Assembly: GCA_945871085.1 (NCBI GenBank)
Contig: CAMBVX010000004.1
Span: 1-54,643 of the forward strand
DNA length: 54,643 bases
From: Opitutus sp. GAS368
Lineage (GTDB): Bacteria > Verrucomicrobiota > Verrucomicrobiia > Opitutales > Opitutaceae
Direction of reading: 5' to 3'
Positions within the stretch are counted from its first letter, which is position 1; every line of letters begins with the position of its first letter. The position numbers and the translations under genes are program-made. The notes beneath the pieces are model-generated. The model was not told the origin of the DNA and searched no databases. It worked only from the letters and a program-made list of their open reading frames with translations. Shown here piece after piece: positions 1 through 54,643 of the stretch.

Positions 1-273
1 GCCCAAATCCATCTGCGCACTCCGCCCAAGACCAAATCACTGCTGATCTTGGCCGCGGAACTCTCAGGGGCCACCAATCTGACAGACTACATCCTGCGCG
101 CAGCCGTCGAGCGCGCGCAAGCCGATCTCCTGAGCCAACAAACGTTCGCGCTCAAGAAAGGCCTGTGGAATGAATTCGCGAAACGGCTGGACGCGCCCGC
201 GCGCGACTTGCCCCGCCTGCGCAAACTTCTGCTGACGCCCGATGTCTTCGCCCGCACCGCTCAATCGACCTGA
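1..273 (+). CDS. DUF1778 / TacA-like antitoxin (5' end outside window)
   Basis: The reading frame is open from base 1 to the TGA at 271-273, so the start lies upstream of the window. The visible 90 residues contain the DUF1778 pattern: an N-terminal stretch KTKSLLILAAELSGATNLTD followed by a helix (YILRAAVERAQADLL) of the ribbon-helix-helix type, then a C-terminal toxin-binding tail ending in LLTPDVFARTAQST. In this family the protein represses its own operon and neutralises a GNAT toxin. The next gene starts inside it (ATG at 242, 32-bp overlap), the normal arrangement for translationally coupled TacA-TacT pairs. Family assignment is from motif recognition and gene order. Confidence 0.8.
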   Translation, partial: AQIHLRTPPKTKSLLILAAELSGATNLTDYILRAAVERAQADLLSQQTFALKKGLWNEFAKRLDAPARDLPRLRKLLLTPDVFARTAQST

Positions 274-757
274 GCCGCTGGGAGCGCGTCACCAAGTTGC
301 TGCATTTGACTGCGGCGTACCTGCGCTCAACGAGTTCTTGTCTCGCCACGCGCTGGGCAACCACCAATCCGGGACCGCCAAGACCTACGTGGCGACAACT
401 GACAGCCATATCGTTGTCGGCTATTATAGTTTGGCAGCATCATAGATCCTCTATGCGGATGCACCGACCCGCCTGCAAAAGGGCGCACCGCGCCACCCGG
501 TTCCGGTCGTGCTCCTGGCGCGACTTGCAGTAGACCGTGCCTGGCAGGGCAAAGGACTTGGCGCCGGGTTGCTGAAGGACGCGATTATCCGCGTGTTGAC
601 CGCCGCCGAGGGCGTTGGCGTGCGCGCGTTGCTTGTGCATGCCAAGGACGAAGCGGCCAAAGCCTTTTACGAGCGTTACGATTTCGCGCCCCTACCAAAT
701 TACCCGATGCACCTCGTGCTCCTCCTCAAGGATGCTCGGCGCATCGTCAGTGGTTAA
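242..757 (+). pseudogene. TacT-like GNAT acetyltransferase toxin interrupted by an in-frame TAG
   Basis: Starting at ATG 242 the frame encodes a TacT-type N-terminus (GARHQVAAFDCGVPALNEFL, then GTAKTYVA and VVGYYSLAA) and stops at TAG 443-445. The same frame, without any shift, continues immediately with ILYADAPTRLQ, HPVPVVLLARLAVD, the acetyl-CoA loop RAWQGKGLGAGLL and FYERYDFAPL to the stop at 757. A single amber codon therefore separates two halves of an otherwise complete toxin of about 170 residues. Family members acetylate aminoacyl-tRNA to block translation. Overlap with the antitoxin gene is retained. Either the toxin is inactivated, the codon is read through, or it is a base-call error; the sequence alone cannot decide. 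Confidence 0.8.
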
Positions 758-1011
758 TCACAAACCTGCGAACCAACCACATGCGCCGGGCCGCCGGAAA
801 ACCCGATGGTGCGTCCAAGGCCAGCGAATATCGATCGCCGATACGTCAATGACGCACCGGTGGCCGAAGTGGCGCGAATTCCCTCGGTAGTAACCGGAAT
901 TTCCCCTCGATCATTTCAACATCTCGCGCCACGGGCAGGCAAGTTCGCTGAAGACTTCAGCGGGATTGCCCTCTAAAAAACAGGTATTAGCGTCACTTTG
1001 GTTCGCGTTGA
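758..1011. other. Intergenic segment between the toxin and the truncated Ig gene
   Basis: No convincing gene on either strand. The Ig-protein frame is closed by TGA at 1009-1011, right where recognisable Ig sequence begins, so this segment probably contains the junction of a deletion or rearrangement that removed the 5' part of the downstream gene. I see no inverted terminal repeats or transposase fragment that would name the agent. Confidence 0.5.
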
Positions 1012-4000
1012 AATCGCACCTCCTCCCTCACGTATCAGTGGCTCAAGAACGACGATGCCATCACGGGTAACGCTTCCGCGACCACCGCCACGCTCACGCT
1101 CACCAATGTCCAGGCCGCCAGCGCCGCGATCTACACCGCCGTCGTCACCAACCCCATCGGCTCCGTCACGAGCGCTGGTGCCGCCTTGGTCATCACGGGC
1201 CTACCGCCCGTCGTCGCGACTGCGCCCGCCTCAATCACCAAGACAGCCGGCACCACCGCCGTGTTCACGGTCTCCGCCACCGGCTCGCCCACCCTCACCT
1301 ACCAATGGCGCAAAGGCGGCACCAACCTCACCAATACCGCCAACATCACCGGCGCCACCAGTGCGACCCTGACCGTCACCAACGTCCAAACCGCCGACGC
1401 CGCCACCTACGACGTCGTCGTCTCGAACACCACGCTGCCCAACGCCACCAGCGCCGGCGCCACCCTCACCGTCACGGCCGCCGCCCCGACCATTACCCTC
1501 CCACCTGCCACCCAGACTGCCGTCGTCGGTAACATCACGACTTTCACTGTGACCGCGACCGGCACCGCGCCGTTCACCTACCAGTGGCGCAAAGGCTCCG
1601 CGAATCTCGCCAACGGCGTCACCGGAAATGGCTCCACGATCGCAGGGGCCACGACCGCCACGCTCACCGTGACCAATACCCAACTCGCCGACGCCGGCAA
1701 TTTTGACGTAGTCGTGGCCAACGGTATCAACCCCGACACCACCAGTGCAGTGGCCGTTCTCACCGTGAGCGCCGTCGCCACCCCGAGCACGGTGGCTTGG
1801 AACTTTGGCGCCGGAGCCGGCACTGAATCCGCCGCGCCCACGAGCGGTCTTCCCGCCGACGTGACCGGCGGCACCGTTACCTCGGGCAACAACAACGGCA
1901 CGACCACGCTCGTCACAGCCGTCTCCGTCTCCAACACCTACTCCGGTTTTTCCGCCGGCAACAACGCCGGAGCCGCCGCCCGGGTCGGCGCTCTCAACCC
2001 TGCCGCCGCCGGGTCGGCGTTTTTCCAGTTCACCCTCACCCCCGCTGCCAACAAACAATTGTCCGTCTCCGCCCTCACCTTCGGAAACCGTAGCACGGGC
2101 ACGGGACCGCAGGCGTATTCAGTTTTCTCCAGCGCGGACAACTACACCACCGCGATCGCCGCGGGCACCATCAGTGCCAACAGCGCGTGGGCGCTGCATT
2201 CGCCGGCCTTTACCGCCGTCAGTGGCACGACCGGCACCGCCCTCACCTTCCGCATCTACGGCCACAGCGGAGCGGGCAGCCCCGGGGCCAACACCGCCAA
2301 CTGGCGCATCGACGATCTCAAGGTGACGCTCAACACCGCCGCGGGCGCACCGTTGGTCCCGGCAGTCGCCGCAACCACTCCCGTCGGGGCCGCCACGGGC
2401 GTCGCCGGAAATGCCCCGATCACCGTCACCTTCAACCAATCCGTCACCGTCGCCACCGGCTGGTTCACGATCAACAGCGCTCTCACCGGTGGCATCGCTG
2501 CCACCGTCACCGGCGGTCCTACGACCTACACGCTCACGCCGCCTGTCAGCTTCACGGACAATGACACCGTCACCGTGACGATCATCGCGGCCCAGATCAC
2601 CGACACCGCTACGAGCACGCTGAAACCAGCGGCGAACACCGTGTTGACCTTCACCACCGCTGCGGCCGTCGCGCCCACCATCGCGACCGCGCCCACGCCC
2701 CAAACCGCCGACGCCGGGGCCAGCGCCACCTTCACCGTCGTCGCCAGCGGCACCGCCCCGTTTGCGTATCAGTGGCGCAAGAACGCCGTGAACATCACCG
2801 GCAACGCCTCCGCGACCACCTCCACACTAATCCTCCCCAACGTCCAGGCCGCCGACGCCAGCGCCGGCCCTTACGATGTCGTCGTCACCAATTCCGTGAG
2901 CAGCATCACGAGCGCCGCCGTCGCGCTCACCGTCACCCCCGTCGCGCCCGCCATCACCACCGCGCCGGTTGCCGCCACCGTGCTCTCCGGCAACAACACC
3001 ACCTTCACCGTCGTCGCGACCGGTACGACTCCCTTCACCTATCAATGGCGCAAAGGCGGCGTCGCCCTCGTCAATGGCGCCGTCACCAACGCCGCCACCA
3101 TCTCTGGTGCGACCGGTGCCACGCTCACCCTCACGTCCATCACGTCCGCCGATGCCGGCAATTACGACGTCGTCGTGACCAACTCCGTCGCCTCCGCCGC
3201 GCCCACCACCGCCGTCGCACTCACCGTCACGCTCCCGCCCGCCAGCACGCCGACCAACTACACCGGCGGCTCCTACGCGCAGAATTTCGACGGCCTGCCC
3301 TCCACGGGCACGTTTACCTTCACCGGCAACGGCCCCTATGCGCTCGACGTGGCCCCGCCCGGCGGCGTCGGTGCGACCAGCCTGCTCGGCTGGAGTTTTG
3401 CCAAATACGCCGGCACCGGCGCCGCCGCGCTCTTCAAGTTCGACAACGGCGGCAGCAATTCCGGCGGTGCCAATTCCTACGGCACTGCCACCGCCACCGA
3501 CCGCGCGCTCGGCTCGCTCGGCAGCGGTGGTAACAGCTCCCGCTTCGGCATCGCGCTCGTCAATACCACCGGCCAAACCCTCTCCACGTTTACCCTCGGC
3601 TATACCGGCGAACAGTGGCGTCACGGCGGCGCCCTCATCCCCAACAAACTCGCCTTCTCCTACGCCACCGGCGCCATCGATATCAACACCGTGGTCACCG
3701 GCGGCTTCACGGCCGCTCCCGCCCTGGATTTCACCGCCCCGATCGCCACGGCCACCACCTCCGCCCTCGACGGCAACCTCGCCGCCAATCGCGTCGTGAT
3801 CGCCCCCGTCACGATCACCGGCCTGACGTGGGCTGCCGGCCAAACCCTCATCCTCCGCTGGACCGACGTCGACGATGCCGGCAGCGATGACGGCCTCGGC
3901 ATCGACGATCTCACCTTCACCGCCGTGCCTGTGCTCAGCGGCCAGCCCGTCGCCCAAACGATCACGTCCGGCGGCGCCGCCACGTTCACCGTCGCCACCG

Positions 4001-7000
4001 CCGCCACGCCGGCCACCTACCAGTGGCGCAAGAATGGCACCGCCCTCGCCGGCATCGCCAGCGCCACCACCGCCACCCTCAGTCTCGCCGGTGCCACCAC
4101 GTTGTCCGCCGGCAGCTACGACTGCATCGTGACCAACTCCGCCGGCAGCACCACCAGCGGGGCCGCCACTCTCACCGTCAACCGTATCACCGCGAGCCTC
4201 ACGCTGCTCAACCTTGCGGCCACCTATGATGGTAAACCAAAATCCGCGACCGTCGTCACCAATCCCGGCGGACTGCCGCTCGTGCTTTCGTATGGTGGCA
4301 GCACCACCGTGCCCAGCGAAGCCGGCAGCTACGTTGTGAGCGCCGTGGTCAACACGTCCGAGGTCGAAGGCTCCGCCTCCGGCCTCCTCACCATCGCGCC
4401 GGCCGCTCAGACCGTGACCCTCGGCGCGCTCCCCGCCACCGTCGCTCCCGGCGTCGCCTTCACGCTCAACGCCACCGCGAGTTCCGGTCTCCCCGTCACC
4501 CTGTCCGTCGTCAGCGGCAACGCGTCCGTCGCCGGTAATTCCATCACGCTCGCCGCCACGTCGCCCGTCACACTGCGCGCCGCTCAAGAGGGCAATGGCA
4601 ACTACCTCCCCGCCACCGTCGCTGAGATCACGCTCACCGCCGGCAAACTCGCGCAGACGATCACGCTCACGTCGACGATCTCCGCCCAGGTCTCGACCGC
4701 CGGCCTGTTCACCCTCGCCGCCACCTCCAGTTCCGGTCTGCCCGTCACGTGGTCACTCGTCTCCGGCCCCGCCACCGTCAGCGGCAACACCCTCGCCCTC
4801 ACCGGCGCGGCGGGCACCGTCGTCGCCCGCGCCGCCCAAGCCGGCAACGTCACCTACAACCCCGCCACCGCCACCGATCTTTCGTTTGAAGTCACCGTCG
4901 CCAAACTCGCGCAGTCCATCGCGTTCACCTCGCCGCTCCCCGCCCAGGAATCCACCGCGGGCCCACTCACGCTCAGCGCCACCGCCAGCTCCGGCCTGCC
5001 CGTCACGTTCGCCCTCATCTCCGGACCCGCGACGCTTGGCGGTAACACGCTCACGCTCACCGGCACCGCTGGCACGGTCGTCGTCCGCGCGTCGCAACTC
5101 GGCAACACCGCTTTCAACGCCGCGCCGTCCGCCGACCTCTCCTTCCCCGTCACCCTCGCGAAACTCGCCCAGACCATCGCCTTCACCTCGACGATCGCCG
5201 CACAGATCTCGACCGCCGGCCCGTTCACCCTCGGCGCCACCGCCACCTCCGGCCTGCCCGTGACCTTCGCCCTCGTCTCCGGTCCCGCGACCCTGAGCGG
5301 CAACACGCTCACCCTCACCGGCACCACCGGCACCGTCGTCGTGCGCGCCTCTCAAGCCGGCAACACCACCTACAATCCCGCGACCCCGGCCGACCTCTCG
5401 TTCACCGTCGCCCTCGCCCCCGTCGCCGACGTCGCTCCCCGCATCACCACGCAACCCCTCGCCCAAGTCGCGCAAACCGGCGGCACCGCTTCCTTCTCCG
5501 TCACCGCCACCGGCACACCCGCCCCGACCTACCAATGGCGCAAGAACGGCGAAGACCTCTCGGGTGCCACCTCCGCGTCGCTCACGCTCGCCAACGTCCA
5601 GTCCGCCGACGCCGCCGGCTACGACGTCGTCCTCACCAACGTGGTCCGTTCTGTCACCAGTTCTCTCGCACGCCTCACGGTGAGCGCCACCGCCACCGCC
5701 CCCGTGATCACGCGCCAACCCGGCAACGTCGTCGCCCTCGCTGGCCGCAGCGCCACCTTCACCGTCGTCGCCACTGGCGCGCCCGCACCTATGTATCAAT
5801 GGAGCCAGGGCTCCGCTCCGATCTCCGGCGCCACGGGCTCCACCCTCAGTCTTGCCAGTGTCACCACCGCCGACATCGGCAACTATGCCGTGATCGTCAC
5901 CAACTCCGCCGGCACGGTGACGTCGTCCGCCGCCACGCTCGCCGTGATCCGCCGCAGCTACGCCGGCACCTATTTTGGCACCCTCGGCAACGGCGGCTCC
6001 TTCGCGCTCCGCATCAACGATGACAATACGGGCGTCTTCCTCGGCTTCCTCCCCGGCTCATCCGACGCCTTCGTCAGTCGTGCGGTCACCATCGATGACG
6101 AGGGCCGCTTCAGCTTCACGGTGAATGTCGCCAACCGCCCGCTCAGCCCGGCCACCTCCGAGCCCGCCCGCGCCGCCGTCGGCATCGTCTTCGACGGCAC
6201 GATCACCGGCTCCGGTTCGCTCGCCACGTCCCCTGCCAGCACCTACGCCCTCGCGGCGACCAAATCCCCCGCCACCGGCGCGACCGCCGCCAGCGCCGGC
6301 TTCTATCAGGCCGGTTCCTCCGGCAGTTCCGCGCAAACCCTCGTGATCGTCAGCCCTTCCGGCCAAGCCTTCGTCGTGACCCAAACCGGCACGACGTCCG
6401 ACGCCGGCACCGGCACGATCGACGCCACCGGCAAGGTCACCGTCACCACCGCCGCGCGCACCACGATCTCCGCCAACGTCGCCGCCGACACGACCGCACT
6501 CACCGCCACCGTTACCACCGCCGCGGGCACCACCACGACGTTCACCGGCTTTGCCGACAACTCTGCCGCCCTCGCGCAGCAGCGTATCGTAAATCTCTCG
6601 ACGCGCACCACCGCCGGCGTCGGTGACCAAGTCGCCATCGTCGGCTTTGTGATCACCGGCCTCGAATCGAAACCCGTTCTCCTACGCGCCGTCGGTCCCG
6701 CCCTCCGCGGCCTCGGCGTCACGACCGCCCTCGCCGCGCCTCGCCTCGAACTCCGCGCCAACGGCGTCCTCCTCGCGACCAACACCGGCTGGAGCACCAC
6801 CGGCAACGCCGCCGAGATCGCCCACGCCGCCGCCCGCTCCGGGGCCTTCCCGCTCGCCGCCGGCAGCGCCGATTCCGTGATTCTCACCACCCTCGTGCCC
6901 GGCACCTACAGCGCCCTCATGAGCGCCTCCGACGCCAGATCCGGCGTCGGCCTGGTGGAAATCTACGATCTCTCCGGCGGCTCCCTCGCGCAGAAGCTCA

Positions 7001-7392
7001 CCAACCTCTCCGCCCGGGCCGCCGTCGGCAGCGGCGAGGGCACGCTGATCTCCGGCCTCGTCGTCGGCGGCTCCGCGCCGAAACGTGTGCTCATCCGCGC
7101 CGCCGGCCCGTCGCTCACCCAGTTCGGCGTCGCTGGAGCCCTCGCCCGTCCGGCCCTCGCGCTGTTCTCCGCCACCGGCATCGTCCTCGCGCAGAACACC
7201 GGTTGGTCCACCTCGGCCGATGCCGCCACGATTGCCGCCGCCGCTGCCCGCGTGGGTGCCTTCGCATTCGGTGCCACCAGCGCCGACTCGGCCCTGATTC
7301 TCAATCTTCCTCCCGGCGCCTACACTGCGCAGGTCACGGGTGTCGCCGGCCCCACCGGCACCGCCCTCCTCGAAGTTTACGAACTGCCGTAA
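1012..7392 (+). CDS. Giant multi-domain Ig-like repeat protein, 5'-truncated
   Basis: Open from 1012 to TAA 7390-7392, about 2,126 residues, with no signal peptide and no credible start; the first in-frame initiation codon is a TTG at 1186, already inside an Ig domain. Order by nucleotide: partial Ig (1030-1200), two Ig domains with the YQWRKG core (to 1770), a beta-rich domain (1780-2345), a Big_5/SbsA-like domain (2350-2660), two Ig (to 3230), a second beta-rich domain (3240-3930), one Ig, an MBG/YDG-like domain (4186-4390), four tandem 86-residue repeats (4390-5421), two Ig (to 5950), a unique region, and two tandem C-terminal modules (about 6580-6990 and 6991-7389). Such proteins are normally secreted and surface-associated in Verrucomicrobiota. 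Ser/Thr/Ala/Gly-rich composition fits that. Without its export signal this copy may be non-functional. Confidence 0.85.
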   Translation, partial: NRTSSLTYQWLKNDDAITGNASATTATLTLTNVQAASAAIYTAVVTNPIGSVTSAGAALVITGLPPVVATAPASITKTAGTTAVFTVSATGSPTLTYQWRKGGTNLTNTANITGATSATLTVTNVQTADAATYDVVVSNTTLPNATSAGATLTVTAAAPTITLPPATQTAVVGNITTFTVTATGTAPFTYQWRKGSANLANGVTGNGSTIAGATTATLTVTNTQLADAGNFDVVVANGINPDTTSAVAVLTVSAVATPSTVAWNFGAGAGTESAAPTSGLPADVTGGTVTSGNNNGTTTLVTAVSVSNTYSGFSAGNNAGAAARVGALNPAAAGSAFFQFTLTPAANKQLSVSALTFGNRSTGTGPQAYSVFSSADNYTTAIAAGTISANSAWALHSPAFTAVSGTTGTALTFRIYGHSGAGSPGANTANWRIDDLKVTLNTAAGAPLVPAVAATTPVGAATGVAGNAPITVTFNQSVTVATGWFTINSALTGGIAATVTGGPTTYTLTPPVSFTDNDTVTVTIIAAQITDTATSTLKPAANTVLTFTTAAAVAPTIATAPTPQTADAGASATFTVVASGTAPFAYQWRKNAVNITGNASATTSTLILPNVQAADASAGPYDVVVTNSVSSITSAAVALTVTPVAPAITTAPVAATVLSGNNTTFTVVATGTTPFTYQWRKGGVALVNGAVTNAATISGATGATLTLTSITSADAGNYDVVVTNSVASAAPTTAVALTVTLPPASTPTNYTGGSYAQNFDGLPSTGTFTFTGNGPYALDVAPPGGVGATSLLGWSFAKYAGTGAAALFKFDNGGSNSGGANSYGTATATDRALGSLGSGGNSSRFGIALVNTTGQTLSTFTLGYTGEQWRHGGALIPNKLAFSYATGAIDINTVVTGGFTAAPALDFTAPIATATTSALDGNLAANRVVIAPVTITGLTWAAGQTLILRWTDVDDAGSDDGLGIDDLTFTAVPVLSGQPVAQTITSGGAATFTVATAATPATYQWRKNGTALAGIASATTATLSLAGATTLSAGSYDCIVTNSAGSTTSGAATLTVNRITASLTLLNLAATYDGKPKSATVVTNPGGLPLVLSYGGSTTVPSEAGSYVVSAVVNTSEVEGSASGLLTIAPAAQTVTLGALPATVAPGVAFTLNATASSGLPVTLSVVSGNASVAGNSITLAATSPVTLRAAQEGNGNYLPATVAEITLTAGKLAQTITLTSTISAQVSTAGLFTLAATSSSGLPVTWSLVSGPATVSGNTLALTGAAGTVVARAAQAGNVTYNPATATDLSFEVTVAKLAQSIAFTSPLPAQESTAGPLTLSATASSGLPVTFALISGPATLGGNTLTLTGTAGTVVVRASQLGNTAFNAAPSADLSFPVTLAKLAQTIAFTSTIAAQISTAGPFTLGATATSGLPVTFALVSGPATLSGNTLTLTGTTGTVVVRASQAGNTTYNPATPADLSFTVALAPVADVAPRITTQPLAQVAQTGGTASFSVTATGTPAPTYQWRKNGEDLSGATSASLTLANVQSADAAGYDVVLTNVVRSVTSSLARLTVSATATAPVITRQPGNVVALAGRSATFTVVATGAPAPMYQWSQGSAPISGATGSTLSLASVTTADIGNYAVIVTNSAGTVTSSAATLAVIRRSYAGTYFGTLGNGGSFALRINDDNTGVFLGFLPGSSDAFVSRAVTIDDEGRFSFTVNVANRPLSPATSEPARAAVGIVFDGTITGSGSLATSPASTYALAATKSPATGATAASAGFYQAGSSGSSAQTLVIVSPSGQAFVVTQTGTTSDAGTGTIDATGKVTVTTAARTTISANVAADTTALTATVTTAAGTTTTFTGFADNSAALAQQRIVNLSTRTTAGVGDQVAIVGFVITGLESKPVLLRAVGPALRGLGVTTALAAPRLELRANGVLLATNTGWSTTGNAAEIAHAAARSGAFPLAAGSADSVILTTLVPGTYSALMSASDARSGVGLVEIYDLSGGSLAQKLTNLSARAAVGSGEGTLISGLVVGGSAPKRVLIRAAGPSLTQFGVAGALARPALALFSATGIVLAQNTGWSTSADAATIAAAAARVGAFAFGATSADSALILNLPPGAYTAQVTGVAGPTGTALLEVYELP
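4390..5421 (+). repeat. Four tandem 258-bp coding repeats in the Ig protein
   Basis: Units run 4390-4647 (most diverged), 4648-4905, 4906-5163 and 5164-5421, each 86 codons. The last three begin with LAQ(T/S)I and share ASSGLPVTF-like and VSGPATLSGNTL-like blocks, then R(A/S)(A/S)Q and GN. Exact unit length and strong similarity between the last three point to recent unequal duplication. Confidence 0.85.
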
Positions 7393-7443
7393 AAAAGGAG
7401 GGCGCGGTCTCCGCCCCACCCTCCTCGCCCGCGCCCTAAGCCC

Positions 7444-7503
7444 GTAGCCGCGAGCGTGAGCGAGTGCAGGTTCGTCCCCCGCGGGGCAGGCTTTACGCCT
7501 GCC
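7444..7503. repeat. Palindromic repeat fragments downstream of the Ig gene
   Basis: Bases 7444-7466 resemble one arm of the palindrome seen intact at 51703-51760 (GTAGCCGCGAGCGTGAGCGA). Directly after it, GGCAGGC (7485-7491) and GCCTGCC (7497-7503) form a perfect 7-bp hairpin with a 5-base loop. A similar GGGGCAGGCTTTATGCC string occurs near 10106. There is no T-tract, so a terminator role for the Ig gene is only possible. Confidence 0.6.
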
Positions 7504-7547
7504 ATCGCCCGCGCTTTCCTCCTGCCTCTCCGACCGATCGATCCGCG

Positions 7548-8846
7548 ATGAAAAAACTCCTCCACACATTCTGGCCCCTGCTCGCCCTCCTTGCCTTCGC
7601 CGCCGCTCTCTACGTTTTTTCGCCTCGCTCTTCCCCTCCGCCCACCACCAGTGCCACGCCCGCATCCTCCTCCGCGCCGACGGCCCTCGTCTCGAAAACC
7701 GAAAACCCCTCCCTCGACCCCACGCGCATCCCCAGGACTCCCGCGGCCTCCGAGCCCCGCACCCGCGCTCAAGAATTCGGCACCACTTTTTTGGCTCTTC
7801 TCGCCCGCGACCCCGAAGTCGCCCTCGCCTACGTCCGCACCCTGCCGCCCGGACCCGAACGCGCCCAAGCCCTCATCGCCAGCCTCGACGCCCTCTCCCG
7901 CTCCGCGCCCGATCGCGCCCTTACCCTCGCGCGCGAACTCGTCCGCACCCGCGACGAAGCCAACCTCTACAGCCTGCTCTTCGACCGCTTCGCCCGCGCC
8001 GAGCTGCCCTCGACGGTGCAACGCCTCGCCGCCGTGCCCCCGGGCTTGCCGCGCGAAAATGCCCTCCGCGCCCTGGCTGATGTTTGGGCGACCGCCGACA
8101 CTCCCGCTGCACTTGCGTGGGCCCAGACCCTGCCCGACCTCGCCGACCGTACTCCCGCGCTGGAAACCACGCTGCACAACTTGCTCTCCCGCGATCCGCT
8201 CCAGGCCATCGCGGCCGCGCAGAAACTCCTCACTGGCCCCGCGCTTGATCGCATCGTGCTCGCCTCGCTCCAAACCCTCACGGCCACCGATCCCCAAGCC
8301 GCTTCCACGCTCATCCCGCTGCTACCTCCCGGCGAAACCCAGACCTTCGCGGCCGTCGCCGTCGCCCGCGCCCTCGGCGCCAAAGACCCCGACGCCGCGC
8401 TGGCTTGGCTCAATACTTTACCACCCAGCCAAGTCCAACGTCTCGCGCTGAACAACATCCTGACCGAGTGGGTCCGCCGCGACGAGACCGCGCCCGCGCC
8501 CTACCTCGAAAAACTCCCGCCGGGGCCCGGCCTCGACGCCGGCGCCGCGCACTACGCCGGACTGCTGGCCGCGCGCGCGCCCGCCCGCGCCATCGCCTGG
8601 GCTCAAAATCTGCCCCACGAATCCGCCCGCCAAGCCGCACTCGTCTCCGCCGCTTCCGCGTGGGCCCAGAGCGAACCTGCCGCCGCCATGCTCTGGGCCT
8701 CCGCGCAACCGACCGGAGCCCTCCCGCTCGCCGGCCTCACCGGTCCATTCTCCTACTGGCTCCTCCACGACGCCCCCGCCGCCCGCGCGTGGCTCGACAC
8801 CGCCCCGCTCCCGCCCGAAACAAGAGCTCAGCTCCAACCCAAATGA
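7548..8846 (+). CDS. Membrane-anchored alpha-helical repeat protein, function unknown
   Basis: ATG at 7548 was chosen because it gives a clean N-terminal anchor (MKKLLHTFWPLLALLAFAAA) of 432 residues total; the frame extends upstream to 7464 but that part is low-complexity repeat DNA. After a Pro/Ser-rich linker (about residues 25-75) come degenerate helical units of roughly 33 residues, many with the pattern D-P-x-x-A-L-A-W-A/L-x-x-L-P (for example PAALAWAQTLPDLADRT and DAALAWLNTLPPSQVQR). Such TPR/Sel1-like arrays usually mediate protein contacts. Product would sit in the periplasm or on the outer face of the inner membrane. No enzymatic motif is seen. mnmA follows 80 bp later on the same strand. 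Confidence 0.7.
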   Translation: MKKLLHTFWPLLALLAFAAALYVFSPRSSPPPTTSATPASSSAPTALVSKTENPSLDPTRIPRTPAASEPRTRAQEFGTTFLALLARDPEVALAYVRTLPPGPERAQALIASLDALSRSAPDRALTLARELVRTRDEANLYSLLFDRFARAELPSTVQRLAAVPPGLPRENALRALADVWATADTPAALAWAQTLPDLADRTPALETTLHNLLSRDPLQAIAAAQKLLTGPALDRIVLASLQTLTATDPQAASTLIPLLPPGETQTFAAVAVARALGAKDPDAALAWLNTLPPSQVQRLALNNILTEWVRRDETAPAPYLEKLPPGPGLDAGAAHYAGLLAARAPARAIAWAQNLPHESARQAALVSAASAWAQSEPAAAMLWASAQPTGALPLAGLTGPFSYWLLHDAPAARAWLDTAPLPPETRAQLQPK

Positions 8847-8926
8847 CGCCGTCGCCATGGCCGTCGCCCTGCTCGTGAGAGCAGGGATCGCCCGCCCTCC
8901 CGACCTCGTTCCCCTCCTCTCCGCCT

Positions 8927-10039
8927 TTGTCTGCTCCCGAAAAAATTCTCGTCGCCATGTCCGGCGGCGTCGACAGCTCCGTCGCCGCCCTCGTCCTCCA
9001 ACGTCAGGGCGTGCCCATCGTCGGTGCCTACATGAAGAATTGGATCAACGAGGATGAAATCATCGGCCACTGCCCGTGGCAGCAGGACATCGACGATGCC
9101 CGCGCCGTCTGCGACCGCCTCGGCCTTGAGTTCCGCGTCGTAAATCTCATGCAAGAATATCGCGACTGCGTCGTCGCGTATCTCCTCGACGGCTACGCGC
9201 GCGGCCTCACGCCGAACCCCGACATCATGTGCAACCGGGAAATAAAATTCGGCGTGTTCCGCACTTACGCCCGCGAACAAGGCTTCACCGCCGTCGCCAC
9301 CGGCCATTACGCGCAGCGCCGACCAATCGAAAATCGGAAATCGGAAATCGGAAATCCCTCCTTCGCCCTCCTCGAAGGTGCCGATAAAAACAAAGATCAA
9401 TCCTACTTCCTCGCGCTGCTCTCCCAAGCTCAGCTCGCCGCCGCCCGTTTCCCCATCGGCCACCTCCCGAAACCCGAGCTCCGCGCCCTCGCCCGCGCTG
9501 CCGGCCTCAGCACCGCCGACAAAAAAGACAGCCAAGGCATCTGCTTCATCGGCGAAGTAAAAATGTCCGACTTCCTCCGCGCCTACGTCCCCGACGCCCC
9601 CGGTCCGATCATCCGCGCCCACGACGGCCGCGAACTCGGCCACCACCGCGGCCTCCATTTCTACACCCTCGGCCAACGCAAAGGCATCGGCGTTCCGTCC
9701 AACGCCGACCACCAAGCCTACGTCGTCGTCGGCAAACGGGCTACTGACCGCGCCCTGCTCGTCGCCTTCGATCACCCCGACGCCCCCGGCCTCTTCCAAC
9801 GCGAAGTCCGCGTCCACTCCCTTCAATGGAACATCGACTCCGCCTCCGTCCCCGCTGCGCCGCGCACTCTCGAAGCCCGTGTCCGCTACCGTGACCCCCG
9901 CGTCCCGATTGAATTTATTCCCGAAGGCGGTGACACCGCGTTCATCAAATTTCAGTCCCCGCAGCGCGGACTCGCCAGCGGCCAGATTCTCGCGCTCTAC
10001 GACGGCGAACGGCTCCTCGGCGGCGGCGTCTACGTTTAA
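8927..10039 (+). CDS. mnmA: tRNA-specific 2-thiouridylase MnmA
   Basis: 370 residues from a TTG start at 8927; the only nearby ATG (8957) would delete the first strand of the PP-loop, so TTG is preferred. The ATP-binding motif [10 protein letters not shown] lies at residues 9-18, the first catalytic cysteine is in [12 protein letters not shown] (near residue 102), and the second is in [13 protein letters not shown] (near 205). [12 protein letters not shown] and [17 protein letters not shown] are family signatures. The enzyme makes s2U34 in tRNA-Lys, Glu and Gln in the cytoplasm. An unusual in-frame insert encoded by 7-bp repeats sits between GHYAQ and the [12 protein letters not shown] segment (see 9331-9358). 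Confidence in the family is very high. Confidence 0.95.
9331..9358 (+). repeat. Four 7-bp tandem repeats inside mnmA
   Basis: AAATCGG occurs three times head to tail at 9331-9351, followed by a fourth unit AAATCCC. Seven is not a multiple of three, but the whole insert keeps frame and codes for about [12 protein letters not shown]. The same kind of string is common between genes in related bacteria, so this looks like an intergenic repeat that landed in a tolerant surface loop. Confidence 0.75.
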
Positions 10040-10199
10040 AAAAATTCGAGCTGAGTCCTGGTGACGGCATCAGCTGTGGCAACGGTCGGGCCAATTTGGA
10101 ACTACTGTGGGGCAGGCTTTATGCCGAATGGCGGTTAAGTTTCTTTCCGGACGGCGACAGTTGTTGCCCTAGCAAAATACCAGGTCGTCGCGGATTTTT

Positions 10200-10268
10200 G
10201 GCAGGGGATTGGGTGGCAAGGGAATGAAAACCCAAGGAATTTATTCCGCTGCCACCCATTCCCTTGCC
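10200..10268. repeat. 26-bp imperfect inverted repeat
   Basis: Arms 10200-10225 and 10243-10268 match at 22 of 26 positions when one is reverse complemented, with a 17-base spacer. The arms are built on GGGTGGCA and GGCAAGGGAAT. It could form a long stem in RNA from either strand and sits between convergent genes, so it may act as a bidirectional transcription barrier or be a dispersed REP-like unit. Confidence 0.7.
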
Positions 10269-10434
10269 CTCCGGCCCCAGCGCCCTCCGTCAAAATTGGA
10301 TCCGCAACCTTTCATGTAAGACCGTGAGCGGCGCCCCCTCCCGGGCGCAATGCGGGTTGCGGCATCTGCTATTGGAGGCTGTGCCGTGGATAATCATCGC
10401 CGACCATGTCATCACGCTGACGTCAGTCCGGAGA

Positions 10435-10537
10435 ACGACAGGAAGATTCGGGACAAAAACATGAGAAGGAACCGCAAGGTTGACCAGCAGGTGAACCTTC
10501 AAACAGCTCATTTTTCTGTCGTGAATGTTCCTGTCGT
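10435..10537. repeat. 31-bp imperfect inverted repeat with 41-bp spacer
   Basis: Arm 10435-10465 (starting ACGACAGGAA and ending ACATGAG) matches the reverse complement of 10507-10537 with about six mismatches. Purine-rich arms and an AT-richer base composition differ from the flanking GC-rich genes. Probably a dispersed, non-autonomous repeat; no coding capacity is evident. Confidence 0.7.
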
Positions 10538-10668
10538 GCCTGCTTCGGCGTTGAGCATTTTACCGACCTCAATGAACATGCACGATCGCGCGCGAAGCCT
10601 CCTGAGTAGTTACTCCTCGGTATTACTTAAGCGCCATTCGACTTTACACCTGCCCTGCGTTCCCCCGC

Positions 10669-12384
10669 TCAATACGCCATCGCGTATGACTTCAGCGACC
10701 CCTGGAGGGAAAGCTTGGCTTCATGACAGTCCGCATGCGCCTGCAATTCAAATTTCCGCAGATTGAAGCCGGGGAACACTCGGTCCCGCAGCACGCGCCA
10801 CTCCTCTGATTCCACGATCGCCGGCAGATGCGTGCGCGGCGGATCGCCACAACTGCCGACGTGATTGTGCCGGCAAAAATCGCGGGCGAGCGAAACCACC
10901 GCGACCAAGTCGATATCCTCCGTAGCCTGCCGCGGGGTCTCGATCCAACGGATCACATTTACAAAGGGGCGCGGCAGCCCGCGTTTCTCCGCCCAGTACG
11001 TGGCCAAGTCGATCGTCGTGCAGCCGATAAATTTCCGCTCGGCCTCACGCAACGGCACCCCTTCCAGGCGGGCGTATTCCAGCACGGCTTGAAACCCGAC
11101 GGGCTGCAGCCGCGCGAAGAGAAGTTTGCCCAAATCGTGGAGCAATCCGGCCGTGTAGGCGATGGATTCGAGCTCGTGAAATTCCATGTAGCGACACACC
11201 TGCCGGGCCAGACGAGCGACCCCGTTTTGATAGGTCCAAAATTTTGGCCAGTCGAACTGCGTCGATACCAGTAACTGCGACTCAGGGATCGTCACGAGCC
11301 CGCGCGCTTGCGCGACGAGCCGCACCTTACCGAGCAGGCCCACGGCCAACTGGGGATCATCGATGCGCCCCGCACTTTCGTCGCTCGGACTCCTCGTCTG
11401 ATTCGCCGCGATCAACATCTGCGCCGCCAAGCCCGGATCACGTTCCACGACATCCATCAGCGGGCCAATGCCCGTCGGATCGCCAATTGCCGACATTTGA
11501 AACGCCGCCGCGGCCGAATCGACCACCGGGCAGCCCGTCAACGCATCGAGCGCGGAGTGCAGTTGCGGCACCGTGACGACGGGACACCTTCGTTCGGCCA
11601 CCGCGTTGAACCAGAGTGCGCGCGACGAGGTCGATTGTCCGGCTTCAACCGCCGTCGCCGCCTGAAACTCCTCGGGTATCACGGCCGGATTGAGGTGATG
11701 AAAAATAATTCGGCCGGCAAACGCCACCACCTCGAGGCGCGCCGTCAGTTGGGGCCAGCTGCCCTGCACCGCGAGTTCTTCGAGTCCCCCCAGACATTCC
11801 ACCACGCCCCAGGCACCGGCCGCTTCGGCCTGCGCCGAAAGGGCGCTCAGGTGTTCCCGGAACGCTTGCTCCGCCTGTTCTGCGGCACTCTGCTCCAGCC
11901 CTGCGCGCTGCACGTCCAAAGCGACGCGCAGCTCCTCCAACATTTTGTGCAGGCCTGCCGCCGGGAAGCCCATGAGTTTGCAAAACGACTTCTCCTCTTC
12001 GAAGTGACGGGCGCGCCACGGGTTGACCGTCGCCTTCGCAATCTCTGCGTAAATAAGCTCTTCGTGATACGGCTTGATCAGAAAATTCTGCACCCGCATT
12101 TCGAGCGCACTCTTCACCGCCATGCGGTCCGCATTGCCGCTGTAAAACACAAAGGGCAGCAGCTTGCGAAAACTGTCATCCTTGAAGCGATGCGCCAGCG
12201 AGAGACCGCCACCCTCAATGATGAGCTCCGAAAACACGAGATCCACCTTCACCACCCGCTCCACAAAGTCCCACGCTTCGTCCGCCGAACCGACCATCGC
12301 CAGTCGGTGATGTCCGCGCTGCAGCATACCCCGCATAGCAAGCTGGGCGACGGCACTGGGATCGATGAGTAAGATATTTGCCAT
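10669..12384 (-). CDS. Receiver-HDOD regulatory protein with Glu at the phospho-acceptor site
   Basis: 571 residues from ATG at 12384 (MANILLIDPSAV), where receiver homology begins; a longer upstream frame is ignored. Residues 1-115 form a response-regulator fold with D8, the switch Ser in FVFYSGN and the Lys in FLIKPY. The usual acceptor Asp is E53 (DLVFSEL), a residue often considered a phosphorylation mimic. A linker of about 150 residues, partly coiled-coil-like, leads to an HDOD domain (about 265-500) retaining LLHDLGKLL. HDOD proteins act in signalling and motility control without a firmly shared enzymatic activity. The gene is separate from its neighbours by 97 bp upstream. What it regulates cannot be told; the pilus ATPase is 1.5 kb away. 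Confidence 0.85.
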   Translation of the reverse strand: MANILLIDPSAVAQLAMRGMLQRGHHRLAMVGSADEAWDFVERVVKVDLVFSELIIEGGGLSLAHRFKDDSFRKLLPFVFYSGNADRMAVKSALEMRVQNFLIKPYHEELIYAEIAKATVNPWRARHFEEEKSFCKLMGFPAAGLHKMLEELRVALDVQRAGLEQSAAEQAEQAFREHLSALSAQAEAAGAWGVVECLGGLEELAVQGSWPQLTARLEVVAFAGRIIFHHLNPAVIPEEFQAATAVEAGQSTSSRALWFNAVAERRCPVVTVPQLHSALDALTGCPVVDSAAAAFQMSAIGDPTGIGPLMDVVERDPGLAAQMLIAANQTRSPSDESAGRIDDPQLAVGLLGKVRLVAQARGLVTIPESQLLVSTQFDWPKFWTYQNGVARLARQVCRYMEFHELESIAYTAGLLHDLGKLLFARLQPVGFQAVLEYARLEGVPLREAERKFIGCTTIDLATYWAEKRGLPRPFVNVIRWIETPRQATEDIDLVAVVSLARDFCRHNHVGSCGDPPRTHLPAIVESEEWRVLRDRVFPGFNLRKFELQAHADCHEAKLSLQGSLKSYAMAY

Positions 12385-12481
12385 GATGGACGAGTCACCC
12401 AGCGACTCGCGGCGGCCAGCTAGGCTGGTCGCCTTCGCAGCCATCGGCACAATCGCGCGAAAATTTAGGGCCACCTGCGCC

Positions 12482-13129
12482 TCACTGCACCGAGGCAAAC
12501 ACCAGACTCCCCGCCAAGGCGAGAAACACCAGACCCAGCCCGCGATCAATCCAGTGCCCCAACCGTAAAAAGCTCCGTCGCACGTCCGCGCGGGTGAAGA
12601 AAACCGCGACCAACGAAAACCACGCCATCGTGCCGAGCGCCATCCACACACCATAACCCGCCTGCACGAGTTTCGGCGTCTGCGGACTCACCACCATCAC
12701 AAATAGCGAAACGAAAAACAGCGTCGCCTTCGGGTTGAGCGCATTGGTCAAAAAACCCGTCGCAAACGCGGCCCGCGACGTCGGCAGATCCACCCCGCCC
12801 ACGCCGCCTCGCCCGGCAAAAACCTCCGCCTCCGTCCGGGGCTTGACGCCCAATGACTGCACTCCGAGCCAAGCGATATAGCCGGCGCCCGCATATTTCA
12901 CCACAGCGAACCACCGCTCCGAGCTCTGGATCAGTAAGCCCAGCCCGCCCAACGAATATCCGACATGCAGCAGAATCGCCGTCCCGACGCCCACACTCGT
13001 CCAGATCGCCGTGCGTCGGCCATGGGCGAGGCTCTGCCTGAGCACCACGGCAAAATCCGGTCCCGGACTCGCCACCGCGAGCAGATGCGCGAGCGCGACC
13101 TTGGAAAACTCGCCCCAATAGTCGTGCAT
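12482..13129 (-). CDS. LysE/RhtB-family amino-acid exporter
   Basis: 215 residues starting at the ATG at 13129 (MHDYWGEFSKVALAHLLAVA). The family signature ASPGPDFAVVLRQSL is at about 19-33 and FLTNALNPKATLFF near 125; hydrophobic stretches are consistent with six membrane segments. Members export amino acids or homoserine lactone-type compounds across the inner membrane; the substrate here is unknown. It begins 11 bp after the TPR lipoprotein gene, so the two probably share a transcript. The upstream in-frame extension overlaps that gene and was rejected as start. Confidence 0.88.
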   Translation of the reverse strand: MHDYWGEFSKVALAHLLAVASPGPDFAVVLRQSLAHGRRTAIWTSVGVGTAILLHVGYSLGGLGLLIQSSERWFAVVKYAGAGYIAWLGVQSLGVKPRTEAEVFAGRGGVGGVDLPTSRAAFATGFLTNALNPKATLFFVSLFVMVVSPQTPKLVQAGYGVWMALGTMAWFSLVAVFFTRADVRRSFLRLGHWIDRGLGLVFLALAGSLVFASVQ

Positions 13130-13140
13130 CGCCCCAAGCC

Positions 13141-13647
13141 TCAGAGCGCGATTTCCTTGAAGCGGGGGTCCGTCGTCATCTTGTCGATCTGTTTGCCCTC
13201 GGCAAAGACCCGCACGGCCCGATCGTCGGGAAATTTCTTTTGGGCCCTCAAGAGCACCGCCCGCGCGTCCTCGGTGCGACCGAGCAGCGCCAACACGTAG
13301 ATTTGTTGGAGCAGCGGCTTCGCGTCCTTGGGCTCCGCCTTCGCGGCTTCTTCGTAGGCCCCGAGCCCCGACGTATAGGCCGTGCGCGCCGCGTCTTTTT
13401 TCCCGAGACGCACGCGCATGGCCCCGAGGTCCACCCAAAATTTCCCCGTGTCCGGACAGAGCGCCGCAGCCTTCGCGAGTAGCGTCTCGGCCCGGGCATA
13501 GTCCTTCAGCTGCAGGGCGAACTGCGCCTCGCTCACCAGCGCGGCGGCCTCCTTACGTTCCAGCGACGTCGGTTCCTTTGCTTTACAGCCCGCCGCCACC
13601 AGCGAGGCGAGGGCCACCAGAATGAAAAATGCGCGCGTCTTCATCAT
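13141..13647 (-). CDS. TPR-containing lipoprotein
   Basis: 168 residues with a lipoprotein signal (FFILVALASLVAAGC, lipid-modified Cys at 21) followed by about four TPR-like helices, for example LVSEAQFALQLKDYARAETL and FWVDLGAMRVRLGKKDAA. Two adjacent ATGs (13647, 13644) are possible starts. It would be tethered to the inner or outer membrane facing the periplasm and act in protein assembly or as a scaffold; no specific partner can be named. It precedes the LysE exporter by 11 bp. Confidence 0.8.
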   Translation of the reverse strand: MMKTRAFFILVALASLVAAGCKAKEPTSLERKEAAALVSEAQFALQLKDYARAETLLAKAAALCPDTGKFWVDLGAMRVRLGKKDAARTAYTSGLGAYEEAAKAEPKDAKPLLQQIYVLALLGRTEDARAVLLRAQKKFPDDRAVRVFAEGKQIDKMTTDPRFKEIAL

Positions 13648-13764
13648 GAGAGCTCAATTGCGATACGTTGCCCGCCAGCCGTCAATCCCAGTGACGTGCC
13701 GCACGATTGTCGGCATGTGATCAAACCCATCCAGAACTGAACGCCAATACGGTCGTCCGAGTTC

Positions 13765-13820
13765 GTAGTCCCGCCTTTAGGCGGAAGGATTTTTCCGATT
13801 CCGCCTGAAGGCGGGACTAC
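13765..13820. repeat. REP-like palindrome, 22-bp arms
   Basis: Arms 13765-13786 and 13799-13820 are reverse complements except for one base; each contains GTAGTCCCGCCTT and AGGCGGAA. The 12-base spacer is AT-rich. From general knowledge this GTAGTCCCGCCTTCAGGCGG palindrome is widely dispersed between genes in Verrucomicrobiota. It lies in the 273-bp gap downstream of pilB and upstream of the TPR lipoprotein gene, all on the minus strand. Confidence 0.85.
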
Positions 13821-13920
13821 AAACTCAGAGGCTCCCTCGTCCACGCTGCACAGATTTAATCCCCCCTTGTCGGTCCTCTCTCGGTGGTCATCCCACCGCT
13901 TCCGCTTACTCCGCGTTGCC

Positions 13921-15639
13921 CTACATGTCCGGCGGGACGTTGGCGATGGCTTCCTCGATCGTCGTGAGGCCTTCCTTCACCTTGAGAATGCTATCTTGAT
14001 GCAACGTCTTCATCCCACCGCGCTGTGCGATCTTCTTCAACACGGCCGACTCCGCCTCCTTGTTGATCGCGGCCACCAACTCCTCGTTGCTCACCATCAA
14101 TTCGTGAATGCCGACGCGCCCCTTGTAGCCGCTGCCGCCACATTTCGGACACCCTTTGGGATTCGGCTTAAAAATCTGCCCGTTCCAGCCGATCGCCCGC
14201 TGCATGATTTCTTCTTCGCGCCCCACCGGCGTGTAGGCCACCCGGCAGGTCTTGCACACCCGGCGCATGAGCCGCTGGGCACACACACACAACAGGGACG
14301 AGGATACCATGAACGACTCCACGCCCATTTCGGTCAGACGTGAAATCGTCGTCGGTGCATCGTTGGTGTGCAGCGTGGAAATGAGCAAGTGACCCGTCAA
14401 CGCAGCCTCCACGGCGATGCCGGCCGTTTCCTTGTCGCGGATCTCACCCACCAGAATGATGTCGGGGTCTTGCCGGAGAAACGCGCGCAGGGCCGTCGCA
14501 AACGTCAGCCCGATCTGCCGGTGCATCTGCATCTGATTCAGCCCGGGCAAAGTATACTCAATCGGGTCCTCCGCCGTGCGGATGACGATGTCCGGCGTGT
14601 TCACTTCGTTGAGCGCCGAGTAGAGCGTCATCGACTTGCCCGAGCCCGTCGGGCCACAGTGCAAAATCATGCCGTAAGGCTGGCGGATGCACTCGCGATA
14701 TTTCGCCAGATTCTCCTCCGAAAAACCGAGCGCGGGCAGCGGCAACGTGGTTTTTTGTTTGTCGAGAATACGCATCACCACGCCTTCACCGTGATTGAGC
14801 GGCGCCGTCGACACGCGCAAATCCAAGTCGACGTTCTTTTTCGTGTATTGTTTGAACACGATTCGTCCGTCCTGCGGCAACCGGCGCTCCGAGATGTCCA
14901 GATTGCACATGATCTTCAGGCGCGCGATCAACGCCGGCCCGACCTTCTTCGGCAGGCGCAACTTCTCGTGACAAATACCGTCGATGCGATTGCGGACGAT
15001 CACTTCCTTCTCCTGCGGCTCGATGTGAATGTCGCTGGTGCCCGCGAAATACGCGTCCTCGATGATGCGGTTCGCGAGCTGGATGATCGGGCCGGACTCC
15101 TCGTTGACGTCATCTTCCTTTAACTCACCGCCTTCGCCCCCGCCCTCGCCGTATTCGGCGCCGATCTGCATGATCACGTCGTCAAATCCGCCGCCGCCGC
15201 GATCCTGCCCTTTGGCAAACTTATCGCGGATGTCCTTCTCCCGCGCCAGCAGCCGCACCACGCGCTTGCCGGTCATCTCCTGAATCTTCGTCGGCAGCGT
15301 GACCTCGAAGGGATTGGCGAAGGCCACCAGCAGCATCTCGCCCACCTGCCCGACGGGCAGCACAAGATTTTCCTTACAGAAATCCTCCGGGATGCGTTCA
15401 AACGTCTGCGCCGTCATCCGGTAATGCGCGACGTTATAGGGCGAGAGATTCAACGCGCGGGACTTCGCCACGAGACACTGAAACGCTGTGACCTTAAATT
15501 CCTCCTGCAAGAGCTTGTCCAGCGAGTCACCACTGAGGTCCTCGGGCCGCACGGCCAACGCACTGCGCTGTTCGGGGTCGAGGCGACCCATCTCGACAAG
15601 TTTGGTGACGATCTGAAGCTGGATTTTTCCGAGGGGCAT
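13921..15639 (-). CDS. pilB: Type IV pilus / type II secretion assembly ATPase (PilB/GspE)
   Basis: 572 residues, the usual length. An N-terminal T2SSE_N-like domain (to about 140) is followed by a Gly/Glu-rich linker (145-182) and the ATPase core: Walker A GPTGSGKS at 329-336, Asp box around RTAEDPIEY (354-362), Walker B-like IILVGEIRD (394-402), His box STLHTND (421-427), and a four-Cys zinc element (C462, C465, then [12 protein letters not shown]). It would power pilus extension or pseudopilus assembly on the cytoplasmic face of the inner membrane. The small gene 6 bp upstream probably works with it. No other pilus genes are in the window, so PilB versus GspE is not settled. Confidence 0.92.
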
Positions 15640-15645
15640 GGTCGG

Positions 15646-16182
15646 TTATTTTGCTGGCACGGGCACAGGGAGCGCGACGGGCAGGACCGGCGCGGCGGAG
15701 TGCTCGACCGGCAGTTTCTCCAAGTAGTCGGCGATGCCTTCGAGCGTGGTGCCGAACCAAAGGATGGGACCGGTCAGCTGTTTCTCCCAATAGGTGCGCA
15801 CCGCCGGACTCAGGTAGTAGGCCGTCGCCACGAAATGAAACTCTTCTTCGCGATCAAACGGCACCGTCCACGTCGCCCAACATGCTCCCACGTCGAGGCC
15901 TTTCTTCGAATCATCGGGCACATCGTAGTCGCGCAAATCGACCAGCCCAACACCCTCGCTCTCGACGAGGTGATGCAGCACGTCGTCCTCCTTCAACACC
16001 TTCATATCGTAGGCGAGAATACCGAGGATCGTGCTCTGCCGGGGCTGTTCGGTCGCGACAATCTCGATGAGCTTTTCGTTCGCCGTCTCCAGGTCCTCAA
16101 TTTTCACCAAATTGTGCTCCACGAAATTCGCCCCCAACAACCGGTTGGCGCGCATCAGGAGAGGGCGGTGTTCCTTGGACAT
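15646..16182 (-). CDS. Small protein with a GspE-N/MshEN-like domain, partner of pilB
   Basis: 178 residues. The N-terminal half (LLGANFVEHNLVKIEDLETA ... ILGILAYDMKVLKEDDVL) resembles the helical module at the N-terminus of GspE/PilB ATPases, which in MshE-type proteins binds c-di-GMP; this similarity is by eye. The second half is rich in aromatic residues (ACWATWTVPFDREEEFHFVA, AYYLSPAVRTYWE) and ends in a Pro/Val/Ala tail. No signal peptide or membrane segment. It sits 6 bp before pilB and 17 bp after obgE, so co-transcription is likely, and a role in regulating the ATPase is inferred from this position. Confidence 0.65.
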   Translation of the reverse strand: MSKEHRPLLMRANRLLGANFVEHNLVKIEDLETANEKLIEIVATEQPRQSTILGILAYDMKVLKEDDVLHHLVESEGVGLVDLRDYDVPDDSKKGLDVGACWATWTVPFDREEEFHFVATAYYLSPAVRTYWEKQLTGPILWFGTTLEGIADYLEKLPVEHSAAPVLPVALPVPVPAK

Positions 16183-16199
16183 ACGGATGAAGCTTGAAC

Positions 16200-17696
<1,497 letters not shown>

Positions 17697-18149
17697 TTAC
17701 GCCGGGGACTTCGTGCACTGCGATTGCGCACCCTCGGGCAGCGGGGGAATCGCTCCCTCGCCCGCCTTCGGCAACGTGCCGTTAAGCTCCTGCCGCCAAT
17801 GCGCGACGTCTCCGCCCGGGCAATAAACATAAATCATGTGCATCGGCTCATCGCCCGTGTTGGTGAGCTGGTGAAACAGGGTCGGCGGCATGAACACCGC
17901 CTGACCGGCCTTGATTGGACTGCGCTCCGTGCCCACGCAAATTTCGCCCTCACCTTGCACGATAAAATAAACTTCCTCCTGCTCTTGGTTGTGCCACGGC
18001 ACCTGGCCGCCCTTGGGCTCCAAAATCGAGTAGCCCATCGAGAATCCCTTGGCCGCAATCGGCTGGCCAAGTTGGCCGACGAGGCCACGGCCCCAACGAC
18101 GCGCGGGAAAGGTGCCACCGGGCAGTTTGGCGAGATCGGCGATAATCAT
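17697..18149 (-). CDS. Cupin-domain protein
   Basis: 150 residues forming a single conserved-barrel cupin. Motif 1 is WHNQEQEEVYFIVQGEGEI (about residues 52-70; a His/Gln/Glu set that can bind metal) and motif 2 is around FMPPTLFHQLTNTGDEPM (90-107). The C-terminal 30 residues are extra and end in SQCTKSPA. Possible roles range from sugar isomerase to sensor; none is specified by the sequence. It follows the M3 peptidase gene by 51 bp on the same strand. Confidence 0.82.
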   Translation of the reverse strand: MIIADLAKLPGGTFPARRWGRGLVGQLGQPIAAKGFSMGYSILEPKGGQVPWHNQEQEEVYFIVQGEGEICVGTERSPIKAGQAVFMPPTLFHQLTNTGDEPMHMIYVYCPGGDVAHWRQELNGTLPKAGEGAIPPLPEGAQSQCTKSPA

Positions 18150-18200
18150 AGTGGCCGATTTGTTGTGGGAGCCTCGGCCGGGCGCGAACTTTTTTTGGCG

Positions 18201-20252
18201 TTACGCCGCGAGACCACACCGCACCAGCAGCGCCTGCAGGTCGGGATCACGCCCCATAAACCGACGAAACAACTCCGCCGGATCGGTCGCATTGCCCTGA
18301 CTCAAAATCGTCTCGATAAACTCCGCTCCGACTCTCGCGTTGAAAATCCCCTCGCGCTTGAACCGCGTAAACGCGTCCGCATCGAGCACCTCCGCCCACT
18401 TGTAGGAGTAGTAACCGGCGGCATACCCCACCGGATCGGAGAAGATATGTGTAAATTTCTTCACCACCGTCGGCGCCGCCGGCTCGGTCGGCGCGAGGCA
18501 GTTCGCCACCGCCGCGCGCGCCTTTCCCTCGACGTCGGCTTCACCGGCGAATTCGGCCGTCCGCATGTGCATCAAGAGGTCCATCTTCGCCAGCGCCACT
18601 TGTCGCATCGTCCCACAGGCCGAGCGAAAATTCTTCGCGGCCGTGAGTTTGAGAAAAATCTCCTCCGGGATCGCCGCCCCTGTCTCATGATGCCGGGCGA
18701 ACAGGTCCAAGCTCTCGCGCTCCCACGCCCAGTTTTCCATGATTTGCGAGGGTAGTTCGACGAAGTCCCACGCGACGTTGACCCCATTGAGCGACTTGAT
18801 TTCCACCTCGCCCAGGAGGTGATGGAGCAGATGCCCAAACTCGTGAAACACCGTCTCCACTTCGCGATGCTTGAGCAGCGCCGGCTTCCCCTCGCTCGGT
18901 GGCGTCATGTTGCCACACATGAGTCCGAGATGCGGCACCCGCGAACCATCGGCGCGCGGTCCGCCGGTAATCAGATAGTTCATCCAAGCCCCACCGCGTT
19001 TCGATTCACGAGGATACCAATCCGCGTAGAACGACCCGACGTGCCGACCGCGCCCATCGCGCACATCATAAAATTTCACTTCCGGATGCCACGTCTCGAC
19101 TTCGTGCGCCCCTCGTTCGACCACTCGCAAACCAAACACCCGCCCCGCGAGCTCAAACAAGCCCGCGATTACGCGGTCCATCGGGAAATACGGCCGCAAA
19201 ATTTCCTCGTCAAAATCGTAGCGCGACTGCCGAAGTTTTTCCGACCAGTAGAGCAACTCCCACGGAGCCAGCCGCGCCGCCTCGCCACCGGTCTGCTGCG
19301 CCTTAAACTCCTCCAACTCCTGACACTCGCGCGTGAAAGCGCCCTTGGCCCGCGCCTCCATATCCTCCATAAACGCGAGCGCCCGTGCGCCCGTTTTGGC
19401 CATGCGCCGCTCGAGCACTAAGTCGGCGAAGTGCGCCTTGTTCAGCACCGCCGCCTTTTCCGCCCGCAGCGTCAGGATGCGCCCGATCAGCGGTGCATTA
19501 TCTTGCGGGGCCGTGGCTCCGATCGCGGCCGACGCCGTCCACAGCTCGCGCCTCAGCGCTTCATCGGCGAGGTAGGTCATGAACGGCTCGACCGACGGCA
19601 TGTGCAGCGTGAAGCGCCAACCCGCGAGGCCCTTCGCCTCCGCCCCGCGTCGCGCCGCCGCCTTCGCGTGGGCGGGCAGTCCCGCGAGCCGCGCCTCCTC
19701 GGTCACCACGAGCTGCCACGCGTTGGTGGCATCGAGCACGTTTTCGGAATATTTCTGCGTGATCTGCGCGAGTTCCGTCTGGATCGCCTCCAGCCGAGTC
19801 CTCGCCGCGGCCGGCAAATCCGCTCCCGCCTGCTGAAAATCCGCCACCGTCTCGTCGAGGAACCGCCGATGAATCCCCGTCAACGCGCGCGCTTCCACCG
19901 TCGCCGCGACCGCCTTCAAACGTATCCACAATCCTGCGTTGAGCGGAATGCTCGCAGAGAATGCCGAGACGCCCGGCAGCATCGCATTGTGCGCGTCACG
20001 CAACGCCGGCGAGTCCGCGACCGATTGCAGATGCGTGACTTTGGCCCACGCCAGATGCAACGCGTCCGTCGCCGTTTCCAGCGCGAGAAACGTGTTCGCG
20101 TAAGTCAACGCCCCAAGGTCGCGCGCGGCGATCGCGTCGACGGCACCTTTGGCCTGCTCAAGCGCCGCTTCGATCGCCGGTGCCACCTGCTCAGGAGCAA
20201 GCTCGGACCAACGGATGTGAAACGCAGGATCTAGAAACGGATTGGCGGACAT
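18201..20252 (-). CDS. prlC: M3-family oligopeptidase (oligopeptidase A type)
   Basis: 683 residues from ATG at 20252 (MSANPFLDPAFHIRWSELAP), matching the usual family start; 19 more codons upstream are unlikely. The zinc-binding motif HEFGHLLHH occurs at about residues 470-478, with the downstream Glu ligand in the segment WDFVELPSQIMENW. YDFDEEILRPYFPMD and RYDF-type conserved blocks precede it. It is a cytoplasmic metallopeptidase that degrades peptides of roughly 8-20 residues, including cleaved signal peptides. Length is typical. Confidence 0.92.
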   Translation of the reverse strand: MSANPFLDPAFHIRWSELAPEQVAPAIEAALEQAKGAVDAIAARDLGALTYANTFLALETATDALHLAWAKVTHLQSVADSPALRDAHNAMLPGVSAFSASIPLNAGLWIRLKAVAATVEARALTGIHRRFLDETVADFQQAGADLPAAARTRLEAIQTELAQITQKYSENVLDATNAWQLVVTEEARLAGLPAHAKAAARRGAEAKGLAGWRFTLHMPSVEPFMTYLADEALRRELWTASAAIGATAPQDNAPLIGRILTLRAEKAAVLNKAHFADLVLERRMAKTGARALAFMEDMEARAKGAFTRECQELEEFKAQQTGGEAARLAPWELLYWSEKLRQSRYDFDEEILRPYFPMDRVIAGLFELAGRVFGLRVVERGAHEVETWHPEVKFYDVRDGRGRHVGSFYADWYPRESKRGGAWMNYLITGGPRADGSRVPHLGLMCGNMTPPSEGKPALLKHREVETVFHEFGHLLHHLLGEVEIKSLNGVNVAWDFVELPSQIMENWAWERESLDLFARHHETGAAIPEEIFLKLTAAKNFRSACGTMRQVALAKMDLLMHMRTAEFAGEADVEGKARAAVANCLAPTEPAAPTVVKKFTHIFSDPVGYAAGYYSYKWAEVLDADAFTRFKREGIFNARVGAEFIETILSQGNATDPAELFRRFMGRDPDLQALLVRCGLAA

Positions 20253-20313
20253 GCCGCGAAAGACCAGCCGCACACCGGCGATGTCAAACCGCAAAACCTC
20301 ACCGGGCAAAATC

Positions 20314-22146
20314 TCACCACGCGTAACTCGCGCCCAACGATATCTGCCGCCGCGCCGCTGGCACCGCCGGGACTTCTTGGAAACGATCGTCCCACAAATT
20401 GTCCGCCATCGCGGAAAATTCGACGCCCCGCCAAACGCGCGGACGATAGACCAGCCCGAGCGAACTCGTCACCGTCGAGTCGCCGCCGATCACCCGCAGG
20501 AGATTGTCCGCTTGGATCCGCGCGACATTGTCCATCCGCACCTCAAAGCCCCCGCCGAGACGACCCGTGATCGCGGCGGTCAGCCGGTGCCGCGCGTAGT
20601 TGAGCGCGTAGAAACTGGCATCGACCACCGCCCCGCGATAGCCGGCATTTTTGGTCAAGGCCGTGTAGCCCAAGACCAGATCCACCGCACTCCAAGCGCG
20701 CCGCGCAACCAGCTCCACGCCGGTCGTGTCGATGTCGACCGCATTAGCTGCACGCGCGGTCACTCCACGCCGAAACGTCCAGTCCACCAACGCGTCATCG
20801 CGCCGATAGAAAACCGCCGCCTGACCCGACCAACCCGCCAGTGCGAAACTCGCCCCGAGTTCGAGGTTGCGACTAGTCTCACGGCCCAGATTCGCATTCC
20901 CGCGAAACAGCCCGGCCACCGCACTCGAGTTCAGCGCAGTGTAGGTCGGCACCTGTGTCGTTTGCGCGAAACTGAAATGGATCCGCTTCAGCGCCGACGA
21001 TGGACGTTCGCGGGCGATCTCCACTATCGGAGACACTTTTCCTCCCCCGCGATTACCATCGTCGAAGCCGGCCCCGGCCTTCACGACCACCCGCTCACCA
21101 AGGACCGGGGTCCACGTTTTCTCGGGCACCAACGAGAGTTTGCTCAGAGTGCGTGAAAGAAATCGTCCCGCGGTGAGCGACGTCGACTTGAGTTCGTCGG
21201 CCAGAACTTCGCCGCGGAAATTAACCGCCAAGTCCCCCGCAGTTTTCCGCCCGCCGACGGCCGCACCTTGCGCCCACGTGGTGTGTTGAAACGGGTGCAC
21301 CGGTCCCACCGGCGCGAAGCGGTTAAAGGCATAGTCGTCCTTATTCCGCCGATACCACGCACCCGCTTCGACGAAGTCGCCGCCGCCCAACTCCGCCCGA
21401 TGATTCAGCGCGAACAACTGCGTCTGGAGATTTTCGGTCTCGTTAGAATTGAACGGCGTATAGAGATTTGGCCATCCAAAGAACTTCGCTTGGTAGCCGG
21501 CAAAGAGGTCCGTTTGGGCGGTCGCGCCGGCCAACTGCACGCGCGCATTGATCCGGTCGAAGTCTTGTTCGCCGAAGGGCACGGAGCCATTCGACTCCGA
21601 ACGCGCCCACGCGACATCCGCGCCCAACCGCTGCCCACCGACGCGGGCGTCACTCAACCAGCCCTGATAAATTTCCTGGCGATTCAAGCCATACTGCCCG
21701 GCCGCGAGCGCCAGTGAGCCGCCGGAACGAATCGGCCGCCATCCGTAGGCCACGGCACCCACCGTGGAATTCGCGGCGTGGAGGGCATGGTCAACGCCGG
21801 TGAGAATCTCCGGCGCTCCCAGCATCGGCGGTGCCACCGGGATCTCCGCCAGATAGTGGCCCGTTTGGGGATCAAAGACCGATACCGCGCCGAGACGAAA
21901 CCCGGTGTTCTCAAAAATTCCGCCGCGGATCGTCACATCGGCCTGCGCCTCCGCGAGATTGCGTGCCGCGATGTCGAGACGCGGCTCGAACCGCAACACC
22001 GAGACCGGCATCGCAAACGTTCCCACGGGAGATTGATTCGCCACCCGCGTCGAATAGACCGCCACTCCCGGGATGTTCACCGGGACATCTTGCGCGCAGA
22101 CCGTCAGCATCACCCCGGCACCGAGAAGAAAAATCGCAGATTTCAT
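20314..22146 (-). CDS. TonB-dependent outer-membrane receptor
   Basis: 610 residues from ATG at 22146 (MKSAIFLLGAGVMLTVCAQ, a signal peptide); a 17-residue upstream extension was rejected. A compact plug is visible (DVTIRGGIFENTGFRLGAVS ... GGSLALAAGQYG) followed by a beta-barrel with many alternating strands, ending in LGASYAW with the terminal aromatic needed for barrel insertion. FSQTTQVPTY-like (FAQTTQVPTYTAL) and GNANLGRETSRNLELG segments are typical of vitamin B12/siderophore-type receptors. It imports an unknown ligand. No B12 riboswitch was found in the 145 bp upstream. Its energy would come from a TonB system; the only tonB seen here is frameshifted. Confidence 0.87.
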   Translation of the reverse strand: MKSAIFLLGAGVMLTVCAQDVPVNIPGVAVYSTRVANQSPVGTFAMPVSVLRFEPRLDIAARNLAEAQADVTIRGGIFENTGFRLGAVSVFDPQTGHYLAEIPVAPPMLGAPEILTGVDHALHAANSTVGAVAYGWRPIRSGGSLALAAGQYGLNRQEIYQGWLSDARVGGQRLGADVAWARSESNGSVPFGEQDFDRINARVQLAGATAQTDLFAGYQAKFFGWPNLYTPFNSNETENLQTQLFALNHRAELGGGDFVEAGAWYRRNKDDYAFNRFAPVGPVHPFQHTTWAQGAAVGGRKTAGDLAVNFRGEVLADELKSTSLTAGRFLSRTLSKLSLVPEKTWTPVLGERVVVKAGAGFDDGNRGGGKVSPIVEIARERPSSALKRIHFSFAQTTQVPTYTALNSSAVAGLFRGNANLGRETSRNLELGASFALAGWSGQAAVFYRRDDALVDWTFRRGVTARAANAVDIDTTGVELVARRAWSAVDLVLGYTALTKNAGYRGAVVDASFYALNYARHRLTAAITGRLGGGFEVRMDNVARIQADNLLRVIGGDSTVTSSLGLVYRPRVWRGVEFSAMADNLWDDRFQEVPAVPAARRQISLGASYAW

Positions 22147-22235
22147 CTCGTGACTCGGTAGCAGCCTATTCAGTGAAAACAAGACCTCTGTTTTCAATTC
22201 CTTCGTCTTGCCTTAACAAGGTCGCGGACTCCCCC

Positions 22236-22268
22236 AAAAAAAAGAACCCCGGAGTAAATCCGAGGTTC
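22236..22268 (-). terminator. Rho-independent terminator of the ferredoxin gene
   Basis: Read on the minus strand: GAACCTCGG, a 7-base loop, CCGGGGTTC (one G-T wobble), then eight T (22243-22236). It lies 23 bp after the ferredoxin stop, insulating the receptor gene downstream. Confidence 0.88.
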
Positions 22269-22291
22269 GCGGACGGCCCTGAAAACGACGC

Positions 22292-22528
22292 TTACTCTTC
22301 GCCGTCGTTCCCAATGGCTTCAACCGGGCAACCTTCAAGTGCCTCCATGCACAGCGCCACGTCTTCTTCGGTCGTCGGCTGCTTGTGCACATAAGAATAC
22401 CCGCCGTCGTCGTGGCGCGTAAAGAATGCCGGAGCGGTTTCACGGCAAAGGTCACAGTCGATGCACTGTTGATCGACGAAGAACTTTCCGGCTGCGTTCG
22501 GGGCCCACTTGTCAGCTTTGTTTGCCAT
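22292..22528 (-). CDS. Small [4Fe-4S] ferredoxin
   Basis: 78 residues from ATG at 22528 (MANKADKWAPN). Cysteines C22, C25 and C28 (QCIDCDLC) and C67 before Pro (GCPVEAIG) are the ligands of one [4Fe-4S] cluster; C60 is additional. The protein is acidic and soluble, as expected for a low-potential electron carrier, for example to a P450 or a reductase. It is monocistronic: a strong terminator follows, and the gene upstream is divergent (rhomboid). The partner enzyme is not in the window. Confidence 0.92.
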   Translation of the reverse strand: MANKADKWAPNAAGKFFVDQQCIDCDLCRETAPAFFTRHDDGGYSYVHKQPTTEEDVALCMEALEGCPVEAIGNDGEE

Positions 22529-22790
22529 AGAAGAACCGAACAAAGGAAATTTTTTGCAGGGCTGTCAAGCGGGCACACCGTGCGCCTCCGGGCGCCGCCT
22601 CATCCCGCATTCTTGCCCGCGGCGCGGATCGGGTAGACTTGCCTTGTCGGCCGCACTCCTGCCGCCGAAAGCCGGTCCGTACGAAGGCGGATCAGTCTCG
22701 CTCGCGCGTTTGCCAGTGCCGAAAAGGTCTGCCTGCCGAAGAGCGGGGAGCCGGCTTGTCTTTGCCCCGCTCGACCTTAACTTCCCGCCG

Positions 22791-23684
22791 ATGCTTTCCG
22801 ACCGTCCCTATCTGCGCGGCGACTATCAGACCGAGCGGACCTCATTCCTCCTTTGGCTCCTCTCCGCCGTCATCGCGGGTTTTGTGGTCCAGAATGTCGT
22901 CGGCCTCTGGTTCGAGAGCCCTGCGTTTGAGCAACTGTGCGCTCTCTCAACTGAGAGCTTGGGGCACGGTGCACTCTGGACCCTCGTCAGCTACCCGCTC
23001 GTGCACCGCAATGTGCTGCACCTTTTTCTGGTGATGTTCGGCGTGTTTTTCCTTGGCCGGGAGCTGATGCCGATCATCGGCGAGCGCCGCCTCGCTTGGC
23101 TCACCGCAGCCGCAGTCGTGGGCGGCGCTCTGTTCTGGTTCGCCGTCCACGCTGGTCACCAGGGCAGCGTCGTGGGGGCGAGCCCGATTCTCTGCAGTTA
23201 CTTGATCGTCTTCGCCTGTTTTTTTCCCAATCGAGAAATTTCGTTCCTGTTCTTCTTCCTCTTTCCCGTCACGACGCGTCCCAAGTATCTTGCATGGCTG
23301 GCGGTCGGAATCGACCTCGTGGGCTTCTTCCTGAGCGAAACTTCCGCCGGAACCCTTCACACCGGCGTCCCACATTCCGCCCACTTGGGTGCGATGGCCG
23401 CCGGGTGGCTTTACTTCCGCTACGTTCACGAGTCCCACCGCAATGGATTCAATCGACGCCTGCGAGTTGGTTTACCGCCATGGCTGAAAGGCTCGCCGAA
23501 GCCCGCGGCCACGCTTCCCCCGGCGACGGCCCCAGCCCCCCGCCTTGCGTCCAACGATCGCGCCGGTCTTCGGGCCGAGGTGGATCGCATCCTCGACAAG
23601 ATCAACAGCCACGGTTTTGGCTCCCTGACGGTCGCCGAGAAACGCGTCCTCGACGAGGCCAAGGACTTGCTGAGCCGTCCCTAA
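22791..23684 (+). CDS. Rhomboid-family intramembrane protease with C-terminal DUF6576
   Basis: 297 residues from ATG 22791. Six hydrophobic segments; HRNVLHLFLVMFGVFFLG is the rhomboid TM2 motif, S131 lies in VVGASPIL and H198 in HSAHLGAMAAG, giving the Ser/His dyad. The normal GxSG is GASP here, with Pro after the Ser. After a Pro/Ala linker the last 45 residues (VDRILDKINSHGFGSLTVAE) match the small cytoplasmic domain often fused to rhomboids of this phylum. It cleaves transmembrane proteins within the inner membrane if active. Diverges from the ferredoxin gene across 262 bp. Confidence 0.85.
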   Translation: MLSDRPYLRGDYQTERTSFLLWLLSAVIAGFVVQNVVGLWFESPAFEQLCALSTESLGHGALWTLVSYPLVHRNVLHLFLVMFGVFFLGRELMPIIGERRLAWLTAAAVVGGALFWFAVHAGHQGSVVGASPILCSYLIVFACFFPNREISFLFFFLFPVTTRPKYLAWLAVGIDLVGFFLSETSAGTLHTGVPHSAHLGAMAAGWLYFRYVHESHRNGFNRRLRVGLPPWLKGSPKPAATLPPATAPAPRLASNDRAGLRAEVDRILDKINSHGFGSLTVAEKRVLDEAKDLLSRP

Positions 23685-23858
23685 AGTCGCCTCCCCCCCC
23701 GGTCGCCGAGGCCCCCTATTCGCCGAACTACCCCGCGCTCCGCCCTCCCACCGCCGCCGGCTGCTCTGAATCCCTGCTGGCCAAATGAAATGCCCTCACG
23801 CCTTGAATCTCGCTCGATTGCGTGAAACATTCCGCAGCAATTCTACTCTTATCACCCC

Positions 23859-26087
23859 ATGATTCGCGTCTCTACCGCCCGTCGCCTTGTAGCCGTCTTC
23901 GTCTGTGCCTGCGCCTTCGCGACGGCCTCCTCGGCTCCTGATCGAAAATTCTCGACCTCCGACACGCTCAAGACTGAGGCCACTACGTTGGTTAAGCTCC
24001 TAGAACAGATGCATTATGCGCACGATAGCGTCCGCAGCGCCGATTTCGCCCAAGTCGTTCCCGACTATATGGCCGAACTCGACGGCCAGCACTTGTTCTT
24101 CCTCGGAAGTGACCGCGCCACGTTCACCGAAAAATACGGAAAAAGCGTCTACTATAACACCGGGTTCTTGGGCAATATCGACGCCGCCTACGAAATCTTT
24201 AATGTTTACCAAAGCCGGGTCGAAGGGCGCGTAAACTGGATCCTCGAAGAGCTGAAAAAAGAAGTCGACCTGACTGTGCCGGAAACCTACCGCGCCGACC
24301 GGACCAAGTCCGAATGGCCCTCCACCGCGGCGGCTTCGGACGACCTGTGGCGCAAGCGTCTGAAGTTTGAACTCGTTGGTGAAATTCTGAACAAGAAGAC
24401 CGCCGAAGAGGCCAAGGTGACGATCAAGAAGCGTTACGAGCGCATGCTGAAAAACGTGTCGGAAATCGACGGCGGCAATCTGGCCGAACTCTACCTCAGC
24501 ACCATCGCGCACCTCTATGACCCTCATTCAACTTACTTCTCCGCGGATACCTTCGAGGATTTCGCCATCCAGATGAAGCTCAAGCTCTGCGGTATCGGTG
24601 CCGTCCTCGGACTCGAAGAGGACAACTGTGTCGTCAAAGAGATCGTCGCAGGTGGCCCCGCTGACTTGGGTCGCATTCTGAAGCCTAACGACAAGATTAT
24701 GTCCGTCGCTCAGACGGGTAAAGAGCCCGTCGAAATCATCGGTATGAAGCTCCGTAAAATTGTCGATATGATCCGCGGCGAAAAAGACACCGTGGTTCAT
24801 CTTTCAGTGCTGCCTGCCGATGCCACCGATCCTTCGGTTCGCAAGGAGATCGTGATCACGCGGGACTTCGTGAAACTGAACGCCGCCCGCGCCCGCGCCG
24901 CCGTCTTTCAAGTTCCCGGCGCGGAAGGCACCGAACGCTCCTTGGGCGTCATTACGCTGCCCGCCTTCTACGCGGATGATGATGGCGATACCGATAAGGA
25001 AAAAAGCACGGCGTCAAAAGATGTCGCCCGACTGATCGAGCAACTGAAACAACAAGGAATCCAAGGCCTCGTGCTTGACCTCCGTCGCAACGGGGGCGGC
25101 TACCTCTCGGAAGCCATCGAACTCGCCGGACTTTTCATCAAAAAAGGTCCGGTCGTCCAGGTGAAGAATTTTGCGGGCGAGATTCAGGTGGACACCGACA
25201 ACAATGAGAAAATTGCCTACTCTGGTCCGCTCGCCGTCCTTGTGGATCGGTTTAGCGCGTCGGCTTCCGAGATCGTCGCCGGCGCGCTGCAAAACTACGG
25301 CCGTGCCGTCGTCATCGGAGATAATTCCACCCACGGCAAAGGCTCCGTGCAACAAGTCGTCGAAATGAAGCAGGTCGACCGCACGCTCGCCTACGCGAGG
25401 AACAAGGACGGCTCTCCCGCCAAGACTGGCGCCGCGAAGTTCACCATCCAAAAATATTACCTACCCAGCGGCGATTCCACGCAGCTTAAAGGTGTCGTGC
25501 CCGACATCGTGCTGCCGTCAGTGAGCAACCTGATCTCCGGGATAGGCGAGGCCGACCTCCCGCACGCGCTCGTGTGGGACAAGATTCCCACCAGCGTATT
25601 CGATGGTGCCCCGCTCGATGCGAAAGTTCTCACACCGCTACGCCAATCGAGTCTTGAGCGTCAGGCAAAATTCGAAGAATTCGCCTACCTAAGGAAGAAC
25701 ATCGAGTGGTTCAAAGCCCGCCAGGAGCAGAAGCTGATTTCGGTCAATCTCGACGAACGAAAACGGCAGAAGGAAACCGACGACGCTTTCCGCAAAGTAA
25801 TGAATGCCGAGAAAAAACTTTTGGCTAAGAACGACTACACGTTCAAAGAATTTCGTCTCGGCCCGCCCGCCCTACCCCGCATCAAAGCTCCCAAGAAAGC
25901 CGCCGACAAGGAGGACGACGACGTCGAAGACGAAGATGCCGTCGAAGAGGAAAACGACACCTACATCAAAAACGACGTGCATCTCCGGGAGACGCTGCGG
26001 GTCGTGAACGATGCCGTGAGCCTCGGCAGCAACAAAGCGCACTGGGCCAGCAATCGCCCACCGCTCACCGCCGCCAGCGGAGGCTAA
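23859..26087 (+). CDS. prc: Tail-specific / C-terminal processing protease (Prc, S41)
   Basis: 742 residues with a signal peptide (cleavage near ATASSA-PDR). N-terminal helical DUF3340-like region, a PDZ domain around 240-320 (KLCGIGAVLGLEEDNCVVKE), and the S41 core with S468 in FSASASEIV and K494 in THGKGSVQ as the Ser/Lys dyad. GLVLDLRRNGGGYL is the conserved substrate groove. The C-terminus has an acidic tract (DKEDDDVEDEDAVEEE) that E. coli Prc lacks in this form. It degrades or trims periplasmic proteins such as cell-wall hydrolases and lipoproteins. The codon choice is less extreme than in the Ig gene. Confidence 0.93.
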   Translation: MIRVSTARRLVAVFVCACAFATASSAPDRKFSTSDTLKTEATTLVKLLEQMHYAHDSVRSADFAQVVPDYMAELDGQHLFFLGSDRATFTEKYGKSVYYNTGFLGNIDAAYEIFNVYQSRVEGRVNWILEELKKEVDLTVPETYRADRTKSEWPSTAAASDDLWRKRLKFELVGEILNKKTAEEAKVTIKKRYERMLKNVSEIDGGNLAELYLSTIAHLYDPHSTYFSADTFEDFAIQMKLKLCGIGAVLGLEEDNCVVKEIVAGGPADLGRILKPNDKIMSVAQTGKEPVEIIGMKLRKIVDMIRGEKDTVVHLSVLPADATDPSVRKEIVITRDFVKLNAARARAAVFQVPGAEGTERSLGVITLPAFYADDDGDTDKEKSTASKDVARLIEQLKQQGIQGLVLDLRRNGGGYLSEAIELAGLFIKKGPVVQVKNFAGEIQVDTDNNEKIAYSGPLAVLVDRFSASASEIVAGALQNYGRAVVIGDNSTHGKGSVQQVVEMKQVDRTLAYARNKDGSPAKTGAAKFTIQKYYLPSGDSTQLKGVVPDIVLPSVSNLISGIGEADLPHALVWDKIPTSVFDGAPLDAKVLTPLRQSSLERQAKFEEFAYLRKNIEWFKARQEQKLISVNLDERKRQKETDDAFRKVMNAEKKLLAKNDYTFKEFRLGPPALPRIKAPKKAADKEDDDVEDEDAVEEENDTYIKNDVHLRETLRVVNDAVSLGSNKAHWASNRPPLTAASGG

Positions 26088-26254
26088 TTCCCGTCCGTTT
26101 TCATAGTGAGCTTGACCGCCAGGGAGGGAGGCGGCGGGCTTGTAGGTGATCTTTCGTTTCGCCGACTGGCCACGTCCTGATTCTAATTCGCTTTCATCGT
26201 TCGCGTCAGACCTCCTGAGCTGTCCCTGAAGCGAAGGGGAAGGGTAGGCCGTCT

Positions 26255-26405
26255 GACGCTCGAGTCCTTCGTAGTGGGACGTGTCGCCAGATTCGGCAGC
26301 GACATTGACGATGAGGAGCACGCGGCACTTGTAGGCCGGCCGCGAGGGATGAGTTCTTGCCGTCGGTATCCTTGACGAGGACCTCGAATGGTATCTGAGC
26401 GCGAA
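26255..26405 (-). pseudogene. Relic of a glutathione peroxidase gene
   Basis: On the minus strand, one frame reads IPFEVLVKDTDGKNSSLA and, after a net frameshift near 26335, another frame reads AYKCRVLLIVNVAAESGDTS then HYEGLER. This is the start of the glutathione peroxidase fold (F-x-V-x-D-x-D-G-K, then V-L-L-x-V-N-V-A-x-x-C/U-G), but the catalytic Cys/Sec is Ser and the rest of the protein is unrecognisable. The remainder of the gap 26088-26530 shows no other gene. Loss of both frame and active site marks it as decayed rather than a sequencing slip. Confidence 0.75.
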
Positions 26406-26530
26406 GTGCTACGAGGCACGGCACGCGCAGGGCGGAAACGCGGAGCAAGATTCGCCTAGCGCCACGCGGCTGCGCTGGCCCGAGCGGGTCAATCGACCGC
26501 AACGGAATTCGCTGCGACGTCCGACCGCGG

Positions 26531-27319
26531 CTATCGTCCACCCGGGGCCAGCCCGCGTTCGCTCGCCCGCGCAAAGGCGAGCACCCGGGCGAACTCAGCG
26601 CTCGCAGCCTGCGGGTGGGCGGCGAGTTTTTCGAGCGCTTGCGAGCGATTGAGACCGTCACGGTAGAGGAGCCGGTGGATCTGTTTTACTCGGTCGAGCT
26701 GTTCGGCCGTGAACCCGTTACGTTCGAGGCCGACGCGGTTGATCGCGCGAACCTCCGCCGGCGTGCCATCGGCGATGAAAAACGGAGGCAAGTCGTGCAC
26801 AAGTTTGGCCGTCGCCGAGAGCATAGCATACGCACCGAGGCGGCAGAATTGGTGAATGCCGCCATAGCCGCCGATCACGACGTGGTTCTCGACCGTGACG
26901 TGGCCGGCCAGCACGGCCCCGTTACTCATGATAATATTGTCACCCAGCACGCAATCGTGGGCGACATGACAGGTCGCGAGGAGGACATTGTTATCACCAA
27001 TCCGGGTGAAGTCGCCGTCATTGGTGGCGCAATGGATCGAGACGTATTCGCGGAAGACGTTGCGGTCGCCAATAAGCAAGCCGGGATTGCCGCCGGCGAA
27101 CTTGAGGTCCTGGGTTTTTCCGCCGATGCACGCGTAAGGAAACACTTCGCAGGCCTTGCCCAGCTGGGTGTTGCCTTCGACCGACGCGTGGTGGTGCAGG
27201 TGGGTGCCCTCACCCAAGGTGACGCCCGCACCGACGTAAGCATAAGCACCGACCACGACGTCGGGGCCGAGTCGCGCGCCGGATTCGATGATGGAGGTGG
27301 CGTGGATCTTGGCGGCCAT
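26531..27319 (-). CDS. lpxA: UDP-N-acetylglucosamine acyltransferase LpxA
   Basis: 262 residues from ATG 27319 (MAAKIHATSIIESGARLGPD). The left-handed beta-helix is visible as hexapeptide repeats, and the catalytic region reads NNVLLATCHVAHDCVLG; the substrate loop GGKTQDLKFAGG is conserved. It attaches a hydroxyacyl chain from ACP to UDP-GlcNAc, the first step of lipid A synthesis in the cytoplasm. The C-terminal helical domain (LDRVKQIHRLLYRDGLNRSQ) is normal. The gene starts 4 bp after lpxC-fabZ, so they are co-transcribed and supply consecutive enzymes. Confidence 0.96.
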   Translation of the reverse strand: MAAKIHATSIIESGARLGPDVVVGAYAYVGAGVTLGEGTHLHHHASVEGNTQLGKACEVFPYACIGGKTQDLKFAGGNPGLLIGDRNVFREYVSIHCATNDGDFTRIGDNNVLLATCHVAHDCVLGDNIIMSNGAVLAGHVTVENHVVIGGYGGIHQFCRLGAYAMLSATAKLVHDLPPFFIADGTPAEVRAINRVGLERNGFTAEQLDRVKQIHRLLYRDGLNRSQALEKLAAHPQAASAEFARVLAFARASERGLAPGGR

Positions 27320-27323
27320 GCGC

Positions 27324-28652
27324 TCAGTCCATTTCGGAGCTGTTGATAATCGCAAACATCAGATCAGCCGAGGACACGACGTGACCATCCACGGTGCAGG
27401 TGACCTCGGCGGCGGCGAGCTTCTCACCGCGGGTCTTGGTGAGCTTAGCGTTGAGGATAAGCTGATCGCCCGGACGCACGGGCTTCCGAAACTTCACCTT
27501 GTCCGCGCTCATGAACAGCGTGGCTTTGCCCTCGGCCGAGCCGCGGCGGAGCATCAAAATGCCGGCGGCCTGCGCCATCGCCTCAAGTTGCAGCACACCG
27601 GGCATCACCGGATTTCCGGGAAAGTGGCCCTGAAAATACGGCTCGTTGATGCTCACATTCTTGATCGCGACCAGCGCATCGCTGCCCACGAATTCGACGA
27701 CGCGGTCGATCATCACAAATGGATAACGATGCGGCAACGTGTCGAGGATGCGCCGAATATCGAGCGCGGTTTCGTCGGGCATGACCATCGCCGGACGCGG
27801 CTTTTTCTTCGGGCCCTTCTTACGTTCCTCCAACTTGGCGGCGAGCGCTTTGGTCAATTCGGCGTTGATGGCATGCCCGGGGCGCGTCGCGATAATATGC
27901 GCCTTCAACGGCTGGCCCAGCAGCGTGATGTCGCCGATGATATCGAGAATCTTGTGGCGCACGAACTCGTCCTTAAACCGCAGGCCCTCCTTCGAAATAA
28001 TCTTATCGCCCTTGATCACGACCGCGCAGTCGAGTGAACCTCCCTTGATTTTCCCGAGCTTCAGGAGTTCCTCGATGTCTTCGTAAATCGTGAACGTCCG
28101 TGCGGCCGCGATCTGCGTCATGTAAGAGTCCGGATCGATGAGCAGCGAAAGATGCTGCGTGTGGATGCCGCGATCATCGGCCGAAGTGCAGGAGATCCGA
28201 AGATCGTCAGACGGCAACGCGATGATCGACGACTGGCCTTTCGTGACGGAGACTGCGGCATCCAGCGTGAAATATTCGCGATCCTTGTCCTGCTCCATGG
28301 GCTCGCCCTGCATGATCAGGTCGACAAAGGGTTTGGCCGAACCATCGAGGATCGGCGGCTCTGACGCGTCCATTTCCAGAATGACATTGTCGATGCCGCA
28401 GCCGCTCAGCGCGCTCAGGACGTGTTCGACCGTTTGGATTTTCGCGTGGCCCACCTGAATGGTGGTAGCGCGTACGAGATCGGTGACGAAATCGATCCGC
28501 GGGCGCAGCTCAGGGGCCCCGCTGAGATCGACCCGACGAAAGACGAAACCGTGGTCAACCGGCGCGGGTTTCAGCGTCAAAGTCACGGCGTCGCCGGTGT
28601 GCAGCGAATTGCCCTTGATGGAGACTTCCCGCGCGAGAGTGCGTTGTTTCAT
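27324..28652 (-). CDS. lpxC-fabZ: Bifunctional LpxC-FabZ: lipid A deacetylase / hydroxyacyl-ACP dehydratase
   Basis: 442 residues. Residues 1-280 are LpxC: zinc ligands H77 ([10 protein letters not shown]), H233 and D237 ([11 protein letters not shown]), and H260 ([10 protein letters not shown]). A basic linker ([10 protein letters not shown]) joins FabZ, 295-442, with [13 protein letters not shown]343 in [11 protein letters not shown] and E357 in QLEAMAQ. The first domain removes acetate from UDP-acyl-GlcNAc, the committed step of lipid A synthesis; the second dehydrates beta-hydroxyacyl-ACP, the branch point to fatty acids. Fusion places both enzymes competing for hydroxyacyl-ACP flux in one chain. 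This fusion is known from Bacteroidota and relatives. lpxA follows directly. Confidence 0.96.
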
Positions 28653-28793
28653 ATCGGTTAGAGGTCAGTCTCGGAAACACGCTGGGCGGAGCGCAAGCGT
28701 GGAGTCAGCCACGGCCTTGACAGCCGGTGACGCGACTCCTCACTGTGAACCTTTTCACCACTCAAAAACCCTCCGACTGAACCGAATCCCGTC

Positions 28794-29351
28794 ATGCCAG
28801 CAGCCAACGATATCCGCCGAGGCCAAGTTATTAAATTCAACGGCGAGCCGCACCTCGTCATGGAAACCCAACACCGCACGCCGGGAAATCTGCGGGCGTT
28901 TGTGCAGGTCAAGATGCGCAATCTTCGCTACGGCAAGGCGCTGGACCAACGTTTCGCCTCGACCGACACCATCGAAGTCCTCGCGACGGAAAAGCGCACC
29001 TTGGAGTTTAGCTACGCCGACCGTGACGCTTTCGCGTTCATCGATCCGGACACTTTTGACCAAATCGAACTGAGCGCGGAGCTGCTTGGTGATTCGAAAC
29101 ACTACCTCACCGCCGGAGGCAAATGCGACGTGCTCTTCGTGGACGATAAACCTTTGACCCTCGAATTGCCTTCGACTGTTGAACTCAAAGTGGTTGAAAG
29201 CTCGGACGGCATTAAGGGCGACACCGCCAGCAACGTCCAGAAACCCGCCAAGCTTGAAACCGGTCTCGTCGTGCAAGTTCCGCTCTTTATCAAAGAAGGC
29301 GAAATCATCAAGGTCAGCACTGAAGACGGCAGCTACCTCGGTCGCGCCTAA
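28794..29351 (+). CDS. efp: Translation elongation factor EF-P
   Basis: 185 residues, standard length with the three beta-barrel domains (KOW-like domain I, OB domains II and III; C-terminal GEIIKVSTEDGSYLGRA). It relieves ribosome stalling at polyproline. The domain I loop reads TPGNLRAFV, so the residue aligned with the modified Lys34 of E. coli EF-P (PGKGQAF) is N32. No EpmA, EpmB or EarP gene is in the window. Divergent from lpxC-fabZ across 141 bp and followed by a clear terminator, so it is monocistronic. Confidence 0.96.
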   Translation: MPAANDIRRGQVIKFNGEPHLVMETQHRTPGNLRAFVQVKMRNLRYGKALDQRFASTDTIEVLATEKRTLEFSYADRDAFAFIDPDTFDQIELSAELLGDSKHYLTAGGKCDVLFVDDKPLTLELPSTVELKVVESSDGIKGDTASNVQKPAKLETGLVVQVPLFIKEGEIIKVSTEDGSYLGRA

Positions 29352-29394
29352 CTGAGTTCTTACCGGGGCATTTCCGGATTGTTTCGACTGACGA

Positions 29395-29423
29395 GCCTGC
29401 GGAGAAATCCGCCGGCTTTTTTT
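29395..29423 (+). terminator. Rho-independent terminator of efp
   Basis: Stem GCCTGCGG / CCGCCGGC (one internal mismatch), 6-base loop AGAAAT, and seven T at 29417-29423, located 44 bp after the efp stop. Convergent carbonic anhydrase gene ends just beyond. Confidence 0.88.
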
Positions 29424-29440
29424 ATCCTTACGACGGGGGC

Positions 29441-30088
29441 CTACGCAGTCAGAGCCGCGATCGCCGATTTGTAACGCACCGCCGCCTCGGCTTGAGTGCT
29501 GGCGGTGCATTCCAAGTCACGGAGGAGACCGTCGCGCAAACCATAGATCCAGCCGTGCACGGTCAGATCCTGCCCGCGCAGCCACGCATCGCGCACGATG
29601 GAGGTCTGCGTCACGTTCGCGACTTGCTCAACGACGTTGAGTTCGCACAACCGCGCACTCTGCGCGTTTTCAGTGGGCAGCCGGCACAGACACGCGTCGT
29701 GTTTTTCACGCACGTCCTGCACATGGCGCAACCAGTTGTCCGCGAGGCCGACCCGCTCGCAGCGAATGGTCGAGCGCACACCACCACAACCATAGTGCCC
29801 CACGACCATGATGTGCTTCACCTTCAGCACATCCACCGCGAACTGAATGACCGAAAGGCAATTCAGGTCGGTATGCACGACCACATTGGCAATATTACGG
29901 TGCACAAAGACTTCGCCGGGCAGCAGGCCGATGATTTCGTTAGCCGGCACGCGACTGTCCGAGCAGCCGATCCAGAGATACTCGGGATTTTGCTGGCGGG
30001 AAAGCTTCTCAAAAAAATCCGGATCGCGGGCACGAATCTTGTCCGCCCACGCCTTGTTCTGCTCAAAGAGGTGATTAAGGGTATTCAT
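29441..30088 (-). CDS. can: Beta-class carbonic anhydrase
   Basis: 215 residues from ATG 30088 (MNTLNHLFEQNKAWADKI), the typical start of this type; 27 upstream codons were rejected. Zinc ligands and catalytic pair are in WIGCSDSRVP (Cys, Asp, Arg) and VVGHYGCGGV (His, Cys). HRNIANVVVHTDLN and GWIYGLRDGLL are family blocks. It interconverts CO2 and bicarbonate in the cytoplasm. It stands 89 bp downstream of the Mrr-like gene on the same strand; no functional link is evident. Confidence 0.95.
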   Translation of the reverse strand: MNTLNHLFEQNKAWADKIRARDPDFFEKLSRQQNPEYLWIGCSDSRVPANEIIGLLPGEVFVHRNIANVVVHTDLNCLSVIQFAVDVLKVKHIMVVGHYGCGGVRSTIRCERVGLADNWLRHVQDVREKHDACLCRLPTENAQSARLCELNVVEQVANVTQTSIVRDAWLRGQDLTVHGWIYGLRDGLLRDLECTASTQAEAAVRYKSAIAALTA

Positions 30089-30177
30089 GCCTTCGAGATC
30101 GTTTTCGCACCGGGAAAAATGTCCACCGTCAATCCCGCAGACTGCCGCGCCCGCGCGCCGGCCACTCACTGCGACGA

Positions 30178-31752
30178 CTACGCGGGCGCCGCCGGAATCG
30201 TCGCCTCACATTTTGGTCGATTCGGGCAACGCCAGCCAGCGCCTTCCGCCCGCACCATCCGCACATCGCACTTGGGACAAGTCGGAGTAGAAAAGTCGCT
30301 GGCCGAAGTCGTTTGCATTAGATCAATGCGGGCGGCGGGCGGGAGCGCGTTCAGTTTCTCCAAAAATAGATCGCCCGACAGGAGCGTAAAATGTTTTTCC
30401 TCGGCGAAGTCACGCGCCTCAACGTTGAACTTACCGTTCGTCACGACATATCCGCGGCGAATCTCGGCCACGGTGAGCGCGGTGTGCAGGGCCTGCAACG
30501 GGCCCATCCGGATGAGCCCAACGGGACTGGCGTGACATTGCACACACGCGAACGGCTTCGCTTCGCCTTTCCACGAAATATTCAGGTGCACCGGCGAATC
30601 GGGCCCTGTTTTGGTCCGGACTGCGACCACCCCAGTCTTCACGTAGTAGGCGGCGACCAATTCTTCGAAGTGCTTCCACTCGAGTTTGCCAAGAAAATCG
30701 CTCGTGAACAGGGCCGCGCTGTCCACTGCGGACGGTTCTTCGAAAGGGGTGCTGGAAACCGACGAGGCCGCCAAGTCTAGTTGCCTCTGGCGCCTTCGCC
30801 AAAAAAGATACACCACGGCACCCACCACACCAACGCCCAGCACATAGGTCTGGGCCGAGAACAGCGGCACCTCTGGCAGCTCCGATTCCGCCTCAACCCG
30901 AGTGCGAAAAAACCGCTGCGGCGGTAGCTTGGCCTTTGGCTTTTGAGCGCCATCTAACTCGACCGCCCCATCTGCGGGTTCAACCGGCGGGGTCGAAGCC
31001 ACCTCCGGCGACGTAGCGGCCTTCTCGGTATTTGCCGAACTGGCCGAAGACGCTGCGACCGTCGTCAGCGGAAGAGACGGGGCTGCGGATACCGGCGAGG
31101 CCACGGAGGGCTGGACGGGGGGGCGAATTGGCGCGGGGAAATTCGCGGCTGGCGCGGCAGTCACGGGCACGGACACGGGTGCGAGAACCGCGGGAATGAG
31201 GGGGACGGCGGCCGGCGCTGGGGGTCTCGCGGCCGGACGGGGTGGGGCTTTTCCGGGCGCACGGACAAATTTAATTTCGAGCGAACCTTGGGGCTCGACC
31301 GCGGCAACCGGTTTGATTTCGGTCAGTGCCGGATTCGATTTCGCCGCTGGCGCAGGCGCCGGATCGGCACTGGCACCCACCGCTGCAGCGGGCTGGACCG
31401 CGCCGGATTTGGCGGATTTGGCGGCATCGGCCCCCTCCCCTGGAGCGGCGACCGAGGCCCCCGCCGGCGCAGACTCAACCGGACGCTTCGGCTGAACGTC
31501 GTCGAACAGGGGCTCGGTCTCGACGACAACGTTATTTCTAATCGTCACCTTTATCTTGGAAAAAAAAATGACCTCACGCGCGCCCGCCTTCATCTGGCTC
31601 CTCGGTTCCCCGAGCCGAGCATAGACCTCCTCCTTGGAAATCCCGATCAACGACGCCGGTTTCTCCTTCTCTTGGGCCCCAGCAGAAAGTGCGGCGATGA
31701 GCGCGAACAAGGCGAAGCTCGTTCGCTTGGTTTTCGCTGAAAGACAGGGCAT
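30178..31752 (-). CDS. Membrane-anchored Mrr-like domain protein with zinc ribbon
   Basis: 524 residues from ATG 31752. Residues 1-26 are a signal peptide or anchor (TSFALFALIAALSAGAQ). Residues 35-85 (SLIGISKEEVYARLGEPRSQ) look like a small BamE/SmpA-type module. A Pro/Ala-rich linker of about 200 residues follows, then a membrane span (301-318) stopped by RRRQRQ, then a cytoplasmic Mrr-type restriction endonuclease fold (353-473: DFLGKLEWKHFEELVAAYY ... GYVVTNGKFNVEARDFA) and a zinc ribbon (C492, C495, C509, C515). In the Mrr motif GxDGGxD..QxK, H389 replaces the catalytic Asp and H407 replaces the Lys (PFACVQCH), so cleavage activity is doubtful. A role as membrane-tethered DNA-binding or sensing protein is inference. 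Confidence 0.75.
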   Translation of the reverse strand: MPCLSAKTKRTSFALFALIAALSAGAQEKEKPASLIGISKEEVYARLGEPRSQMKAGAREVIFFSKIKVTIRNNVVVETEPLFDDVQPKRPVESAPAGASVAAPGEGADAAKSAKSGAVQPAAAVGASADPAPAPAAKSNPALTEIKPVAAVEPQGSLEIKFVRAPGKAPPRPAARPPAPAAVPLIPAVLAPVSVPVTAAPAANFPAPIRPPVQPSVASPVSAAPSLPLTTVAASSASSANTEKAATSPEVASTPPVEPADGAVELDGAQKPKAKLPPQRFFRTRVEAESELPEVPLFSAQTYVLGVGVVGAVVYLFWRRRQRQLDLAASSVSSTPFEEPSAVDSAALFTSDFLGKLEWKHFEELVAAYYVKTGVVAVRTKTGPDSPVHLNISWKGEAKPFACVQCHASPVGLIRMGPLQALHTALTVAEIRRGYVVTNGKFNVEARDFAEEKHFTLLSGDLFLEKLNALPPAARIDLMQTTSASDFSTPTCPKCDVRMVRAEGAGWRCPNRPKCEATIPAAPA

Positions 31753-31814
31753 AAGGTGGAAAAGTTGGATAGAAAACCGGGCCAAGGCAATGACGCGATT
31801 GCGTGAGCACAGGC

Positions 31815-33068
31815 CTAAACCACCCGCGCCCAAAGGACTTTCAGATAGCGGCTTTCCAAGCAGTTGGAATAAACCGGATGGTCGACCCCGGGTCCGGTGC
31901 GATCAAAAAACTGCAGTCGCCGACTCTGCCGATGCGCCGCCTTGATGACGTGTGCCTCAAAATCTTCCAACGACAGCAGCCCGGAGCAAGAGCACGTCAC
32001 GAAAATGCCACCCGCCTTCACGAGCGAGATCGCGAGCAGGTTGAGGTCCTCGTATTTTTGGCGCCCTTCCCAATTTCCTGCCGCATCACGGGTGAAGATA
32101 AATTTCGGCGGATCGAGCACCACAACATCCCATTTTTCCCCGTTTTGTTGCATCTGGCGCGCATAGGCAAACGCGTCGGCGTGGACAAATTTCAGGCGGA
32201 CTTGATTGAGGTTCGCGTTCCGTTTTGCTTGCTCGAGCGCGACCTCGTCAAGGTCGACACTCGTGACCTCGGCGGCACCGCCGATGACCTTGGCGTTGAG
32301 CGAAAAACCACCCGAGTAACAGCACAGGTCGAGCACCCGCGCATCTTTGGCGAATCGGACCACGGCCCGGCGATTGTCGCGTTGATCGCAGAAAAAGCCG
32401 GTCTTGTGGCCTTCGGCGAAATCCACCTCATAGCGCACGCCATGCTCGCGAATTTTCACTTTCGTGGGTGCCGCGGCGTTGGTTTCCTTAAACAACGAAG
32501 GCTTGATGCCTTCGAGACTGCCTAGGTCGTGATCGACGTGGACGCGCGCGAACTTCGTCCCCGCCAACTCGTGCAACAGCGGCAGCCATTTCGGCAGCCG
32601 CTGGGCGATGCCGAGGGAATAAATCTCGCACAGCAACGTGTCGCCGTAGCGGTCGATTGTCAGGCCGCTCAATCCGTCACCATCGGAACTGATGAGGCGG
32701 TAGGCGTCGGTCGTCTCATCCAGCTTGAAGAGGTCCCGTCGCAAGGCGACCGCGCGACGAATCGCTTCCTCAAAATAACTCTCATTGACCGGCTCGGTCG
32801 AGTGACAGACCACGCGCAGCGGAATCTTCGCACGCGGATTGAAGAGGCCACCGCCCGTGAGATTGCCGTTCTTGTCGTAGACATTGACGAAGTCTCCGGG
32901 GCGCGCGTCGGCAGAGCACTGGCCCAAGAGCCGAGGGAAAATCGCCGGCTGAAACGTGAAGTATTTCAACTGCGCCCACGGTTTCGGCCACGCGGAGCGG
33001 TCGATGACCGGAGGGGGGGCTTTGGTGGGTTTCTCCTCGGGAGGGAAGTCGTCAGTCATCCGGCTCAT
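31815..33068 (-). CDS. RlmI-type class I SAM-dependent rRNA cytosine methyltransferase
   Basis: 417 residues from ATG 33068; ATG 33059 or TTG 33095 are alternatives with no clear ribosome site for any. An N-terminal PUA-like region (residues 40-100) is followed by a Rossmann core: VLDLCCYSGGFSLNA (SAM loop), VTSVDLDEVAL, and DPPKFIFTRD with a later SCSGLLS carrying the catalytic-type Cys. HKTGFFCDQRDNRRAV is the signature of the RlmI/RlmK group that makes m5C in 23S rRNA. The exact target base is not defined by sequence. The Mrr-like gene starts 62 bp downstream. Confidence 0.9.
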   Translation of the reverse strand: MSRMTDDFPPEEKPTKAPPPVIDRSAWPKPWAQLKYFTFQPAIFPRLLGQCSADARPGDFVNVYDKNGNLTGGGLFNPRAKIPLRVVCHSTEPVNESYFEEAIRRAVALRRDLFKLDETTDAYRLISSDGDGLSGLTIDRYGDTLLCEIYSLGIAQRLPKWLPLLHELAGTKFARVHVDHDLGSLEGIKPSLFKETNAAAPTKVKIREHGVRYEVDFAEGHKTGFFCDQRDNRRAVVRFAKDARVLDLCCYSGGFSLNAKVIGGAAEVTSVDLDEVALEQAKRNANLNQVRLKFVHADAFAYARQMQQNGEKWDVVVLDPPKFIFTRDAAGNWEGRQKYEDLNLLAISLVKAGGIFVTCSCSGLLSLEDFEAHVIKAAHRQSRRLQFFDRTGPGVDHPVYSNCLESRYLKVLWARVV

Positions 33069-33161
33069 TGGGAAGGTCTCGGCTGCACTCGGCAAATTTT
33101 ATCCAAAGATTTTGAATCCAAACGGCACCCGGGTGACACTCATTCACCGAACAAGCTCCCG

Positions 33162-33617
33162 GTGCACTACTCCCGCACTCCTCCGATTCTCGCCGAAATC
33201 TTCGGCTTCAGCCCGGACCAAATCAGTGGCGTCGTCATCCCGATTGCAGGCATCATCCTCGCGGGCATCATCACGGTCAGCGGAATGTATTTTCACAACC
33301 GTCGCCGCGAAATGTGGCACGAGACCGCCCGAATCGCCCTGGAGAAGGGCCAACCCCGGCCACCACTGGGACACGACGACGGAGACGACAAGAAGTCCAC
33401 ACCTCATGAGGCCAACCACGGCGTGCGCGGCGGCATGGTGCAGACCGCCGTCGGAGCCGGGCTGTGGCTCATGCTCGGCAGTATGTCCGACCGGCTCCGT
33501 TACATCAGAGCCATCCCGGGCTTTATCGGCGTCGCGCTTCTCCTCGACGCGCTGCTCGCTGCGATGTTTCGGCGCAAAGATCAGCCGCGGCCCCAAGATC
33601 CTCCGGCGCGCTCGTGA
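33162..33617 (+). CDS. DUF6249-type small membrane protein preceding an ECF sigma factor
   Basis: 151 residues if translation starts at GTG 33162; no ATG lies near the start of homology. Hydrophobic segments are SGVVIPIAGIILAGIITVSG, VQTAVGAGLWLMLG and IPGFIGVALLLDALLAAMF, separated by a charged loop rich in His and Asp (PLGHDDGDDKKSTPHEANH). The stop TGA at 33615-33617 overlaps the GTG of the sigma gene (GTGA), so the two are translationally coupled. From general knowledge such proteins accompany ECF sigma genes in this phylum; a role in sensing or restraining the sigma factor is inferred. Confidence 0.72.
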   Translation: MHYSRTPPILAEIFGFSPDQISGVVIPIAGIILAGIITVSGMYFHNRRREMWHETARIALEKGQPRPPLGHDDGDDKKSTPHEANHGVRGGMVQTAVGAGLWLMLGSMSDRLRYIRAIPGFIGVALLLDALLAAMFRRKDQPRPQDPPARS

Positions 33618-34150
33618 CCGACCCAGATTTGATCGCTCGTGCGATCACCGAGGATGATCGCGGCGCCTTCGGGCTCTTGGTGCAACGCCACCAATCCGGC
33701 GTGCGCCACTTTTTACGTCACCTCACGCGCAGCGACGCCGCGCTCGCTGACGATCTCGCGCAGGAAACCTTTCTTCAAGCTTGGCGGGGCCTCGTTCGCT
33801 TCCGCGGCGGCTCCGCGTTTTCCACGTGGCTCCTCGGCATCGCGCACAATCACTGGCGCAACGCCCAGCGACGTTCACGCCGGCGCAGCACATTGGAAGA
33901 ATCTCGGCCCGGCGAAGCGACTGTGCCCGCCACCACCGTCCAGTCCGACCTGCATCATGACCTCACCGCCGCACTCGAACACCTCGATGCCTACGAACGC
34001 CTCGCCCTCCACCCGAACGATCAAGAGGGCTTGTCGCACAGTGAAATCGCCGCGCTCCTTAACTGGCCTGTCGGCACCGTAAAAACTCATCTCGCCCGCG
34101 AAAAAGCGCGCCTCCGTCAGCTCCTCGCCGTAGGGAACCCATCAACCTAA
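33614..34150 (+). CDS. ECF-family RNA polymerase sigma factor
   Basis: 178 residues from GTG 33614. Region 2 is clear: AFGLLVQRHQSGVRHFLRHL, then DDLAQETFLQAW and FSTWLLGIAHNHWRNAQRR (residues 15-90). Region 4 is at 135-170 with the helix-turn-helix LSHSEIAALLNWPVGTVKTH. It would direct polymerase to a small regulon, normally including its own promoter. The upstream gene overlaps by 4 bp, and a degraded gene overlaps its 3' end. Neither a classic zinc anti-sigma factor nor a sensor kinase is nearby. Confidence 0.93.
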   Translation: MTDPDLIARAITEDDRGAFGLLVQRHQSGVRHFLRHLTRSDAALADDLAQETFLQAWRGLVRFRGGSAFSTWLLGIAHNHWRNAQRRSRRRSTLEESRPGEATVPATTVQSDLHHDLTAALEHLDAYERLALHPNDQEGLSHSEIAALLNWPVGTVKTHLAREKARLRQLLAVGNPST

Positions 34151-34508
34151 ATCCAGTCCCCGACCACGACGAGGCCCGCCTTGAGGCCCTGCTCCGTGGG
34201 CCCAACCAAGCGTTGCCCGACGACGGATTTTCCGTGCGAGTGCTCGCCGTTCTACCGCCACCGAGGTGGGCCCGTGCACTCTGCTTCCGTCCCGCATGCC
34301 TCACGACTGCGGCATTCCTGAGTAGCCTGATCGCATTCGTCGGAGATTCACCGTAGGGTGAATTGAGCGAGAGTTGGTCTCCCGTGCTCGCGACTCTCTC
34401 GCCCGTGGGAAGTTTTTTTTCGACCCTGCGGTTCTGACGGCCCTGGTGGTTGCGGCCGCCTCGGCGGCCTACGCCCTCGTCCTCGCGCTCGCTCGCCGGA
34501 AGGCATAA
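34141..34508 (+). pseudogene. Decayed third gene of the ECF sigma cassette (putative anti-sigma-like)
   Basis: One frame runs from 34141: (I)NLNPVPDHDEARLEALLRG, then DDGFSVRVLAVLPPPRWARA and a hydrophobic stretch, to TAG at 34354-34356. It resumes in the same frame (GELSESWSPVLATLSPVGSF) and, if the T8 run at 34413-34420 is read with one extra base, continues as FFDPAVLTALVVAAASAAYA, a membrane helix, ending ALARRKA at 34508. The position where an ATG is expected, overlapping the sigma stop, reads ATC. Three lesions (start, nonsense, frameshift) argue for decay. Acidic N-terminus plus membrane helices fit a sigma-regulator, but the function is inferred from gene order. Confidence 0.65.
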
Positions 34509-34535
34509 AAAAGCCGACCGAAAATTCCGGTCGGC
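34507..34535 (-). terminator. Rho-independent terminator of the nucleoside phosphorylase gene
   Basis: Minus strand: GCCGACCG, short loop, CGGTCGGC, then six T (34512-34507). Perfect 8-bp stem, 39 bp after the phosphorylase stop codon. Confidence 0.9.
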
Positions 34536-34573
34536 CCTTGGAGATTTGAGCGGACAAAGAGCCGCGCTCGCAA

Positions 34574-35920
34574 TTAAGCCACGCGCTCGACGATGAGAGG
34601 AGGGGGCGTCGGACGCTTCGGAGCGAGCCGGTAGGCGTTCTTGAAGTGATCGAGCGCCTGCTCCAGCTTCGCTTCGTCGTTGTAGTGAATCATCATGAGA
34701 GGCTCGCCTTGCTTGACCTGCGTGCCGACCTTTCTGATTTCGGAAACACCGACGGAATGATCGACCTTATCGCCGGCCGCGTTTTTCCCCGCCCCAAGAA
34801 TATGCACGCCGTGGGCAATCATCGCGGCGTTGATGGTATGGACATAGCCACGCTTTGGCGCGGGCAATTTGCGGATATGTTTCGCTGCCGGGAATTTTTC
34901 GGGATGATCAATAAACGTCGTGTCGCCACCTTGGGCTTTGATGAGTTCTTTGAATTTTTCGAGCGCCGAACCATCGGTCAGATGGCGCAAGACCGTCTGC
35001 TTGGCGGAGAGCGTGGATCCCGCGACGCCGGCGAGGCGGACGATCTCCATACCGAGCTTAAGGACGAGCTCCTTCATGTCTTCCGGACCTCCGCCCTTGA
35101 GGAGTTGAATCGCTTCCTTCACCTCAAGCGAAGTGCCTACGGTATCACCAAGCGGCTGGTTCATATCGGTAACTAAGGCGACGCAACGGCGCTTCATCGA
35201 GCGACCGACTCGCGTCATGGAACGGGCGAGCTGCTTGGCCTGTTCGAGATCCTTGATGAACGAGCCATTACCCCACTTCACATCAATCACGAGGCCCTCG
35301 GATCCCTCGGCGAGTTTCTTCGAAAGCACACTGCCGGTGATGAGCGGGAGGCTCGGGATCGTGCCGGTCTCTTTGCGCAGCGCGTAGAACTTAGCTTCGA
35401 CGGGAGCGAGATCCTCGGTCTGGGCGATGATCGCACCACCGATTTTGGCGAGCTGCGCGGCAAACTGCTCGTTGGTCTGGTGGCTCTTGAAGCCGGGCAC
35501 CGCCGCGAGTTTTTCCAAGGTATTGATGACGTAATCGTGCTCGACGCCGCACATCATCGGAACCACGACGCCCGCCGCCATCGCCAAGGGCACGAGCACG
35601 AGCGAAGTTTTATCGCCGACGCCACCCGTAGAGTATTTGTCGATCTTCGGCTTCGCGATCAGCGAGAGGTCGATGACTTCGCCAGACAGCATCATTTCTT
35701 CCGTGAGATCAGCCGTCTCCTGCGCCGACATGCCCGAGAAATAGATCGCCATAGCCAACGCAGCCAACTGGTGCTGTGGCATTTCGCCATCCAACGTGCT
35801 GTCGATGATGTAGCGGATTTCTTCCTGACTGAACTCACCGCCGTCACGCTTTTTTTCGATTAAGAACTCGAAAGTTGGCTTGATAAACCGACGGGTTGGG
35901 ATGTTTCGTTTGCTTGTCAT
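34574..35920 (-). CDS. deoA: Thymidine / pyrimidine-nucleoside phosphorylase
   Basis: 448 residues. The glycosyltransferase-family 3 fold is shown by FLIEKKRDGGEFSQEEIRYI at the N-terminus, the phosphate-binding motif KYSTGGVGDKTSL (about 94-106), and the pyrimidine contact region around ALRKETGTIPSLPLITGS and SKKLAEGSEGLVIDVKWG. The C-terminal lobe has GYVHTINAAMIAHGV. It splits thymidine or uridine with phosphate into base and sugar phosphate in nucleoside salvage. Whether it prefers thymidine (DeoA) or is broad (Pdp) is not clear from sequence. The gene is monocistronic with its own terminator. Confidence 0.93.
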   Translation of the reverse strand: MTSKRNIPTRRFIKPTFEFLIEKKRDGGEFSQEEIRYIIDSTLDGEMPQHQLAALAMAIYFSGMSAQETADLTEEMMLSGEVIDLSLIAKPKIDKYSTGGVGDKTSLVLVPLAMAAGVVVPMMCGVEHDYVINTLEKLAAVPGFKSHQTNEQFAAQLAKIGGAIIAQTEDLAPVEAKFYALRKETGTIPSLPLITGSVLSKKLAEGSEGLVIDVKWGNGSFIKDLEQAKQLARSMTRVGRSMKRRCVALVTDMNQPLGDTVGTSLEVKEAIQLLKGGGPEDMKELVLKLGMEIVRLAGVAGSTLSAKQTVLRHLTDGSALEKFKELIKAQGGDTTFIDHPEKFPAAKHIRKLPAPKRGYVHTINAAMIAHGVHILGAGKNAAGDKVDHSVGVSEIRKVGTQVKQGEPLMMIHYNDEAKLEQALDHFKNAYRLAPKRPTPPPLIVERVA

Positions 35921-36136
35921 GAGTAATGTGGAAGGAGAAACGGGCTGAGCCCGCAGCGCGGAAAAGTTTGCGAGCCAATGGAGTTCACGGCGGAAGTCGA
36001 GCCAAAATTCCCTCTGGAATTCCAGCCGAAACAGCCGAAAAAACGGGCCGGCGCCGGTCGAATCTCCCTCAGTTGCGTAGTGCGGAGTGCCGTTTTGACT
36101 GCGCAGCTAGCACCCGACCATTTCTGCACCAGGCAG

Positions 36137-37336
36137 TTACTTTATCTTGGCCCCATCTGCGATCCAAGCCGCCACGACTGCACGTTCGTAGTCGGTCATT
36201 TGCGTGATGTTTCCAAGCGGCATGATGCGGGTAACCACCACTTGTTGGTAAATCCGCTGAGCGCTGGCCGCGATGGCCTCCGGCGTGTGGAGGACGACTC
36301 CCGCGGGAGCCTGCGGGATGCCCGCAAAAGTCGGCGTCGGTGCATGGCAAGTGGCACAACGCTGCCCCATGATCGCCCGCACTTGATCGAATGTGACCGG
36401 GCCGTTCACTTTCGGGAGCGGCAAAATCCGCGGCGCCGTCCACCACGCCACCACCCCGAGCAGCAACGCACCGATGACGGGATAACGCCACTCGATCACC
36501 CCCTTGTGCCGGCGGTTGAAAAAATGCCGGATCGAAACCGCCGCCGCCGAAATCAGCACCAAGACCGCCCACGCATGCTTGTGCGCATAGGTCGAGGCGT
36601 AGTGGTTGCTGATCATGATAAACAGCACCGGCAGCGTAAAATAGTTATTGTGCACGCTGCGCTGCTTGCCGCGCTGGCCGTAAATCGGATCGGGCGCCTG
36701 TCCTGCCCGCATCGCTTCGACCATTTTTTTCTGCCCGGGAATGATCACAAAAAACACGTTCGCCACCATGATCGTGCCAATCGCCGTGCCGACATGGATA
36801 TACGCGGCCCGCCCACTCAACATCTGCCCGAGTCCCCACGCCAAAAGCGTGAGCAACCCAAAGACAATTCCTCCTACCCACGTATCGTTTCTACCGATCG
36901 GTGAGCGACAAAGTCCGTCGTAGATCAGCCACGCACCCACCATGCTCGCCGCCCCAATCCCGACCGCCTGCGCCCCACTCAAGGTCGCGATCGTCGGGTC
37001 GATCATCATCGTCCCTGCCCGCAACCAATACACCACGACCAGTAACGCCGTGCCCGAGAGCCAGGTCGTGTAGGCCTCCCATTTGAACCAGTGGAGCTTT
37101 TCCGGCAGCGACGCCGGCGCGACCGCGTATTTCTGCGGATTGTAGAACCCGCCGCCATGCACGGCCCACAGCTCGCCCGCCACCCCTTTCTTCGCGTTGT
37201 CGGAACCCGCAGCCGGCGCACCTAAGGAATTATCGAGCCAGACAAAATAAAACGACGAACCGATCCATGCGATACCTGCAATGACGTGCAGCCAGCGTAA
37301 CAGCAGGCTGATAAATTCCATGAGGTGAGCGTCCAT
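36137..37336 (-). CDS. puuD: PuuD-type urate hydroxylase with C-terminal cytochrome c domain
   Basis: 399 residues starting at ATG 37336 (MDAHLMEFISLLLRWLHVIA), which matches the family start; upstream codons belong to the argS leader. Eight or so membrane helices carry the conserved WIGSSFYFVWLDNSL and VHNNYFTLPVLFIMISNHY blocks. Residues 320-399 are a monohaem cytochrome c: CATCH at 327-331 and Met ligand at 372 (IMPLGN). PuuD oxidises uric acid to 5-hydroxyisourate and feeds electrons to the respiratory chain. No other urate-pathway gene is next to it, which is unusual; divergent from argS by 110 bp. Confidence 0.9.
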   Translation of the reverse strand: MDAHLMEFISLLLRWLHVIAGIAWIGSSFYFVWLDNSLGAPAAGSDNAKKGVAGELWAVHGGGFYNPQKYAVAPASLPEKLHWFKWEAYTTWLSGTALLVVVYWLRAGTMMIDPTIATLSGAQAVGIGAASMVGAWLIYDGLCRSPIGRNDTWVGGIVFGLLTLLAWGLGQMLSGRAAYIHVGTAIGTIMVANVFFVIIPGQKKMVEAMRAGQAPDPIYGQRGKQRSVHNNYFTLPVLFIMISNHYASTYAHKHAWAVLVLISAAAVSIRHFFNRRHKGVIEWRYPVIGALLLGVVAWWTAPRILPLPKVNGPVTFDQVRAIMGQRCATCHAPTPTFAGIPQAPAGVVLHTPEAIAASAQRIYQQVVVTRIMPLGNITQMTDYERAVVAAWIADGAKIK

Positions 37337-37446
37337 CGATCGTCGGCATCGTTCTTCAAGCGCTTTTGATGCCAAGCCAATATCGAACTCCCCCTGATCC
37401 AACTCCACGCTTGCGCGCCCGCCGCGCGATTTCGTTTCCTCACCAA

Positions 37447-39231
37447 ATGCACGTCGCCTTCCACCTTGCCGTCGACCTCGACACGGCCCTCAAGACCGCC
37501 GCCACCACGGCCGGACTGGCGGACGCCGCCGCCTTCACGCCCGAGGTTCGCACCGCCGACCCCAAGCACGGCGACTTTCAGGCCAACGGCACGCTCGGCT
37601 ACGCCAAGGCCCGCAAACTCAACCCCCGCACCACCGCTGAGCAACTCGTCGCCGCCCTCCCCGCCTCCGTTCGCGATTCCTACGAGGTCAGCATCGCGGG
37701 CCCCGGTTTCATCAATTTCACCCTCAAACCCGCCGCGCTCCTCGCTTGGCTCCAAGCTTTTTCAACGTACGAAGCCCTCGCCGAAGGTGCCGCCGCCGCT
37801 CACTCCGGTCAGACTTGGGTCGTCGACTACTCTTCACCCAACACCGCCAAACAAATGCATGTCGGCCACCTCCGCTCGGCCGTCATCGGCGAAGCGATCT
37901 GCCGTCTCCTGTCTTTTACCGGCGCGCGCGTCATCCGTGACAACCACCTCGGCGATTGGGGCACCCAGTTCGGCAAACTCATCTATGGCTACAAACACTG
38001 GGTAAACCCCGAGGCGCTCGCGACCGACGCGATCGAGGAACTCGAACGCGTTTACAAACTCGGCCACGCCGCCACCCCCGATGACTCGCCCGAACTCGCC
38101 GAAGCTCGCCGCGAACTCGTCGCGCTCCAAAACGGCGACCCCGCCAATGTCGCGCTCTGGAAATCATTCTCCGAGGTCAGCCTCGCCGCTTTCCAAAAGA
38201 TCTACGACCGCCTCGGCATCCGCTTCGACCACCACCTCGGCGAATCATTTTACAACGACCAGGTCGAACGCATCTACCGCGAACTGACCGAAACCACGCC
38301 TCCGCTCGCCGCCATCAGCGAGGGCGCCCTCGTCGTCTTTCATGCCGAACACCCACGCTTCAAGACGCAGCCGTTCTTGGTGCGGAAAGCCGACGGGGCC
38401 TCGAACTACGCCTCCACCGACCTCGCCACCGCGCTTTACCGCACCGAGCACTTCCAGGCCGACGGCATCGTCGTCGTCACGGACTTCCGCCAAGCGGACC
38501 ACTTCGAGCAACTCTTCCTCACCGTGAAAAAATGGTTTGCGGCAAAAAATTACCGCCTGCCTGAGTTGCATCACGTCACCTTCGGCGCGGTCACGGGCGA
38601 GGACGGCAAGGCGCTAAAAACCCGCGACGGCGGCGTCATTAAACTCAAAGCCCTGCTCGACGAAGCCGAGGAACGCGCGCACGTGATCGTCTCCGCCAAA
38701 AATATCGAGCGCCCCGAGCCAGATCGCTTCTCCGAGGAAGAGTGCCGCACGATCGCCCAGACGGTGGGCATCGCCTCCGTCCAATACGCCGACCTCGCAC
38801 AAAATCGCAGCAGCAACTACGTCTTCTCGTGGGACAAAATGCTGGCCCTCGATGGCAACACCGCGCCCTACCTGCTCTACGCCGTCGCGCGCATCCACTC
38901 GATCTTCCGCAAAGCCGGTGTCACTCCCGCCGACCTCGCGCTCAACTCCGCCGCCACCGCACCAGCGACGCCCGCCGAAATCATGCTGGCGCGCAAACTC
39001 GCCAAATTCCCCGATGCGCTCCGGATTTCCGGTGAGAGCCTGCGCCCGCACTTTCTCTGTCTCTACCTGTTCGAACTCGCGGGCGAATACAGCTCGTTCA
39101 ACAGCGCCGACAAAGTGCTCGTAGAAGATCCCGTCCTCCGCACCCGTCGCCTGATGCTCTGCGCCCGCACGCTGCTCACGCTCGAAACCGGCCTTCAGCT
39201 GCTCGGGCTCCGCTCGCTCACCCGCATGTAG
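37447..39231 (+). CDS. argS: Arginyl-tRNA synthetase
   Basis: 594 residues from ATG 37447 (MHVAFHLAVDLDTAL). An Add-1 tRNA-binding domain (1-115) is followed by the class I signature MHVGHLRSAVIG (137-148), GDWGTQFG and YASTDLATALYR. The KMSKS position reads LKTRDGGVIKLK, as usual for ArgS enzymes with a degenerate motif. The DALR anticodon domain forms the C-terminus (YLLYAVARIHSIFRKAG ... RSLTRM). It charges tRNA-Arg in the cytoplasm. Length and motifs are standard. Confidence 0.96.
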   Translation: MHVAFHLAVDLDTALKTAATTAGLADAAAFTPEVRTADPKHGDFQANGTLGYAKARKLNPRTTAEQLVAALPASVRDSYEVSIAGPGFINFTLKPAALLAWLQAFSTYEALAEGAAAAHSGQTWVVDYSSPNTAKQMHVGHLRSAVIGEAICRLLSFTGARVIRDNHLGDWGTQFGKLIYGYKHWVNPEALATDAIEELERVYKLGHAATPDDSPELAEARRELVALQNGDPANVALWKSFSEVSLAAFQKIYDRLGIRFDHHLGESFYNDQVERIYRELTETTPPLAAISEGALVVFHAEHPRFKTQPFLVRKADGASNYASTDLATALYRTEHFQADGIVVVTDFRQADHFEQLFLTVKKWFAAKNYRLPELHHVTFGAVTGEDGKALKTRDGGVIKLKALLDEAEERAHVIVSAKNIERPEPDRFSEEECRTIAQTVGIASVQYADLAQNRSSNYVFSWDKMLALDGNTAPYLLYAVARIHSIFRKAGVTPADLALNSAATAPATPAEIMLARKLAKFPDALRISGESLRPHFLCLYLFELAGEYSSFNSADKVLVEDPVLRTRRLMLCARTLLTLETGLQLLGLRSLTRM

Positions 39232-39292
39232 TCGACGGTGCGGGCGGAACTCGCACCACGATTTGAAGGCCGTGAACCCGAGTTCAGCTGAC

Positions 39293-39324
39293 AAAAAAAC
39301 CGGCATCGCAGGCGCGACGCCGGT
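39293..39324 (-). terminator. Rho-independent terminator of amtB-glnK
   Basis: Minus strand: ACCGGCGTCGC pairs with GCGATGCCGGT (one mismatch, 4-base loop), followed by seven T (39299-39293). Lies 34 bp after the glnK stop. Confidence 0.88.
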
Positions 39325-39357
39325 TTGAGAGCCAGAACAGTTTCGTTTCCGAACGCC

Positions 39358-39708
<351 letters not shown>

Positions 39709-39728
39709 TTAATGATTGGTCAGTGCGC

Positions 39729-41261
39729 TCAGGACTTCGACTCGTAGATATAACCTTCTTCGCCATGATCGCTGAGGTCGAGACCTTCTTGCTCGGCTTC
39801 AACCGTAGGACGTAGTCCGACGAGAGCCTTGACGATGAAGGCGATGATCACGGTCGCCACGACCGCCAGCACCAGCGTGACGCCGATCGCTTTGATTTGC
39901 TCGATCCAGAGCGACTTGCCGACGACGTCCTTGAGATTCGTGCTGAGGTTGGCATTGACTGCCGGCGTCGCGAAGAAACCCGTCAGCAACGCACCGAGGG
40001 TGCCACCCACCGCGTGCACGCCAAAGGTGTCAAGCGCGTCGTCGTACCCGATCATCGCCTTGAGCTTCGTCACCGCGAAGAAGGGAATCGCACCGGCGAG
40101 GATACCGACCCACATGGCCGAGGTGCTGTCGATAAATCCGCAAGCGGGCGTCACTACGACGAGACCGGCGACGGCTCCGGAGCAGAGCCCAAGGACGCTG
40201 GCCTTCTTGCGGGTGACGTATTCGAGGAGGGCCCAGACCGAGGCCGCGACGCCGGTCGCGAGCGTGGTGGTGGTAAACGCGTTGGCAGCGACACCATCGG
40301 CGGCGAGGGCGGAACCGGCGTTAAACCCATACCAGCCGACCCAGAGCATCCCGGTGCCGATCATGCAGAGCACGAGGCTGTGGGGAGGCATCGGAGTTTT
40401 GCCGAAGCCCAGGCGCTTACCCACGAGCAAGCAGAGAATCAGGGCCGACCAACCGGAAGACATGTGGACCACCGTGCCACCCGCGAAGTCGATGGCTTTG
40501 ATGCTCGCGCCGGCATTCCAGACTCCGTTCATGAAGCCATTGACGCCCCACACCATGTGCGCGAGCGGGAAGTAGACCAAAAACATCCAGCCGGTCATGA
40601 AGAGGATCATGGCGGAGAATTTCATGCGCTCGGCGATCGCACCGACGATCAGGGCGGGCGTGATGATCGCGAACATCATCTGATACATCGCGAAAACATT
40701 CTGCGAAACCCAAAAGGCGTAGTCCGTATTCGGCGCGCTATCGACACCCTTCATGAAGAAGAACTCCGAGCCACCGAGAAAGGGGCTATTGAAGCTCTTC
40801 CCGAAAACCAAGCTGTAACCAAACGCCCACCACAGAATGGTGACGAGGCCCGCCAGACTCAGGCACTGCGCCATGACCGAGAGGACGTTTTTCGTGCGGA
40901 CCAAGCCGCCGTAGAAGAGGGCCAAACCGGGCAACGTCATGAAGAGCACGAGCGCTGCGCTCGTCATCATCCAGGCGTTGTGACCGGGACCGGCAACTCC
41001 CACGGACGGGGTCGTCAGGCCGGCCGGGATGGTCATGTTGCCGTCCTTGTCTTTCGGACCGACCTTCAACACCGCTGTCGGGTCGCCATTGCCGAGATAG
41101 GCTTCGAGACCGGCGATGCGCTGTTCCAGCGTTGGAGCCGGAAGCGGAGGCGGCGTAGCGGCTGCGGGAGCAGCAGCTTGGGCAAAAGCAGACACGGTGG
41201 CCAAGAGCGCCAGACATGCCGCGAAGAGCGAGCTGAGGGGTTTGATGCGAAGTGTTTTCAT
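39729..41261 (-). CDS. amtB: Ammonium transporter AmtB
   Basis: 510 residues. A signal peptide (LFAACLALLATVSAFAQ) and a 70-residue periplasmic N-terminal extension precede the eleven-helix core. Twin-His pore residues are in DFAGGTVVHMSSG and FGVHAVGGTLGALLTG; GLALFYGGLVRTKN is the family signature. The trimer conducts ammonium or ammonia across the inner membrane. The cytoplasmic tail ends in EAEQEGLDLSDHGEEGYIY. A -24/-12 promoter just upstream suggests nitrogen control. Confidence 0.95.
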   Translation of the reverse strand: MKTLRIKPLSSLFAACLALLATVSAFAQAAAPAAATPPPLPAPTLEQRIAGLEAYLGNGDPTAVLKVGPKDKDGNMTIPAGLTTPSVGVAGPGHNAWMMTSAALVLFMTLPGLALFYGGLVRTKNVLSVMAQCLSLAGLVTILWWAFGYSLVFGKSFNSPFLGGSEFFFMKGVDSAPNTDYAFWVSQNVFAMYQMMFAIITPALIVGAIAERMKFSAMILFMTGWMFLVYFPLAHMVWGVNGFMNGVWNAGASIKAIDFAGGTVVHMSSGWSALILCLLVGKRLGFGKTPMPPHSLVLCMIGTGMLWVGWYGFNAGSALAADGVAANAFTTTTLATGVAASVWALLEYVTRKKASVLGLCSGAVAGLVVVTPACGFIDSTSAMWVGILAGAIPFFAVTKLKAMIGYDDALDTFGVHAVGGTLGALLTGFFATPAVNANLSTNLKDVVGKSLWIEQIKAIGVTLVLAVVATVIIAFIVKALVGLRPTVEAEQEGLDLSDHGEEGYIYESKS

Positions 41262-41284
41262 ATGGTTGGACGCTAACCGCTATG

Positions 41285-41300
41285 AGCAAAATCGATGCCG
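41285..41300 (-). promoter_or_regulatory. Probable sigma-54 (-24/-12) promoter of amtB-glnK
   Basis: On the minus strand CGGCATCGATTTTGCT fits the TGGCAC-N5-TTGCW consensus, with GG and GC exactly 10 bases apart. The GC element is about 24 bp before the amtB ATG, predicting a short leader of around 12 nt. amtB-glnK operons are commonly driven by NtrC and sigma-54. No clear NtrC palindrome was identified. Confidence 0.65.
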
Positions 41301-41480
41301 TGCATGAAACTCATGCGGGATTTTCCAATAAATTATGACATCACACCGGTTCGCACTAACATGGAGCACGTTACCGATGTTCTAATTTCAACCAAAGAGT
41401 CGGACAGAACCCGAAATGACGCACCTCGCCGAGAACCGTCAACGAACCGTAATTTCGCATCACCCCTCCGACCGCCACCT

Positions 41481-41585
41481 AGTATTACTCTGGTATATTG
41501 TGCCCGGATTCACCCTCCGATTTGAGATTAAGTGTAACCTATTGGGTTACACTCCGTGCAGGGTGCTTTTCGCGAGGTAAGTGAC
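41481..41585 (+). repeat. 105-bp dispersed repeat, copy A
   Basis: Matches copy B (51998-52102, inverted) over the full 105 bp with scattered substitutions; both begin AGTATTACTCT and end AAGTGAC on their own strand. Inside is a palindrome, AGTGTAACC TATT GGGTTACACT (41531-41553). Its AT-rich left part differs from the neighbouring genes. No protein is encoded. Confidence 0.85.
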
Positions 41586-41759
41586 AGCGTAATACGAGCC
41601 GGAATAGATCACCCCCGGAGGGAAGGCTTTTCCAATTTACCGCGGCGACGGTGGTGCAGGGTAGCGCGGTGCTTCAGCCGGCGGCTCGATTTCCCCTTGT
41701 GCGCCGACCGCGAGCTAAAGCGCGGCCGCATACCATTTCGGTTCATCACCGGTGAAATA

Positions 41760-41789
41760 GGGGGGAACCGTCACACGGTTCCCACCCCC
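41760..41789. other. Strong hairpin downstream of the ParA-operon
   Basis: GGAACCGT (41764-41771) and ACGGTTCC (41775-41782) form a perfect 8-bp stem with a 3-base loop, extended by four G against C-rich bases at 41785-41789. It is 32 bp beyond the stop of the coiled-coil gene on the minus strand but lacks a T-tract. The rest of 41262-41820 holds only the amtB promoter and repeat A. It may be an RNA 3'-end stabiliser or part of a structured element. Confidence 0.55.
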
Positions 41790-41820
41790 TGAAATGCACG
41801 GTTCGGCCGGCACGCGGCCA

Positions 41821-42525
41821 CTACTCGTTAAACTCGTCGTGTTTCTTTGCCGCGGCGTCTTCCGCTTTCAAAGCGGCGGCGAGCTGAGGATCGGCGGCGG
41901 CTTCGCGTTCACGGAAACGACGTTCACGGGCCCGCAGATCTTCCTCGCGTTGCTCAAGCTCGATTTCCTTTTCCTGCTGCGCCTGCACTTTTTCGAACAG
42001 CTTCGTCTCGCTCTCGTCGAGAAATTGTTCCCGCTCGCGCTGCGCCTGTTTGGCTTCCTTGAGCCCGGTCTCTTGGCGCTCCAATTCCGCACGGAGTTGC
42101 TCCAAGGCGATCTTCTCCTCGGGTGAAATCGCGACCTGCACTGGCGCAGCCTTGCGGGATGCCGAGATGAGCTTCTCCCGGGCCCGCAACAACGCCTCGT
42201 TCTCCGCCAAATCACGCTCCTGTTCGGCGAGGCGCGATTCGGTCTCGGCGATCGCCCGTTCCCGCTCGGCCAGGGAAAGCTCCAGTTGGCGCAGGGCCCG
42301 CTCGACTTCGGCGGCTTGCGAATTGGAAACGGCGGTCACACTGCCCGGCAACGGCGGGCGGGTGGCGGAGCGAAACGCCTGTATCTGTTCGCGCGTGGCC
42401 GCCGATTTTTCGGACAGATCAAACGGCGAGCGCGTCAGCGGGCGCCGCCGGGGCAGCGAAAGACCGGGAGCCGCCATGCCGGGAGGCCGGACGTTGGCAG
42501 GGCGAGGCGGGCTGAATTCAGGCAT
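41821..42525 (-). CDS. Coiled-coil protein, third gene of a ParA-like operon
   Basis: 234 residues from ATG 42525 (MPEFSPPRPANVRPPG). The first 85 residues are Pro/Arg-rich and probably unstructured; residues 90-225 are a near-continuous coiled coil of Glu/Arg/Ala heptads (AEVERALRQLELSLAERERA, EQREEDLRARERRFRERE). No membrane segment or enzymatic motif. It follows the 281-residue gene by 25 bp. A scaffold or cargo-adaptor role for the ParA-like ATPase is inferred from gene order and architecture. Confidence 0.75.
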   Translation of the reverse strand: MPEFSPPRPANVRPPGMAAPGLSLPRRRPLTRSPFDLSEKSAATREQIQAFRSATRPPLPGSVTAVSNSQAAEVERALRQLELSLAERERAIAETESRLAEQERDLAENEALLRAREKLISASRKAAPVQVAISPEEKIALEQLRAELERQETGLKEAKQAQREREQFLDESETKLFEKVQAQQEKEIELEQREEDLRARERRFREREAAADPQLAAALKAEDAAAKKHDEFNE

Positions 42526-42550
42526 AGATTCGAAACAGCGCGGAGGCGGA

Positions 42551-43396
42551 TTACTTCTTCTTAAACAACCAACCAAACAAGCCGGACTTCTTTTCCGCGA
42601 CCACGGCGGTGCGACCCACTGGCAGCCGCAGATGGGGCCGGATCAATCCGGCCGCACGTTTCTCCAAGTCGTGATCGCCCAGCGTGACAAAATGCCGCAA
42701 CAAAGAACCGCCGCCGACGACATCTTTTTCGATCACCGCCAGATCGTCGCGAAACCACGTCGACGCAATCTCGGCCCGGGCCTCCGCGTCGGGAGCCCGC
42801 GCCGCCTGGCCGAGCGACTCCGTCAAGTGCAGCCCCTTCACTCCACGCCGAAACGGAAGCACCTCGGTGAGCGCAGCCTCGTCCACATGCGACAGCGCGT
42901 TGAGTAGTTTCTTAAAATCCCCACCGACGATCACGTTTTGCGCCATGCTCTGCGCGAATACGGCAAACTCACCCAGCGTGGAGAGTTTCTCTAATTTACA
43001 GAATTCCAACGTGCCCGGCTCGAGTGCCGCTAACGCGACCGGAAAATTCTCCGGAATGCCGAGCTTCGCCAAATTCTTCAGCAGCTGGTTTTCCCGCGCC
43101 GACGAGGCCTCGGCCTGCGTGACCATCTCACCGAAGGGGCTGTCGAACGCGAGGGTCTCCTTGAGAATGCTCACCAGTTGATCGACGCGCTCGGGTTTCT
43201 GGCCCTTCAACTGCAGCAACTCGACGACTTCATCAAAACTGAGATCGATGTATTTCGAGGGCGTCTCGTCCTTGCCCTTGATCGGCCAATCGGCCGCGTC
43301 CAAGTTTTGCGCGAGGCTGGTCAACGCCGTGTCGACCATAATGGACGTGGAAAAGGCGGTGCGCGCCTCATCCCAATCTTTGGCGGTGGATTTCAT
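42551..43396 (-). CDS. Unknown 281-residue protein in a ParA-like operon
   Basis: A soluble, mostly helical protein without signal peptide or membrane spans. Notable stretches are SKYIDLSFDEVVELLQLKGQ, LAFDSPFGEMVTQ and a basic hydrophobic tail (KKSGLFGWLFKKK) that could bind membrane or be a short docking peptide. I do not recognise a named family. It lies 35 bp downstream of the ParA-like gene and 25 bp upstream of the coiled-coil gene, so the three genes form one operon. Confidence 0.7.
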   Translation of the reverse strand: MKSTAKDWDEARTAFSTSIMVDTALTSLAQNLDAADWPIKGKDETPSKYIDLSFDEVVELLQLKGQKPERVDQLVSILKETLAFDSPFGEMVTQAEASSARENQLLKNLAKLGIPENFPVALAALEPGTLEFCKLEKLSTLGEFAVFAQSMAQNVIVGGDFKKLLNALSHVDEAALTEVLPFRRGVKGLHLTESLGQAARAPDAEARAEIASTWFRDDLAVIEKDVVGGGSLLRHFVTLGDHDLEKRAAGLIRPHLRLPVGRTAVVAEKKSGLFGWLFKKK

Positions 43397-43431
43397 GCGA
43401 TAGATAAAAGGGGTGGCCGAAACCGACGGGT

Positions 43432-44331
43432 TTAACTCGCGCCCTGTTGGATGATCTCCCCGGCGAGCCGGCGATAGTCGTTGATCACATTATCGCCCGT
43501 CGGGCCGGCATCGGCCGCCTCGCTACCGACGAGCGCGACCGGCAGTCCCAGCGCGACCGCGCGACGCACGACCATCGCGTCCCGAATCTGCGTGTCCAAG
43601 ATCTTCGCCGTGGGCGCCGCCCGTTTCGCCGTGCGAAATTGATTCAGGCGGAGTTGCAGACGCATTTTCGGCACCTCGATATCTACGCCCGTCTTGATCG
43701 AATTGAAGATCAAACCCTGCACCTGCGCCGGTCCGCCCATCGCGGAAGTCCTGAAACTGGCGGAGAGTTGATGAAACTTGTAGAGTTTTTCGATCAACAG
43801 CGTGAAGCCGATCAAACTGAGCGCGTCCGGATTCACCGGCACGTAGATCTCGTTCGACGAAAACACCGCGCACTGGGACGCCCGCAGGATGTTCGGCGGG
43901 CAATCGAAAAGAATGAAGTCGTAGTTGGCCTCGATCGCGGCCAGCTGCTCTTGAAACACGAAATAATGCGGGCGCTTCGGGTCGCCGTTATACTCGTTCT
44001 CCAAGTCGACGAGATTAAACGTCGTCGGCACCAAATCGAGGCCGGGCAGGAGTTTTTCTCCGGTCTTCCCCTCGACCACGTCCTTGATCACCAACTCCCG
44101 GACCCGCGCGCGGCCGGGATCGAAAATGGAATAGACCGAACCCTCGCCAGCGGCGTTGATCTTATTCCAACGATCGAGGCGCAGCAGCCAAATGCTCGCG
44201 TTCGACTGGGTGTCGAAATCGCAAAGCAGGACACGCTTGCCCAATTTGGCGAGGGCTGCCGCCGTATTCACGATCAAAGACGTCTTGCCGACGCCTCCCT
44301 TGTAGTTGATGAAGCTGATTTTTCGGGCCAT
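43432..44331 (-). CDS. ParA/MinD-family ATPase
   Basis: 299 residues. Deviant Walker A INYKGGVGKTSL (residues 9-20) with the signature Lys, Walker A' LLCDFDTQSNAS (35-46) and Walker B FILFDCPPNI (about 138-147). VPVNPDALSLIG is the typical ParA continuation. Orphan ParA proteins position plasmids, chemoreceptor arrays, carboxysomes or other cargoes on the nucleoid. No parB or parS site is adjacent; instead two unknown genes follow in the operon, so a cargo other than DNA is suggested. Diverges from the Gre-like gene. Confidence 0.9.
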   Translation of the reverse strand: MARKISFINYKGGVGKTSLIVNTAAALAKLGKRVLLCDFDTQSNASIWLLRLDRWNKINAAGEGSVYSIFDPGRARVRELVIKDVVEGKTGEKLLPGLDLVPTTFNLVDLENEYNGDPKRPHYFVFQEQLAAIEANYDFILFDCPPNILRASQCAVFSSNEIYVPVNPDALSLIGFTLLIEKLYKFHQLSASFRTSAMGGPAQVQGLIFNSIKTGVDIEVPKMRLQLRLNQFRTAKRAAPTAKILDTQIRDAMVVRRAVALGLPVALVGSEAADAGPTGDNVINDYRRLAGEIIQQGAS

Positions 44332-44441
44332 ACAGAATAGTCCGTGACAGGCGGGACTGGACGAAGCGGACGATGCGTCACACTTTTGTGCGCCGCGAGT
44401 TAAAAACGGTTGCGGCCCATTTTACCCAATATTTTCTTAGC

Positions 44442-44924
44442 GTGAACAAAACCGCCATCCGCGACGCCATCCTCGCTCAACTCCGCGCCGAACTTGCGCT
44501 CCAAGCCGGCGCCGCCCAAATGGCCCGCGACGAGGCCATCAGCGAGGAGAGCCGGGCCGAAAGTAAATACGACACGCATGGGCAAGAGGCCGCCTACTTG
44601 GCCGAAGGACAAGCCAAGCTGGCCGGAGAAATTGAAACGAGCCTCGCACTCTACGCCGGCCTGCCCCTGCCCGCTTTCGCACCGGACAGCGTGATTGCGC
44701 TGGGTGCCGTCATCGAACTGGCCACGCGCAGCCGCAGTTCCTGGTATTTCCTCGGCCCTCGGGCCGGCGGAATTGAACTCTGCGTCGCAGGCCGCGACAT
44801 CCTCGTCCTCACTCCGCAATCGCCCCTCGGCCGCCAATTTCTCGGCAAGCGCGTCGGCGACACCGTGCAGATGCCCGGTCGCAGCGGCGCCTCGACCGGG
44901 CATAAGATTCTGACGGTAGAATAA
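44442..44924 (+). CDS. GreA/GreB-type transcript-cleavage-like factor
   Basis: 160 residues from GTG 44442 (MNKTAIRDAILAQLRAELAL). The N-terminal coiled coil contains EESRAESKYDTHGQEAAYLA, the signature of a short Gre-like family often mislabelled as an acyl-carrier-protein synthase. The C-terminal FKBP-like part has VIALGAVIELATRSRSSWYF and ends PLGRQFLGKRVGDTVQMPG. Gre proteins bind the RNA polymerase secondary channel and aid transcript cleavage; activity of this subgroup is uncertain. The gene is monocistronic, divergent from the ParA gene and convergent with tonB. Confidence 0.85.
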   Translation: MNKTAIRDAILAQLRAELALQAGAAQMARDEAISEESRAESKYDTHGQEAAYLAEGQAKLAGEIETSLALYAGLPLPAFAPDSVIALGAVIELATRSRSSWYFLGPRAGGIELCVAGRDILVLTPQSPLGRQFLGKRVGDTVQMPGRSGASTGHKILTVE

Positions 44925-44953
44925 GGCGCACCGCCGAGCGCAGGGGCGATCGA

Positions 44954-45630
44954 TCAATCGCCGTTCAGGGTAAAGACGATCGGCACCGCCCTCCGAAAAC
45001 GCACGACGCGCCCGTCTTTCCGGCCAGGTTCAAAGCGCCACCGCGCGATCGCCCGCACGGCCGATTCATTGAAAATCGGATCGCTCGAATCCGTCACCCG
45101 GGGCGAAACCACCGAACCGATTTCGTCCACGAGGAACTCAACGGCTACAGTGCCGGACCGACCATCTTGCTTGGCCTCGAATGCGCAGGCAGGCGGCGTT
45201 GGCGTCCGCGTGCGCGGGGAGCGATCCAGCAACGTGCGGCCGAGCCCGTCGCCCGGATTAAAATTCGCCCCTGCAATGCTCCCGGTCTGAAGCCCGATCG
45301 GACCGAGCGGAACTCTCTCGTATGGCACCCGATTCGACGAGACGGGAACCGCGGGAATTTTGAGTTCGAAGTCGGTGAGCGCCGTTGCCGTCGGCGGTTC
45401 GGGCAAGACGGGCGGCGCAGTGTCCGGAGCGCCTTGCTTTATTTTGGTTTCGCTCACGTCGGGCGGCGGCGGCTCGAGCGTGAGTCCGGGTCAAACTTGA
45501 TGAAGTCAATCGGCGGCGGTTTGACGACATCGGTGACTACACCGTCGGTTTTCGACGGGCCAATACCCCGCAGCAGTCCGGCATGAAGGGCCGCTGCGAT
45601 GGTGCCTGAGACCATAAATTGACGGTCCAT
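44954..45630 (-). pseudogene. tonB: tonB-like gene split by a frameshift
   Basis: From ATG 45630 the frame reads MDRQFMVSGTIAAALHAGLL (a short anchor) and VVKPPPIDFIKFDPD, then runs into stop at about 45454. A one-base correction near 45480-45487 joins it to LEPPPPDVSETKIK and the rest of the protein, which ends with a classic TonB C-terminal domain (GTVAVEFLVDEIG ... AVRAIARWRFEPG). The join restores a Pro-rich TonB spanning 225 residues. TonB transmits proton-motive energy to outer-membrane receptors. The lesion might be real, or an error in a run of GC-rich CCG repeats. Confidence 0.78.
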
Positions 45631-45756
45631 GGGGGTAACGGGTTTGAGATTGATCTGTTCCAACGCCTCCGACGCGCCCGCGGCTTTTTTCTTAGATCCG
45701 AAACCTGCGCCGCCTGAGGTATTGCACCGACGCAATCCATCCCCTTCCTCGGCGCG

Positions 45757-46425
45757 ATGCGTTTTCTTTTTCTTCTCTGTGTGATCGCGAGCGCGACGTG
45801 GGCGAGCGTGCCGCCCGATTTGGCGAGCGCGCTCAAGACGTTTCGCACCGACGCACCGCGGGGCTGGTCGTTCATCCAAACGACGCACGCACAAGGTCAA
45901 AGCCGCGTGGAGCAATTCGACGCCGCCCGGCCTGAGTTCGACCGTTGGACGTTGCTCAAACAAGACGGTCGCGCTCCAAGCGACGAAGAACAAAGCGACT
46001 ACCAACAAAAACTCACCCGTCGCTCCAGTAACCGCACGGCGCCGCTGCTCACCGAGCAGTTGGATCTCTCCAATCCTGAGACCGTTTCCGAGACTCCCGG
46101 ACGCGCCACCTACCGCTGTCGCCTGAAGCCCGGCGAAGCCGGCGACAAGACGGCCGCGTTTCTCCGCGTGACTCTCGTCGTGGACAAATCGACTCACTGC
46201 ATCGAGTCGCTCGAGATTTCTAGCACCGGCGAATTCAGTCCGACGTTTGGCGTTAAAATCGCCGAGATGAAAACCGTCATGACCTACGGCCTCCCCTCCC
46301 ACGGAACTCCGAGCCTACCGCTCACAGTCACCACGCTCCTCCGGGGGCGCGCCTTCCTCGTGAAGTCGCTCGATGCGGAGATGACCCTCGTCTACACGGA
46401 CTACGCGAAGGTCGGGAAAAAATAA
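45757..46425 (+). CDS. Secreted protein of unknown function
   Basis: 222 residues with a signal peptide (MRFLFLLCVIASATWA-SVPP). The mature part contains GWSFIQTTHAQGQSRVEQFD and WTLLKQDGRAPSDEEQSDYQ, then beta-rich segments (FLRVTLVVDKSTHCIESLEI). It resembles the periplasmic outer-membrane lipoprotein-sorting fold (LolA-like) in pattern, but I cannot confirm that by eye. Diverges from tonB across 126 bp and converges on glgB with a 25-bp gap. Confidence 0.7.
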   Translation: MRFLFLLCVIASATWASVPPDLASALKTFRTDAPRGWSFIQTTHAQGQSRVEQFDAARPEFDRWTLLKQDGRAPSDEEQSDYQQKLTRRSSNRTAPLLTEQLDLSNPETVSETPGRATYRCRLKPGEAGDKTAAFLRVTLVVDKSTHCIESLEISSTGEFSPTFGVKIAEMKTVMTYGLPSHGTPSLPLTVTTLLRGRAFLVKSLDAEMTLVYTDYAKVGKK

Positions 46426-46450
46426 CTCGGACCAGGAAACCGATCCAACG

Positions 46451-48667
46451 CTACGCCTCCGCCGTCCACTTGAAGACCGCCGTCGTATGGGCGGGCAGGG
46501 TCACGTTGAACGACTGACTGAAGCCGTCGCGCGCCACGTCCTCGGTGTTGCGCCCGCCGTCGTTGCCGAGACCGCTTCCGCCGTAGTATTCGCTGTTGGT
46601 GTTTAAGACCTCGCGCCAAAAACCATGGCGTGGAACTCCGATGCGATAGTTGCGCGTCGCGCCCCCGAAGTGCCCCACCACAGCGAAGAGCGTGCGCTCT
46701 GCCGGGTCCGAACGCAGATAGGCGATCAGATTCGCGTCACTGTCGTGGCACGAAAGCCAACGGAAGCCCTGGGGATTAAAATCATTGGCGCCGAGCACGG
46801 GCTCACTCGTGTAGAGCTTGTTCAGATCGCGGACCAAGAGGCGGACCCCTTCGTGATCAGGATAGTGGCAGAGATGCCAATCGAGGCTCTTGTCGTGGGC
46901 CCACTCGCGGGACTGCGCGAATTCGTTGCCCATAAAAAGCAGCTTCTTGCCGGGCCACGCCCACATGTGCGCGTAGAGCGAGCGGAGGTGTGCGGCTTTC
47001 TCCGCGATGTGCCATGCCCCCATCTTAAACAGCATCGAAGCCTTTCCGTGCACCACTTCGTCGTGGGAAAATACGGTCACGAATTTTTCGGCATACTGAT
47101 ACAGCATACCGAACGTCAGGTCGCTGTGGTGGTGGCGACGGACGACGGCTTCTTTCGCGAAATACCGGATCGTGTCGTTCATCCAGCCCATGTTCCACTT
47201 CAGATCAAAGCCCAGCCCGCCCTCCTGGGAGGGCTTGCTCACCCCGGGAAATGACGTGCTCTCCTCCGCGATCGTCAACACACCGGGATGATACTGATGC
47301 ACGAGATCGTTCACCCGTCGGAGGAAGTCGATCGCTTCAAGATTTTCGCGGCCGCCAAATTTGTTCGGCACCCACTCGCCTTCCTTGCGCGAATAATCGA
47401 GGTAGAGCATCGACGCCACCGCATCGACACGCAGACCGTCGAGGTGATAGCGGTCCAGCCACGCGAGCGCGTTGGCGATCAGGAAACAGCGAACTTCATT
47501 GCGTCCGTAGTTAAAAATCAGCGTGCCCCAATCCATATGCGCACCTTGGCGCGGATCGGCGTGTTCGTAGAGGTGGGTGCCGTCGAATTCCGCGAGGGCA
47601 AAGCTGTCGCGGGGGAAATGGGCGGGCACCCAGTCGAGAATCACCCCCAGCCCGCGGCTGTGCAGGTGGTCGACGAACCACGCAAAATCCTCGGGCGTCC
47701 CAAAACGGTGCGTGGGCGCGTAGAAGCCGGTGACCTGGTAACCCCACGAGCCGTCAAACGGATGCTCCGCCAACGGCATCACCTCAATGTGCGTAAAGCC
47801 CATGTCGACCGCGTAATCCGCGAGCTGCACCGCCAACTCACGATACGTGAGGGGACGGTCGGCGTCCTCGGGTTTGCGTTTCCACGAGCCGAGGTGGACT
47901 TCGTAGACTGACATCGGCCGGTCGAGCTGACCGGCTTGCGCGCGGCGCTGATCCATCCACGCGCCATCGCTCCAGTGAAATTTCGCGGTGTTGCAGACAA
48001 TCGCGGCGTTGTTCGGCGGCGGCTCAAAGTAGGTGCCATAAGGATCCGTCTTGAGCAAAATGCCGCCGCGCTGGTCGCGAATTTCGAACTTGTAGAGTTC
48101 GCCCTCGCCGAGCCCCGGCACAAACAACTCCCACACGCCCGACGCGCCAAGCGAACGCATCGGATGGAAGCGACCGTCCCATCGGTTGAAATTTCCCACC
48201 ACCGAAATCCGCGACGCCGACGGCGCCCAGACGGCAAACGAAACTCCCGGCACGTTGCCGAGCGACCGGAGGTGGGAACCCAGCTTGTTGTAGATGCGAT
48301 GTTCATTCCCCTCATTGAAGAGGAACAGGTCCTGGTCCCCGAGCGTGGGCAGAAAACAATAGGGATCGAAGAACTGCCGGATCTCGCCGTTCGCGTAGGT
48401 CGCGCGCAATTGGTAACGGAAGACCGTCGGTCGTTTCCCAATAAAAACTTCGAAAACGCCTTCGGGAGCCACCGCTTTCATCGGGTGGGCTTTCGGTGGC
48501 TGCGCGTCGAGCTCCATCACTTCACAGGTCGCGACCCCGCTCAAAAACGCCCGCACGACGACCCCTTGGCTCCGGTTCCGCATCAGGGGATGCATGCCGA
48601 GCACCGAGTGCGGCGTGGCATGTTTCGCTTGCAGCAGGGCGGAGAGGTCGGCTTTGGAAATAATCAC
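46451..48667 (-). CDS. glgB: 1,4-alpha-glucan branching enzyme
   Basis: 738 residues from a GTG start at 48667 (MIISKADLSALLQAKHATPH); the family usually has a similar N-terminus before SVLGMHP. Two N-terminal CBM48 domains (to about 230) are followed by the GH13 barrel: VILDWVPAHFPRD, the nucleophile Asp in GLRVDAVASM (near 411), the acid Glu in IAEESTSFPG (near 466) and FSHDEVVHGKASM. A C-terminal beta domain ends in TTAVFKWTAEA. It adds alpha-1,6 branches to glycogen. No other glg gene is in the window. Divergent from lptD by 118 bp. Confidence 0.96.
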   Translation of the reverse strand: MIISKADLSALLQAKHATPHSVLGMHPLMRNRSQGVVVRAFLSGVATCEVMELDAQPPKAHPMKAVAPEGVFEVFIGKRPTVFRYQLRATYANGEIRQFFDPYCFLPTLGDQDLFLFNEGNEHRIYNKLGSHLRSLGNVPGVSFAVWAPSASRISVVGNFNRWDGRFHPMRSLGASGVWELFVPGLGEGELYKFEIRDQRGGILLKTDPYGTYFEPPPNNAAIVCNTAKFHWSDGAWMDQRRAQAGQLDRPMSVYEVHLGSWKRKPEDADRPLTYRELAVQLADYAVDMGFTHIEVMPLAEHPFDGSWGYQVTGFYAPTHRFGTPEDFAWFVDHLHSRGLGVILDWVPAHFPRDSFALAEFDGTHLYEHADPRQGAHMDWGTLIFNYGRNEVRCFLIANALAWLDRYHLDGLRVDAVASMLYLDYSRKEGEWVPNKFGGRENLEAIDFLRRVNDLVHQYHPGVLTIAEESTSFPGVSKPSQEGGLGFDLKWNMGWMNDTIRYFAKEAVVRRHHHSDLTFGMLYQYAEKFVTVFSHDEVVHGKASMLFKMGAWHIAEKAAHLRSLYAHMWAWPGKKLLFMGNEFAQSREWAHDKSLDWHLCHYPDHEGVRLLVRDLNKLYTSEPVLGANDFNPQGFRWLSCHDSDANLIAYLRSDPAERTLFAVVGHFGGATRNYRIGVPRHGFWREVLNTNSEYYGGSGLGNDGGRNTEDVARDGFSQSFNVTLPAHTTAVFKWTAEA

Positions 48668-48785
48668 GCGGTCGAAAGGGTTGGGCGACTGGGCCGCGCG
48701 TAACGTGGGCCGGGAGTCGGGCGCGGTCTAGCCCGTATTTTGAACTGCCGCGAATCGCCTCGTCCTTCCACTTCGCGACGACGCG

Positions 48786-50948
48786 ATGCGCCGCCGCCCC
48801 GCGGCGCGGAAGCTTGCTTGGCCCGAATGCGCCGCCTTTGCTGCGCCCGTGATTCGCCGCCTCGCCCTATTCGTCCTCCTTGCTGCCGCTGCGCCCTGCC
48901 TGCGGGCGCAGCAACCGCTTGTCACGGACGCCGACGTCCTGGAAGTCGATGCTAAGACCAAAGAAAATGTTTTCCGCGGCCACGCCCGCGTCGCCGACGG
49001 TGTCACCCTGATCACGGCCGACGAAATCCGCTATAACAGCGAGACGGAGACCATCACCGCGATCGGCCACGCGGTCTTCACGCGGCTCGAAATCCGCCTG
49101 CTCGCCGATAAAATTGTCATCCAGCGCCGCGTCCAGAGCTTCACCGCCGAACGCGTCCGGTTCGGCGCACATCCCTACTACGCCGAGGGCGAATCCGCCT
49201 CCGGCACCCTCCAAGAAATCACCCTGACCCAGGCGACCGTCACTTACGGTGAACCCGGCCCCTGGCAGCCGACCTTTCGGGCCGACAAGATCATCTATGC
49301 TCCTGGTCAACGCCTCCGGACGGAAAACGCCCGCGCCGGCATCGGCCACGCGCAGCCCCTGCCCTTCCCTCGCTTACAACAAGATCTCAGGCAGCCCTTC
49401 CCCGGGTTCACGACGCTCAATGGCGGCTACCGCTCCTCGCTCGGCGTCTTCGCCGAAGCCGGCCTGCAACTCCCGACAGCGGCGAACGTCCGCCTCGGCG
49501 GCGATCTTGGCCTCTACTCGGCCCGCGGCGTGATGTTTGGCCCCTCGGGCAGTTACGGCCGCACCGCGGGACTCGCGTCCGACCCTGGGCTTCGCGGCTC
49601 CTTTCGCACCGGTTACATCAATGACCACGGAGACAAGAAATTCGACACGCTGGGCCGTCCCGTGCCGGAGCATCGCGGTTACGTGGAGTGGCAGCACGAG
49701 CAGAAGCTCGCGGAAAATCTTACCCTCACCGCGCAACTCAACTGGTGGAAAGACTCCGAGATTCTCCGCGACTTCCGCCCTCGCGCGTTCTTCCCGGTGC
49801 AACAGCCCGACACGTTCGTCGAAGCCGCCCACGCGGGAGCGAACACCTTTGTGTCGCTGTTCGCTCGCTTCCAACCGAACTCATTTCAGCGCGTGCAGGA
49901 ACGCCTGCCCGAGGTGCGCTTCGACCTGCTGCCACTCGCGGTGGGCAATGGTTTTTACGAACGCTTCAGTGCGAGTGCCGCCGTGCTGCGTGAAGATACC
50001 CCGCTCGGTGGCCCACGGCTCAGCTCCCACCGGCTCGATGCCTATTACTCGCTGGCACGACCGTTCTCCTATCGGGACTACTTTTCCTTCAGTCCAGTCG
50101 CCGGCGCCCGAGTAACCCACTACGCCAATTCCACGGGCCTCACCCGCACCGGCAACTCCACCCGCACCCTCGGCGAAATCGGTTTCGACGCCGCACTCAA
50201 CTCGCGCGCGACCTTCAACTACAAGAATCCCCGCTGGAAGATCGACGGTCTGCGTCATCTCCTCACGCCCCGGGCGAGCTACCGCTATATTCCCGAGGCC
50301 AGCCAGGGCACCGGCCGCATCCCTGCCATCGACCGCCGCACCTTCGCCACCTACCTCCAACCCCTCGGCCTCGGCGACCAACGTAACCTCGACGATCTCA
50401 CCGCCACCCACACTCTCCGTCTCGGCTTCGACAATACGCTGCAAACCCGCGACCCGGTCTACGGCTCCCGCGACCTCCTCACATTGAACGTCGCCAACGA
50501 TTTTCGGTTCAAGCGCAACGCCACCACCGCCGGCCCCGAGCGCCGCGTTTCGGAAGTCCACACGGAACTCGCCCTCGCACCCGCCGCCTGGGTGTCGGTC
50601 GACTTGTATCAGAGCTTCGCACCGCAGACCTTCACCCTGCGCGAGTTCAACACCGGCATTACCCTGCGCGACGGCGACGTGTGGTCCGCGCGTTTTTCCA
50701 ATAATTTTCTGCGCCACGAGATTCAAGACTACCAACTCGACGCTCGGCTGCGGCTCAACGAGACCTACGACGCGCTCACCCGCCTGCACTACGACGCCCG
50801 CAAACGCCGCTTCAACGAGCAGGCCTACGGGCTCTCCCAAAATCTTGGCAACACTTGGCTGGTTTCCTACCTTGTCAGCCTCTACTCGGGCCCCCGCCGC
50901 GAGAGCCATTTCGGCCTAAACGTGCAAATCCAAGCCCGAGGTTTCTGA
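48786..50948 (+). CDS. lptD: LPS-assembly protein LptD-like
   Basis: 720 residues from ATG 48786; GTG 48849 gives a tidier signal peptide (IRRLALFVLLAAAAPCLRAQ) and is an alternative start. An OstA/LptA-like periplasmic domain (residues 45-150: LEVDAKTKENVFRGHARVAD, DEIRYNSETETITAIGHAVF) precedes a large outer-membrane beta-barrel (about 210-720) ending in VQIQARGF with terminal Phe. The OstA plus barrel order is that of LptD, which inserts lipopolysaccharide into the outer leaflet. The conserved Cys pairs of E. coli LptD are not evident. Sequence is divergent, so function rests on architecture. Confidence 0.82.
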   Translation: MRRRPAARKLAWPECAAFAAPVIRRLALFVLLAAAAPCLRAQQPLVTDADVLEVDAKTKENVFRGHARVADGVTLITADEIRYNSETETITAIGHAVFTRLEIRLLADKIVIQRRVQSFTAERVRFGAHPYYAEGESASGTLQEITLTQATVTYGEPGPWQPTFRADKIIYAPGQRLRTENARAGIGHAQPLPFPRLQQDLRQPFPGFTTLNGGYRSSLGVFAEAGLQLPTAANVRLGGDLGLYSARGVMFGPSGSYGRTAGLASDPGLRGSFRTGYINDHGDKKFDTLGRPVPEHRGYVEWQHEQKLAENLTLTAQLNWWKDSEILRDFRPRAFFPVQQPDTFVEAAHAGANTFVSLFARFQPNSFQRVQERLPEVRFDLLPLAVGNGFYERFSASAAVLREDTPLGGPRLSSHRLDAYYSLARPFSYRDYFSFSPVAGARVTHYANSTGLTRTGNSTRTLGEIGFDAALNSRATFNYKNPRWKIDGLRHLLTPRASYRYIPEASQGTGRIPAIDRRTFATYLQPLGLGDQRNLDDLTATHTLRLGFDNTLQTRDPVYGSRDLLTLNVANDFRFKRNATTAGPERRVSEVHTELALAPAAWVSVDLYQSFAPQTFTLREFNTGITLRDGDVWSARFSNNFLRHEIQDYQLDARLRLNETYDALTRLHYDARKRRFNEQAYGLSQNLGNTWLVSYLVSLYSGPRRESHFGLNVQIQARGF

Positions 50949-51600
50949 CCACCCACCCGCTGTGCGGACGCAGACGGGGCCGCCGAACCTCGCCAAGTTA
51001 GCGTTCACTGACGCAATGGCCAAATAAAGCAGGAGCCGGTCGATCTCAGCCGCCACGGCTGGATCGCCCACAGAATTTGTTCCCACGTCACACCAGAAGT
51101 TTTTTTTGGCGCGGGCGTGAACGGTGAGAATGAAGAGGTCGGCCGTGGCGCGCTGGAAGTATTTTGGTTCTTCGCTGCGCCAACGACTGCGGCTGAGGGT
51201 CAGACACCGCGCTTGGGTTTGGGGTCGATGCAAGTGATTTAATACCAACGTCATTTGAGTTTTTGACTGCTGGTAGCGACGCGCGTGAGCGAGGCGTGTT
51301 TCGACTATCGTCCAAATATCACGAGACGTGGATATAAATACATGGCGGATAAGACGGGAATTGTTTTCCGGAAAACCCCTGCGCCAGCTGCCGTCTTGTG
51401 CGTGCGGGCGACCTCGGCACGAAGGGGATCGAGATCACCTGGGCGCCCGCCGCCCAACGCCGCGGCGGGCGCGCGCGCCACCCCGCTGGGGTGCCTGGCG
51501 GCTCGTGAAAAATATTTCTTCCGCCATCCGAGGTTCCCGCCCGGCCAGTGGCTCCCGGCTCGCCGCTGCCGCAGAACCCTTGGTCCCGCGCTCCGCCTCC

Positions 51601-51644
51601 TGCGTGATTCCTGCGCGGCTCCTGCGCGATTCCTGCGCGGCTCC
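51601..51644. repeat. Four 11-bp tandem repeats
   Basis: TGCGTGATTCC, TGCGCGGCTCC, TGCGCGATTCC and TGCGCGGCTCC follow each other without spacing, equally describable as two 22-bp units. Slippage origin is likely; no function visible. Confidence 0.85.
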
Positions 51645-51674
51645 GGCCAAAACGAAACGTCAGTCTCCTATTAT

Positions 51675-51799
51675 ACCAACGTCCTTTGAACTCTGGACTT
51701 TTGGTAGCCGCGAGCGCCAGCGAGTGGACGGATGACCACTCGCTGGCGCTCGCGGCTACCGGGCAAATCAAAGTCTGAATCTTTTGGGCGATTGATATA
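51675..51799. repeat. 125-bp repeat, copy 1, with a perfect 25-bp palindrome
   Basis: Contains two 25-bp arms, 51703-51727 and 51736-51760, that are exact reverse complements (GGTAGCCGCGAGCGCCAGCG plus AGTGG) around an 8-base loop. The flanks ACCAACGTCC(T)TTGAACTCTGG and GGCAAATCAAAGTCTGAATC are shared with copy 2. The arm is the REP-like motif also present as a fragment at 7444. Confidence 0.92.
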
Positions 51800-51866
51800 A
51801 CGTCCGCCTCATCAGCCCCCGTAGCGGCGAGCGCCAGCGAGCCGATCAATAGCGAGTGGACCTCAG

Positions 51867-51991
51867 ACCAACGTCCGTTGAACTCTGGACTTTTCGGTAG
51901 CCGCGAGTGCCAGCGAGTGGACGGATCACCACTCGCTGGCGCTCGCGGCTACCCGGCAAATCAACGTCTGAATCATTCGGGCGATTGCTAT
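51867..51991. repeat. 125-bp repeat, copy 2
   Basis: Same length and order as copy 1, 67 bp further on and in the same orientation. Arms 51896-51920 and 51929-51953 differ from perfect pairing at one base (GAGTGCC against GAGCGCC). Between the copies lies a further half-arm (about 51820-51860) so the cluster has grown by duplication. Confidence 0.92.
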
Positions 51992-51997
51992 TATTCG

Positions 51998-52102
51998 GTC
52001 ACTTGCCTCGCGAAAATCACCCGGCGCGGAGTGTAACCCAATACGTTACACTCCCTCTGAAATCGGGGGGTGAATCCGGGCCCTATATAATAGAGTAATA
52101 CT
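51998..52102 (-). repeat. 105-bp dispersed repeat, copy B (inverted)
   Basis: Reverse complement of this interval aligns end to end with copy A at 41481-41585. The internal palindrome GAGTGTAACCCAATACGTTACACTC lies at about 52029-52053. It starts 7 bp after the second 125-bp repeat. Confidence 0.85.
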
Positions 52103-52718
52103 CACACTGATACTAAACGCCGATGCTCCCGAGTGACTCGGCGGTCCGCGCGGGCGGCCGGCGCGCCGGCTCTGCGCTGCGCCGCGGAGCCACGCGGTCG
52201 GATCGTCCCCGCCGCCGCGCAGTCCCGCGACCTCCGCCGTGTCCTGCCGGGCGAGCGAAGCCACCACCCGCTGGCGCGGCCCCCGCGCGGTGCGCACCGG
52301 CTCGCACCGCGGCCAGTAAATGTAACCGCCGCACCGCGCCTTTTTATTTTCCGCCGCAGAAACCGGCCGGCATGATCGCGGAATCCGCCGCGCCGCACAA
52401 GGGGAGGGGGGGGCACTACCTAGTCCGGACGCCTTCGGTTCCCTCGCCGGCACACCTTCGCCGGGGACGCCTCACCTCTGAAAAACTTTTTTCGGCTACT
52501 GCCCGCACGGACGAACTTGGGCTAACCGACCGACGTGTAAGGTCGGGGCTCGCGACAAGAAGTCGTCAACGCCGCGAACTCGGAAAACGAACTTAACAGG
52601 TTTTTGATAAAAGAAGGTAAACGGAGTCGGTGCCAGTTTAGTCGCAATTAGAAAGCGACGTCCGATTCCTGCCGATAGTCCCAAAAAACGAAACGTCTCC
52701 TCCACCGATCTATACAAA

Positions 52719-54587
52719 ATGAAAACGACCAGCCCGAAAACTCCAGACCTCACCCGCCGCTCGTTCCTGCAACGCGGCGGTATTGCTGCTGCCCTCGCGG
52801 CCGGTATCGGCCCCTACCTGCGGCTCACTCCCAGCGCGTTCGCCAACGCGGGGCCCGCGACCCCGTTCCGGTTTACCCCGTTCACCCGCCCACTGCCGAT
52901 TCCCGGCCGCCTGGCTCCCGCTGTATTGAACCCCGCCCCCGGATCGTCCGCAGCGGCGGTCGGTTCGCCCGGGGTGTACCACGGCATCGCGCCCGAGTAC
53001 AATCCATCCCACTCTTTCAACAAAGCCAGCTGGGTGCTGAACGATCCCGAGACCGGCCGACCCTTCGCCGAAAAACGGCATACCCTCAACTTCCGTCGCG
53101 GCACGGCGCAAATTCTCCCGAACGTAAACACGCCCATCTTAGGCTACAATGGCTCCACCCCCGGGCCGACTATCCGGGCCCGGTTGGGCGAGCCGATGGT
53201 GATCCGGACGAAGAATGAACTCGCGGACACCGAAACATCGTTGCACCTGCACGGCGGGCACACGCCATCGCACGCCGACGGCCATCCCTGCTTTTACGTC
53301 TTCCCGAATCAGCAGCGCGACTATTTCTACCCGCACATCGCGCCCAAGGTGAACGGCGTCCAGGACGTGACCGAGGCCCCCAGCACGATGTGGTATCACG
53401 ATCACGGCAACGATGTCACGGCCCACAACGTCACGCAGGGGATGGCCGGCTTTTGCCTGCTCACCGACACCCTCGAGGAAAATTTCATCAAAAATCGCTA
53501 CCTGCCCGATGTCGATCTGCGGGACAGCGCCGGCAAGCTCATGCTCACCCCTGCCGGTGCCACCCAGCAGGGCCTGTATGATATCCCGCTCGCTTTCACC
53601 GACCAGCGCCTTAACGCCGACGGGTCGATCCATTGGGACCCGATGGACCACGACGGCCGCCTCGGCGACCTCTTCACGGTCAATGGCGTCACCCAGCCGT
53701 TTCTCAACGTCGAGCCCCGCAAATACCGCTTCCGTTTACTCGGTTGCTCGCCCGCCCGCCACTACGTGATGCGCCTGAGCAACGGCCAGACGATGCAGCA
53801 GTTCGGCAATGACAGCTGGCTGCTCCCCAAAGCCATTACCACCTCTCAAATCTACCTGAACCCAGCCCGCCGGGCCGATATCGTGGTCGATTTCAGCAAA
53901 CTCGCTGGGAAGACGATCTACCTGGAGAACATCATGCAGCAGACCAGCGGGCGTAAAGCCGATGGCATCGATCCGAAGAATCCGGTCAAGATCATCAAGT
54001 TCAACGTCGGCAAAACCGTGAACAAAGCGTATCCGGATTTCTCCCTACCGACCGGCACGATTCGTCCGCACACCAACATTGCCGAGTCCGAAGCCACTGT
54101 CACCCGCTACTTCGACTTCAACCGCTCCAACGGCGCCTGGCAGATCAACGGCGAGTTCTACTCCGCCTACCGCTGCGACGCCCAGATCCGCAAGGGCGCG
54201 GTCGAAAAATGGGTTCTGCGCAACAGCAGCGGAGGCTGGTGGCACCCCATCCACATCCACGTCGAATCGCACCAGGTGCTCCGGGTCAACGGCAAGGCGC
54301 CGAGCGACCCGTTTCAATTCAAAAGCGATCACACCCAACTCGAGGCCAACACGACGGCCGAGATCCTCATGAAGTTCCGCACCTTTGACGGACCGTTTGT
54401 GTTCCACTGCCACAACAACAATCACGAGGACATGCGCATGATGAAGCAGATGGAAATCTGCGGGGTCAATCCGGCCACCGGCGCCACCAATCCTCCCCAC
54501 TTGAATGGGCAATGGTTCAGCGTCCCGCCAGAGATCTGCGGCGTGCCGACTGACTACATCAAGAAACATCCCGGGCTCTTCAGCTAA
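52719..54587 (+). CDS. Tat-exported multicopper oxidase (bilirubin oxidase/CotA-like)
   Basis: 622 residues with a Tat signal (TRRSFLQRGGIAAALAAG; cleavage near SAFANA). Three cupredoxin domains carry the four copper motifs: HLHGGH (176-181), WYHDHGND (225-232), HPIHIHVESH (509-518) and HCHNNNHEDMRMM (563-575), including the type 1 Cys. The layout resembles spore-coat laccase CotA and bilirubin oxidase rather than CueO; there is no Met-rich insert. It would oxidise phenolics or metals in the periplasm with O2 reduced to water. The natural substrate is unknown. No copper resistance genes are visible nearby. Confidence 0.9.
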   Translation: MKTTSPKTPDLTRRSFLQRGGIAAALAAGIGPYLRLTPSAFANAGPATPFRFTPFTRPLPIPGRLAPAVLNPAPGSSAAAVGSPGVYHGIAPEYNPSHSFNKASWVLNDPETGRPFAEKRHTLNFRRGTAQILPNVNTPILGYNGSTPGPTIRARLGEPMVIRTKNELADTETSLHLHGGHTPSHADGHPCFYVFPNQQRDYFYPHIAPKVNGVQDVTEAPSTMWYHDHGNDVTAHNVTQGMAGFCLLTDTLEENFIKNRYLPDVDLRDSAGKLMLTPAGATQQGLYDIPLAFTDQRLNADGSIHWDPMDHDGRLGDLFTVNGVTQPFLNVEPRKYRFRLLGCSPARHYVMRLSNGQTMQQFGNDSWLLPKAITTSQIYLNPARRADIVVDFSKLAGKTIYLENIMQQTSGRKADGIDPKNPVKIIKFNVGKTVNKAYPDFSLPTGTIRPHTNIAESEATVTRYFDFNRSNGAWQINGEFYSAYRCDAQIRKGAVEKWVLRNSSGGWWHPIHIHVESHQVLRVNGKAPSDPFQFKSDHTQLEANTTAEILMKFRTFDGPFVFHCHNNNHEDMRMMKQMEICGVNPATGATNPPHLNGQWFSVPPEICGVPTDYIKKHPGLFS

Positions 54588-54643
54588 GCAGCCCCCACGC
54601 ACCGCAGTCGCTCCGCTCAGCCGGGGCGACCTCAGCCGGGGCG

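Follow-up and report, generated by a model that had tools for sequence, protein, structure and literature searches.

A conserved ParA-type ATPase with two orphan partners in Opitutales and its possible role in positioning

The locus and its surroundings

Reading of the open reading frames in the window, the whole 54,643-nucleotide stretch of DNA that was analysed, revealed three consecutive minus-strand genes encoding a ParA-type ATPase and then two proteins, designated G2 and G3 (Table 1). An earlier note had described a ParA ATPase with full Walker motifs followed at 35 and 25 bp by two partners; the open reading frames, coordinates and motifs are as it described, the two gaps spanning 43397-43431 (35 bp) and 42526-42550 (25 bp). 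The start of G3 was taken as the ATG at 42525, with its stop at 41821, and an alternative upstream TTG at 42576 would overlap G2.

Table 1. Features of the ATPase locus, numbered by position in the window
Feature	Position	Strand	Description
ParA/MinD-type P-loop ATPase	43432..44331	-	299 aa; KGGVGKTS, FDCPP; basic insertion of about 10 residues, VPKMRLQLRL
G2	42551..43396	-	281 aa, all-helical in the model; family and fold unmatched; membrane-tethered adaptor (proposed)
G2 C-terminal tail KKSGLFGWLFKKK	42554..42592	-	basic and hydrophobic, conserved; candidate membrane-targeting element; low-confidence end of the model
G3	41821..42525	-	234 aa from the ATG; proline-rich N-terminus, then coiled-coil-like region; proposed activator/scaffold
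G3 basic motif GLSLPRRR, residues 21-28	42442..42465	-	conserved; candidate ATPase-activating peptide
12-bp inverted repeat, 92% complementary	41760..41786	.	34 bp past the G3 stop; possible operon end, weak

The genes surrounding the trio in the window look unrelated to it. Upstream lies a divergent gene (44442-44924) with a GreA/GreB C-terminal domain just above the cut-off, as well as one for a TonB-type protein, and about 560 bp downstream is an ammonium-transporter-like gene, named by eye. A promoter scan returned three promoter-like sites where 0.8 were expected, one of them upstream of the ATPase gene on the same strand (44446-44419). The corresponding terminator scan returned eight terminator-like sites against 4.6 expected, none clearly placed after G3; the inverted repeat at the end of the trio, which is without a clear T run, is not among them.

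Conservation and distribution of the trio

A scan of genome contigs for relatives of G2 yielded 153 stretches, the best 80 of which were kept; these were selected by G2 patterns and hence give no measure of the loss of G2 itself. Of the best 80 of 153 loci, 78 contain the ATPase, and the two without it are truncated by the end of a contig; G3 is present in 77. One of the three loci without G3 meets a contig end, and in two (L144 and L151) G3 was not detected while the ATPase and G2 are kept. With start codons chosen by rule and two loci cut by contig ends (L124 and L139) excluded, the median gap is 46.5 bp between the ATPase and G2 genes (n = 78) and 6 bp between G2 and G3 (n = 75), and the tightness of these gaps in homologous loci was counted in favour of operon-like packing. 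Judging by the titles of the 80 loci (Opitutaceae, Opitutae, Opitutia or simply Verrucomicrobia), we take the order carrying the trio to be Opitutales.

Among 57 relatives, the window's own genome included, 23 have a G2 match, of which 22 are strong (E at most 3.4e-50) and one is weak (G038, 1.4e-5). Regions were fetched from 20 of them, with G002 and G005, on short contigs, left out; gene order and strand are kept for the ATPase and G2 in 20/20 and for G3 in 19/20. A close ATPase subfamily, scoring at least 390 bits, is confined to the relatives with a strong G2 match: 21 of these 22 genomes have it, and in the remaining one, G002, G2 is cut by a contig end. The partners are thus conserved with the ATPase, a point on which the proposal in the earlier note depended, and the trio is a real, conserved module of a ParA-type ATPase and two orphan partners.

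Conservation across Verrucomicrobiota, which the same note had raised, holds within a single order: G2 was found in 40 of the 387 genomes of a phylum sample, all in the window's order, 28 of them in its family and 12 in other families. Even inside the genus the trio is patchy among the 57 relatives. Across 68 loci the pairwise distances of the ATPase, G2 and G3 are correlated with one another (r = 0.65-0.79; 0/500 permutations), a result that plain vertical descent predicts as well. A plasmid or phage origin was set aside after searches with G2 through 72,556 plasmid and 50,697 phage records came back empty, as was a role in defence, for which PADLOC gave ATPase matches at the P-loop level only and none for the partners. 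Broken reading frames in MAGs were left unmended (the ATPase of L032 and L035; G2 and G3 of L175). In searches of one open-access library, by title and abstract opening, no account of the trio was found, and passages of PMC12283558 contain nothing about it.

Eighteen further regions from distant members show how the trio varies. The ATPase gene adjoins G2 in 17 (the exception is L161), and G3 was detected in seven; it was not detected in eight f11 regions (one of them without the ATPase), in the f22 region (L167), in L174 or in L176, the last of these being an uncertain region, and in L175, the second G305 locus, it is present in broken frames. The ATPase and G2 are so the core, and G3 is the usual third part near the window. 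An additional gene, c4, encodes a secreted or outer-membrane-like protein of about 360-460 aa and lies downstream of G3 in 46 of the best 80 loci; two such proteins were scanned, and one gave a weak match to OMP_b-brl_2. We rejected c4 as a fourth member: it has no place next to the trio in the window, and 34 of the 80 loci, some of them cut by contig ends, yielded no copy, a distribution that fits shared gene order.

Features of the three proteins

The ATPase carries a Walker A motif, KGGVGKTS (residues 11-18), and a Walker B-type motif, FILFDCPP, and the segments K11-S18 and D143-P146 are invariant in 18 sequences. It matches Pfam AAA_31 above the cut-off (E = 1.9e-35) and also CBP_BcsQ, and many ParA/MinD-type models of NCBIfam below their cut-offs. 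On the basis of the deviant Walker A motif with its signature lysine and the Walker B-type motif, the protein is assigned to the ParA/MinD P-loop ATPase superfamily. By sequence its closest solved structures are those of Soj-type ParA proteins, and it matches a PHROG named ParA-like partition protein. Relative to the Soj encoded in the same genome (C38), it contains the basic insertion of about 10 residues, VPKMRLQLRL, that is common to a clade of related ATPases. The C-terminus, AGEIIQQGAS, does not qualify as a MinD-type membrane helix. In a tree with very long branches and unsettled bootstrap, from which only a rough statement can be drawn, the trio ATPases and four related ones (L182-L185) lie apart from the genome's own Soj and from L186 and L187, with support of 100/100.

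We placed the canonical DNA-contact arginines, CcParA R195, R221 and R224, on the genome's own Soj by spacing, partly with the help of PMC7229837. The aligned places in the window protein hold G215, D251 and V254, with invariant K213, R224, R250 and R257 close to them. As the canonical arginines are not conserved, the nucleoid may not be the surface on which this ATPase acts; passages of PMC7229837, however, describe DNA-binding residues as often poorly conserved among these ATPases, and by family membership nucleoid binding is plausible.

G2 has no match in Pfam or NCBIfam. As in the earlier note's description of a helical 281-residue partner with a basic, hydrophobic tail, the whole-protein model, built on an alignment of 76 sequences from the 80 loci and the window with cut or near-identical sequences left aside, is all-helical (pLDDT 90.7, pTM 0.66) and the tail is conserved in character; residues 102-262 modelled alone reach pLDDT 92.5 and pTM 0.85. 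Foldseek returned no match at E <= 0.001 for either the whole protein or residues 102-262, and the best VIA-align results were Z 3.6 for the former (rmsd 3.9, 63 aligned) and Z 3.0 for the latter (rmsd 7.3, 88 aligned). G2 may represent a new fold, and a known fold may still apply despite the empty fold searches. A sequence profile of G2 matched eight chains of solved structures at E <= 1, of which six (E 0.02-0.11) belong to designed repeat proteins and two (E 0.34) are of 26S-proteasome/PCI type. Judged by their names, the designed proteins are of the armadillo type, and an alpha-solenoid would be a weak lead for G2.

The tail of G2 was compared with 152 control C-termini, which exclude trio proteins, using criteria that, like those for the G3 motif below, were written after viewing the sequences. 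Over the last 11 residues, net charge is at least +2 in 77/77 homologues against 45/152 controls (excluding L157 and the contig-end loci L124 and L139), and an acidic residue occurs in one of the 77 tails. A criterion for membrane-helix-like character was passed by 36/77 tails and 3/152 controls, or 1/62 when controls were drawn from genes found in three or more regions; 41/77 tails fail it, and the window's own tail fails on amphipathy, with a helical moment of 0.14. Five G2 proteins, the four f11 second copies and that of L048, are without a basic, hydrophobic tail. Possibly the tail acts as a membrane-targeting element, and its basic, hydrophobic character would fit a membrane adaptor.

G3 likewise has no Pfam family, and its NCBIfam matches are limited to SMC and FlbB models (E 0.025-0.25). 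Its N-terminus is proline-rich and divergent except for an LxL-[P/R]-RRR motif, present in 72 of 75 homologues; a narrower pattern is found in 63 of the 75, with a median start of 24, and an IKFP-like (FP-like) element in 66. A charged, coiled-coil-like region follows. The coiled coil, which the earlier note had ascribed to this partner, is judged from its composition and from a pattern resembling heptads; in a simple test of periodicity, the window G3 gave a signal that was not sharp.

An N-terminal Lys/Arg-rich activating peptide was a feature that the earlier note had recommended looking for, and the RRR motif of G3 provides a candidate. Activators in the literature rely on a short, basic peptide at the N-terminus (PMC13170346, PMC10241942), and in general they have a positively charged, disordered N-terminus (PMC10241942). 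For PomX, a 22-residue basic N-terminal peptide suffices to stimulate the ATPase (passages of PMC7993993 and PMC13170346), and the protein consists of a basic peptide followed by an Ala/Pro-rich region and a coiled coil (PMC7993993). As expected of such an activator, the LxL-[P/R]-RRR motif is a candidate ParA-activating peptide. The apparent resemblance of G3 to PomX is one of layout, compared at the level of architecture.

Proposed mechanism and candidate cargos

The trio is perhaps best read, with a confidence just over the halfway mark, as a PomXYZ-like three-protein chromosomal positioning module in which G3 would be the activator/scaffold and G2 a membrane-tethered adaptor. Like the PomX/PomY/PomZ system of Myxococcus xanthus, it has three components: one is a ParA-type ATPase, another a coiled-coil protein whose proline-rich N-terminus bears a conserved basic peptide, and the last a further partner. 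G3 has the PomX-like succession of basic N-terminal peptide, Pro-rich linker and coiled coil, on architecture alone. The systems were likened through published descriptions, and they differ in taxon and possibly in target. The basic peptide of PomX occupies residues 1-22, whereas the G3 motif begins about 20-30 residues in, and PomY has at least 682 residues, in contrast to the 281 of G2 with its basic, hydrophobic tail.

In the proposed PomXYZ-like module, the ATPase would serve as a nucleotide-driven switch that, like others of its family, dimerises with ATP. G3 would self-assemble through its coiled coil and present the N-terminal basic peptide that stimulates the ATPase, and G2, a globular helical adaptor held on the inner membrane by its C-terminal tail, would connect G3 and the switch with a cargo associated with the membrane. 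Through repeated binding, activation and release, the assembly might change or keep its position with respect to the nucleoid, like PomX/Y/Z and McdA/B. G3 cannot be the sole activator everywhere, because several loci with the ATPase and G2 yielded none; in those lineages activation would come from G2 or another protein. The earlier note had proposed nucleoid-based positioning of a non-DNA cargo. Conserved partners, the lack of a linked ParB or parS and the candidate peptide support this in part; the missing arginines at the aligned DNA-contact places speak against its nucleoid part.

We consider rather unlikely a fuller version, a two-surface machine of a type not described in the open-access literature searched, in which a ParA-branch ATPase cycling on the nucleoid drives a partner complex anchored to the inner membrane by the tail of G2, with G3 as activating scaffold and G2 as a new fold, forming a placement system of an order in which no MinC was found. 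What the trio offers is an orphan ATPase with two conserved partners, a specific candidate for the activating peptide and another for the membrane anchor; in addition, G2 is modelled with confidence, and no solved relative of it turned up in the searches.

As no cargo gene is consistently adjacent to the trio, cargos were weighed by distribution and by gene neighbourhood. Division-site placement and pili are both possible cargos. The former, a PomX/Y/Z analogue in which a G2/G3 assembly marks midcell and recruits FtsZ, shares the mechanism above and merely names its cargo, and we judge it unlikely. The PomX layout of G3 (passages of PMC7993993) is in its favour. MinC_C was found in 0/57 relatives, with 6/14 control genomes positive, so another placement system may be needed, and for this reason a placement system in this order would be of interest in itself. 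Against it, strong trio matches occur in only 22 of the 57 relatives, though all these cells must divide, and no division gene was recognised beside the trio. MinD/MinE(/MinC) belongs to the same ATPase superfamily and shares with the trio a candidate membrane tail within the system, but in the trio that tail is on a partner and not on the ATPase.

A membrane-linked switch that regulates the activity of an enzyme or complex, of the BcsQ-, FlhG- or kinase-coupled type, and positions nothing, is a fairly improbable reading. It draws on the CBP_BcsQ match of the ATPase and on the four f11 second copies and f22, where the pair sits with a 240-aa protein, without a Pfam family, encoded upstream of the ATPase in 5/5 regions and preceded by a kinase-like gene in 4/5 (PF00069 was tested on L164). 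With one query sequence, however, the 240-aa protein (c2) turned up in one of 57 relatives but was missing from the window's genome, for which reason it was rejected as a trio member; among the neighbours of the trio there no kinase was noticed, and the architecture of G3 is that of an activator/scaffold.

Less probable again is a reading in which the ATPase and G2 place a type IV pilus, or else a type II secretion machine, at the inner membrane. The target is nearly always present, with a pilT-family match in 56/57 genomes (50 above the cut-off), and for that very reason its presence does not track the trio; nor was a pilus gene recognised beside the trio. Similarity to T2SSF, weak and below the curated cut-off of 25.2 bits (19.5 bits and E 0.001 at best), appears in 8 of 20 G2 proteins and would favour the pilus or secretion reading, as would one related ATPase (G038:C30, L185), convergent to gspF/gspE-like genes named by eye; T2SSF is not among the fold-comparison results for G2. 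Absent from all 57 relatives and present in 56, MinC and the pilT family do not discriminate between cargos, and the patchy occurrence of the trio speaks against an essential one.

Flagella, chemoreceptor arrays and microcompartments are, according to PMC10241942, the best-known protein cargos of ParA/MinD ATPases, and the window's genome matches flagellin, MCP and BMC; as a general cargo of the trio they are nonetheless disfavoured and very unlikely. With the weak G2 match of G038 scored as trio-negative and a sub-cut-off flagellin in G041 as positive, flagellin (34/57 genomes) occurs in 14/22 genomes with the trio and 20/35 without (p = 0.78; within the family p = 1.0), MCP (31/57) in 15/22 and 16/35 (p = 0.11; within the family p = 0.19), and the BMC shell (32/57) in 15/22 and 17/35 (p = 0.18; within the family 13/20 and 12/17, p = 1.0). 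The 100% complete genome G006 has the trio without flagellin or MCP, and G012 and G033 have it without BMC. McdA/McdB, which positions carboxysomes, pairs an ATPase with a partner bearing a charged, disordered N-terminus, whereas the trio has two partners and no association with microcompartment genes.

Partition of a plasmid or chromosome with one of the partners acting as ParB is most improbable: the closeness in sequence to solved Soj-type proteins and the PHROG match favour it, but the genome has a separate Soj (C38) and ParB (C113, on another contig and the sole ParB_N match), G2 is absent from the plasmid and phage records, and no DNA-binding domain was recognised in G2 or G3. By the parS consensus, from which the host's local parS may differ, the window holds three parS-like sites with three mismatches each, none of them near the trio, a number that does not exceed chance, being reached by 20/100 shuffles; no exact parS occurs in 187 loci, which is a weak test in that the Soj and ParB stretches are without one too. 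Relative to ParABS (Soj/Spo0J), with which it shares an ATPase family and its closest solved relatives by sequence, the trio is without linked ParB or parS, the canonical DNA-contact arginines are replaced, and the ATPase has its insertion of about 10 residues.

The related ATPases provide a further observation. Members of this clade, with 44-49% identity, occur in G020, G027 and G016 (L182-L184), genomes without a G2 match. The fourth member, L185, has no acidic-protein neighbour of the kind seen in these three, where the ATPase gene stands head-to-head with one for an acidic protein with a conserved basic N-terminus, SI[YL]xx[VM]xxRRxRS, as would be expected if every clade of these ATPases had a partner of its own that bears the activator.

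Soj-type parA and parB match of the genome

The Soj-type parA of the genome, distinct from the ATPase gene of the trio, resides in region L179 (G000:C38), and the sole parB match occurs on a separate contig of the MAG (G000:C113), on which no match to AAA_31 was detected.

Genes accompanying the trio and the ParA-G2 pair

The gene divergent to the trio in the window belongs to a cluster found in nine of the 21 trio regions compared. A 240-aa protein, to which no Pfam family was matched, is encoded directly upstream of the ParA-G2 pair in five of five regions (second copies L163-L166, and L167), preceded in L163-L165 and L167 by a kinase-like gene (PF00069 was checked in L164 only). The same protein is also encoded divergently, adjoining the trio, in L170-L172 and L046. 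No neighbouring ATPase was detected beside the G2 homologue of region L161, and its genome carries a ParA-G2 pair at another locus, L164.

Features and their locations
Feature	Location	Strand	Note
Gene divergent to trio	window 44442-44924	+	GreA/GreB C-terminal domain, marginally above the cut-off (27.7 against 26.9 bits)
G2 homologue	L161 = G217:C1:2875000-2892000		317 aa
Related ParA, head-to-head partner gene	L182:8106-9913
Related ParA, head-to-head partner gene	L183:8370-10609
Related ParA, head-to-head partner gene	L184:6266-8977

A second ATPase-partner pair

In the genomes of L182, L183 and L184, a related ParA clade is present and G2 is absent. The gene lying head-to-head with this ParA in each region encodes a protein that is acidic and appears to be disordered, and whose N-terminal stretch is basic and conserved; the two constitute a second, undescribed ATPase-partner pair. 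Elsewhere (L185:8038-12733), a related ParA converges on genes that, judged by eye, resemble gspF and gspE.
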